IMG/VR virus record: IMGVR_UViG_3300032083_001839
Coordinates: 1-35,456 of that record
Origin: a virus
Strand: one strand, 5' to 3'
DNA: 35,456 nt
The translations under genes and the position numbers were made by a program. The notes under the pieces are model-generated. The model was not told the DNA's origin. It ran no database searches and was given only the letters and a program-made list of their open reading frames with translations. Shown here one piece after another: positions 1-35,456 of this stretch (position 1 is its first letter; each line of letters begins with the position of its first letter).

Positions 1-428
1 CTATCGTATGCTCTGACAAATGGGGGCACAACTTCGGCACTCTTCCCAAGGCAGACGGTACTCCCTATGCCACTGAGAAGGGTGCTTTTCGTAACCACCC
101 ATGCACCAAGTGGGCGAATGAGTTTGTGAATAACTGGCAGTGGTTGCTTGCCCATGGACTTGCTATGTGCGATGAGTACACTGCTCGATATGGTAAGGTT
201 CACACCTGCCACAAGACCCTTCTAGCAGCAAAGGACATACTGCCTACCGCTGATCCTCAAGGACGCTCTGGGAAGCATCCTACGCCCTTTGCTAGGGCTA
301 TGCCCGATGAGTGGAAGTATGATGATACAATAGATACGTTTACTGCTTATAAGTTGTATATTGCATCTAAACCATGGGTGTGTGATAATTATATTCGTAT
401 TCCTGATCGTAAGCCTTTGTGGGTGTAA
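1..428 (+). CDS. Conserved phage protein of unknown function, 3' end only
   Basis: The frame is open from the left edge of the window, so the gene begins upstream; the GTG at 126 is internal. About 141 residues are visible. Recognisable blocks are NHPCTKWA, a WLLAHGLAMCDEYTARYGKVH stretch read in two parts (WLLAHGLAMCDEY, then TARYGKVHTCHK), and AMPDEWK followed by an aromatic-rich end (PLWV). These resemble a widespread uncharacterised phage family whose N-terminus, missing here, usually carries a KMxLE(S/T)AQ-type motif. A relation to pyrimidine-dimer glycosylase-like proteins is possible but I cannot show it. It precedes gp44 by about 47 nt, so it may be cotranscribed with the clamp-loader genes. 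The coding frame is secure; function is not assigned. Confidence 0.7.
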   Translation, partial: IVCSDKWGHNFGTLPKADGTPYATEKGAFRNHPCTKWANEFVNNWQWLLAHGLAMCDEYTARYGKVHTCHKTLLAAKDILPTADPQGRSGKHPTPFARAMPDEWKYDDTIDTFTAYKLYIASKPWVCDNYIRIPDRKPLWV

Positions 429-475
429 TGATGACATTCACTGGCACTTAAAAGACAAATTTATTATTGATTATC

Positions 476-1417
476 ATGAATGACTTTCTCTGGGTTGAAA
501 AGTATCGCCCTCAGACTATTGAAGAATGTATTCTCCCTGAGGATATTAAAAAGACCTTTCAAGATTTCCTAGATAAGGGTGAGATACCTAATATGCTTCT
601 TGCAGGTCCTGCAGGATGTGGAAAAACTACGGTAGCTAAAGCACTATGTAAAGAATTGGGGGTAGACTGTTATGTCATCAATGGATCCGATGAAGGACGA
701 TTTCTGGACACGGTTAGAAACCAAGCAAAGAACTTTGCTTCGACCGTATCACTTCAAGGCGTGGGAAAACCAAAAGTCATCATCATTGATGAGGCAGATA
801 ACACAACCCATGATGTACAACTCCTTCTACGGGCGAATATTGAGGCATTTTATAACAACTGCCGATTCATCTTCACCTGTAACTACAAAAACAGAATCAT
901 CGAACCACTACACTCAAGATGTGCAGTCGTTGAATTCTCAACTCCAGCGAAGTCTAAACCAAAACTCGCAAGTAGTTTCTTCGGAAGAGCTCAACAGATC
1001 TTGGATACAGAAGGTATTGAATACGATCAGAAAGTCCTTGCCCAGTTGATCAATAAGCACTTTCCAGATTGGAGACGTGTTCTGAATGAATTGCAAAGAT
1101 ATGCTGTTGGTGGTAAAATTGACTCTGGTATCCTTGCAACATTCTCTGATGTCAACATTGAAGGTCTTATGCGATCTCTCGCAGCAAAGAACTTCAAGGA
1201 GGTCCGTAAATGGGTCGTGAACAACTTGGACAATGATCCTGGTGTAATCCTCCGAAACGTCTATGATGCGCTTTATGAGCGCCTAGAGGGTCCATCTATC
1301 GCTGCAGCAGTCCTCATCATAGCTAAATATCAATACCAGATCGCATTCGTTGCCGATCAGGAAATCAACTTGCTAGCAGCACTAACCGAAATCATGGTAG
1401 AATGTAATTTCAAATGA
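476..1417 (+). CDS. 44: Sliding-clamp loader large subunit gp44 (AAA+ ATPase)
   Basis: With gp62 this ATPase opens the gp45 sliding clamp and places it on primed DNA for gp43. The order is textbook AAA+: an N-terminal WVEKYRPQT motif (residues 6-14), Walker A GPAGCGKT (44-51), Walker B VIIIDEAD near 100, a sensor-1 FTCNY segment, and the arginine-finger SRC motif (LHSRC) near 145. The C-terminal collar region follows. ATG 476 is preferred over the in-frame TTG at 467 because it places MNDFLWVEKYRP at the usual distance; there is no good Shine-Dalgarno for either. The 313-residue length is close to T4 gp44 (319). Its 3' end overlaps the next gene by 4 nt. Confidence 0.96.
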   Translation: MNDFLWVEKYRPQTIEECILPEDIKKTFQDFLDKGEIPNMLLAGPAGCGKTTVAKALCKELGVDCYVINGSDEGRFLDTVRNQAKNFASTVSLQGVGKPKVIIIDEADNTTHDVQLLLRANIEAFYNNCRFIFTCNYKNRIIEPLHSRCAVVEFSTPAKSKPKLASSFFGRAQQILDTEGIEYDQKVLAQLINKHFPDWRRVLNELQRYAVGGKIDSGILATFSDVNIEGLMRSLAAKNFKEVRKWVVNNLDNDPGVILRNVYDALYERLEGPSIAAAVLIIAKYQYQIAFVADQEINLLAALTEIMVECNFK

Positions 1418-1701
1418 ACGTAAAATTGATCCGTATGTGGTCTGGCGAAGATGTCGTTACAGACCTAGTTGATGAGACAGACAATTCTGTTGTCATCTGT
1501 AATCCTATTGTTGCTGTTCCTGCGGGAAATGGTCAGATGGGATTTGCTCCATGGTCGCCTATTCTCAAAGGAAAGGGTGAAGAGATCAATGTAACCAAAA
1601 AGTATGTGGTATACATTGCTGATGCTCAAGAACAAATTGTTGAGCAATACGAGGAAATGTTTTCTATCTTGAAAACTCCTAGCAAAAAATTGATTGTTTG
1701 A
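1414..1701 (+). CDS. Small Sm-like-fold candidate, paralog A
   Basis: A 95-residue protein starting VKLIRMWSGEDVVTDL, overlapping the gp44 stop by 4 nt (ATGA), so probably translationally coupled to it. It shares a pattern with the genes at 5118 and 5449: a hydrophobic opening with a (K/W)(N/S)GE/D-x-x-V turn, an NP pair, a proline-tryptophan or tryptophan-proline element (FAPW here), then a V-V/I-x-L/I strand, and a final QxxxxYExxF helix. The first half looks like a five-stranded Sm/LSm-type small barrel, but that is inference. No catalytic motif is seen. Its position between clamp-loader genes suggests a replication- or RNA-related accessory role. Confidence 0.8.
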   Translation: MNVKLIRMWSGEDVVTDLVDETDNSVVICNPIVAVPAGNGQMGFAPWSPILKGKGEEINVTKKYVVYIADAQEQIVEQYEEMFSILKTPSKKLIV

Positions 1702-1705
1702 ACAC

Positions 1706-2818
1706 ATGATTAAGACGGTATCCACTGATGATGCAGTTTGGGCTGCAGATGAATTCATCTCTTACTTTGAAAACCTCAATGGTATTGAGGACTATCTTCG
1801 CTATGTGAAGAAAGAAGTGCTTGATGGTATGTCTTCCGTGTCATCATTTTCTGAGGATATCTTCAACTTTGATATTCATCCAGAAGACATGGAATTTGCC
1901 ATGATTCCTGTTGGTAAAGGTGGACTTGATCAGAAGTACTATAAGAATTTACTTGCTGCTGTCTCTTCTCATAATAATGAATCAAATATTCCTGGAAGAG
2001 AACACAAGTGGATTGTTAAAGAGACTACGACTAATACTGTTGTTGGATTCATCCGCCTTGGATCTCCGACAATTAATTCCAAACCTAGGAATCTATGGCT
2101 TGGTAAGGCACCAGATCTTAGTCTGTTCAATCGTCATGCCTGTATGGGTTTTGTAATTGTTCCGACTCAACCTTTTGGATATAACTTTCTGGGTGGTAAG
2201 TTGCTTTCACTTATGTGTTGCTCTCACTTTGCTAGGGAGTTTATCAGTGAGAAATTTGAGAAAGATATTGCCTTATTTGAAACTACATCTCTTTATGGAT
2301 CAACCACATCAGCGTCTCAATATGACGGTCTGAAACCTTTTGTTAGGTATCGTGGTTTGACTGAGAGTAAATTTACTCCATTACTTCATGATGCTCAATT
2401 TCATAAGTTGCATGATCGTTTCACGTATCTGAATGATGGTAATCCTCTTACTGACAACAAAGCTTCATCTAAAAAAATGAAGCGTCAAACAAAGATGATT
2501 TCCATCATTAAAAACTCTCTCGATGATGCAGATAAGTTGACTCGTTTCAATGAAGTCATTGCAAAGGCATTTTCTCTAACAGAAAAGAAGAGATTCTATA
2601 CTTCTGAATTTGGTTATGAGAATGTTCGGGAGGTTCTATCTGGTCAAGAGGAGACTCTTCGCCGTGGACAGAATTGGGATAAGCATGACTTAGATAACAT
2701 TATCAAGTGGTGGAAAAAGAAAGCAGGTAAGCGTTACGAAAAACTCAAGTCTGAAGGTCGATTCCGTAGTGAAATTGAACTATGGACTGAGACTGATGAT
2801 ATTCAAATTATCCGATGA
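1706..2818 (+). CDS. DUF4338/DruA-like protein (tentative)
   Basis: A 370-residue protein with no transmembrane segment or signal peptide. The central region has an NLWLGKAPDLSLFNRH segment, then a PTQPFGYNFLGGKLLSL block, then FETTSLYG with SQYDGL and YRGLTES. This order (WxG, R-rich helix, hydrophobic strand, GGKLL, ETTSLYG, Y-x-GL, LG-x-T) matches my memory of DUF4338 proteins, the family that includes DruA of the Druantia defence system. DruA has a weaker version of the same blocks. The C-terminal third is lysine-rich with a WWKKKAGKRYEKLK tract, which could bind nucleic acid. ATG 1706 is chosen over TTG 1694, which would overlap the upstream stop. It sits between gp44 and gp62, where T4 has nothing. 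The gene is certain; the family assignment is moderate. Confidence 0.6.
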   Translation: MIKTVSTDDAVWAADEFISYFENLNGIEDYLRYVKKEVLDGMSSVSSFSEDIFNFDIHPEDMEFAMIPVGKGGLDQKYYKNLLAAVSSHNNESNIPGREHKWIVKETTTNTVVGFIRLGSPTINSKPRNLWLGKAPDLSLFNRHACMGFVIVPTQPFGYNFLGGKLLSLMCCSHFAREFISEKFEKDIALFETTSLYGSTTSASQYDGLKPFVRYRGLTESKFTPLLHDAQFHKLHDRFTYLNDGNPLTDNKASSKKMKRQTKMISIIKNSLDDADKLTRFNEVIAKAFSLTEKKRFYTSEFGYENVREVLSGQEETLRRGQNWDKHDLDNIIKWWKKKAGKRYEKLKSEGRFRSEIELWTETDDIQIIR

Positions 2819-3474
2819 CTGGTTTTGATTTTGATTATGATTCGACTTGGATTTCAAGTCCTGGATACTTAACCTGTAAGCTTCCTGAAATAGTAAGAAA
2901 TGAATTATCAGAAACTCTTGATAATCTTCAGAGTGGTAAAGATTCTTTTTGTATGTCCTTAGCTGGACACAATGAAAAGGAATGTAGACTTCCAATAACA
3001 CCCCATTTGAAATATCTTGCAGAGTCTTTATCTAAAGAATATGGAAAGGTTTTTGGCAAAAACTTATTCAATGTTTTTGATAGTGGTGATCAAGATTATG
3101 ACTTTAATCTTTCCAGAGTCTGGGTAAATTATTCAAAGAAATATGATTTCAATCCAATTCATAATCATACTGGAGTCTTTAGTTTCGTTATTTGGGTAAA
3201 GATTCCATATGATCTGGACGATGAATTAGGAGTCTATTTTGATAGAGTAAACGATAGTGAGAATGCAACCTCACTATTTCAATTTACTACGATTGAACCT
3301 TTTGGTTCATTGAATAATGAAAAAGTGTTAGTTGATAAGTCTTATGAATGGACAATGATGCTTTTTCCATCAGCAATGATGCATCAAGTTTATCCATTTT
3401 ATACAAGTGATCAGTTTAGAGTTTCCGTTTCTGGAAACATTTATTATTCTATGAGAGATAACAATGAAATGTGA
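2815..3474 (+). CDS. 2-oxoglutarate/Fe(II)-dependent oxygenase-like protein
   Basis: A 219-residue double-stranded beta-helix protein. The proximal metal motif is HNHTG (PIHNHTGVFSFVIW), followed by an acidic strand, a distal histidine in SAMMHQVYPF, and the 2OG-binding arginine in FRVSVSGN. This spacing fits the 2OG-FeII_Oxy_5 type (TIGR02466-like) oxygenases common in cyanophages; the substrate is not predictable. It overlaps the previous gene by 4 nt (ATGA), and the next small gene starts inside its last 11 nt. It is one of five or six proteins of this fold in the window. Hydroxylation of a protein, nucleotide or small metabolite is possible. Confidence 0.75.
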   Translation: MTGFDFDYDSTWISSPGYLTCKLPEIVRNELSETLDNLQSGKDSFCMSLAGHNEKECRLPITPHLKYLAESLSKEYGKVFGKNLFNVFDSGDQDYDFNLSRVWVNYSKKYDFNPIHNHTGVFSFVIWVKIPYDLDDELGVYFDRVNDSENATSLFQFTTIEPFGSLNNEKVLVDKSYEWTMMLFPSAMMHQVYPFYTSDQFRVSVSGNIYYSMRDNNEM

Positions 3475-3604
3475 AGTCACCCTATTCAAAGTGGGCACTG
3501 TGTTCAAAGAACAAGTAATAGCTCGTGATTATGAAGATGCAAAAAGGGTTGCTATTGCAAGAAACCCTGGATCAACAATTGTCTCTGTTACCGCTAAATT
3601 TTAA
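3464..3604 (+). CDS. Conserved small cyanophage protein, 46 aa
   Basis: ATG 3464 opens a 46-codon frame to TAA 3602-3604, starting inside the last 11 nt of the oxygenase gene. It reads MKCEVTLFKVGTVFKEQV, then IARDYEDAKRVAIARNPGS and a TIVSVTAKF ending. This is a compact beta-alpha-beta type layout: two strands, an alanine-rich helix, a final strand. I recall near-identical small proteins in other T4-like cyanophages at this location. It has no metal-binding or catalytic residues. Function is unknown; position next to gp62 suggests coexpression with the clamp loader. Confidence 0.75.
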   Translation: MKCEVTLFKVGTVFKEQVIARDYEDAKRVAIARNPGSTIVSVTAKF

Positions 3605-3606
3605 TT

Positions 3607-3987
3607 ATGGAATTGAAGGATTGGCTAAACTCTATCAACTTCAACAAAAACAATCTTGTCGAAGAAGATCCAGACTGCATCAGTAAATATCCTCCATTTA
3701 TTGTAAACAAGTGTTTGTCTGGTGAACTTGACTCTCTGATGTATGCAAATGAAATGAATAAACTTCATTTCTTACCAAAAAAGTTACAGTATGACTTTCT
3801 TCTAAATAGTCTCAGAAAGCGAAAGAGATTTTCTCCTTGGCTTCGTAGAGAAGATATCAAAGATCTTGAATGTGTCAAATCTTACTATGGTTATAGTAAT
3901 GAAAAAGCACTCCATGCTTTGAAGATTCTGTCTAAAACACAGATCGATTTTATTAAATCCAAACTTGAGACTGGAGGAAAACAGTGA
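3607..3987 (+). CDS. 62: Sliding-clamp loader small subunit gp62
   Basis: A 126-residue protein matching the short cyanophage form of gp62 (T4 gp62 is longer, 187). It begins MELKDWLNSINFNKNNL, has YPPFIVNKCLS near residue 28, FANEM-like YANEMNKLHFL, KKLQYDFLLN, and the basic KRKRFSPWLRRED block near 75. It has no ATPase motifs, as expected: gp62 is the structural subunit that completes the gp44 ring. It ends by overlapping regA by 4 nt (GTGA). Three genes separate it from gp44, unlike T4, where 44 and 62 are adjacent. The assignment rests on recognised motifs and synteny. Confidence 0.9.
   Translation: MELKDWLNSINFNKNNLVEEDPDCISKYPPFIVNKCLSGELDSLMYANEMNKLHFLPKKLQYDFLLNSLRKRKRFSPWLRREDIKDLECVKSYYGYSNEKALHALKILSKTQIDFIKSKLETGGKQ
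3973..3978 (+). promoter_or_regulatory. Shine-Dalgarno site deciding the GTG start of regA
   Basis: GGAGGA lies 5 nt before the GTG at 3984, inside the end of gene 62. Its strength and spacing support the unusual GTG start and coupling with gene 62. Confidence 0.75.
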
Positions 3988-4424
3988 GCGTTATTAATGA
4001 GCCTGAAGTAACTTGGGCACCTGATCAAATGGTGCAGATTCTTCTTAATGAACCAGATGATTTTCTTAAGGTTCGTGAGACACTGACTAGAATTGGCGTT
4101 GCTTCTCGCAAAGAAAAAAAGTTATATCAATCTTGTCATATTCTGCATAAGCAGGGAAGATATTACATTGTTCATTTTAAAGAGCTCTTTGCTCTTGATG
4201 GAAAGAGAGCAAATCTGACCGTCAATGATGTGCAGAGACGTAATCGTATTGTACAACTTCTTGCTGATTGGGGATTGGTTTCAATTTGTGATGTTGAGAA
4301 AATTGCAAATATCGCACCTCTGAATCAAATCAAAGTTCTTGCTTATAAAGAAAAAGATGATTGGGAGTTAGAAACCAAATACAATCTGGGGAAACGTAAA
4401 AAACCTCAGGAATCTTCTGAATAA
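3984..4424 (+). CDS. regA: Translational repressor RegA
   Basis: RegA binds the start regions of early phage mRNAs and blocks their translation; in T4 its targets include genes 44, 45 and regA. The core is strongly T4-like: DDFLKVRETLTRIGVAS, then LYQSCHILHKQGRYYIVHFKE, an RRNRI helix, LADWGL, and a final WELETKYNLG. It has 146 residues against 122 in T4 RegA; the excess is a short N-terminal extension and a polar tail. The start is GTG with a strong GGAGGA site, overlapping gene 62 by 4 nt. A terminator follows 50 nt downstream, so regA closes this transcription unit. Confidence 0.95.
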   Translation: MSVINEPEVTWAPDQMVQILLNEPDDFLKVRETLTRIGVASRKEKKLYQSCHILHKQGRYYIVHFKELFALDGKRANLTVNDVQRRNRIVQLLADWGLVSICDVEKIANIAPLNQIKVLAYKEKDDWELETKYNLGKRKKPQESSE

Positions 4425-4474
4425 ATACTTGTGTGTCTTTTCGTGCGGCACACTCTACAATCGGAACACCCTAT

Positions 4475-4507
4475 AAAGAGGTTCGGTTATCACCGTTCCT
4501 CTTTTTT
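4475..4507 (+). terminator. Intrinsic terminator after regA
   Basis: AAAGAGG (4475-4481) pairs with CCTCTTT (4498-4504), and CGGT pairs with ACCG inside, closing a TATC loop. A run of six Ts (4502-4507) follows. It ends the gp44-regA unit just before the hsp20 late promoter. Confidence 0.8.
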
Positions 4508-4516
4508 ATTGTCGTG

Positions 4517-4525
4517 CTATAAATA
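4517..4525 (+). promoter_or_regulatory. T4-type late promoter upstream of hsp20
   Basis: CTATAAATA contains the full TATAAATA late box recognised by a gp55-type sigma factor. It lies 10 nt after the terminator and 60 nt before the hsp20 start, with no competing gene between. Confidence 0.65.
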
Positions 4526-4584
4526 AGTATGGATGCCTTCGGGGTCCACAAAACATAAACTCGCTTTTAAAGGAGCTAAGAATC

Positions 4585-5019
4585 ATGGGAAACCTTGCAC
4601 GATATACTGCTGCAGACCTGCCTGCGCTGATGGAGCGTATAAATAGGAATAGCATTGGAATGGATGAATACTTCGATAGATTGTTTGCTCTACACGAAAC
4701 AACAAAGAATTATCCACCATTCAATCTAGTCACCGTCAGTAATGTAGAATCGAGACTAGAGCTTGCACTAGCAGGATTTAAAAAGAAAGAAGTAAATGTC
4801 TACACACAAGACGGTAAACTCTTTGTCGAAGGACAAAAGGAGGATACCGAATCAGACACCACGTATGTCCATAGAGGAATGGCTCAACGATCATTCACAA
4901 GAACTTGGACACTGGCAGAGGATACGGAAGTTAGATCAGTTGAATTTGAGAATGGGTTGTTAACAATTGTTCTTGGTAGAATTGTACCTGACCACCATCA
5001 AAAGAAAGTCTGGTTCTAA
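4585..5019 (+). CDS. hsp20: Small heat-shock protein Hsp20 (alpha-crystallin domain)
   Basis: A 144-residue phage Hsp20. After a variable N-terminus with DEYFDRLFAL, the crystallin domain runs from about PPFNLVTVSNVESRLEL through LAGFKKKEVNVYTQDGKL and FVEGQKE, to RSFTRTWTLAEDTEV and the closing FENGLLTIVL motif. These are the standard beta-sandwich landmarks. An AAAGGAG Shine-Dalgarno stands before ATG 4585. Hsp20 is a core gene of marine T4-like cyanophages and is thought to act as a holdase chaperone, perhaps on virion or replication proteins. Bounded by a terminator plus a late box upstream and a terminator downstream, it is probably monocistronic and late. Confidence 0.94.
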   Translation: MGNLARYTAADLPALMERINRNSIGMDEYFDRLFALHETTKNYPPFNLVTVSNVESRLELALAGFKKKEVNVYTQDGKLFVEGQKEDTESDTTYVHRGMAQRSFTRTWTLAEDTEVRSVEFENGLLTIVLGRIVPDHHQKKVWF

Positions 5020-5044
5020 ATAAAGCATATCGTCGCCAACGATA

Positions 5045-5086
5045 GGGAGGTAACTGGCAAAATCCAGTTGACACCTCCCTTTTTTT
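5045..5086 (+). terminator. Intrinsic terminator after hsp20
   Basis: GGGAGGT (5045-5051) pairs with ACCTCCC (5073-5079), and ACTGG pairs with CCAGT inside. Seven Ts follow (5080-5086). The 3' arm region also carries the -35 hexamer of the next promoter. Confidence 0.85.
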
Positions 5087-5096
5087 CTGGTAAAAT
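5068..5096 (+). promoter_or_regulatory. Sigma70-type early promoter overlapping the hsp20 terminator
   Basis: TTGACA (5068-5073), a 17-nt spacer that includes the terminator's T-run, and TAAAAT (5091-5096). It lies 22 nt before ATG 5118 and would drive the Sm-like pair and gp43. Confidence 0.7.
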
Positions 5097-5117
5097 AAAC
5101 AGAGGTAAAATCGAGTT

Positions 5118-5516
5118 ATGAGTCTAAAACTTTTGCTATTAAAAAACGGAGATCAACTTGTCTCCGAGGTAAAGAGTGTAAAGGATGAAGATGGTAAGAA
5201 AGTTTATTCTTACATTCTTACCAATCCAATGAAAATTGAAGAGCAAGATGAAGATGATTTTCTTCTTGAAGGTGAGGAGGAAGTTCAAATTGCTGATGAT
5301 GAAGAAGAACTTACGCTATCAATGACTAGATGGCCTAGATTTTCAGAAGAAGATACACTTTATCTTTCACCAGATTGGGTTGTTACTCTAGTTAATCCAA
5401 TCCCACAACTAACTGAAATGTACGAGAATTACGAAAAAAATTATGTCAATGAAAAAGAATCAGGTCCTGTGCATCTTACTGAAGAATCTGGACCTAGTAT
5501 TGATCTCCAAGGTTAA
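5118..5516 (+). CDS. Sm-like-fold candidate, paralog B
   Basis: A 132-residue acidic protein. It opens SLKLLLLKNGDQLVSEV, has YILTNPMKIEEQ, an acidic insert (DEDDFLLEGEEE), MTRWPRF, and ends the domain with WVVTLVNPIPQLTEMYENY. It aligns by eye with paralog A at 1414 and paralog C at 5449, with the strongest match in the RWP...VVTLV...QL..YEN segment. A 17-residue polar tail follows. It is first after an early promoter and directly precedes paralog C and gp43, so early expression with the polymerase is likely. No function is known to me; a small barrel used in protein or nucleic-acid contact is a guess. Confidence 0.8.
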   Translation: MSLKLLLLKNGDQLVSEVKSVKDEDGKKVYSYILTNPMKIEEQDEDDFLLEGEEEVQIADDEEELTLSMTRWPRFSEEDTLYLSPDWVVTLVNPIPQLTEMYENYEKNYVNEKESGPVHLTEESGPSIDLQG

Positions 5517-5739
5517 TCAGTTTGATATTGATGCTCTATCTGGAGAAGCAGATACTGAATTAACTGATCCAGTTAGAATCCTATGTGAAGATGAAGAATC
5601 AGACTTTGAAAAAAGACTTGTTCGTTGGCCTGGAATCACAGACCAAAAAGTGCTTTCAATGCATTCTGATGATATACTAACTCTAGTTGAGCCAAACAAG
5701 CAACTGCTCACGGCATACGAAAACTTTATTAAAGAATGA
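5449..5739 (+). CDS. Sm-like-fold candidate, paralog C, overlapping paralog B
   Basis: The end is secure: LVRWPGITDQKVL and DDILTLVEPNKQLLTAYEN match the RWP and VVTLV...YEN blocks of paralog B. The start is uncertain. ATG 5449 (or ATG 5443) gives CILLKNLDLVLISKV, which aligns with LLLLKNGDQLVSEV of paralog B, so the N-terminus appears to be encoded in another frame within the last 68 nt of paralog B. A start further down, such as TTG 5500, would lose the first strand. The stop overlaps gp43 by 4 nt. About 96 residues. It is probably a tandem duplicate whose copies now overlap. Confidence 0.65.
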   Translation: MKKNQVLCILLKNLDLVLISKVNQFDIDALSGEADTELTDPVRILCEDEESDFEKRLVRWPGITDQKVLSMHSDDILTLVEPNKQLLTAYENFIKE

Positions 5740-8231
5740 GATTCTACACGAACGTTCAAATGGTCGGAGACCAATTTCTTGTTAGAGGATATGAAAATGG
5801 AGAACGTTTTCAAACCCGCGAGAAGTTTCAACCGACCCTTTTTGTGTCTTCTAATAAGAAGACGAATTATAAAACACTTGAGGGAAATTATGTTGAATCA
5901 ATTCAACCAGGAACTGTTCGTGACTGTCGTGACTTCATCAAAAAGTATGATGGCATAGAAGATTTTAACGTATATGGATGTGAAAGATTCATATATCAGT
6001 ATATTTCTGATAAGTATACGAATGATCAAATTGAGTTTGATATTTCCAAAATCAATCTCGTCACAATTGATATTGAGGTTGCATCTGAGAATGGATTCCC
6101 AGATGTAGAATCGGCTGCAGAAGAAATTCTGTTGATCACAATTCAGGATTATACAACCAAAGAAATTATTACCTGGGGTCAAGGTCCCTTTAAACTAAAA
6201 CAAGGTAATCATTATTACAAAAGGTTCAATAATGAGTTTGATCTGCTGAATGATTTCATCAGTTGGTGGATGCAAAACACTCCCGATATTGTTACTGGAT
6301 GGAATAGTGAGCTGTATGATATGCCATATATGGTCCGTCGTATTGAGCGTATTCTTGGTGAAAAGTTAATGAAACGCTTGTCTCCATGGGGACTTGTGAC
6401 TGAACGTGAGATTTACATTAAAGGTCGTAAACAAACTTCTTATGATGTGGGTGGAGTATCTCAGTTAGATTATCTAAATCTATATAAGAAATTTACTTAC
6501 AAGGCACAAGAATCTTATCGTCTAGACTATATTGCAAGTGTAGAACTTGGCCAAAAGAAACTTGATCACTCTGAGTTTGAAACCTTTAAAGATTTCTATA
6601 CTCATGGATGGCAAAAGTTTGTAGAATACAACATCATTGACGTTGAACTTGTTGACCGTATGGAGGACAAGATGAAACTGATTGAACTAGCACTTACTAT
6701 GGCATATGATGCTAAGGTAAATTATAATGATGTGTTCTATCAGGTTCGTATGTGGGATGCGATTATCTACAACTATCTTAAAAAGAAATCTATCGTAATT
6801 CCGCCTAAAGAACGTTCAGATAAGAATGAAAAGTATGCAGGAGCATATGTTAAAGAACCGAATCCTGGAGTGTATGATTGGGTAGTCTCTTTTGACCTTA
6901 ATAGTCTCTACCCTCATCTTATTATGCAGTATAATATTTCTCCAGAGACATTATGTGAGACCAGACACCCATCAGTTACAGTCGATAAGATTCTTAAAAA
7001 AGAAATAACATTTGACTCATACAAAGACAGAGCGGTATGTGCTAATGGTGCAATGTATCGCAAGGATAAGAAGGGATTCTTGCCTGAGTTGATGGAGAAA
7101 ATGTATGGAGAGCGTGTCATCTTCAAGAAGAGGATGATTGATGCAAAGAAGCAGTATGAAAAAACACCAACAAAAGATCTTGAGAAAGAGATTTCTAGAT
7201 GTAATAATATTCAGATGGCTAAGAAGATCTCTCTTAACTCTGCCTATGGTGCGATTGGTAATCAATACTTCCGTTATTACAAGTTAGCAAACGCCGAAGC
7301 AATTACTTTATCAGGCCAAGTTTCAATTCGTTGGATTGAAAATGAGATGAACGTATATCTAAATAATCTTTTGAAAACAGAAGGTGTTGATTATGTCATC
7401 GCATCTGACACTGATTCAATTTATCTTAATCTCGGACCTCTTGTTGATAAATTTTTTGCTGCTAAGTCTGGCGACAAAGCAGCAATTGTTACCATACTTG
7501 ATAAGATCTGTGAAGACAAGTTGGAACCATTCATCGAATCCTCTTATCAGGAACTTGCGAATTACCTTTCGGCGTATGAACAAAAGATGAGTATGAAGCG
7601 TGAGAATATCGCTGAACGTGGTATTTGGACCGCTAAAAAGCGTTACATTCTTAACGTATGGGATAGTGAGGGTGTTCGTTATGAAGAACCCAAACTAAAG
7701 ATTATGGGACTTGAGGCTGTTAAATCATCTACTCCTGCTCCTTGTCGTCAAATGATTAAGGACGGTCTCAAACTAATGATGAATGGCACTGAAGATGAAG
7801 TGATTGATTTCATTGCTAAGTGTCGTAAAGATTTTAGAAACTTAACTCCTGAAGAAATTTCATTTCCAAGATCTGTTTCTGATGTAGAAAAGTTTAAGGA
7901 TAATAACATGATCTATAGAAAAGGATCACCCATTCATGTTCGGGGTGCTCTACTTTTCAATCATTATATAAAGGAGAAAAAACTTATCAATAAATATTCT
8001 TTGATTCAAAATGGTGAGAAGATTAAGTTCTGCTATTTGAAAGTTCCAAATACGATACATGAAAATGTATTTTCTTTTATCCAGGAATTTCCCAAAGAGT
8101 TAGACTTGAATAGATACGTTGATTATGAACTTCAATTCAGTAAATCATTTGTGGACCCTTTGAAAGTAATCCTAGATGCTATTGGGTGGAACGTAGAAAA
8201 AACCGTAAGTCTGGAGGACTTTTTTTCATGA
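5736..8231 (+). CDS. 43: DNA polymerase gp43 (family B)
   Basis: The replicative polymerase, 831 residues (T4: 898). The 3'-5' exonuclease motifs are VTIDIEVAS (D and E near 111 and 113), VTGWNSELYDMPYM near 187 and YNIIDVELVDRM near 300. The polymerase motifs follow: A SFDLNSLYPHL near 387, B KKISLNSAYGAIGN near 498, and C ASDTDSIY near 556. All catalytic acidic residues are present. The C-terminal end, which in T4 contacts the clamp, is short and hydrophobic (SLEDFFS). ATG 5736 overlaps the upstream stop by 4 nt, and the gene's own stop overlaps the next start in the same way. No intron or homing endonuclease interrupts it. Confidence 0.97.
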   Translation: MRFYTNVQMVGDQFLVRGYENGERFQTREKFQPTLFVSSNKKTNYKTLEGNYVESIQPGTVRDCRDFIKKYDGIEDFNVYGCERFIYQYISDKYTNDQIEFDISKINLVTIDIEVASENGFPDVESAAEEILLITIQDYTTKEIITWGQGPFKLKQGNHYYKRFNNEFDLLNDFISWWMQNTPDIVTGWNSELYDMPYMVRRIERILGEKLMKRLSPWGLVTEREIYIKGRKQTSYDVGGVSQLDYLNLYKKFTYKAQESYRLDYIASVELGQKKLDHSEFETFKDFYTHGWQKFVEYNIIDVELVDRMEDKMKLIELALTMAYDAKVNYNDVFYQVRMWDAIIYNYLKKKSIVIPPKERSDKNEKYAGAYVKEPNPGVYDWVVSFDLNSLYPHLIMQYNISPETLCETRHPSVTVDKILKKEITFDSYKDRAVCANGAMYRKDKKGFLPELMEKMYGERVIFKKRMIDAKKQYEKTPTKDLEKEISRCNNIQMAKKISLNSAYGAIGNQYFRYYKLANAEAITLSGQVSIRWIENEMNVYLNNLLKTEGVDYVIASDTDSIYLNLGPLVDKFFAAKSGDKAAIVTILDKICEDKLEPFIESSYQELANYLSAYEQKMSMKRENIAERGIWTAKKRYILNVWDSEGVRYEEPKLKIMGLEAVKSSTPAPCRQMIKDGLKLMMNGTEDEVIDFIAKCRKDFRNLTPEEISFPRSVSDVEKFKDNNMIYRKGSPIHVRGALLFNHYIKEKKLINKYSLIQNGEKIKFCYLKVPNTIHENVFSFIQEFPKELDLNRYVDYELQFSKSFVDPLKVILDAIGWNVEKTVSLEDFFS

Positions 8232-8425
8232 AAGATCAGTATACTATTGATAATGGTGAAGGAAAACATGACAAGTGGAATAGGGGGCTAGATCTTTTTA
8301 TTGAGTCTGTTTTAAAACCAGATCCCGCATTAAGGCAATGTGCTCATAACCAAAAATGTTTCCACGAGCTTATGGATGTTCGTGGAGATGTGCTAGAATA
8401 CTTGAAAACAAAACGTTGGAACTAA
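8228..8425 (+). CDS. Conserved small protein between gp43 and uvsX, 65 aa
   Basis: ATG 8228 overlaps the gp43 stop (ATGA) and has a GGAGG site about 11 nt upstream, so the longer frame from 8186 is not used. The protein is charged and helical: KHDKWNRGLDLFIES near residue 13, a HNQKCFHELMDVRGDVLEY segment and an RWN end. Two cysteines and several histidines do not form a convincing metal site. Small proteins of this kind commonly lie between polymerase and uvsX in cyanophages. Function unknown. Confidence 0.75.
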   Translation: MKDQYTIDNGEGKHDKWNRGLDLFIESVLKPDPALRQCAHNQKCFHELMDVRGDVLEYLKTKRWN

Positions 8426-8428
8426 CTT

Positions 8429-9433
8429 ATGGATTTTTTGAAGGAAATTGTAAAAGAGATTGGAGATGACTTCACTAAACTGGCAGCAGACATTGACGAA
8501 ACTGAAACATACGTTGACACTGGTTCGTTCATCTTTAATGCTCTTGTATCTGGCTCTATCCGTGGGGGTGTTTCTGGTAACAAAATCACTGCAATTGCTG
8601 GTGAAAGTTCTACAGGAAAAACTTTCTTCTCTCTCGCTGTGGTTAAGAATTTTCTGGATTCTAATCCTGATGGATACTGCTTGTATTTTGATACTGAGGC
8701 AGCTGTCAATAAATCACTCTTAGCGAGTCGCGGCATTGACCTAGAACGGTTAGTTGTTATCAACGTTGTTACGATTGAACAATTCAGGCAGAAGGCACTA
8801 CAGGCAGTTGACATATACCAAAAGAAACCTGAAGAAGACCGCAAACCCTGCATGTTTGTGCTAGACTCTCTTGGTATGCTTTCTACAGAGAAGGAGATTC
8901 GTGATGCTCTAGACGACAAGCAAGTTCGGGACATGACCAAATCTCAACTTGTCAAGGGAGCATTCCGTATGCTCACCCTTAAACTTGGCCAAGCAAACAT
9001 TCCACTAATCGTCACCAATCATACCTATGATGTCATCGGATCCTACGTTCCCACCAAAGAAATGGGCGGAGGCAGCGGTCTCAAATATGCAGCGTCTACG
9101 ATCATTTATCTCAGCAAAAAGAAAGAGAAGGATGGAACAGAAGTCATTGGAAACCTTATTAAAGCTAAGACAGCAAAGTCGCGTTTGAGTAAAGAGAATA
9201 AAGATGTTACTGTTCGTCTCTATTATGATGATCGTGGTCTTGATCGGTATTATGGCTTACTTGAGTTAGGTGAACTGGGAGGTCTCTGGAAGAACGTTGC
9301 AGGTCGTTATGAGATCGATGGAAAGAAAGTCTATGCCAAGGCAATCTATAAAGATCCTGAAGCATACTTTACTCCTGAAGTCATGGAAAAGTTGGATGCA
9401 ATTGCACAAGAAGAATTTAGTTACGGATGTTGA
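8429..9433 (+). CDS. uvsX: RecA-like recombinase UvsX
   Basis: UvsX forms filaments on single-stranded DNA and carries out strand exchange, the basis of T4-type recombination-dependent replication. Walker A GESSTGKT is at residues 58-65. Then come the YFDTEAAVN strand with its glutamate, Walker B-like CMFVLDSLGML near 145-155, the IVTNHTYDV segment that corresponds to RecA motif QTNH, and GGGSGLKYAAS. The 334-residue length is shorter than T4 UvsX (391), as usual in cyanophages. It starts 3 nt after the small upstream gene and overlaps gene 41 by 7 nt, which suggests coexpression of recombinase and helicase. Confidence 0.95.
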   Translation: MDFLKEIVKEIGDDFTKLAADIDETETYVDTGSFIFNALVSGSIRGGVSGNKITAIAGESSTGKTFFSLAVVKNFLDSNPDGYCLYFDTEAAVNKSLLASRGIDLERLVVINVVTIEQFRQKALQAVDIYQKKPEEDRKPCMFVLDSLGMLSTEKEIRDALDDKQVRDMTKSQLVKGAFRMLTLKLGQANIPLIVTNHTYDVIGSYVPTKEMGGGSGLKYAASTIIYLSKKKEKDGTEVIGNLIKAKTAKSRLSKENKDVTVRLYYDDRGLDRYYGLLELGELGGLWKNVAGRYEIDGKKVYAKAIYKDPEAYFTPEVMEKLDAIAQEEFSYGC

Positions 9434-10806
9434 TGGAACAAATTGAAGTTACAATCTTAAGAAACCTTATTCATAATGAATCCTATGCGCGAAAAGTAGT
9501 TCCATTTTTACAACCTGAATACTTTGAGGATAACATCAAGAAAACTATCTTTCTTGAAACCTCAGAGTTTCTTGTAAGATACGATTCTCTTATTACTCTT
9601 GAAGCCCTTGAGATTGAGATTTCAAACCGATCTGATTTAAATGGTCAAGATCTTCAAGAAGTAAAAAAGCAAATTGCAGACTTAGAAGATAAGTCAGTGG
9701 ATGAAAAATGGTTGGTTGACTCTACTGAAAAGTGGTGTCGTGATCGTGCTATCTATCTTGCACTCATGGAATCAATTCATATTGCCGATGGCAATGATGA
9801 AAAGAAAAATCGTGATGCAATTCCTAGCATTCTAAGTAATGCACTCGCAGTTTCATTTGACAATCACATTGGTCATGACTACTTACAAGACTTTGAAGAA
9901 AGGTTTGTATCTTATCATCGTAAGGAAGATCGCATTCCGTTTGATCTTGAATATTTTAACAGGATTACGAAAGGTGGTTTGGTTAACAAGAGTCTTAATA
10001 TCGCTCTTGCTGGCACAGGTGTCGGAAAGTCTCTTTTTATGTGCCATATGGCTTCATCATCACTCCTCGCAGGATTTAACGTCTTGTATATCACTATGGA
10101 GATGGCAGAGGAAAAAATTGCTGAGAGAATTGATGCAAATCTTTTGAACATAAACATTCAAGAGATTGGTGATCTTCCCAAACAAATGTTTGATACGAAG
10201 ATCAAAACTCTAACTCAAAAAACTCAGGGTAGTCTTATAATTAAAGAGTATCCAACTGCTGCCGCTCATAGTGGACATTTTAAGGCACTACTCAATGAAC
10301 TTGCACTTAAGAAATCATTTAGACCTGATATTATTTTCATTGATTACCTTAATATATGTGCTTCCTCCCGTTATCGCGGAAACGGCAATGTCAATTCATA
10401 TTCGTATATTAAGTCTATTGCAGAAGAGCTTAGAGGATTGGCTGTTGAAGCAAACGTCCCTATCGTTTCTGCCACGCAGACCACTCGTTCTGGTTATGGT
10501 AGCTCTGACGTTGACATTACTGACACTTCTGAGTCCTTTGGCCTCCCTGCTACTGCTGATCTTATGTTTGCCCTTATTAGCACAGATGAGTTGGCAGAAC
10601 TCGGACAAATTATGGTGAAGCAATTGAAGAATAGATACAATGATGTTTCGATATCTAAACGTTTTATTCTTGGAATTGATCGAGCCAAGATGCGTTTGTA
10701 TGACTGTGAGCAGAGTGAGCAAAATATTATTGGTGGTGATCTAGATGATGGTGGAGATAATCGATCCACTAATGAAAGTAAATTTGGAGGTCTTGATTTC
10801 TCATGA
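9427..10806 (+). CDS. 41: Replicative DNA helicase gp41 (DnaB-like)
   Basis: The 5'-3' helicase of the phage primosome, partner of gp61. Residues 1-110 form a DnaB-type N-terminal region. The RecA-like core has GGLVNKSLNIALAGTGVGKS (Walker A GTGVGKS near 198), YITMEMAEEKIAERID (motif H1a), IIFIDYLNICAS (Walker B, near 305), SATQTTRSGYGSSD (H3) and KNRYND near 400. It ends in an acidic, glycine-rich tail with GGLDFS, possibly a protein-contact peptide. The length of 459 is close to T4 gp41 (475). ATG 9433 is an equally possible start; both overlap the uvsX stop. Confidence 0.95.
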   Translation: MLMEQIEVTILRNLIHNESYARKVVPFLQPEYFEDNIKKTIFLETSEFLVRYDSLITLEALEIEISNRSDLNGQDLQEVKKQIADLEDKSVDEKWLVDSTEKWCRDRAIYLALMESIHIADGNDEKKNRDAIPSILSNALAVSFDNHIGHDYLQDFEERFVSYHRKEDRIPFDLEYFNRITKGGLVNKSLNIALAGTGVGKSLFMCHMASSSLLAGFNVLYITMEMAEEKIAERIDANLLNINIQEIGDLPKQMFDTKIKTLTQKTQGSLIIKEYPTAAAHSGHFKALLNELALKKSFRPDIIFIDYLNICASSRYRGNGNVNSYSYIKSIAEELRGLAVEANVPIVSATQTTRSGYGSSDVDITDTSESFGLPATADLMFALISTDELAELGQIMVKQLKNRYNDVSISKRFILGIDRAKMRLYDCEQSEQNIIGGDLDDGGDNRSTNESKFGGLDFS

Positions 10807-11450
10807 TTTTTGATATCAGTCCCGAAATGGATTTATCTGTGGAAAAATTCCATGACTCTAAAATTTTCACCATAGATAATTTTTATAGTTATCCAGAAGA
10901 AGTTGTTGAATTAATTCAAGATCTTCCAAAAAGATTGCATAAAATTGAATCCAAACCAACTCAAAATGGTATTCATTTTGAAGACTATCGGGACATTGTT
11001 TATATTGAAGATCTAGAACCAGTTTATTTTTTCTTATCAGTTCTTTCTGGTTCCGAACCACGGACTTATGATTTTGTTAGTAATGTGACAAAATTTAAAA
11101 ATTCATCATATAATGATTATAATAATAACTATTGGTGGCCTCATCTTGACGATGGTTATACTGCTATAATATATTTGAATGATAATGATGAGTCTGAATG
11201 TGGTACAAATTTGTATGAAAATTTATGTCAGGAAGAAAAAAATCTGACAGATAATATGCCAGAACACTCTGAACCCTGGAGGCCAAAAGAAAAATATAAA
11301 TTACTCAAAACATTAAAACCAAAATATAATAGACTTGTCATGTTTAATGCCAAAAAATTTCTACATGGTATGCAAATATGCAATGATGTCTATCTAAAAG
11401 ATTCTTTCCGAATGAATCAAGTCCTCTTTTTTGGACCATACAGCCATTGA
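10803..11450 (+). CDS. DUF6445-like / 2OG-Fe(II)-oxygenase-fold protein
   Basis: A 215-residue protein overlapping the gp41 stop by 4 nt. An N-terminal helix-strand region (FTIDNFYSYPEEVVELIQ) is followed by WWPHLDDGYTAIIYLND, with an HxD pair suitable for Fe(II), then GTNLYE, YNRLVMFNAKKFLHGMQI with the distal histidine, and RMNQVLFF with the arginine that usually binds 2-oxoglutarate. The spacing fits the DUF6445 branch of the oxygenase superfamily. The codons are more AT-rich than those of gp41, which suggests a separate acquisition. Substrate unknown. Confidence 0.65.
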   Translation: MIFDISPEMDLSVEKFHDSKIFTIDNFYSYPEEVVELIQDLPKRLHKIESKPTQNGIHFEDYRDIVYIEDLEPVYFFLSVLSGSEPRTYDFVSNVTKFKNSSYNDYNNNYWWPHLDDGYTAIIYLNDNDESECGTNLYENLCQEEKNLTDNMPEHSEPWRPKEKYKLLKTLKPKYNRLVMFNAKKFLHGMQICNDVYLKDSFRMNQVLFFGPYSH

Positions 11451-11475
11451 CTCTTGGAGAGATGAGGGGTATAAT
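11447..11475 (+). promoter_or_regulatory. Sigma70-type early promoter for the mazG unit
   Basis: TTGACT (11447-11452), exactly 17 nt, then TATAAT (11470-11475). It begins at the stop of the preceding gene and lies about 47 nt before ATG 11522. Confidence 0.75.
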
Positions 11476-11521
11476 GATGATGATGAACCACCTAAAATTC
11501 CTTTGATGGATTCAAGTTCTA

Positions 11522-11830
11522 ATGTATTCTGTATTTAATCCACGTGGCCAAAAAATTGCTGATTGCGGTGCTCATCGAGATGCTGTAAATCTCGTTAATA
11601 TGAGAAACTGTAGATGGGATGGACATTACTATCAATTCAAACCAATCTATGAAATTGTAGATGCAGAACCATTTCCACAAAATCAACTACCAACTAGAGA
11701 CATCGTTGTTAATATGGACGGTGGTGTAGGTGGCAGTTGGAAAGAAGCTTCTGAAGAAGAATTTGATAGGGTGTTCCCTTCCCCAAAACTAAACGAACAA
11801 GAACCATTTATCCCTGATTTTCATGACTAG
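11522..11830 (+). CDS. Conserved cyanophage protein of unknown function, 102 aa
   Basis: The protein begins MYSVFNPRGQKIADCGAHRD, continues DAVNLVNMRNCRWDGHYY, and has a proline- and acidic-rich second half with NMDGGVGGSWKE and an IPDFHD end. It is first behind the 11447 promoter and overlaps mazG by 8 nt, so it is probably an early gene coexpressed with MazG. It has no membrane segment. The two cysteines and two histidines are not in a clear zinc pattern. I do not recognise a named domain. Confidence 0.75.
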   Translation: MYSVFNPRGQKIADCGAHRDAVNLVNMRNCRWDGHYYQFKPIYEIVDAEPFPQNQLPTRDIVVNMDGGVGGSWKEASEEEFDRVFPSPKLNEQEPFIPDFHD

Positions 11831-12233
11831 TAAAGTAAACACTGATGCATATCTTGAGTTTGTGAATGCCGTCACATCTCAACCGAGCAAAGATGCTGAT
11901 GCCTTTGAGTATCGTATTCAAGAACTTCGTGGAGAGGGTTTTGAAACTCATAGACTTTTAACTGCCTCTGTTGGTATGTGTGCCGAAGCAGGTGAGTTTA
12001 CCGAGATTGTCAAGAAGATTGTCTTTCAAGGTAAGCCAGTCACTGAAGAAAATATGTGGCATATGAAGCGTGAACTTGGAGACATCATGTGGTATGTTGC
12101 ACAGGCATGTATGGGACTTAATATTTCTCTTGATGAAATTATTGAGATGAATGTTGAAAAACTTGTAACCCGTTATCCTGGTGGTGAGTTTGATGTTCAC
12201 TACTCTGAGAATCGTCAGGAAGGAGACTTATGA
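11823..12233 (+). CDS. mazG: MazG-like nucleotide pyrophosphohydrolase
   Basis: All-alpha NTP pyrophosphohydrolase, 136 residues, single domain. The metal-binding signature is visible as MCAEAGEFTEIVKK (EAGE, near residue 55) and MKRELGDIMWYVAQ (ExxD type, ELGD near 90), with ISLDEIIEMNVEKL after it. Cyanophage MazG hydrolyses NTPs or dNTPs, and a role in lowering ppGpp has been proposed, but later biochemical work on phage enzymes favours canonical nucleotides. It lies in a small early operon between two coupled genes (8-nt and 4-nt overlaps). The assignment is secure; the biological substrate is not. Confidence 0.93.
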   Translation: MTSKVNTDAYLEFVNAVTSQPSKDADAFEYRIQELRGEGFETHRLLTASVGMCAEAGEFTEIVKKIVFQGKPVTEENMWHMKRELGDIMWYVAQACMGLNISLDEIIEMNVEKLVTRYPGGEFDVHYSENRQEGDL

Positions 12234-12379
12234 GTAAAAAGAAAAAATCAAAGGATGAATGGTCCTATGATAAAACCCCAGAAACTGAAGAAGCAATTAA
12301 ACGCTTACACGAAACAATTCGTATGCGTAAATTAAAAGCAGAAGACGACAAACTAAACTATGAAACAGGAGGCAAATGA
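12230..12379 (+). CDS. Small basic helical protein, 49 aa
   Basis: ATG 12230 overlaps the mazG stop by 4 nt and has an AGGAGA site. The product begins MSKKKKSKDEWSYDK, followed by a long charged helix (TPETEEAIKRLHETIRMRK) and a NYETGGK end. Its own last codons contain the GGAGG site of the next gene. It is lysine-rich at the N-terminus, which could bind nucleic acid. Coupled position and coding-like composition support it; function is unknown. Confidence 0.7.
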   Translation: MSKKKKSKDEWSYDKTPETEEAIKRLHETIRMRKLKAEDDKLNYETGGK

Positions 12380-12585
12380 AACTACTCACACTAGAAGATT
12401 ATCAAAAAGCAGGAGAGACATTTTGGCCTAAGTATTGGTACATCGCCAAAGAACTTGGTCCAGATGCTAAGACTGAGGATATTATTAAATGTATGGAAGC
12501 AGTTGGAACCGTAGCATTAAAACTAAGAACAGAAGAAGATAAGGAAGGCCCTTTTGGGTTTAACAAAAAAGATACAACTGAGTAA
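12376..12585 (+). CDS. Conserved small protein, 69 aa
   Basis: ATG 12376 overlaps the upstream stop by 4 nt and is preceded by GGAGG at 12368-12372. The product begins MKLLTLEDYQKAGETFWPKY and is mostly helical, with TEDIIKCMEAVGTVALKL in the middle and an acidic end (EEDKEGPFGFNKK). It is the last gene before the 12593 terminator. I recognise this as a recurrent cyanophage small protein but know no function. Confidence 0.75.
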   Translation: MKLLTLEDYQKAGETFWPKYWYIAKELGPDAKTEDIIKCMEAVGTVALKLRTEEDKEGPFGFNKKDTTE

Positions 12586-12593
12586 AATAAATA
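12586..12593 (+). promoter_or_regulatory. Possible late promoter box before 12615
   Basis: AATAAATA differs from TATAAATA only at the first base. A start point near 12600 would fall in the terminator loop, so late transcripts would escape that hairpin and reach ATG 12615 after a short leader. Confidence 0.4.
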
Positions 12594-12613
12594 GAGGCGT
12601 ATGCCTCTTTTTT
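12593..12613 (+). terminator. Intrinsic terminator of the mazG unit
   Basis: AGAGGC (12593-12598) pairs with GCCTCT (12603-12608) across a GTAT loop, followed by a run of Ts to 12613. Confidence 0.75.
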
Positions 12614-12614
12614 A

Positions 12615-13742
12615 ATGGCTTCTTTATCTGGTAACTCTACAAATGGCACTCCGAATTGGGATAAGTATGTAACTAATAATAATTATCAATCGATCAAATA
12701 TACTATTGAAACTGCAGCGTTACTTTTTAAAAACGTAACAAATACAAAGGAAGAACATATTTTAGAAGAATTGGCACCTGGGACAATACTGAATATAATA
12801 AGTCCGACAAAAGTTAATATAAGTGCAACAAAACCATCTGGAGTTAATCTCGCAATCAACTCAAAACCTGCCGCCAGAGTTAGGATTAATAGTACAGATG
12901 GTTATGTTCTGATTAACAAAATTAAGAAACCTACGAAGGCACCAGATAAAGTTGAAAAAAGAACCATTAATATGGCACAAAATACACTTACCCAATTGAA
13001 AAAAATAGCTCAAGTTGGTAATACACCTAAGAGTGGTATTGATATTGAGGTTGAAGGATTTGGTTTGATAAATGATGTTGCTACGGTAGAAAAAGTTCCA
13101 GAAAGAGTTAATAATAGAGAGGCAAAGGCGGATATTGTTCTTAAGGATTCCAAGGGTAACAGACTGATTTATATTTCTCATAAAGCTGCTGGTGGTGCGA
13201 AAGCCTTCCAGCAATATGGTGGAGTTTCTGAAACCGCTGGTACTAAGGAAATGCCTGGATTAGTTTATAACAATCCAGAAGTACAACAGTATTTGAATAA
13301 TCTGTATTCTCTTTACCAATCTTCTTTAGATGGTACTGGAAATAATTTAAATCCATTTGATAATGGTCAGCTAAGTGTAGGAAGATTATATCGACCTGTA
13401 AGAGATACAACTCTCATAAATCAAGCAGTTTTTGGACCTGGATTTGGTGGACCATCAGGAATTGATAATGTTGATGTGATTGCACAGGGACCATTCATAT
13501 TCAAACCATATATAAATTCTGAAGGTGATATTACATTTACTCTGAGATGGGATCATTTTGATTATCGTGGTGGTGATATTGATGATTTTAATGATGGTCA
13601 ATATCAAGCACTTTTAGTTTCAAGAAGTGCAAGTGATAGAAGAACAAAAACATCTCAGGGAGATATACCAGGAGTAAGAACTGGTATTTTTAATAGGTCT
13701 TATTTGTCTGGTCAGTCTGTAAACATTGATGCAGTCTTATAA
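12615..13742 (+). CDS. Conserved cyanophage protein with a possible PD-(D/E)XK-like core
   Basis: A 375-residue protein without signal peptide. Residues about 45-115 are beta-rich (TILNIISPTKVNIS, RVRINSTDGYVLINK). Near 170-205 it has AKADIVLKDSKGNRLIYISH directly followed by KAAGG and FQQYGGVSE. The D-x(n)-IS-x-K layout followed by a Q-rich helix resembles a PD-(D/E)XK nuclease core in which the usual glutamate is replaced by serine, a variant I have seen in other phage proteins. The C-terminal half, with GGDIDDFNDGQYQALL, looks like another globular domain. ATG 12615 follows the terminator T-run with no Shine-Dalgarno. It leads a block of late-type genes, so a virion or packaging role is equally possible. 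Confidence 0.55.
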   Translation: MASLSGNSTNGTPNWDKYVTNNNYQSIKYTIETAALLFKNVTNTKEEHILEELAPGTILNIISPTKVNISATKPSGVNLAINSKPAARVRINSTDGYVLINKIKKPTKAPDKVEKRTINMAQNTLTQLKKIAQVGNTPKSGIDIEVEGFGLINDVATVEKVPERVNNREAKADIVLKDSKGNRLIYISHKAAGGAKAFQQYGGVSETAGTKEMPGLVYNNPEVQQYLNNLYSLYQSSLDGTGNNLNPFDNGQLSVGRLYRPVRDTTLINQAVFGPGFGGPSGIDNVDVIAQGPFIFKPYINSEGDITFTLRWDHFDYRGGDIDDFNDGQYQALLVSRSASDRRTKTSQGDIPGVRTGIFNRSYLSGQSVNIDAVL

Positions 13743-13753
13743 TAAATAATATT

Positions 13754-14866
13754 ATGAAAAACTTTCTAACGTTTATACTAGAAGCATCTAGAGCCGCTGC
13801 TCAAGCAAAGGCGATGGGCTTGACAGGAGACGGTCATGGGGACTATTATGATAAGGACGGAAACCTTATCGCTAAAACTGTGCGCGGTCAACTGAAGATT
13901 TTCCAAAAGAGAACCAAAACTCCAGATCAGGAAACTCAGAATCAACAGACTCAACAGGAACCAGATAATTCTCCACCTATTGAGAAAACAAAGGGAGCAC
14001 TCACTATAGGATTTGGACGTTTCAATCCACCTACAACTGGTCATGAAAAATTAATCAATAATATCAAGGCTACTGCTGGTCAAGGCGAATATAAAATTTA
14101 TCCTTCACACAGTGAAGATCCTAAGAAAAATCCTCTGGATTCAATCACTAAAGTTGAATTCATGAAGACGATGTTCCCAGATCATGCAAACAATATTGTG
14201 CATGATACTAAGATGAGAACCATCTTTGATGTTCTCAAGGGAGCGCACAATGATGGTCATACTGAAGTAAATATCGTTGTCGGTGCTGATCGTCAAGCAG
14301 AATTTGAGAACTTGGCTAATAAGTATAATGGTAAGTTATATTCATTTGAGAAGATCAATGTAATTTCTGCTGGTGATCGTGATCCAGATTCTGAAGGTGT
14401 GGAGGGAATGTCTGCATCTAAAATGAGAAAGGCTGCTGCAGAAGGTGACTTTGATACCTTTGCATCTGGGCTTCCTGAAACAGTGAAACCTAAAGATGCA
14501 GAGACAATGTTTTTGACTGTTCGCCAAAGAATGGGCATCGAAGAGGGATATGAACTCTGGAACATTGCACCCAAGTATGATTGGAGAGGTCTTAGAGAGA
14601 ATTTTATTTCAGGAAATATATTCAAAGTTGGATCGTTTGTTGAAAGTTTGACTACTGGATTTGTTGGAAAGGTGATTAGAAGAGGTGCAAATCACATTAT
14701 TTCTATCACTAGAGAAGGATATTTGTTCAAATCTTGGATTAAAGATCTAAATGAGGTGCATGAACTTGGAACAGATTCTTACAGAGAGTATGTTCAGGAC
14801 ATGACTCCGAGAGAGAAAGTTCAGTCATTCATAAATAAAAGTAAGAAAAGACGTAACCGTAATTAA
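13754..14866 (+). CDS. NMNAT/cytidylyltransferase-like nucleotidyltransferase
   Basis: A 370-residue multidomain protein. The N-terminus MKNFLTFILEAS and a short DGHGDYYDKDGNLIAK segment are typical of cyanophage structural-class proteins. After a Q-rich linker, residues 85-250 form a nucleotidyltransferase domain: TIGFGRFNPPTTGHEKLI holds the (H/T)xGH signature (TTGH), VVGADRQ lies on a central strand, and GMSASKMRKAA near 220 is the ISSTxxR-like motif. A beta-rich C-terminal domain and a basic tail (KSKKRRNRN) follow. The chemistry should be transfer of an NMP to a phosphorylated substrate, as in NMN or pantetheine-phosphate adenylyltransferases. The enzymatic substrate, and whether it is packaged in the virion, are unknown. 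Confidence 0.75.
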   Translation: MKNFLTFILEASRAAAQAKAMGLTGDGHGDYYDKDGNLIAKTVRGQLKIFQKRTKTPDQETQNQQTQQEPDNSPPIEKTKGALTIGFGRFNPPTTGHEKLINNIKATAGQGEYKIYPSHSEDPKKNPLDSITKVEFMKTMFPDHANNIVHDTKMRTIFDVLKGAHNDGHTEVNIVVGADRQAEFENLANKYNGKLYSFEKINVISAGDRDPDSEGVEGMSASKMRKAAAEGDFDTFASGLPETVKPKDAETMFLTVRQRMGIEEGYELWNIAPKYDWRGLRENFISGNIFKVGSFVESLTTGFVGKVIRRGANHIISITREGYLFKSWIKDLNEVHELGTDSYREYVQDMTPREKVQSFINKSKKRRNRN

Positions 14867-14871
14867 AGACG

Positions 14872-15951
14872 ATGAATAGAACTTTTTTTGAAGATCTACC
14901 CGCAAGAAAAGTAGGTGGTCCTGTAGTATCTGCTGGTGGTTCTGAAAAACCTGCTGCTAAAAGTGATACCTCTTCAGATGAAGGTGGTAATACTGAAGAA
15001 AAATCTGCTAAAAAAGTTCGACAAGCTGTATATGATATCAGATATCGTGCTCGTAGAGAGGGTGTTGATCTAAAAGCGGCCTATGGTCAATATATGGGCA
15101 ATACAACTATGACTGGTCCTGAAAAGGATGCGGTCAAAACGAAATTATTTGGTGAGGCATACAGTCCCATCCAAAAACAAATTATTTCAAACAAAAAAGA
15201 AGTTCTTGAAAAGATCAAGGGTACTTTTGAAGGACCTAATCACGATAAAAATAAGCACGGTGAACCTGTAGAAGAAGAAGTCAAAGGCGAAGGTTCTAAT
15301 AAAAAATTTAAGGTACGTGTAACGGATAAAACAAGTGGTAGAACTTATGTTCGTTTTGCCGATAGAGAAAAAATCGGATCACTTCGTGCCAATCCAAATA
15401 TCAAATCTGTTGAAATGACAGACTATGGATCACCTTATGAAGGTGAGGCTAAGAAAGGTGAGCAAACTGCTGCTACGAAATCTGGTAAAGGTCTAGATCC
15501 TGTTGGTCAGGAAGATGCTGATGTTGACAATGATGGTAAGAAGAATACTAAGTCTGATAAGTATCTTCTAAATCGTCGTAGTACAGTTAGTGCGGCAATC
15601 GCTAAGGAAGAAGTTGAACAGATTCATGAATTGCTAGGACCTGAAGCTGCAGGAAAAGCAGATAAGTTTATGAAGAAAGTTCAAGGTGGTATGGAGAGAA
15701 TGGGTATCAAGATCAATCGTGGAGAGAAGGGCACTGCTCGTCCATCTGCTAAAACTAAAGATACCATTCGTCAGAATAAGCAGAGTAACGAAGAGTTTTC
15801 TAACAAAGAAGTCTCTATGTTTAACAACTGGAGAGAAGAATTTATAGTTGAAATGGGTGATGAAATCGATGACGACACTCAAAATAAAGTCAAGGAAAAA
15901 AAAGTCCGTAACAAAGTAATTATCAACCCTAAGCAAGGTGGACAGTCTTAA
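14872..15951 (+). CDS. Conserved cyanophage structural-class protein
   Basis: A hydrophilic 359-residue protein starting 6 nt after the previous stop. The first 60 residues are low-complexity and charged. A helical segment (VRQAVYDIRYRARREGVDLK) follows, then a beta region with FKVRVTDKTSGRTYVRFADR and LRANPNIKSVEMTDYGSPYE, then the DPVGQEDADVDNDGKKNTKS element and KYLLNRR. The last two motifs recur in several cyanophage virion or prohead-associated proteins. FSNKEVSMFNNWREEFIVE near the C-terminus is also such a motif. The DxDNDGK stretch looks like a calcium-binding loop. A role in the capsid or scaffold is likely but not shown. Confidence 0.6.
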   Translation: MNRTFFEDLPARKVGGPVVSAGGSEKPAAKSDTSSDEGGNTEEKSAKKVRQAVYDIRYRARREGVDLKAAYGQYMGNTTMTGPEKDAVKTKLFGEAYSPIQKQIISNKKEVLEKIKGTFEGPNHDKNKHGEPVEEEVKGEGSNKKFKVRVTDKTSGRTYVRFADREKIGSLRANPNIKSVEMTDYGSPYEGEAKKGEQTAATKSGKGLDPVGQEDADVDNDGKKNTKSDKYLLNRRSTVSAAIAKEEVEQIHELLGPEAAGKADKFMKKVQGGMERMGIKINRGEKGTARPSAKTKDTIRQNKQSNEEFSNKEVSMFNNWREEFIVEMGDEIDDDTQNKVKEKKVRNKVIINPKQGGQS

Positions 15952-15997
15952 AAAAAGTAAGTTGGACTATATATTAATAGTTCTTTGATTAAAAATC

Positions 15998-16195
15998 ATG
16001 CTTGCATTTTTACTACCACTTGCATCGAAAATTATTAACGATGCTGTTGACAAAATTCCAGATAATGAAGAACTTGGTGAGAAGATGGTTGAGATCTGTC
16101 TTGTTATTCTTGCTAAAGCAGTTAAGCTAACTAAGACTGACATGGACGATCAACTTTTGGAAGTTGTTACCAAGGCAATTAAGACTCGCGAATAA
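15998..16195 (+). CDS. Small helical protein with hydrophobic N-terminus, 65 aa
   Basis: The protein begins MLAFLLPLASKIINDAVDKI, continues PDNEELGEKMVEICLVILAK and ends with a charged helix (TKTDMDDQLLEVVTKAIK). The two hydrophobic stretches are short for membrane spans, so amphipathic helices are more likely, though a small holin-like or membrane-associated role cannot be excluded. It sits 46 nt after the previous gene and just before a terminator, at the end of the late block that starts at 12615. I do not recognise a named family. Confidence 0.65.
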   Translation: MLAFLLPLASKIINDAVDKIPDNEELGEKMVEICLVILAKAVKLTKTDMDDQLLEVVTKAIKTRE

Positions 16196-16203
16196 AAAGA
16201 AAG

Positions 16204-16233
16204 GGGGACCTAATTCAAAGGTCTCCTTTTTTT
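16204..16233 (+). terminator. Intrinsic terminator
   Basis: GGGGACC (16204-16210) pairs with GGTCTCC (16220-16226), with one G-T wobble, followed by seven Ts that run into the next late promoter box. Confidence 0.85.
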
Positions 16234-16240
16234 ATAAATA
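16233..16240 (+). promoter_or_regulatory. T4-type late promoter
   Basis: TATAAATA begins at the last T of the terminator's T-run and lies 35 nt before ATG 16275. This is an exact match to the T4 late box. Confidence 0.75.
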
Positions 16241-16274
16241 TCTTTATACTAAAGTTTAAAGCAGGGCAAAAAAC

Positions 16275-16865
16275 ATGGCTCTTTGGAGTAATAACGACAA
16301 CATCGGTGTAAGTTCAATTAATGCACTTGCTAATGTAGGTAGTGGTCTCGGCATTGTGACCGTTACTTCTGCTGGTGCTGTGACTGGTGGTATTGGTGTT
16401 TGTACTTTCACGAACCTTGAGGTTGGCAACACCGTTCTACTTGGTCTTGGTCAAACATCTGGATTTGGAGTTATTACTTCAATTGCCAGTTCTACTAGCA
16501 TGTCAATTACTGTATCCGCTATGGATGACAGAGACTTTAGTGCTAGCAATAACTACACAACCAGATATCTGAAGTTCTCTACTCAGCCTGTAAGTGCTGA
16601 TGAGGATCCTTCTTTTGCACCTTCTTCTGCCGATGATCAGCGTGGATATAATAGCAAGATCTTTGCTGTTACCGCTGGTAATCTAGGAAATGATGCTGAG
16701 GGTGATGATGCTGGAAGAAGTGCATACCTCAATGCCGTCTCTCACGGCGGATGGGTAGGTGTTACAACATATACAGATAACCATGGAGAACTTCGCATCA
16801 AGACTGAGACTCTAGTCGCAATGTCTGGAATCACCACTGGTAATAGAGCGTATCCTATTGCATAA
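16275..16865 (+). CDS. Virion structural protein (probable)
   Basis: A 196-residue protein rich in Gly, Ser, Thr, Val and Ala, beginning MALWSNNDNIGVSSINALA. The first 100 residues are strand-rich repeats (GIVTVTSAGAVTGGIGVC, FGVITSIASSTSMSITV), typical of surface-exposed beta structure in capsid or tail proteins. The second half has YNSKIFAVTAGNLGND, GGWVGVTTYTDNHGELRIKT and ends in YPIA. It has its own late promoter and an AGCAGGG Shine-Dalgarno, consistent with high late expression. Similar proteins are found in purified cyanophage virions, to my knowledge, but the exact location in the particle is unknown. Confidence 0.65.
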   Translation: MALWSNNDNIGVSSINALANVGSGLGIVTVTSAGAVTGGIGVCTFTNLEVGNTVLLGLGQTSGFGVITSIASSTSMSITVSAMDDRDFSASNNYTTRYLKFSTQPVSADEDPSFAPSSADDQRGYNSKIFAVTAGNLGNDAEGDDAGRSAYLNAVSHGGWVGVTTYTDNHGELRIKTETLVAMSGITTGNRAYPIA

Positions 16866-16868
16866 TAA

Positions 16869-17240
16869 ATGAAGTTTTCCGAATTGAATGATAAGAATTA
16901 TCTTTTGTTTGCTATTAAATATTATGATAGTCCTCAGGCCGTAACTGAGGACGACTTCTATGATGATTTAAAGCGATTCAAATATGTAAAGAGATTATTA
17001 AAAAGGTATGAGTCAACTGGTGCTTTAAAGACCAATTTGATACTCAATCACCTTTTGATTCTTTTTAATGTCTTTGGGGAGGCAACAGTTCCTCTATTAT
17101 TTTACAAACTAGAAACAGAATTGTGGCCTTGTGCCAAAACTTTTTTGGTGTTCTTAAATCGTTTTCATGAATATCCAAAGTCAACTTTGACAGATATTCC
17201 AATCGATGATGAATGTCTTGAAATTTTAAACCAAGTTTAA
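16869..17240 (+). CDS. Conserved T4-like cyanophage protein, 123 aa
   Basis: An all-helical protein with MKFSELNDKNYLLFAIKYY, DDLKRFKYVKRLLKRY, LILNHLLILFNVFG, ATVPLLFYKLETELW and an acidic end. The helices are amphipathic with hydrophobic cores but none is a clear membrane span. The family is broad among marine T4-like phages, with strong conservation of the KRFKYVKRLL and LNHLLILFNVFG blocks, which suggests a shared structural or assembly role. It begins 3 nt after the preceding virion gene, so it is transcribed with it from the 16233 late promoter. Confidence 0.75.
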   Translation: MKFSELNDKNYLLFAIKYYDSPQAVTEDDFYDDLKRFKYVKRLLKRYESTGALKTNLILNHLLILFNVFGEATVPLLFYKLETELWPCAKTFLVFLNRFHEYPKSTLTDIPIDDECLEILNQV

Positions 17241-17267
17241 CTTTTAGTACATAGAGAGGACGATACA

Positions 17268-17498
17268 ATGTCTAAATATATTGATAGGATAATTGATACC
17301 TTTCGCGAAGATATGTCACTTGGTGGTGGCGGTGGAGCAATGTATAGAGGATCTGAGAAATCAAACTCAGGCTCTCCTACTGCTGGTTATGACCCTGTTC
17401 TTGAATTTGATGGGAGAAAGAAAAAATACAAATCTCTCAGCAAATTTTATCACGATTCCATAAAAAAATTAAAAAATGGAAATAAGAGAGATGGATAA
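17268..17498 (+). CDS. Conserved small phage protein, 76 aa
   Basis: The N-terminus MSKYIDRIIDTFREDMSL is helical, a glycine run (GGGGG) and a Ser/Pro-rich linker follow, and the C-terminus has VLEFDGRKKKYKSLSKFYHD and a basic end. An AGAGAGGA Shine-Dalgarno precedes ATG 17268. Proteins with this layout, a helix, a flexible glycine linker and a basic tail, accompany the previous gene in other T4-like cyanophages. No catalytic motif is present; an assembly or DNA-contact role is conceivable. Confidence 0.7.
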   Translation: MSKYIDRIIDTFREDMSLGGGGGAMYRGSEKSNSGSPTAGYDPVLEFDGRKKKYKSLSKFYHDSIKKLKNGNKRDG

Positions 17499-17934
17499 CC
17501 AAATCAATGCCGCAATAATCGAAAGATTAGAAAAAGTAGTTGATTCACTTCAAGATAATTCTATCCAGATGGGTAAACTTCTTGCTGTTCATAATGAAAA
17601 ATTAGATAAGCAAGATAAAGTTGATGAGATTTTATTTGAAAAACTAGATAGATTATCTGCAGATATTAAAAGAGAAACCACTGCAATTAAAAAGGGATGT
17701 GAAAGAGACATCCGTCTCATCGATGATAGACTTAGAATATTAGAAAAGAAGATGTGGAGTATTGCAGGGGCACTAGCAGTGATTAGCGTCACCATCTCTC
17801 CTATTGGCCAACGAATTTTCGTAAAACTCTTGACACCCACCGCAAATACGAGTATGATGACTAGAGAATATTTACTATCTAATGGACCTGATAGACAGCA
17901 AATTCATCGGGCTCGTATCCACAAGATTATCTAA
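17491..17934 (+). CDS. Coiled-coil protein with one C-terminal membrane segment
   Basis: Residues 1-90 are a long heptad-like coiled coil (NAAIIERLEKVVDSLQDN, KLDKQDKVDEILFEKLDRL), followed by a single hydrophobic segment (MWSIAGALAVISVTISPIG) and a short tail. This N-in coiled coil plus one span layout recurs in phage membrane proteins near lysis or structural genes. ATG 17491 is preferred; ATG 17476 is five codons upstream and overlaps the previous gene more. The last 53 nt overlap the primase start, and the early promoter at 17830 lies in its 3' part, so its last 30 codons serve two purposes. Function is unknown; it is not a recognised holin or spanin. Confidence 0.65.
   Translation: MDNQINAAIIERLEKVVDSLQDNSIQMGKLLAVHNEKLDKQDKVDEILFEKLDRLSADIKRETTAIKKGCERDIRLIDDRLRILEKKMWSIAGALAVISVTISPIGQRIFVKLLTPTANTSMMTREYLLSNGPDRQQIHRARIHKII
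17830..17858 (+). promoter_or_regulatory. Sigma70-type early promoter inside 17491-17934, for primase and nrd genes
   Basis: TTGACA (17830-17835), 17 nt, then TATGAT (17853-17858), 23 nt before the gp61 start. It restarts early transcription after the late block. Confidence 0.75.
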
Positions 17935-18847
17935 GTTTAAAAAGGTAAAGGCAGACTTATATAATTTTCGATGTCCGATCTGTGGAGATTCTAAGAAGAA
18001 TAAAAATAAAGCTAGAGCATACATTTATGCCATAAAGAATAATGCAAACTTTAAGTGCCACAACTGTGGTTCTAGTTTGTCATTCAATAATTTTCTTAAG
18101 GATCAAGATCCACAACTCCATAGACAATATAAACTAGAAAAGTTTAAGAGTGGTTTTACTGGAAAAAACTTTGTAGTAGAAAAACCTGACTTCGTTTTTG
18201 AAAAACCTAAGTTTGTGGAGAGGATCGTTCTTCCTCTATGCAATGAGGTAGAGGTTGCTAGAACATATCTTCAAAACCGTAATCTTGATCCCACCAAATT
18301 TTATTATGCAGAAAACTTTGATGAGTTTGTGCATACGTTTAAAGGATTAGATCACGGTTATGTGGGTAAAGAGTCTAGAATAATCATCCCTTTATACTAT
18401 GAAAAAAATCTTATTGGATTCCAAGGCAGGGCTCTAGATTCTAAATCTATTAAATATATAACCATCATGCTTCAGGAAGGAGTACCAAAAATATATGGAC
18501 TTGACCAGATTGACACCACAAAAGAAGTTTATGTCACAGAAGGACCATTCGACAGTCATTTCATTACCAACGCTATTGCTATGTGTGGTAGCGATGTTGA
18601 CCTTAGCACTTTCGATTATCAGTTCACATACGTCTTCGACAATGAACCAAGAAACAGAGAGATTGTTAATAGAGTCTCCAAACTTATCAGCAGAAAGGAG
18701 ACGGTAGTTATTTGGCCAAACAATATTGAGGAAAAGGATATAAATGATATGGTTCTTGCTGGACATGATGTTCAGAATCTGGTAGAATCAAATACATATT
18801 CTGGTTTAGAAGCACAACTTAAATTCAACACTTGGAAAAAGATATGA
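17882..18847 (+). CDS. 61: DNA primase gp61
   Basis: The primase that makes RNA primers on the lagging strand in complex with helicase gp41. The N-terminal zinc-binding domain has CPIC (C31, C34) and CHNC (C59, C62), separated by a basic segment. The TOPRIM region follows: EVYVTEGPFDSHFITNAIA near 218 and YVFDNEP near 255, giving the E and D residues that bind Mg2+. IIPLYYEKNLIGFQGRAL lies before it. The 321-residue length is close to T4 gp61 (342). ATG 17882 is chosen because it fits the family N-terminus MDLIDSKFIGLVSTRLSK, though it overlaps the upstream gene. The stop overlaps nrdA by 4 nt. Confidence 0.93.
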   Translation: MDLIDSKFIGLVSTRLSKFKKVKADLYNFRCPICGDSKKNKNKARAYIYAIKNNANFKCHNCGSSLSFNNFLKDQDPQLHRQYKLEKFKSGFTGKNFVVEKPDFVFEKPKFVERIVLPLCNEVEVARTYLQNRNLDPTKFYYAENFDEFVHTFKGLDHGYVGKESRIIIPLYYEKNLIGFQGRALDSKSIKYITIMLQEGVPKIYGLDQIDTTKEVYVTEGPFDSHFITNAIAMCGSDVDLSTFDYQFTYVFDNEPRNREIVNRVSKLISRKETVVIWPNNIEEKDINDMVLAGHDVQNLVESNTYSGLEAQLKFNTWKKI

Positions 18848-21132
18848 GCAACGGGATCAAAGTCAAAAAAAGAAATGGTTCGATTGAACAGATCAACCTA
18901 GAAAAAATGCATGTGATGGTTGAGGAGGCATGTAAAGGATTGTCTGGTGTTTCTGCATCTCAAGTAGAAATTCAATCAGGTATTCAATTCTATGATGGTA
19001 TTACTACATCAGAAATTCAAGAAATTTTAATTAGATCAGCTTCAGACCTTATTGACTTGGATTGTCCAAACTATCAATATGTTGCTGCTCGTCTTCTTTT
19101 GTTTTCCATTCGTAAGCAGATCTATGGAAAGATGAGAGATCTGCCAAATCTTTATACCCACATAGAAAAATGTGTAGGACAGGGAGTGTACGATGCAGAA
19201 ATCCTAGATAATTATACTTATGAAGAAATTGAAAAAGTTCAAACTTGGATTGATCATGAAAGAGATTTCTTGTTTACATATGCTGGCCTTCGTCAGGTAG
19301 TTGACAAATATCTAGTGCAAGATAGAAGTACTGGCAGTGTACATGAATCCCCTCAGTTCATGTATATAATGATTGCACTTACTATATTTTCAGAGTATCC
19401 AAAAGAGACTAGATTAAATTACGTTAAAAGGTATTATGACGCAATCTCAAGACACAAAATCAACATTCCCACACCTATCATGGCGGGGGTTAGAACTCCA
19501 CTTCGACAGTTTGCTAGCTGTGTTCTTGTTGATGTTGATGACACCCTCGATAGCATCTTTTCTAGTGACATGGCGATTGGTAGATACGTTGCTCAACGTG
19601 CAGGCATCGGCATCAACGCAGGCAGAATCCGTGGGATCAACAGTAAAATCCGAGATGGAGAAGTTCAACACACAGGTGTTGTACCATTCCTTAAAAAGTT
19701 TGAATCGACTGTCCGATGCTGTACACAGAATGGAATTCGTGGTGGCTCAGCAACTGTCCACTTCCCAATCTGGCACCAAGAGATAGAAGATATTATTGTT
19801 CTTAAGAATAATAAGGGTACAGAAGACAATCGAGTGAGGAAACTTGACTACTCAATCCAAATTTCAAAGATTTTCTACGAACGTTTCATTGAGAATGGAG
19901 AGATTAGCCTGTTCTCACCGCATGACGTACCAGGTCTCTATGATGCTTTTGGTACTGATGACTTTGACACTCTATATCGGATGCATGAACTCAATGATGC
20001 TGTTCCAAGAAAGACTATCGGGGCACAGGAACTCTTCCTAAACATTCTTAAGGAACGTGCAGAAACTGGTCGGTTGTATATCATGAATATTGACCACTGT
20101 AATACACATTCATCATTCTTGGACAAGGTAAATATGTCTAATCTCTGTCAAGAGATTACTCTCCCAACAGATCCTCTTCAGCATATTGATGGCAAAGGAG
20201 AAATTGCTTTATGTATTCTCTCTGCCGTTAATGTTGGCAAAGTTCGTACTGATGATGAGTTGGAAGATCTATGTGATCTTTCGGTTCGTAGTCTTGAAGA
20301 ACTGATTGATTATCAGAAGTATCCTATCATTGCTGCTGAATTAGCCACAAAGGCACGTAGATCCCTTGGAATTGGTTATATCGGTCTTGCACACTACCTT
20401 GCTAAACTTGGATTCAAATATGACTCACAGGAGGCGTGGGACGCCGTTCATGGACTGTCAGAATCATTCCAATATTTCCTTCTAAAAGCATCAAATCAAC
20501 TTGCCAAAGAGAAGGGTGCATGTGAATATTTCCATAGGACTAAATATGCAAATGGTATCTTGCCAATTGACACTTACAAGCAAGATGTAAACGAGATTAC
20601 TAGTATTGATTATGAGCATGATTGGGAATCTCTTAGGACATCTATCACTACCTACGGACTACGGCACTCAACATTGTCCGCACAAATGCCTTCGGAGAGC
20701 AGTTCCGTTGTGTCAAACGCAACCAATGGAATCGAGCCTCCTCGCGGATATCTGTCCGTTAAGAAGTCCAAAAAAGGCCCTCTTAAGCAAATTGTTCCTG
20801 GGTTCAACACATTAAAAAATAATTATACTTTGCTGTGGGACATGAAATCCAACGATGGATATGTTAAAATAGTCTCGGTGATGCAAAAATTCTTTGACCA
20901 AGCCATCAGTGGAAACTGGAGTTATAATCCAGAAAACTATCCCGATAACGAAGTTCCTGTATCGGTCATGGCAAATGATCTTTTGACTACATATAAGTAC
21001 GGGTGGAAAACATCATATTATCAGAACACTTATGATAATAAGACCGATGAGGTCGATGATAAAATTGACAAGTTAAATTCATTAATTCAAGAAATCGAAG
21101 CGGAGGAAGACTGTGAGTCTTGTACAATTTAA
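18844..21132 (+). CDS. nrdA: Class I ribonucleotide reductase, large subunit NrdA
   Basis: Reduces ribonucleoside diphosphates to dNDPs for phage DNA synthesis, 762 residues (T4: 754). The N-terminal ATP-cone is represented by KVKKRNGSIEQINLEKMH. The redox cysteines are in FASCVLVDV near 226 and ALCILSAVNVG near 456, and the thiyl-radical cysteine is in MSNLCQEITLP near 435. The PSESSSVVSNATNGIEPPRG block is the conserved substrate-site loop. The C-terminal CESC pair (CxxC) is the shuttle that re-reduces the active site. ATG 18844 overlaps the primase stop; the in-frame TTG 18832 is unlikely. Low early-promoter distance links it to gp61. Confidence 0.96.
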   Translation: MSNGIKVKKRNGSIEQINLEKMHVMVEEACKGLSGVSASQVEIQSGIQFYDGITTSEIQEILIRSASDLIDLDCPNYQYVAARLLLFSIRKQIYGKMRDLPNLYTHIEKCVGQGVYDAEILDNYTYEEIEKVQTWIDHERDFLFTYAGLRQVVDKYLVQDRSTGSVHESPQFMYIMIALTIFSEYPKETRLNYVKRYYDAISRHKINIPTPIMAGVRTPLRQFASCVLVDVDDTLDSIFSSDMAIGRYVAQRAGIGINAGRIRGINSKIRDGEVQHTGVVPFLKKFESTVRCCTQNGIRGGSATVHFPIWHQEIEDIIVLKNNKGTEDNRVRKLDYSIQISKIFYERFIENGEISLFSPHDVPGLYDAFGTDDFDTLYRMHELNDAVPRKTIGAQELFLNILKERAETGRLYIMNIDHCNTHSSFLDKVNMSNLCQEITLPTDPLQHIDGKGEIALCILSAVNVGKVRTDDELEDLCDLSVRSLEELIDYQKYPIIAAELATKARRSLGIGYIGLAHYLAKLGFKYDSQEAWDAVHGLSESFQYFLLKASNQLAKEKGACEYFHRTKYANGILPIDTYKQDVNEITSIDYEHDWESLRTSITTYGLRHSTLSAQMPSESSSVVSNATNGIEPPRGYLSVKKSKKGPLKQIVPGFNTLKNNYTLLWDMKSNDGYVKIVSVMQKFFDQAISGNWSYNPENYPDNEVPVSVMANDLLTTYKYGWKTSYYQNTYDNKTDEVDDKIDKLNSLIQEIEAEEDCESCTI
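21102..21107 (+). promoter_or_regulatory. Shine-Dalgarno site deciding the GTG start of nrdB
   Basis: GGAGGA lies 5 nt before GTG 21113 and within nrdA, supporting a GTG start in the 3' end of nrdA. Confidence 0.75.
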
Positions 21133-22303
21133 GACAAATGATCCATCAAAATATAATATGAAAGTAGATTCAATTACAGTTTTCAACTCTCAACCTGTAA
21201 ACACCCTAAAACAACCAATGTTTTTTGGTGCTCCACTAGGAGTGCAAAGATATGATACTTACAAGTATCCTATTTTTGATAAATTAACAACTCAACAACT
21301 GGGGTATTTCTGGCGTCCTGAGGAGGTTTCCCTCCAAAAGGATCGTGCAGATTATCAAACCCTACGTCCAGAGCAAAAGCACATCTTTACTTCCAATTTG
21401 AAGTATCAAGTCATGCTAGACTCTGTACAGGGAAGAGGCCCTGGTATGGCGTTCGCGCCTTACTGCTCTCTTCCTGAACTCGAAGCCTGTATGAAGGTCT
21501 GGGAATTTATGGAGATGATCCATAGTCGTTCCTATACATATATCATTAAAAATGTATATGCCAACCCTTCAGAAATCTTCGATACCATACTCCAAGACCC
21601 TAAGATTTTAGAGAGAGCAACGTCTGTCACTGAATCTTATGATGATTTTATATCAAGTGCTGCAGAATATGCTAGCAGTAACATGTGGAAACACGTCTTG
21701 GATGAGGTTCCTGTAGCCGAATCAACTCTCTATGAACTCAAAAGAAAACTCTACCGAGCAGTGGCAAACGTCAACATCCTGGAAGGAATTAGGTTCTATG
21801 TCTCCTTCGCATGTTCGTTCGCATTTGGAGAACTTAAGCTTATGGAAGGATCGGCTAAAATCATTAGCCTTATCTCCAGGGACGAAAACCAACACTTGGT
21901 CATCACACAAAACATTTTAAATAAGTGGAAACAAGGTGATGATCCTGATATGCAAAAAATTGCTGCAGAAGAGGAATCTTGGGTAATTAAAACATTTGAA
22001 TCTGCAGTCAACCAAGAAAAACTTTGGGCAGAATATCTGTTCAAAGATGGTTCAATGATTGGTTTGAATGATAAATTACTGAAAAATTATGTGGAATGGA
22101 TTGCAAACAGGCGCATGAAATCTATTGGTATCAAACCAATTTATGATATTGCAGCGAAAAACAATCCACTTCCTTGGACTGAACATTGGATTTCTTCTAA
22201 AGGACTCCAAGTAGCACCACAAGAAACTGAGGTTGAAAGTTATGTCGTCGGTGGAATCAAACAAGATGTCAAAAAAGACTCCTTCACAGGATTCAAACTT
22301 TGA
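21113..22303 (+). CDS. nrdB: Class I ribonucleotide reductase, small subunit NrdB
   Basis: The R2 subunit that carries the di-iron site and stable tyrosyl radical, 396 residues (T4: 388). The iron ligands are visible in order: the aspartate region near DRADYQTLRPEQ, WEFMEMIHSRSYTYII with E, H and the radical tyrosine, FGELKLMEG, and SRDENQHL with E and H. The C-terminus ends in a hydrophobic peptide (SFTGFKL), which normally docks to NrdA. It begins at GTG 21113 with a strong GGAGGA, 20 nt inside nrdA, so the two subunits are translationally coupled. The radical tyrosine indicates class Ia type rather than a metal-variant form, but this needs the alignment. Confidence 0.96.
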   Translation: MSLVQFKTNDPSKYNMKVDSITVFNSQPVNTLKQPMFFGAPLGVQRYDTYKYPIFDKLTTQQLGYFWRPEEVSLQKDRADYQTLRPEQKHIFTSNLKYQVMLDSVQGRGPGMAFAPYCSLPELEACMKVWEFMEMIHSRSYTYIIKNVYANPSEIFDTILQDPKILERATSVTESYDDFISSAAEYASSNMWKHVLDEVPVAESTLYELKRKLYRAVANVNILEGIRFYVSFACSFAFGELKLMEGSAKIISLISRDENQHLVITQNILNKWKQGDDPDMQKIAAEEESWVIKTFESAVNQEKLWAEYLFKDGSMIGLNDKLLKNYVEWIANRRMKSIGIKPIYDIAAKNNPLPWTEHWISSKGLQVAPQETEVESYVVGGIKQDVKKDSFTGFKL

Positions 22304-22385
22304 TGAGTTCAAAAAAATATGGGAAGAGATGGATCGTATTGAACCACTGACTCCCATCGTATCAAATAAACAAAGAAGATTATGA
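22266..22385 (+). CDS. Small protein after nrdB, 39 aa
   Basis: ATG 22266 lies in another frame within the last 38 nt of nrdB and runs to TGA 22383-22385. It reads MSKKTPSQDSNFDEFKKIWE, then EMDRIEPLTPIVSNKQRRL. The frame is charged and helical, fits the 82-nt gap exactly, and overlaps the next gene by 4 nt (ATGA), the usual coupling in this genome. I recall comparable small proteins directly after nrdB in related phages. No Shine-Dalgarno of strength is visible. Function unknown. Confidence 0.6.
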   Translation: MSKKTPSQDSNFDEFKKIWEEMDRIEPLTPIVSNKQRRL

Positions 22386-23002
22386 TTATATGGAGATCAA
22401 ACTTCAAATTTGATGAACATAAAATAGACAAGATAATTTTAGAAACAACTAAAAATTATTCAGTCATTTCCGAAGAAGATGTGGGTCTCTCATCTTCTTT
22501 TTTTGAGCCTGATCTTTTAAAAAGACCAGAAGCAATTTTTCTGGATACTTACTCTGAAAAAATTGCTTCTGCAATGAAAGATCTTGGACTTTATCATAGA
22601 GCACAGTATTCCTTTGATCATTGGTTGCAAGTATATTCATCAGATATCGCAACGCATAAGGTTCATGATCACTATAGTAGTATGCTTATTTTAAGTTGGG
22701 TTCACTTCATACGCCCAACTGAAGATAAGTGTTTTTATTTTTATGATTCTGAAGCAAATAAAACTTACCCCAAACAAGACAAGGGAGATTTTATAATTTT
22801 TCCATCATGGGCTTTACATGCAGTCTCTGGAAAAAAAGGTAGGTCTGTTATTGCTGGAAATATTGTTTTGAATGAATTGTATAGTAGAGAGAATCGTCAT
22901 GAGGACTTATGTCATATGAATGAAATGATTGACGATGAGACCATTATATCAAAAAGAAAAATGGTCAATTCAACTGTTGATTGGGAATCATTTTTATTTT
23001 AA
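22382..23002 (+). CDS. 2OG-Fe(II)-oxygenase-like protein
   Basis: A 206-residue protein. The middle contains VHDHYSSMLILSWVHFIRP with a possible HxH pair, then FYFYDSEANKTYPKQDKGD, and the strand FIIFPSWALHAVSGKKG with the distal histidine, followed by RSVIAGNIVLN with the arginine. The order H-x-H ... H ... R is that of the 2OG-FeII_Oxy_5 group. It follows the small post-nrdB gene by 4-nt overlap, so it is probably early. It differs clearly in sequence from the other oxygenases in the window, so it is not a recent duplicate. Substrate unknown. Confidence 0.65.
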   Translation: MIIWRSNFKFDEHKIDKIILETTKNYSVISEEDVGLSSSFFEPDLLKRPEAIFLDTYSEKIASAMKDLGLYHRAQYSFDHWLQVYSSDIATHKVHDHYSSMLILSWVHFIRPTEDKCFYFYDSEANKTYPKQDKGDFIIFPSWALHAVSGKKGRSVIAGNIVLNELYSRENRHEDLCHMNEMIDDETIISKRKMVNSTVDWESFLF

Positions 23003-23015
23003 TAACCTCTTTTTT

Positions 23016-23023
23016 TATAAATA
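23016..23023 (+). promoter_or_regulatory. T4-type late promoter
   Basis: TATAAATA directly follows a T-run, 28 nt before ATG 23052. Exact late box match. Confidence 0.7.
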
Positions 23024-23051
23024 AAAGCAGGAAAAAGTTGTTTCAAAAAAA

Positions 23052-24467
23052 ATGCAGCCCTCTAATCAATTAAAAGGACTAGTTGAGTCATATAATTCGG
23101 TATATGCCAACAGACAAGAACTCGAAGAAGCAAAGGTAGTTGCCGAGAGTGTCATCAACTCTGTAGGCGTATATATGGTTGAACAGGGCTATACTGAGTC
23201 CGATGTATCAGATTTCTTTAAGACTTCATCAATCGCTAAAATTGATGATGTATTTGAAGAGTCACTTCATTCACAAACAGTTTATTCCCATCTAAACGAG
23301 TCACTTCTATTTGAAACTCATCTAAGATATATTCCTGGTGCCATGGCAACCAGAATGAAAAATGAGTCTCCTGAGCTTGTGAATCAACTTTCTCAACAGA
23401 TTGTTGAGTTCATTAAGCTCCAAGGCGGAAAGACTGGAGAGAAAGCTGGTCGAGGGATTCGTAGATTTGTTGGCGGCGCCGCCAAAGACGCTATTAATTT
23501 AGGCAAAGGTGCCGTTGATGTTGCTGGAGCAGGGCTTCAAGGTCTTGCTGGTCAGAAAACCACTTCTAAGAATCCTCTTGCAAGAGCACAAAATGCTCTT
23601 GGTAGAGGCGTCACCGCCCCTGCTAGAACTACCGCTGGTTTTCTTGGTGGTGTTGCTCGCGGTTTAATGGGTAGTGGATCAAAATCCAAGTCAAAACCTG
23701 CTGTTAAAACTGGCTCTGATACTAAAGCTCAAGGCAGCGGATCCTCAGATAGTGGTTCCTCAGGTAGTGGTAGTGGTTCCTCAGGTGGATCATCCAGACC
23801 TGCAGTTGCAGCAAAACCTGCAAAACCTGCACTTTCTGCGAAAGATACTGCAAGCAACGCTAAGTATGCCAGTTTAAGAAAGTCTGATCCTGCTGCTGCT
23901 AAGAAGTTTGGTATGGCTGCATCCAAGGCAAAGTTTGGATCTAACAAGCCCAAAACTACTAATCCTTTGATGTCTTCTCCTGCATCAAAAGCACCTTCTG
24001 GAAGATCTGCAATCAAGTCAAGTCGTTTGAGTGCTGCATTGGATGGAGTTAAGAAGGTCAAGAAGGAGTCCAGTGAACTAGACCTAGTTCTTCAGCACCT
24101 CGTCTCTGAGGGCATCGCAGACTCCCTACAAGGCGCTCTAGTCATGGTTGAGGGAATGAGTGATGAATTCATCAACAGCATCATTGAGCAGGCTCAGATG
24201 GGTTCTGCGATGGTTGAATTCCTAATCCAGAACGGTGAGGCTGAAACCATTGAGGAAGCACAATACATCATCTCCCAGTTAGACGAAGAGAACATTGATC
24301 TTCTTATTCAGAGTATTACTGAAGGTCCAGCACTACAGAATACAATCAAAACTCTTGAAACCAAGAGAGATACGATGGACAAAATGAGACCTGGAAGTTC
24401 TAACAGTGGCAAGGGTCAGTCTGTTGGCGCTGCTCTGTATAAGGCATATCAGAGAGGAAAAGTCTGA
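23052..24467 (+). CDS. Large cyanophage virion-associated protein with low-complexity linker
   Basis: A 471-residue protein. Residues 1-115 are helical (QPSNQLKGLVESYNSVYANR). Residues 130-215 are rich in Gly, Ala and basic residues (RGIRRFVGGAAKDA). Near 228-250 is a Ser/Gly linker (SGSSDSGSSGSG), then an Ala/Lys region. The C-terminal part has two related helix-turn units, QHLVSEGIADSLQGALVMVE and EFLIQNGEAETIEEAQYIIS, each followed by an acidic-isoleucine stretch; related units occur in other cyanophage structural proteins. It has its own late promoter and a terminator after it, so it is an independent late gene. A tail or capsid role is inferred, not shown. Confidence 0.6.
   Translation: MQPSNQLKGLVESYNSVYANRQELEEAKVVAESVINSVGVYMVEQGYTESDVSDFFKTSSIAKIDDVFEESLHSQTVYSHLNESLLFETHLRYIPGAMATRMKNESPELVNQLSQQIVEFIKLQGGKTGEKAGRGIRRFVGGAAKDAINLGKGAVDVAGAGLQGLAGQKTTSKNPLARAQNALGRGVTAPARTTAGFLGGVARGLMGSGSKSKSKPAVKTGSDTKAQGSGSSDSGSSGSGSGSSGGSSRPAVAAKPAKPALSAKDTASNAKYASLRKSDPAAAKKFGMAASKAKFGSNKPKTTNPLMSSPASKAPSGRSAIKSSRLSAALDGVKKVKKESSELDLVLQHLVSEGIADSLQGALVMVEGMSDEFINSIIEQAQMGSAMVEFLIQNGEAETIEEAQYIISQLDEENIDLLIQSITEGPALQNTIKTLETKRDTMDKMRPGSSNSGKGQSVGAALYKAYQRGKV
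23751..23786 (+). repeat. 15-bp direct repeat coding the Ser/Gly linker
   Basis: AGTGGTTCCTCAGGT occurs at 23751-23765 and 23772-23786, 21 bp apart and in frame. It encodes SGSSG-type linker units and may vary by replication slippage. Confidence 0.8.
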
Positions 24468-24487
24468 TTCTCAATCAATTTTCTGAA

Positions 24488-24514
24488 GGGGGCCTTGACA
24501 GGTCCCCTTTTTTT
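24488..24514 (+). terminator. Intrinsic terminator with TTGACA as its loop
   Basis: GGGGGCC (24488-24494) pairs with GGTCCCC (24501-24507), one G-T wobble, closing a six-base loop that is exactly TTGACA. Seven Ts follow (24508-24514). Confidence 0.85.
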
Positions 24515-24523
24515 ATGTACAAT
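24495..24523 (+). promoter_or_regulatory. Sigma70-type early promoter with its -35 in the terminator loop
   Basis: TTGACA (24495-24500), 17 nt including the terminator 3' arm and T-run, then TACAAT (24518-24523). It lies 23 nt before ATG 24547. Confidence 0.75.
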
Positions 24524-24546
24524 TGCCTTGTTAGAGGTAAAGAGGG

Positions 24547-24711
24547 ATGAACAAAGCTAAGCTTAAAGTATTAGTAATGGCTCTCAAAGAGATCATTGAA
24601 GAACTTGAGTCTGAAGTTTATTCAGATACAGAATCATATACGGCACCAGTCGAAGGAATGGTTGGTGATTATGATGAAATATTTGATGACGATGATGGTT
24701 ATCCAGACTAA
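24547..24711 (+). CDS. Small acidic protein, 54 aa
   Basis: ATG 24547, preceded by an AGAGG site and by the 24495 promoter. It reads MNKAKLKVLVMALKEIIEEL, an amphipathic helix, then a strongly acidic tail with YDEIFDDDDGYPD. Acidic small early proteins of phages often bind host transcription or nuclease proteins, but here nothing shows a target. I recall this layout, a leucine-rich helix plus YDExFxDDDGY, from several marine T4-like phages. The gene stops 29 nt before the GIY-YIG gene. Confidence 0.7.
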   Translation: MNKAKLKVLVMALKEIIEELESEVYSDTESYTAPVEGMVGDYDEIFDDDDGYPD

Positions 24712-24740
24712 CTAAATATTTTTAGTTTAGTCATGATTAT

Positions 24741-25232
24741 GTGGCAGAAAGTAAAGAATATGAGAATCCCTGGATCTATTGTGGCAGCGTCTTTGACGGG
24801 AGTCTTATTGGGGGTAACCATGGTTTTGTTTACAAGATCACCTGTAGCATCACCAATCGTTCCTACATTGGAAGAAAATACTTCTGGCAAAAACGAAAGC
24901 CTAGAAGTAGTACTAATACTGTCAAGCGGCGAAGAGTTACTAGTGAAAGTGACTGGAGAAAGTACTATGGTAGTTGTCCAGAGCTTAAAGAGGATATTAA
25001 ACAGTATGGACGGGAGTCTTTTGCTAGAGAAATCCTCTCCTTACACCTCACCCCTGGAAAAGTCAACTATGAAGAGACTCGTCAACTCTTCATCAATAAT
25101 GTCCTGACCGAGGCCCTTGACAACGGCACCCCTGCCTTCTATAATAGCAACATTCTTGGAAGGTACTACCGCAAAGATTATTTTAATTATGATAAAACGA
25201 ACTCTGGCATTGACAGCACTGACACTCACTAG
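24741..25232 (+). CDS. GIY-YIG-family endonuclease-like protein
   Basis: A 163-residue protein with a GTG start. The GIY-YIG core is GFVYKITCSITNRSYIGRK, where FVY takes the GIY place and YIG is intact, followed by an arginine. A basic insert (KRRRVTSESDW), KYYGSCPEL, the helix YGRESFAREILSL with the catalytic glutamate, and FYNSNILGRYY with the conserved asparagine complete it. It resembles a stand-alone nuclease common in T4-like marine phages rather than an intron homing enzyme, since no intron is seen here. Mobile Seg-type behaviour is possible. Its last 44 nt overlap the next gene and its 3' end holds a consensus early promoter. Confidence 0.75.
   Translation: MAESKEYENPWIYCGSVFDGSLIGGNHGFVYKITCSITNRSYIGRKYFWQKRKPRSSTNTVKRRRVTSESDWRKYYGSCPELKEDIKQYGRESFAREILSLHLTPGKVNYEETRQLFINNVLTEALDNGTPAFYNSNILGRYYRKDYFNYDKTNSGIDSTDTH
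25117..25145 (+). promoter_or_regulatory. Perfect sigma70 consensus promoter inside the GIY-YIG gene
   Basis: TTGACA (25117-25122), exactly 17 nt, TATAAT (25140-25145). It lies 43 nt before ATG 25189 and would express the lysozyme-like gene early. Confidence 0.8.
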
Positions 25233-25770
25233 TTCTGCTTGTGCGTACCCCTCTATTACAGAGATTGCTGATCCACCAGTAATAGAAGCACCAGTTGTCC
25301 AGTATGAACCTAATTGGAAGTGCGAAGACTGTACACCTGCAGAACAATATGTTCTTGCACAGTTACAAGAACTAACACTTATCAAAGATCGTAATGCTCT
25401 TGCTACGATCATGGGTAACATCAAGCAGGAGAGTAAGTTCATTTCTAATATCTGCGAAGGTGGCGCTCGCGTCTCATATACAGAATGTAAGGCTGGAGGA
25501 TTTGGTCTGATTCAATGGACTAGTATCGGTCGCTACAGAGGTCTTGGCAACTTCTGTGCTAAATATCAATGCGATCCCTCTTCTCTCGAAGGTCAAGTTC
25601 GCTGGATGATTAACGAACCTATTTTCCAACGTGTTCTTCCTGTATTTGAAGGGCATGATCAAAGTATTTCTTATTATATGCGGCCTGCATATACATGGTT
25701 GGGATGGGGTATCAAAGGAAATCGAGAATTGTATTCTTACGATTACGCTAAAAAACTAAATTGGTCTTAA
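25189..25770 (+). CDS. Exported lysozyme-like protein (Phage_lysozyme2 type)
   Basis: A 193-residue protein. MIKRTLALTALTLTSSACAY is a signal peptide: basic N-terminus, hydrophobic core, and a small-residue ACA cleavage site; the cysteine is a weak lipobox alternative. After a proline-rich stretch and a CEDC pair, the domain NALATIMGNIKQESKF with the glutamate, GFGLIQWTSIGRYRGL, and GQVRWMINEP match the tail-lysozyme family (PF18013-like). ATG 25189 is chosen because it sets the signal peptide and fits the promoter spacing. Being exported and driven by an early-type promoter is unusual for a lytic enzyme; it could remodel or weaken the periplasmic wall. The GIY-YIG overlap is 44 nt. Confidence 0.75.
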   Translation: MIKRTLALTALTLTSSACAYPSITEIADPPVIEAPVVQYEPNWKCEDCTPAEQYVLAQLQELTLIKDRNALATIMGNIKQESKFISNICEGGARVSYTECKAGGFGLIQWTSIGRYRGLGNFCAKYQCDPSSLEGQVRWMINEPIFQRVLPVFEGHDQSISYYMRPAYTWLGWGIKGNRELYSYDYAKKLNWS

Positions 25771-25776
25771 TAAAAA

Positions 25777-26547
25777 ATGGTATACGAAATCAGAGAAAAT
25801 TTTTTTGATGCCGAAACTCAAAAAAATATTAATACCAGAGTATATGATCCAGAACTACCTTTAGACAATGATTTTGAAGGAAAAGATATTGAAAGTTATG
25901 TTCCAACTACGTTGGTAACATATATGGGTCCAGAAAGATTCTACCCAGTAATTTTAAAAAAACATTTGGATGGTGAAGAATTTGAAATGAGCATCGAGCT
26001 GCTAGTCGATCTCTTTGAATATGAGGGTATTGATTGCCCTAGAGAGAAATTAGTTGCAGCACTATCTCAGGATGATTTAGATCTAAGTCTAGAACAGACA
26101 GTTGCATTTGATGTTGATGATAATGAGGATCTAGAAGTTGATCTGGAAATTCCAGATCCTAGTAACTTTATTCCTCGCGAAGAAGTATTATATAAATCTT
26201 TGGTTAAAAAAATTGGAGATGAGTTTCCTAAGTATAAGGATTACTTTCCCTATTTTGCTGTAATCAGAAGTATGGATACTTGGGACTTTGATAGTTTTCA
26301 TAAGTCTGAAAAAGAACATACGACCTTTGTTTACTTTACAAATTTAGAATATGATATTGATAGAAGGGGAAGCTTAGATTTTCTGGTCGGAGAAAATGAT
26401 ATAGATTCAATTTTACCATTACCAAACAGACTCGTTAGATACGATTCTACAAGCACAATTAGACATAATCCTTTTGTCCATCTTGAAGAAAAACCAGATT
26501 TTCAAAGATATGTTATTGAACTAAGATATGAGGTTCCATTTGAATAG
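25777..26547 (+). CDS. Possible oxygenase-fold protein, acidic N-terminal domain
   Basis: A 256-residue acidic protein. Residues 1-130 include a VPTTLVTYMGPERFYPVILK stretch and an acidic segment (VDDNEDLEVDLEI). From about 165 the pattern is FPYFAVIRSMDTWDFDSFHK, EHTTFVYFTN, GSLDFLVGEND, LPNRLVRYDSTSTIRHNPF with a histidine, then RYVIELRYEV. The RHN and RYVIELRY blocks resemble the distal H and R of 2OG oxygenases, and SFHKS would be an incomplete HxD. If it is an oxygenase-fold protein, it may lack the standard iron triad. It lies between the lysozyme-like gene and a clearer oxygenase. Confidence 0.5.
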   Translation: MVYEIRENFFDAETQKNINTRVYDPELPLDNDFEGKDIESYVPTTLVTYMGPERFYPVILKKHLDGEEFEMSIELLVDLFEYEGIDCPREKLVAALSQDDLDLSLEQTVAFDVDDNEDLEVDLEIPDPSNFIPREEVLYKSLVKKIGDEFPKYKDYFPYFAVIRSMDTWDFDSFHKSEKEHTTFVYFTNLEYDIDRRGSLDFLVGENDIDSILPLPNRLVRYDSTSTIRHNPFVHLEEKPDFQRYVIELRYEVPFE

Positions 26548-26552
26548 TTTTT

Positions 26553-27092
26553 ATGGATTATAAAATATATAAATCTGAATTGATAGTTGATAATCAAAAT
26601 GAATTTATAAATTTAATTGATCAGGCCTATGATCTTCATCAAGAAGTAATGAATGGTGAAGATTCTACTTGGTCTTATTATAAGTATAATTTTTTCACGT
26701 TAACTGCACCATCACAATTATCACATAAGTTATTCATTGAACTCAAAAATTTAATTAATGAATATATTCCAAGTGATCAATCAAAATGGATGCAGTGTTG
26801 GATCAATTATCATTATCCAAGACAAGTCTTAAACTGGCATAATCATGAGTGGGATTATCATGGATATATAAGTATAGATCCAAAGAAATCAAGGACAGTT
26901 TTCAATGATTATGAGATTGAAAATCAAGTCGGTAACATTTACATAGGCCCTGGATACAGGGAACATAAAGTTGTTGTCGATGAAGATTTTGATACTCCAA
27001 GAATAACTTTAGGGTTTGATATTTATTTGAATAATCCAAATGAAAAAGAAGATCTAAATGAAATGTTCTCATTAATTCCAATTGATGGATAA
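26553..27092 (+). CDS. 2OG-Fe(II)-oxygenase-like protein, 179 aa
   Basis: The metal-binding pattern is WHNHEWDYHGYISIDPKKS, with the HxH pair, then NQVGNIYIGPGYREHKVVV with the distal histidine, and TPRITLGFDIYL with the arginine. Between them the strands alternate as in a double-stranded beta helix. The compact size matches the small cyanophage oxygenases. It starts 5 nt after the previous stop and overlaps the next gene by 8 nt. The codons are AT-rich. Substrate unknown. Confidence 0.65.
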   Translation: MDYKIYKSELIVDNQNEFINLIDQAYDLHQEVMNGEDSTWSYYKYNFFTLTAPSQLSHKLFIELKNLINEYIPSDQSKWMQCWINYHYPRQVLNWHNHEWDYHGYISIDPKKSRTVFNDYEIENQVGNIYIGPGYREHKVVVDEDFDTPRITLGFDIYLNNPNEKEDLNEMFSLIPIDG

Positions 27093-27291
27093 TTTAAGTA
27101 AGTATCAATTTGGAGGCCTTGACAGACATCCTGTTAATGTGTTAAGATTACTGAGTGAACTTGAGGGATCTTCGCAACTTCTCAAGTACATGGGGTTCCA
27201 AGAAGACATGGACACCATCGATGAAATGAAAAAGAGGTACTACAAACTCTATTTCAAACTCAATAAAGAGTTAACAAACAAGGGCAAGTAG
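27085..27291 (+). CDS. Small helical protein whose stop lies inside tRNA-Arg, 68 aa
   Basis: ATG 27085 is preferred to TTG 27082. The product begins MDNLSKYQFGGLDRHPVNVL and continues LRLLSELEGSSQLLKYMGF and a charged helix (DTIDEMKKRYYKLYFKLN). The last three codons and stop (GGC AAG TAG) form the first 10 nt of tRNA-Arg, so gene and tRNA overlap. Processing of the tRNA 5' end by RNase P would cut the message at its last codons, so the two products would be in conflict or balanced. Conserved-looking small cyanophage protein of unknown function. Confidence 0.7.
   Translation: MDNLSKYQFGGLDRHPVNVLRLLSELEGSSQLLKYMGFQEDMDTIDEMKKRYYKLYFKLNKELTNKGK
27119..27148 (+). promoter_or_regulatory. Possible early promoter for the tRNA cluster
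   Basis: TTGACA (27119-27124), 18 nt, TAAGAT (27143-27148). The -35 is perfect with the same CCTTGACA context as other early promoters here; the -10 is weak. Confidence 0.4.
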
Positions 27292-27355
27292 CTCAGTGGA
27301 TTAGAGCAAGGCACTTCTAATGCCTCGGTCGGGGGTTCGAGTCCCTCCTTGCCCG
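27282..27355 (+). tRNA. tRNA-Arg (anticodon UCU)
   Basis: A cloverleaf is seen: acceptor GGGCAAG/CTTGCCC, anticodon loop CTTCTAA with TCT as anticodon, a TTCGAGT T-loop, and discriminator G at 27355. It reads AGA codons, frequent in AT-rich phage genes. No CCA is encoded. It overlaps the preceding CDS by 10 nt. Confidence 0.9.
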
Positions 27356-27357
27356 TT

Positions 27358-27401
27358 GGGGGAGTATATAAAAAGATCTTCTCCTACGCAGAAGCGCCCC
27401 C
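27358..27401 (+). other. Hairpin-forming spacer between tRNA-Arg and tRNA-Asn
   Basis: GGGGG (27358-27362) can pair with CCCCC (27397-27401), and CTTCT (27378-27382) with AGAAG (27390-27394). The 11 bases TGGGGGAGTAT at 27357 repeat the 3' end of tRNA-Asn (27476-27486), so it may be a tRNA relic. No gene is seen in it. Confidence 0.4.
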
Positions 27402-27410
27402 TTTCAATAT

Positions 27411-27483
27411 TCCCCTGTAGCTCAGTTGGTAGAGCAGGTGACTGTTAATCACCCTGTCCCTGGTTCGAGTCCAGGTGGGGGAG
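27411..27483 (+). tRNA. tRNA-Asn (anticodon GUU)
   Basis: Acceptor TCCCCTG/TGGGGGA with two wobble pairs, D-arm GCTCAGTTGGTAGAGC, anticodon stem GGTGA/TCACC with loop CTGTTAA (GTT), and a T-arm CCTGGTTCGAGTCCAGG. Discriminator G at 27483. No CCA is encoded. Confidence 0.9.
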
Positions 27484-27486
27484 TAT

Positions 27487-27557
27487 GCGGGATTAGTTTA
27501 GAGGCAAAACTAAAGGTTTCCAACCTTTCGTCATCGGTTCGATTCCGATATCCCGCT
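27487..27557 (+). tRNA. tRNA-Gly (anticodon UCC)
   Basis: Acceptor GCGGGAT/ATCCCGC is perfect, anticodon stem AAAGG/CCTTT with loop TTTCCAA (TCC), and T-arm ATCGGTTCGATTCCGAT. The D-arm is short. Discriminator T at 27557. It reads GGA codons. It lies 3 nt after tRNA-Asn. Confidence 0.9.
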
Positions 27558-27562
27558 TTACA

Positions 27563-27588
27563 ATATATGAATAAATTTTTTCATATAT
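27563..27588 (+). other. AT-only hairpin after the tRNAs
   Basis: ATATATGAA (27563-27571) pairs with TTCATATAT (27580-27588). There is no following T-run, so it may be a weak terminator or a processing signal for the tRNA transcript. Confidence 0.4.
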
Positions 27589-27630
27589 AAGATTAGTAGA
27601 CATACTAAAAATTTTATATGAAGAGTTAAT

Positions 27631-27879
27631 ATGTTAGTTATAAGATGCAAAATGTGCAATACTGAATTGGCTAGTACAAGTAAAATTCAATGTTGTGGGT
27701 GTCCGAATATGATGAAAATCATAGATGATACTGTCGGGGCACTTGATCTTAACCAAGTGGTTATGACCAATAATGAAAGTAACGTTAAGAAACAAGGACA
27801 TCTGATGTCAGATGATTTACAATACCAAGAGGACCGACGCAAGCGTAAGGTTCGTAAACTAGATTTTGAAATCCGATGA
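27631..27879 (+). CDS. Small zinc-ribbon-like protein, 82 aa
   Basis: It begins MLVIRCKMCNTELASTSKIQ, then CCGCPNM. The CxxC...CCxC set could bind one zinc. The second half is polar and basic (QEDRRKRKVRKLDFE). Such small zinc-ribbon proteins recur in T4-like cyanophages and may contact nucleic acid or host proteins. It is the first gene after the tRNAs and overlaps the next by 4 nt. Confidence 0.7.
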   Translation: MLVIRCKMCNTELASTSKIQCCGCPNMMKIIDDTVGALDLNQVVMTNNESNVKKQGHLMSDDLQYQEDRRKRKVRKLDFEIR

Positions 27880-28091
27880 TTAACCTAGATCAACGCTATC
27901 ACGATTACCTTCACACCAATAAGTGTTTTAACATTGATGGTGTCTGTGAAAAAGTAAGAGCCTATGGTTATACTTGCAATAGTAATGAGATCACTGGTTA
28001 TTATGTTTTAACTGAAAATAAAAAACTATACTATGACATGAGTGAAAGATTTCTTAGGATGGAATCTGTTAAAATTAAATCTGTTAAATAA
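27876..28091 (+). CDS. Small conserved protein, 71 aa
   Basis: ATG 27876 overlaps the zinc-ribbon gene stop by 4 nt. The protein begins MINLDQRYHDYLHTNKCFNI, and has GVCEKVRAYGYTCNSNEITG and ENKKLYYDMSERFLRME, an alpha/beta layout with three cysteines not in a clear metal pattern. A lysine-valine end (KIKSVK). I do not recognise the family. Coupled translation with the previous gene suggests they work together. Confidence 0.65.
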   Translation: MINLDQRYHDYLHTNKCFNIDGVCEKVRAYGYTCNSNEITGYYVLTENKKLYYDMSERFLRMESVKIKSVK

Positions 28092-28108
28092 TACCAATAT
28101 GTAAACTC

Positions 28109-28282
28109 ATGGAACTACAATCATCGGAAAAGCAGTTTACATATGAAATGCTTTCTAGACAAGTTGCCGAGTGTAATGACATCGAGGAAGTAAAAAGTAT
28201 ATTATTACAATATGCTCTACTTTATTTAAAACAACAAGAAGTTTTATCTTCTTTGGGTCCACCTCCTAAAATAACAAACTAA
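28109..28282 (+). CDS. Small helical protein, 57 aa
   Basis: ATG 28109 to TAA 28280-28282. The product reads MELQSSEKQFTYEMLSRQVA, then ECNDIEEVKSILLQYALLYL and a short end (GPPPKITN). It is two amphipathic helices with a F-x-x-x-x-L-x-x-Q-V first helix and a leucine-rich second. This resembles the two-helix shape of NblA, the phycobilisome degradation adaptor, but the similarity is at the level of pattern only. No Shine-Dalgarno is obvious. It sits in a cluster of small early genes. Confidence 0.6.
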   Translation: MELQSSEKQFTYEMLSRQVAECNDIEEVKSILLQYALLYLKQQEVLSSLGPPPKITN

Positions 28283-28286
28283 AAAC

Positions 28287-28565
28287 ATGTCCGACCTAAA
28301 CTTGTCCGATTTAAAATTGGAACGTAAGGAATGCCCTAAATGTGGGGCTGTCTGGATGAACGGTCAACATTACTGGCATACAGGTGCAATGGGATCTGAT
28401 TTGGATCTTGCTGGATTAGTTTGCAACAATCATGGTGACACCAACTGTATCAATCCCCTTAAGGGTACAGAAGGTGGAGACACCTGGGCTGATCGCTTTG
28501 TGGACCTGACAAATGATTTTGCAGATCTCCATAAGAAAATGACTGACGAGTACGAAAAGGATTGA
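28287..28565 (+). CDS. Conserved small cyanophage protein with CPKC motif, 92 aa
   Basis: The protein begins MSDLNLSDLKLERKECPKCG, then AVWMNGQHYWHTG, LDLAGLVCNNHGDTNCINPL, KGTEGGDTWADRF. The CPKC and C-x6-C pairs, with nearby histidines, could hold one zinc. The GGDTW motif is strongly conserved in the family as I recall it, in P-SSM2-type cyanophages. The function is unknown. A perfect sigma70 promoter starts inside its last codons. Confidence 0.75.
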   Translation: MSDLNLSDLKLERKECPKCGAVWMNGQHYWHTGAMGSDLDLAGLVCNNHGDTNCINPLKGTEGGDTWADRFVDLTNDFADLHKKMTDEYEKD

Positions 28566-28590
28566 CATCCGTCCCTCCATCCCTTATAAT
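28562..28590 (+). promoter_or_regulatory. Perfect sigma70 consensus promoter
   Basis: TTGACA (28562-28567), exactly 17 nt, TATAAT (28585-28590), starting at the previous gene's stop codon and 22 nt before ATG 28613. Confidence 0.85.
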
Positions 28591-28612
28591 GATCAGGTAA
28601 TCAATCAAAGCA

Positions 28613-28828
28613 ATGACAATCACGGCGAAGTTCAAGAAAGACGTTCAAACCCTCAAAGGGGCAGCAAACGGAGATTTCCTTCTTGATGTAAAGAACCCGA
28701 AACTTTTCAAAAAGGTTCGTAAGTTTTATGAGTCCAATGGTGTAGTTTTTTCAGGTGATCCTTTAGACGACTATGATATTTTGATGGAACAAATCTTTGT
28801 TGATCTTGAAGCAGTTGAAGCACGATGA
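28613..28828 (+). CDS. Small early protein, 71 aa
   Basis: The first gene behind a perfect early promoter. It begins MTITAKFKKDVQTLKGAANG, then DFLLDVKNPKLFKKVRKFYE, SNGVVFSGDPLDDYDILMEQ, an alpha/beta layout with one basic and one acidic face. It overlaps the next gene by 4 nt. Short, strongly expressed immediate-early phage proteins often act on host machinery, but nothing in the sequence shows a target. Confidence 0.7.
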   Translation: MTITAKFKKDVQTLKGAANGDFLLDVKNPKLFKKVRKFYESNGVVFSGDPLDDYDILMEQIFVDLEAVEAR

Positions 28829-29100
28829 ACGATCTAGATCCTAAGTCTGTTGCCTCAACAAAGACTATCATTATTCATGAACGATTTCCTTATCGTTTTG
28901 TTCAACGAGGCTATATTCAATTGAATGGAAATCCTGATTTCCGTATGCAAAAAGCACATGAATATACTAAAAAATATTCAGATGTTTATCTGTTTGATAA
29001 TGGAGACCAGATGCTTCTTGCTATCGAGGACTCAGAATATGCTAAATGGTTAGATCCAGATGGTGTACCTTGTTACTTGAAAGACTCAGTAAGTCGTTAA
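28825..29100 (+). CDS. Conserved small protein, 91 aa
   Basis: It begins MNDLDPKSVASTKTIIIHER, and has FPYRFVQRGYIQLNGNPDFR, AHEYTKKYSDVYLFDNGDQM and a C-terminal WLDPDGVPCYLKDS. This is a strand-helix-strand layout without metal or catalytic motifs. It is coupled by a 4-nt overlap to the previous gene and so shares the 28562 promoter. I do not recognise a domain. Confidence 0.65.
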   Translation: MNDLDPKSVASTKTIIIHERFPYRFVQRGYIQLNGNPDFRMQKAHEYTKKYSDVYLFDNGDQMLLAIEDSEYAKWLDPDGVPCYLKDSVSR

Positions 29101-29138
29101 ACTGACTCAGGTTAAGTTATAGATTCCATGTTATAGTT

Positions 29139-29702
29139 ATGCACAAAAAATTTAATGCACCATTTCTTTTTTGGACTGAAGTTCCTAATCATAAAGAAAT
29201 AAAAGAATATCTTTTACCAGAAATCAAAAAAGAGTATTCTGAAAACCAAGAAGATTATACTATACATTGGAAAAGTTACGTTTACACCTCCATCAGACAT
29301 CGAAATGAATTCATAAAGAAAGATTGGATTCTAGATTCTTTAGTCTGGAATCCTTTGGATCAATTGTTTTCAGAAATTGAAATGTCTATTCCACCAAATG
29401 AAAGTCATCTTGAAGACATTTGGTGGAACTATTATCCTGAAGGTGGTTATCAAGAAGCTCATACACATCTGAACACGTCTACTACCTTCTCAGCTGCATA
29501 TCTTTTAGATCTCAATGAGGAGAATAATACAATGTTTACAGATCTTTCACAGATGTTCTTCTTGCATAAGGAACTTGATACTAAAGATATGAAAGAAGGA
29601 ACGGTAATGATCTTTCCAGCAGACTTACTACACTATGTAATACCATCAAAAAAAGAAAGATGTACCCTTTCCTTTAACATATCAACAACGTTTACTTTAT
29701 AA
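29139..29702 (+). CDS. 2OG-Fe(II)-oxygenase-like protein (TIGR02466-like), 187 aa
   Basis: The pattern is the clearest of the small oxygenases here: WWNYYPEGGYQEAHTHLNTS with the HxH pair, then FSAAYLLDLNEENNTMFTD, a strand FPADLLHYVIPSKKERC with the distal histidine, and the RCTLSFNIS arginine. The N-terminal half is helical (DQLFSEIEMSIPPNE). It is followed after 2 nt by a longer unknown gene, with which it probably forms a pair. Substrate unknown. Confidence 0.75.
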   Translation: MHKKFNAPFLFWTEVPNHKEIKEYLLPEIKKEYSENQEDYTIHWKSYVYTSIRHRNEFIKKDWILDSLVWNPLDQLFSEIEMSIPPNESHLEDIWWNYYPEGGYQEAHTHLNTSTTFSAAYLLDLNEENNTMFTDLSQMFFLHKELDTKDMKEGTVMIFPADLLHYVIPSKKERCTLSFNISTTFTL

Positions 29703-29704
29703 TC

Positions 29705-30472
29705 ATGAAAAAAGTCTATTATTATCCAACAGAATCTGGATTTGGAACAGACGATGAATTGCTTGAGCCAGAAAGATCTGTTTTGGCTGATGATAGATTT
29801 TCTTTTCCAATAGAAGCAGCAATTTCTACTGCTGACAAAAGACTATCCTATTATGAATGTCCAGCTTGGTCACATAAAGCAAAACGAACTTTCATAGTTC
29901 GTAGTCCAATTGATATCAGGTTTGACTTTGATTTTAGTAAGTTCAAAGAAACTGGAGAAGTCTTTGTTAATAGTCCTCGTATAAGTGATGATACATATAA
30001 TGTACTAACTATACCAACGTTTGAAAGTCCTAAATGGTATCTAACAGATCCAGAAAAGTTAGTGATGCAATTAACAGCACCTCACTTTCTTTTTTGGACT
30101 AGAGAAAAAAACATTTGGATTGAACAAAGATCACATCCAAGTACATCTGCAAAAAATAATATAACCATAGTCAATGGTTGGTTCAATATTTCTTCTTGGC
30201 CAAGAACGATTTCATTTGCATATGATGTTTATGATACTAAGAAATCTGTTATTATCAAAAGGGGAGATCCAATCTATGAGGTTTGTTTTTACTCAAACAA
30301 TATCAATGATAAGTTTCAATTGATTAAAAGAGAACCACCAGAAGATCTCAAATTAAAAATTCATAGAAACATTAATCTAAAAAAATTGAGTCCAATCATG
30401 TCTAAAGACTTTATGTTTGGGCAACAAGAAAAAGAATCTAAATGTCCTTTTAGTTTTCTTTGGAAAAACTGA
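29705..30472 (+). CDS. Conserved cyanophage protein of unknown function, 255 aa
   Basis: A beta-rich protein. The N-terminus reads MKKVYYYPTESGFG; then YECPAWSHKAKRTFIVRSPI, LTAPHFLFWTREKNIWIEQR, SHPSTSAKNNITIVNGWFNI, SSWPRTISFAYDVYDTKKS, and a basic tail. No classical catalytic motif is visible, though the NGWFN and RSHPST segments look conserved. It directly follows an oxygenase, and such pairs recur in marine phages as I recall, so it may be a partner or substrate. It ends before a terminator, so it is the last gene of the accessory unit. Confidence 0.65.
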   Translation: MKKVYYYPTESGFGTDDELLEPERSVLADDRFSFPIEAAISTADKRLSYYECPAWSHKAKRTFIVRSPIDIRFDFDFSKFKETGEVFVNSPRISDDTYNVLTIPTFESPKWYLTDPEKLVMQLTAPHFLFWTREKNIWIEQRSHPSTSAKNNITIVNGWFNISSWPRTISFAYDVYDTKKSVIIKRGDPIYEVCFYSNNINDKFQLIKREPPEDLKLKIHRNINLKKLSPIMSKDFMFGQQEKESKCPFSFLWKN

Positions 30473-30520
30473 CCCCGTTGGTAAGGGTCATTAAATATGC
30501 CAACTGGCGAGCCTGATCCC

Positions 30521-30552
30521 AAAAAGACCCTTGACAACAGGGGTCTTTTTTA
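30521..30552 (+). terminator. Intrinsic terminator before the sugar island
   Basis: AAAAAGACCC (30521-30530) pairs perfectly with GGGTCTTTTT (30541-30550), with further TTG/CAG pairing around an ACAA loop. The loop region holds the next promoter's -35. Confidence 0.85.
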
Positions 30553-30559
30553 GTATGAT
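30531..30559 (+). promoter_or_regulatory. Sigma70-type early promoter in the terminator loop
   Basis: TTGACA (30531-30536), 17 nt including the terminator 3' arm and T-run, then TATGAT (30554-30559), 26 nt before ATG 30586. Confidence 0.75.
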
Positions 30560-30585
30560 ACATACAAAGGAATTTAAATTAAAAC

Positions 30586-31644
30586 ATGTCCGAATATAAA
30601 AAAACAGCATTGGTCCTAGGTGCTGGTGGATTTATCGGGAGTCATATGGTAAAGCGCCTTCGAGCAGAAGGCTATTGGGTTCGTGGTGTTGATCTAAAGA
30701 GACCTGAGTATTCTGATACTGAAGCAAATGAATTCATTCAAGGTGACTTGCGCGATAGAAGTTTTGTTCGTCGTTGTATTCGTACCACTGGTGTCAATGG
30801 TGGGTTCTATGCACAGATTGTAGATAAGTTTCTCTCACCTTTTGATGAGATCTATCAGTTTGCTGCTGATATGGGTGGAGCAGGATTTGTATTCACTGGT
30901 GAAAATGATGCAGACATTATGCACAACTCAGTGTCTATCAATCTGAACGTACTTGAAGAACAACATCTTCTTAATCTGGATAAGGATGTAAACCAGACCA
31001 AAATTTTCTATTCTGGTTCTGCTTGCATGTATCCAGAGTATGCTCAAGAAGAAACAAACAATCCTGGACTGAGAGAAAATGACGCATATCCAGCCGCACC
31101 AGACTCTGAGTATGGATGGGAGAAACTCTTCAGTGAGCGTCTCTACTTTGCTTACAATCGTAACCATGGTATCCCTGTTCGGGTTGCTAGGTATCATAAT
31201 ATCTTCGGACCTGAAGGGACCTGGGACGGTGGCAGAGAAAAGGCACCAGCTGCAATCAGCCGTAAAGTCGCTTACCTCCCAGAGGTCGGTGGAGCTATCG
31301 AGGTGTGGGGAGATGGCCTACAAACTCGTTCCTTCCTGTACGTTGACGAATGCATTGAAGCAACTAGAAGACTAATGGATAGTGACTTCATGGGACCTGT
31401 GAATATTGGTTCTGAAGAGATGGTCAGTATCAATCAATTAGTTGAGATTGCTGCTAAAGTTTCTGGTAAGGTTGTTAGGAAAAAGTATAAACTGGATGCA
31501 CCTACTGGTGTTCGTGGACGCAACTCTAATAATGATCTAATTAGTGAGAAACTTGGATGGGATTATAGTCAAACTCTAGAAGAAGGTATTCGCAAAACAT
31601 ACATATGGATTCAGGAGCAAATTAATGCAGCGTCACAAGTTTAA
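30586..31644 (+). CDS. GDP-mannose 3,5-epimerase-like SDR enzyme
   Basis: A 352-residue extended short-chain dehydrogenase. The NAD-binding motif is LVLGAGGFIGSHMVKRL. The catalytic region has SGSACMYPEYAQ, and EYGWEKLFSERLY with the YxxxK pair. RYHNIFGPEGTWDGGREKAP, then AAISRKVA, and WGDGLQTRSFLYVDECIE match plant GDP-mannose 3,5-epimerase closely, including PVNIGSEEMVSIN and GVRGRNSNN. The enzyme converts GDP-D-mannose to GDP-L-galactose (and GDP-L-gulose), used in sugar polymers. It leads the glycan island from the 30531 promoter and is overlapped 20 nt by the GT10 gene. Assignment is good; the phage role is inferred. Confidence 0.85.
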   Translation: MSEYKKTALVLGAGGFIGSHMVKRLRAEGYWVRGVDLKRPEYSDTEANEFIQGDLRDRSFVRRCIRTTGVNGGFYAQIVDKFLSPFDEIYQFAADMGGAGFVFTGENDADIMHNSVSINLNVLEEQHLLNLDKDVNQTKIFYSGSACMYPEYAQEETNNPGLRENDAYPAAPDSEYGWEKLFSERLYFAYNRNHGIPVRVARYHNIFGPEGTWDGGREKAPAAISRKVAYLPEVGGAIEVWGDGLQTRSFLYVDECIEATRRLMDSDFMGPVNIGSEEMVSINQLVEIAAKVSGKVVRKKYKLDAPTGVRGRNSNNDLISEKLGWDYSQTLEEGIRKTYIWIQEQINAASQV

Positions 31645-32428
31645 TCTTGTAGGTGATACCTTTACTCACCTGACAAACGGAAATAAAGGATACTCTGTTC
31701 ATGGAAAAGAATCTCAATATATTGAATGGGTAAAGGATGGTGGAGAAGCTACATTTTATATTGATAGCACTCTACCATACGCATGGATTGATCCGAAACC
31801 AGGTCCAAAATATGCCTGGTTGTTGGAATCAAAATATATTACACCACAGATTGTTGATTCAGTAAAAATGAATTCTCAACAATACATAGATACTTTTGAC
31901 GCAATCTTTACTCACAATCAAGACTTGCTTTCAATTCATCCTAAATTTAAATGGTGCCCTGCTCAAGGGTTTTGGATCAAAGAACCTAAGATCTATGAGA
32001 AATCAAAAATGATTTCCATGATTGCATCAAACAAGAGAATGTGTCAAGGGCATACAACTCGTTTAGAATGGGTGGAAAGACTAAAAGATCAAGTTGATCT
32101 TTATGGCCGTGGATTCAATGAGATCTTACATAAAGAAGAAGGTCTTTGTGATTATATGTTCTCAGTTGCTATTGAGAATGGACAATATGAAACTTACTTC
32201 ACTGAAAAACTACTTGATTGTTTCGCAACAGGAACTATTCCTGTTTATCTTGGAGCTCCTGACATTGGCAAATACTTCAATCCTGATGGTATAATTACTC
32301 TTAGTGATGAGTTTTACATTTCAGATGAACTCTATTCCAGTAAAATGGATGCTATCAAAGACAATCTAGAGATTGTCAAAAAAATGGAAGTCCTTGAAGA
32401 CTTTATTTACCTTACTTATTTCTGCTAA
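31625..32428 (+). CDS. GT10 (fucosyltransferase-like) glycosyltransferase
   Basis: A 267-residue single-domain protein. The C-terminal part carries the GT10 signature: MISMIASNKRMCQGHTTRLE, WVERLKDQVDLYGRGFN, DYMFSVAIENGQYETYFTEK, LLDCFATGTIPVYLGAPDI. This is the donor-binding half of alpha-1,3-fucosyltransferases. The donor should be a GDP-sugar such as GDP-L-fucose, or possibly GDP-L-galactose given the upstream epimerase. The N-terminus starts in the last 20 nt of that gene. No signal or membrane anchor is seen, so it would act in the host cytoplasm. Confidence 0.8.
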   Translation: MQRHKFNLVGDTFTHLTNGNKGYSVHGKESQYIEWVKDGGEATFYIDSTLPYAWIDPKPGPKYAWLLESKYITPQIVDSVKMNSQQYIDTFDAIFTHNQDLLSIHPKFKWCPAQGFWIKEPKIYEKSKMISMIASNKRMCQGHTTRLEWVERLKDQVDLYGRGFNEILHKEEGLCDYMFSVAIENGQYETYFTEKLLDCFATGTIPVYLGAPDIGKYFNPDGIITLSDEFYISDELYSSKMDAIKDNLEIVKKMEVLEDFIYLTYFC

Positions 32429-32430
32429 CT

Positions 32431-33063
32431 ATGGGACAAATTAATCATCCAGTCAAACTGAAGAAAATGCTTCAGGATTTTGACATTAAGAATTTTGTAG
32501 AGAGTGGAACTGGAGATGGTTCTAGTATGGATAAAGTCCTTCTCACTGAAGTTGTAGACGATTCATATGGTGTAGAACTTGATGATGGTCTTTATAAAAA
32601 ATTAGAGAAAAAATATAATAGTCTGGATTATGTCCACCTTTATAATGGATATACAGAGGATCGTTTTACTGATGTTCTGAATGATCTTGGTGATACTCCA
32701 ACTCTATTCTGGCTAGATGCACATTTTCCTGGTGCAGACTATGGAGATGCTAGTTATGGTGCTGAGGAAGATATTGATAAGCGTCTTCCTATGGAGAAAG
32801 AACTTCGTGTCATGAAGGACAATCGTGATCTATCAAAAGATATTATCTTCATGGACGATTTACGAATCTATGTTGATCGCCCTTTCGTTGCTGGTTCATG
32901 GCCTCAAAGAAAACTATATGGTGGTGATGGATATGACTTTGTTGAGGAGATTATTGGTGACACACATATCCTAATTGAACATCATGGAGATCAGGGGTAT
33001 CTTTTAGCGTTCCCAATTGATACTGCAGAAGAAAAAATTAGAGAAATTCTTAATGAAATCTAA
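32431..33063 (+). CDS. Methyltransferase-like protein
   Basis: A 210-residue protein. FVESGTGDGSSMDKVLL resembles motif I of a SAM-dependent methyltransferase, followed by SYGVELDDGLYKKLEKKY (acidic residue after the second strand) and TLFWLDAHFPGADYGDASYG. The last motif, WLDAHFPG, is a hallmark of a family found in phage and bacterial sugar or surface gene clusters. The methyl acceptor is not shown; a sugar hydroxyl is plausible in this neighbourhood. It starts 2 nt after the GT10 gene and is overlapped by 11 nt by the next. Confidence 0.7.
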   Translation: MGQINHPVKLKKMLQDFDIKNFVESGTGDGSSMDKVLLTEVVDDSYGVELDDGLYKKLEKKYNSLDYVHLYNGYTEDRFTDVLNDLGDTPTLFWLDAHFPGADYGDASYGAEEDIDKRLPMEKELRVMKDNRDLSKDIIFMDDLRIYVDRPFVAGSWPQRKLYGGDGYDFVEEIIGDTHILIEHHGDQGYLLAFPIDTAEEKIREILNEI

Positions 33064-33775
33064 TGTTATTGTCCTTCAGCAAGGTGGCTTGGGGGACATC
33101 TTTTTTATTCAAAAACTTTGTAAAAAACTTTCTGTAAATTATAATGTATATCATCCAGTCACATCAGAAATGTGGAACGCTGGTGTCAATCAATTAATCA
33201 CTGAAGATTTTAAATGTGGAATAGATCTTGATCTACCACAAGATAATGTGATGTTATATGATTGTTCTAATCAACCAAAACCTAATGGTTCTGTTGATAT
33301 TATGACATCAAAATATGCAGCTACTGGTTTTGGTTGGCATGATTGGAGAGAATATTTTACTTACAAACGTAATTATGAAAGGGAATCCAATCTAAAAGAG
33401 ACTTTGGGTATTCAGGATGGAGAGCCATTCATCTTTGCAAATAAGTGGTACAGTTTTCGTAAACCACACGAAGGTGTTGAATTGAGTATTCCAAAAGATT
33501 ATGATGGTAAAGTTATCTGGATGGATACAGATCTAACTCCAAGTGTATTTGATTGGTGTTGGGTTATGGAAAATGCAGAGCAAATTCATATTGTTGATAC
33601 TTGCCTAAATTATATCGTAGACACTCTCAACATTAAGGCAGACACTTTGATCTGTCACCCAAGGCATTATAAAAATACAGAGGAATGCGTTGGAAAATTA
33701 TTCAATGCACCTTGGCAATGGGTTGATTATGAAAGATGGTTGTGGCGTGAAAAAGTTCCTCAGGAGTTAGAATGA
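33053..33775 (+). CDS. GT9-like glycosyltransferase, copy 1
   Basis: A 240-residue protein. The start is ATG 33053, inside the last 11 nt of the previous gene, giving MKSNVIVLQQGGLGDIFFIQ; a longer frame from further upstream has no support. The GGLGD motif is the N-terminal signature of GT9 heptosyltransferase-like GT-B enzymes. YAATGFGWHDWREYFTYKRN, then the strand-rich C-terminal half with FDWCWVMENAEQIHIVDTCL, align with the next gene. It is shorter than bacterial heptosyltransferases (about 320-350), so it may be a reduced GT-B fold. Sugar donor unknown. Confidence 0.65.
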   Translation: MKSNVIVLQQGGLGDIFFIQKLCKKLSVNYNVYHPVTSEMWNAGVNQLITEDFKCGIDLDLPQDNVMLYDCSNQPKPNGSVDIMTSKYAATGFGWHDWREYFTYKRNYERESNLKETLGIQDGEPFIFANKWYSFRKPHEGVELSIPKDYDGKVIWMDTDLTPSVFDWCWVMENAEQIHIVDTCLNYIVDTLNIKADTLICHPRHYKNTEECVGKLFNAPWQWVDYERWLWREKVPQELE

Positions 33776-34533
33776 AAACTGGATTGATTTATCAACCATG
33801 TGGGCTTGGAGATATTCTTTTCCTACAAAAAGGCGCACATTATATTCAAAATGAACTTGGATATAAAGTATATTGGCCTGTGATTCATGAATTCAAATGG
33901 TTAAAGGATTATATTCCTGACTTTGAATTTGTATCCTGGGGAGACGATAGTAATCCAGTAAATGGCAGCACGGAACCTATTCCTGAGTCCTGTCAATTCC
34001 CACACAAAGACAAATATATTCATGGAGCTCCAAGTAAAATGGAACCTGATTTATTTTTCTTTCAGGGATTTGGTGATTACCAACCAATAATGAAGGGGAA
34101 ATATGATAACCTCGGACTTGATTGGAAAGACTGGAGAGATTATATTCATTTCAATAGAAATATTGAAAAGGAGAAAGAACTGTATTATAATGTTCTTGGT
34201 TTAAAAGATGATGATGAGTTTGTCTACGTCAATCGTCTTTGGTGTACAAGACCAAAACTAGAGTTCTTCCCACACATTCCAGCAGACTCTCAAAGTTATG
34301 GTGGATATAAAGTAGTGGAGAACCAAATTATTCCTGGTTACTCTTTGTTTGATTGGTGTATGGTTTTTGAAAAAGCATCCGCTGTATTCATGATAGAAAC
34401 AGCAATCAATTATATTTTTGAGTCACCACAACTCTTTGAAACCATGTCTAAAAAACCACTATACCTTTGGCATAGGTGGGGAGACTGGTCTCAAGTTCGT
34501 TACCTTTTTAATTTACCTTGGAGATATCAATGA
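33772..34533 (+). CDS. GT9-like glycosyltransferase, copy 2
   Basis: A 253-residue paralog of the preceding gene, overlapping it by 4 nt. It begins MKTGLIYQPCGLGDILFLQK, with the same GLGD(I)-F-(I/L)QK motif, then LGLDWKDWRDYIHFNRN and YSLFDWCMVFEKASAVFMIE, TAINYIF. The shared blocks with copy 1 are GLGDI-x-F, WxDWRxY, RN-x-E, FDWCxVxE and NYI, with low identity elsewhere, so the duplication is old. It probably adds a second sugar in the same pathway. Donor and acceptor unknown. Confidence 0.65.
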   Translation: MKTGLIYQPCGLGDILFLQKGAHYIQNELGYKVYWPVIHEFKWLKDYIPDFEFVSWGDDSNPVNGSTEPIPESCQFPHKDKYIHGAPSKMEPDLFFFQGFGDYQPIMKGKYDNLGLDWKDWRDYIHFNRNIEKEKELYYNVLGLKDDDEFVYVNRLWCTRPKLEFFPHIPADSQSYGGYKVVENQIIPGYSLFDWCMVFEKASAVFMIETAINYIFESPQLFETMSKKPLYLWHRWGDWSQVRYLFNLPWRYQ

Positions 34534-35024
34534 TCGAAACTATTGAATTTCAACATAAGTGGTATCCTAAATTTCAAACTGAAGGAAATGCATCTCAGTT
34601 TGCTATTCCTTTTGCCCTGCATGTTTGCAAAGGTCTTGGTTATGATATTGGATGCATGAAACCAGAGTGGGCTTTACCTAATGCCACTCCCATTGATCTT
34701 GATTTTGATGATCCATGGGATGCTGATAATCTTCCAGAAAAGGTTTTTCCAGACTACATCTTTTCTAGTCATTGCTTGGAACATGTTCCTGACTGGGTGG
34801 CTACTATGGATTATTGGCATGAAAAACTTAGAGAGGGTGGAACTTTATTCTTATATCTTCCCGATTTTAGTCAAAGGTATTGGAGACCTTGGAACAATTA
34901 CAAGCATAAGCATGTATTCACTCCAGACATTATTGAACAATATATGTTTGATCGTGGATATAAAAATATATTTGTATCAGGTATAGATCTTAATAATTCA
35001 TTCATGGCAATGGGACAAAAATGA
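34530..35024 (+). CDS. SAM-dependent methyltransferase, 164 aa
   Basis: ATG 34530 overlaps the previous stop by 4 nt; a TTG at 34518 is less likely. Class I methyltransferase features: GLGYDIGCMKPEWALPN (motif I, degenerate), TPIDLDFDDPWDADNLP (acidic loop), DYIFSSHCLEHVPDWVATMD (the SxHxLEH motif IV), and LREGGTLFLYLPD (motif V/VI). It is the Methyltransf_11/23 type, usually acting on small molecules or sugars. Its position points to methylation of a sugar nucleotide or glycan made by this cluster. Confidence 0.75.
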   Translation: MIETIEFQHKWYPKFQTEGNASQFAIPFALHVCKGLGYDIGCMKPEWALPNATPIDLDFDDPWDADNLPEKVFPDYIFSSHCLEHVPDWVATMDYWHEKLREGGTLFLYLPDFSQRYWRPWNNYKHKHVFTPDIIEQYMFDRGYKNIFVSGIDLNNSFMAMGQK

Positions 35025-35179
35025 AGATTGAGATTGAGTTTTCCAAAGATGTAGATTACCCAAAAGAAAAGTTGGGCACATTCATTTGGAACTATATTGA
35101 AGACGATTGTCATATCACTGGATTCGGTGATTCAATAGGAGAGTGCTTTGAAGAGATTATTCGTTACAGAACAATGTGA
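35021..35179 (+). CDS. Small protein, 52 aa
   Basis: ATG 35021 overlaps the methyltransferase stop by 4 nt and runs to TGA 35177-35179. The product begins MKIEIEFSKDVDYPKEKLGT, continues FIWNYIEDDCHITGFGDSIG and ends ECFEEIIRYRTM: a strand-helix-strand-helix layout without catalytic motifs. Its coding frame, coupling and composition support it. Function unknown. Confidence 0.65.
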   Translation: MKIEIEFSKDVDYPKEKLGTFIWNYIEDDCHITGFGDSIGECFEEIIRYRTM

Positions 35180-35194
35180 TGGGGGTAAAGGATT

Positions 35195-35456
35195 TTGAAG
35201 ATTGTTTTTGTAAATGGGTGCTTTGATATTTTGCATCCTGGGCATATTGCAATGTTTGAATGTGCGAGAAGTCTTGGAACCAAACTGATTGTTGCTATTG
35301 ACTCTGATGAAAAAGTAAAACAAATGAAAGGTGATTCAAGACCTGTCAACAGTCAAGATGATAGGAAATTTATTCTTGAGGCCATTCGACACATAGATGA
35401 GGTAATCATTTTTAATTCTAAAGATGAACTACAGGAACTTGTCAAAACGATAAAAC
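35195..35456 (+). CDS. Heptose-1-phosphate adenylyltransferase-like (HldE/RfaE domain II), 5' end
   Basis: The gene begins at TTG 35195 after an AAAGGA site and is cut by the window edge; 87 codons are visible. KIVFVNGCFDILHPGHIAMF contains the nucleotidyltransferase HxGH motif (HPGH), then LGTKLIVAIDSDEKVKQMKG, and RPVNSQDDRKFILEAIRHID is the typical next block. This is the domain that adenylates a sugar 1-phosphate in ADP-heptose synthesis; related glycerol-phosphate cytidylyltransferases are the alternative. With two GT9-like enzymes just upstream, a heptose route is a consistent guess. The C-terminal part, which would settle it, lies outside the window. Confidence 0.8.
   Translation, partial: MKIVFVNGCFDILHPGHIAMFECARSLGTKLIVAIDSDEKVKQMKGDSRPVNSQDDRKFILEAIRHIDEVIIFNSKDELQELVKTIK

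Follow-up and report, generated by a model that had tools for sequence, protein, structure and literature searches.

A fused terminator-promoter element at a probable operon boundary in a T4-like cyanophage

Can a transcription terminator and a promoter occupy the same bases, and what would such a unit do between two genes? The question is raised by an intergenic site in the window, by which we mean the whole 35,456-nucleotide stretch of viral DNA analysed here. The DNA comes from a T4-like cyanophage; among named phages, Synechococcus phage S-T4 (Kyanoviridae, Tamkungvirus) is the closest to it, with ~81% identity across 74% of the window's first 25 kb. The site lies between two genes of unknown function, the second of which encodes an acidic protein with homologues elsewhere (Table 1), and nrdA and nrdB are found farther upstream. 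A late-type TATAAATA box is present at 23016, 5' of the 471-aa gene; the frequency of such boxes in the window is not above chance.

A terminator hairpin with a -35 hexamer at its apex

Between the 471-aa and 54-aa genes the + strand reads GAAGGGGGCC TTGACA GGTCCCC TTTTTTT ATG TACAAT. All of the parts that a first-pass annotation had marked here, namely the two arms, the TTGACA, the T-run, the 17-nt spacer and the TACAAT, are present. The stem comprises 11 pairs, is GC-rich and includes one G-U pair (24485-24510). With a U-tract directly 3' of this stem, positions 24485-24514 have the composition of an intrinsic (Rho-independent) terminator, and the 31-nt hairpin folds with an energy of -18.1 kcal/mol, compared with -9.5 ± 2.4 kcal/mol for shuffled sequences. 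The site also has the composition of a sigma70-type promoter: its -35 and -10 hexamers lie within the 16-18 nt spacing of that class and are kept in relatives. No Rfam family matched at the site.

The annotation's central claim, that the terminator and the -35 draw on the same bases, holds, since the TTGACA lies inside the hairpin. Its description of the six-base loop as exactly the -35 is correct for the GC stem. In the folded RNA, however, the first T of TTGACA pairs with the last A, leaving a UGAC loop, and among relatives the -35 shifts relative to the apex, which is at odds with a strict identity of loop and hexamer. Taken as a whole, the earlier interpretation, which added that late read-through might be coupled to early start, is partly supported.

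Table 1. Positions of the fused elements and of the genes beside them (window coordinates, except for the last row)
Feature	Position	Strand	Detail
471-aa gene	23052-24467	+	phrog_3708; ends 18 nt before the hairpin
Terminator hairpin	24485-24510	+	5' arm 24485-24495; loop 24496-24499 (TGAC); 3' arm 24500-24510
GC arms	24488-24494; 24501-24507	+	GGGGGCC; GGTCCCC
-35 hexamer	24495-24500	+	TTGACA, 6/6, at the hairpin apex
Promoter spacer	24501-24517	+	17 nt
T7 run	24508-24514	+	terminator U-tract and part of the 17-nt spacer
-10 hexamer	24518-24523	+	TACAAT, 5/6, 17 nt past the -35
54-aa acidic protein gene	24547-24711	+	phrog_878; 3' of the element
Second fused element	30521-30559	+	hairpin AAAAAGACCCTTG-ACAA-CAGGGGTCTTTTT; TTGACA 30531-30536, 17 nt, TATGAT 30554-30559
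NAD-dependent epimerase gene	30586-31644	+	3' of the second element
Fused elements of Lactococcus phage WRP3 (NC_027341)	25658, 27766, 70580, 71997, 77246		

Other signals were observed in the window. Two perfect TTGACA-17-TATAAT promoters, at 25117-25145 and 28562-28590, stand without a terminator. The first of these sits within a gene (24741-25232) whose product is assigned as NAD synthetase by PHROGs and carries a SegE GIY-YIG endonuclease domain according to Pfam. A closely similar TTGACA-18-TATAAT is present in S-T4 and S-CAM4, a likeness that may only reflect conserved coding sequence. At 16197-16240, the T-run of a strong terminator leads straight into a T4-type late promoter box (TTTTTTTATAAATA), and terminators fused to a late promoter are also seen in relatives (S-T4 near 84038 and 97044; Sf-CH8 near 112417).

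A second copy and the chance level

The window contains a second fused element, 5' of an epimerase gene (Table 1), which a simple terminator scan with a loop limit of 8 had missed. Its stem is unrelated to that of the first, and it is also found in Sf-CH8 and in S-T4, where it again precedes the epimerase gene; S-T4 carries the first element as well. The window has four strong terminators, and two of these are of the fused type. None of 300 simulated windows, generated by an order-2 Markov model with the same trinucleotide composition, contained a fused element. The fused element in the window is not a chance occurrence.

Hairpin and -35 are conserved together upstream of phrog_878 homologues

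The regions 5' of 81 homologues of the 54-aa gene, together with that of the window, reduced to 57 distinct regions. A fused element, consisting of a hairpin, T-run and -10 with a -35-like hexamer at the tip, was found in 30. The remaining regions comprised 7 with a promoter-like match and no hairpin, 3 with a hairpin and a separate promoter, 16 with neither, and 1 that was unclear; the promoter of these genes can therefore occur alone, without the hairpin. The fused stems are diverse (GAGGAGTG/CACTCCTC, GAGCAGGG/CCCTGCTC, GAGTAGGG/CCCTACTC, GGAAGGG/CCCTTCC and GGGGTCC/GGACCCC), the tip reads TTGACA, TTTACA, TAGACA, TTGACC, TTGTTA, TTGTTG, TTGATC or TTGAAC, and the -10 follows at 16-17 nt from the -35. 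The first-pass annotation had expected pairing and -35 to be kept jointly in related phages, and this is borne out in these 30 regions; the converse pattern, a preserved hairpin whose loop varies freely, was not found among the regions upstream of phrog_878 homologues. Because the stems vary, with compensating changes in the two arms, while the tip and spacing are stable, we conclude that hairpin and -35 are conserved together wherever the hairpin is so placed.

In two of these loci, L161 and L165, an un-fused layout replaces the fused element: a terminator with a TTAACA loop and its T-run are followed by a complete separate promoter, which in L161 is TTGACA-17-TAAAAT. In five others (L170 and L191 to L194) a hairpin with a T7 run lies 3' of the promoter and ends right at the phrog_878 ATG, where it could act as an attenuator.

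The same regions bear on whether the element serves chiefly as a mobile recombination cassette, in the sense proposed for the promoter-early stem-loops discussed below, with homology for gene shuffling as its main evolutionary role. In favour of this, four loci of close relatives (L131, L132, L133 and L135) have an identity of 1.00 in the element, 0.15-0.58 in the 170 bp directly upstream and 0.91-0.99 farther up. This sharp break at the 5' edge is possibly just a variable gene end, however, and the stems of the two window copies have no sequence in common. Arms often differ between places, so the elements would offer one another little homology, and we consider such a main role unlikely.

The promoter sets the register of the hairpin

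Eight Kyanoviridae cyanophage genomes and the window yielded 204 terminators, picked regardless of promoters. A -10-like hexamer occurred at +19 to +21 from the loop centre in 33 cases, where ~4 were expected from genomic density. When the terminators were anchored on the -10, the match to TTGACA peaked at a spacer of exactly 17, with a mean of 2.93, compared with ~0.8 to 2.0 at other spacers. The same positions in terminators without a -10 gave 1.57 ± 0.16, and the maximum of 2000 resamplings was 2.15. Among a larger set of 196 terminators with a -10, selected without regard to the -35, a -35 matching at least five of six positions was found at a spacer of 17 in 47 cases, 16 in 11, 18 in 4 and 15 in 1, and at no other spacer from 8 to 25. 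A scan for ATAATT, intended as a negative control, caught the same class shifted by one base; it therefore provides a test of register and not a null. With the -10 one base closer to the T-run, the -35 shifts by one base as well. In Kyanoviridae genomes and in viral contigs alike, the -35 match is best at exactly 17 nt. Since the -35 moves with the -10 and the spacer peaks at 17, it is the promoter that sets the register, to which the hairpin is accommodated.

These data also address coincidence, in which terminators simply favour TTG-type loops and an AT-rich -10 look-alike happens to lie 3'. Loops with TTG do occur without a -10 (22/158), but they are enriched where a -10 is present (18/46), and the register is tied to the -10, at a distance of 17 nt. 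Both the spacer peak and the absence of fused elements from the simulated windows contradict this reading, which we regard as exceedingly improbable.

Of the 46 cyanophage terminators that have a -10 so spaced, 21 show a weak -35 (0-2 matches), and a strict scan of Syn9 returned no fused element; the fused design is therefore common but not universal. The genome set did not support the idea that extended -10 elements (TGn) make up for a weak -35 (p = 0.45). Many units have a repeated motif, CTGGCACA or CTGTCCAC, on their 5' side (ACG-2014f 27255, 36328 and 44782; P-SSM2 53948, 68536 and others), and in some of them it can pair with TGTGC before the -10.

Sites combining a T-run with TATAAT were also compared between bacterial chromosomes and viral contigs. 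Among 120 bacterial sites, 18 had a strong hairpin and 2 of those a good -35; the corresponding numbers for 120 viral sites were 69 and 13. On these counts the fused design is not simply a background feature of bacterial chromosomes in general, although the difference in the -35 alone is not significant (p = 0.08).

The hairpin is selected as RNA

Among 111 distinct hairpins of this class, G-U occurred in 51 and A-C in 4, although the search treated both alike. Neither a DNA palindrome nor a hairpin on the opposite strand would give an excess of G-U. On this comparative evidence, selection acts on the hairpin at the RNA level, in transcripts running in the promoter direction, as expected for a co-directional terminator of upstream transcription. 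In 22 elements sharing one register, both partners vary in 7 of 10 pairs, and double changes number 60 cells, compared with 18.8 in shuffles. As the elements were pre-selected for a hairpin, these double changes describe diversity and are not independent proof of pairing. The pair counts exclude one MAFFT alignment (A1), in which the last three rows were misplaced.

A palindrome lying across a -35 is a typical operator feature, and the inverted repeat might instead be a DNA-level signal, a repressor operator or a cruciform over the promoter, with no terminator involved. The 47 elements with a spacer of 17 have 34 distinct 3' arms, however, which is inconsistent with a common protein site. Together with a nearly invariant T-run and a tolerance of G-U but not A-C, which points to the RNA of one strand, this makes a DNA-level signal highly improbable.

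Relation to promoter-early stem-loops and to other phages

The closest known counterparts are the promoter-early stem-loops (PeSLs), composite promoter-terminator motifs of T4-type phages that were reportedly described by Arbiol et al. in 2010 and Comeau et al. in 2014. Like them, the element in the window brings together an intrinsic terminator and a sigma70-like early promoter as a single unit between genes of a T4-type phage. The geometry that we measured on RB49 is a tandem one, of hairpin, T-run and then a complete promoter. The window element lacks that order: its -35 is within the hairpin and its T-run forms part of the spacer. By geometry it would be a fused variant of the PeSL and should function like one. 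The S-PM2 cyanophage paper cites PeSLs and finds few in the S-PM2 variable region (PMC4503421). In the literature that we searched, which did not include Arbiol 2010, Comeau 2014 and one cyanophage transcriptome paper, a -35 placed within a terminator loop is nowhere described.

The two layouts are distributed unevenly. In RB49, 12 of 30 terminators have a separate complete promoter 3' and 1 is fused, whereas among the 142 terminators of nine Kyanoviridae genomes 20 are fused and 2 have a separate promoter. For the first eight of these genomes the ratio of fused to separate is 18:2, compared with 1:12 in RB49 (p = 3e-6). KVP40 (1/54) and T4 (0/12) have essentially no fused elements. Of the 18 terminators in Lactococcus phage WRP3, which is unrelated and infects a Gram-positive host, 5 are fused (Table 1) and 4 separate, and the fused form has therefore probably arisen more than once.

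Ordinary cyanophage sigma70 early promoters likewise read TTGACA-17-TATAAT. In the window element, by contrast, a terminator takes the upstream position and its 3' arm occupies the spacer. Overlap of an inverted repeat with a promoter is also seen in RB49 (TTGACAGGGGGTCACCGATCCCCTATAAT), but there the repeat is confined to the spacer, between the -35 and -10, and has no T-run. Two perfect sigma70 promoters on the minus strand of RB49, at 115005-115033 and 121708-121736, have a 17-nt spacer that forms an inverted repeat of its own (e.g. GGGGATCGGTGATCCCC), again without a T-run.

Proposed function at the operon boundary

We propose that the element is very probably a fused terminator-promoter that marks an operon boundary, at which transcription from upstream stops and a new sigma70-driven transcript begins. 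The comparisons above show its fixed geometry, its conservation, the RNA-level selection of the hairpin and its recurrence with other stems in many phages; both activities we infer from sequence. A polymerase arriving from the upstream gene would transcribe the hairpin and T-run and then be released. The host sigma70-type RNA polymerase would bind the same DNA, with the -35 at the tip, the 3' arm and T-run as the 17-nt spacer, and the -10 next. The start is predicted near 24530, ~7 nt past the -10, and the hairpin would be absent from the new transcript. As the promoter's own transcript would begin downstream, the hairpin is expected to act only on polymerase coming from upstream. In such a design the promoter would fix the hexamers and their spacing, and the terminator would require an upstream arm complementary to the arm in the spacer. 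With both signals in ~40 bp, neighbouring transcription units could be insulated from each other in a compact genome.

The fusion might do more than save space and couple the two activities, either because polymerase released at the T-run, while remaining on the DNA and able to hold sigma, reinitiates at the overlapping promoter or because promoter-bound and arriving polymerases exclude each other. The release site falls inside the spacer of the promoter, within a few base pairs of the -10, and E. coli RNA polymerase freed at termination mostly stays on the DNA and can reinitiate at nearby promoters in vitro (PMC6978380, PMC6978322), which makes recapture or mutual exclusion possible. Compactness alone, however, accounts for the overlap, and in RB49 the two signals are separate; we therefore think coupling quite unlikely. 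In its most specific form, polymerase terminated at the T-run would be recaptured by the overlapping promoter and begin the next operon without recourse to free polymerase, a relay reached independently by the Kyanoviridae and Lactococcus phage WRP3. We judge this decidedly doubtful; if true, expression would pass from unit to unit.

As a fused operon boundary, the element shows how transcription signals of opposite effect can draw on one set of bases according to a clear design rule. This rule provides a sequence signature with which operon boundaries could be annotated in cyanophages and other phages. The elements may further serve as compact insulated-promoter parts and as natural templates for asking whether terminated polymerase is reused in place.
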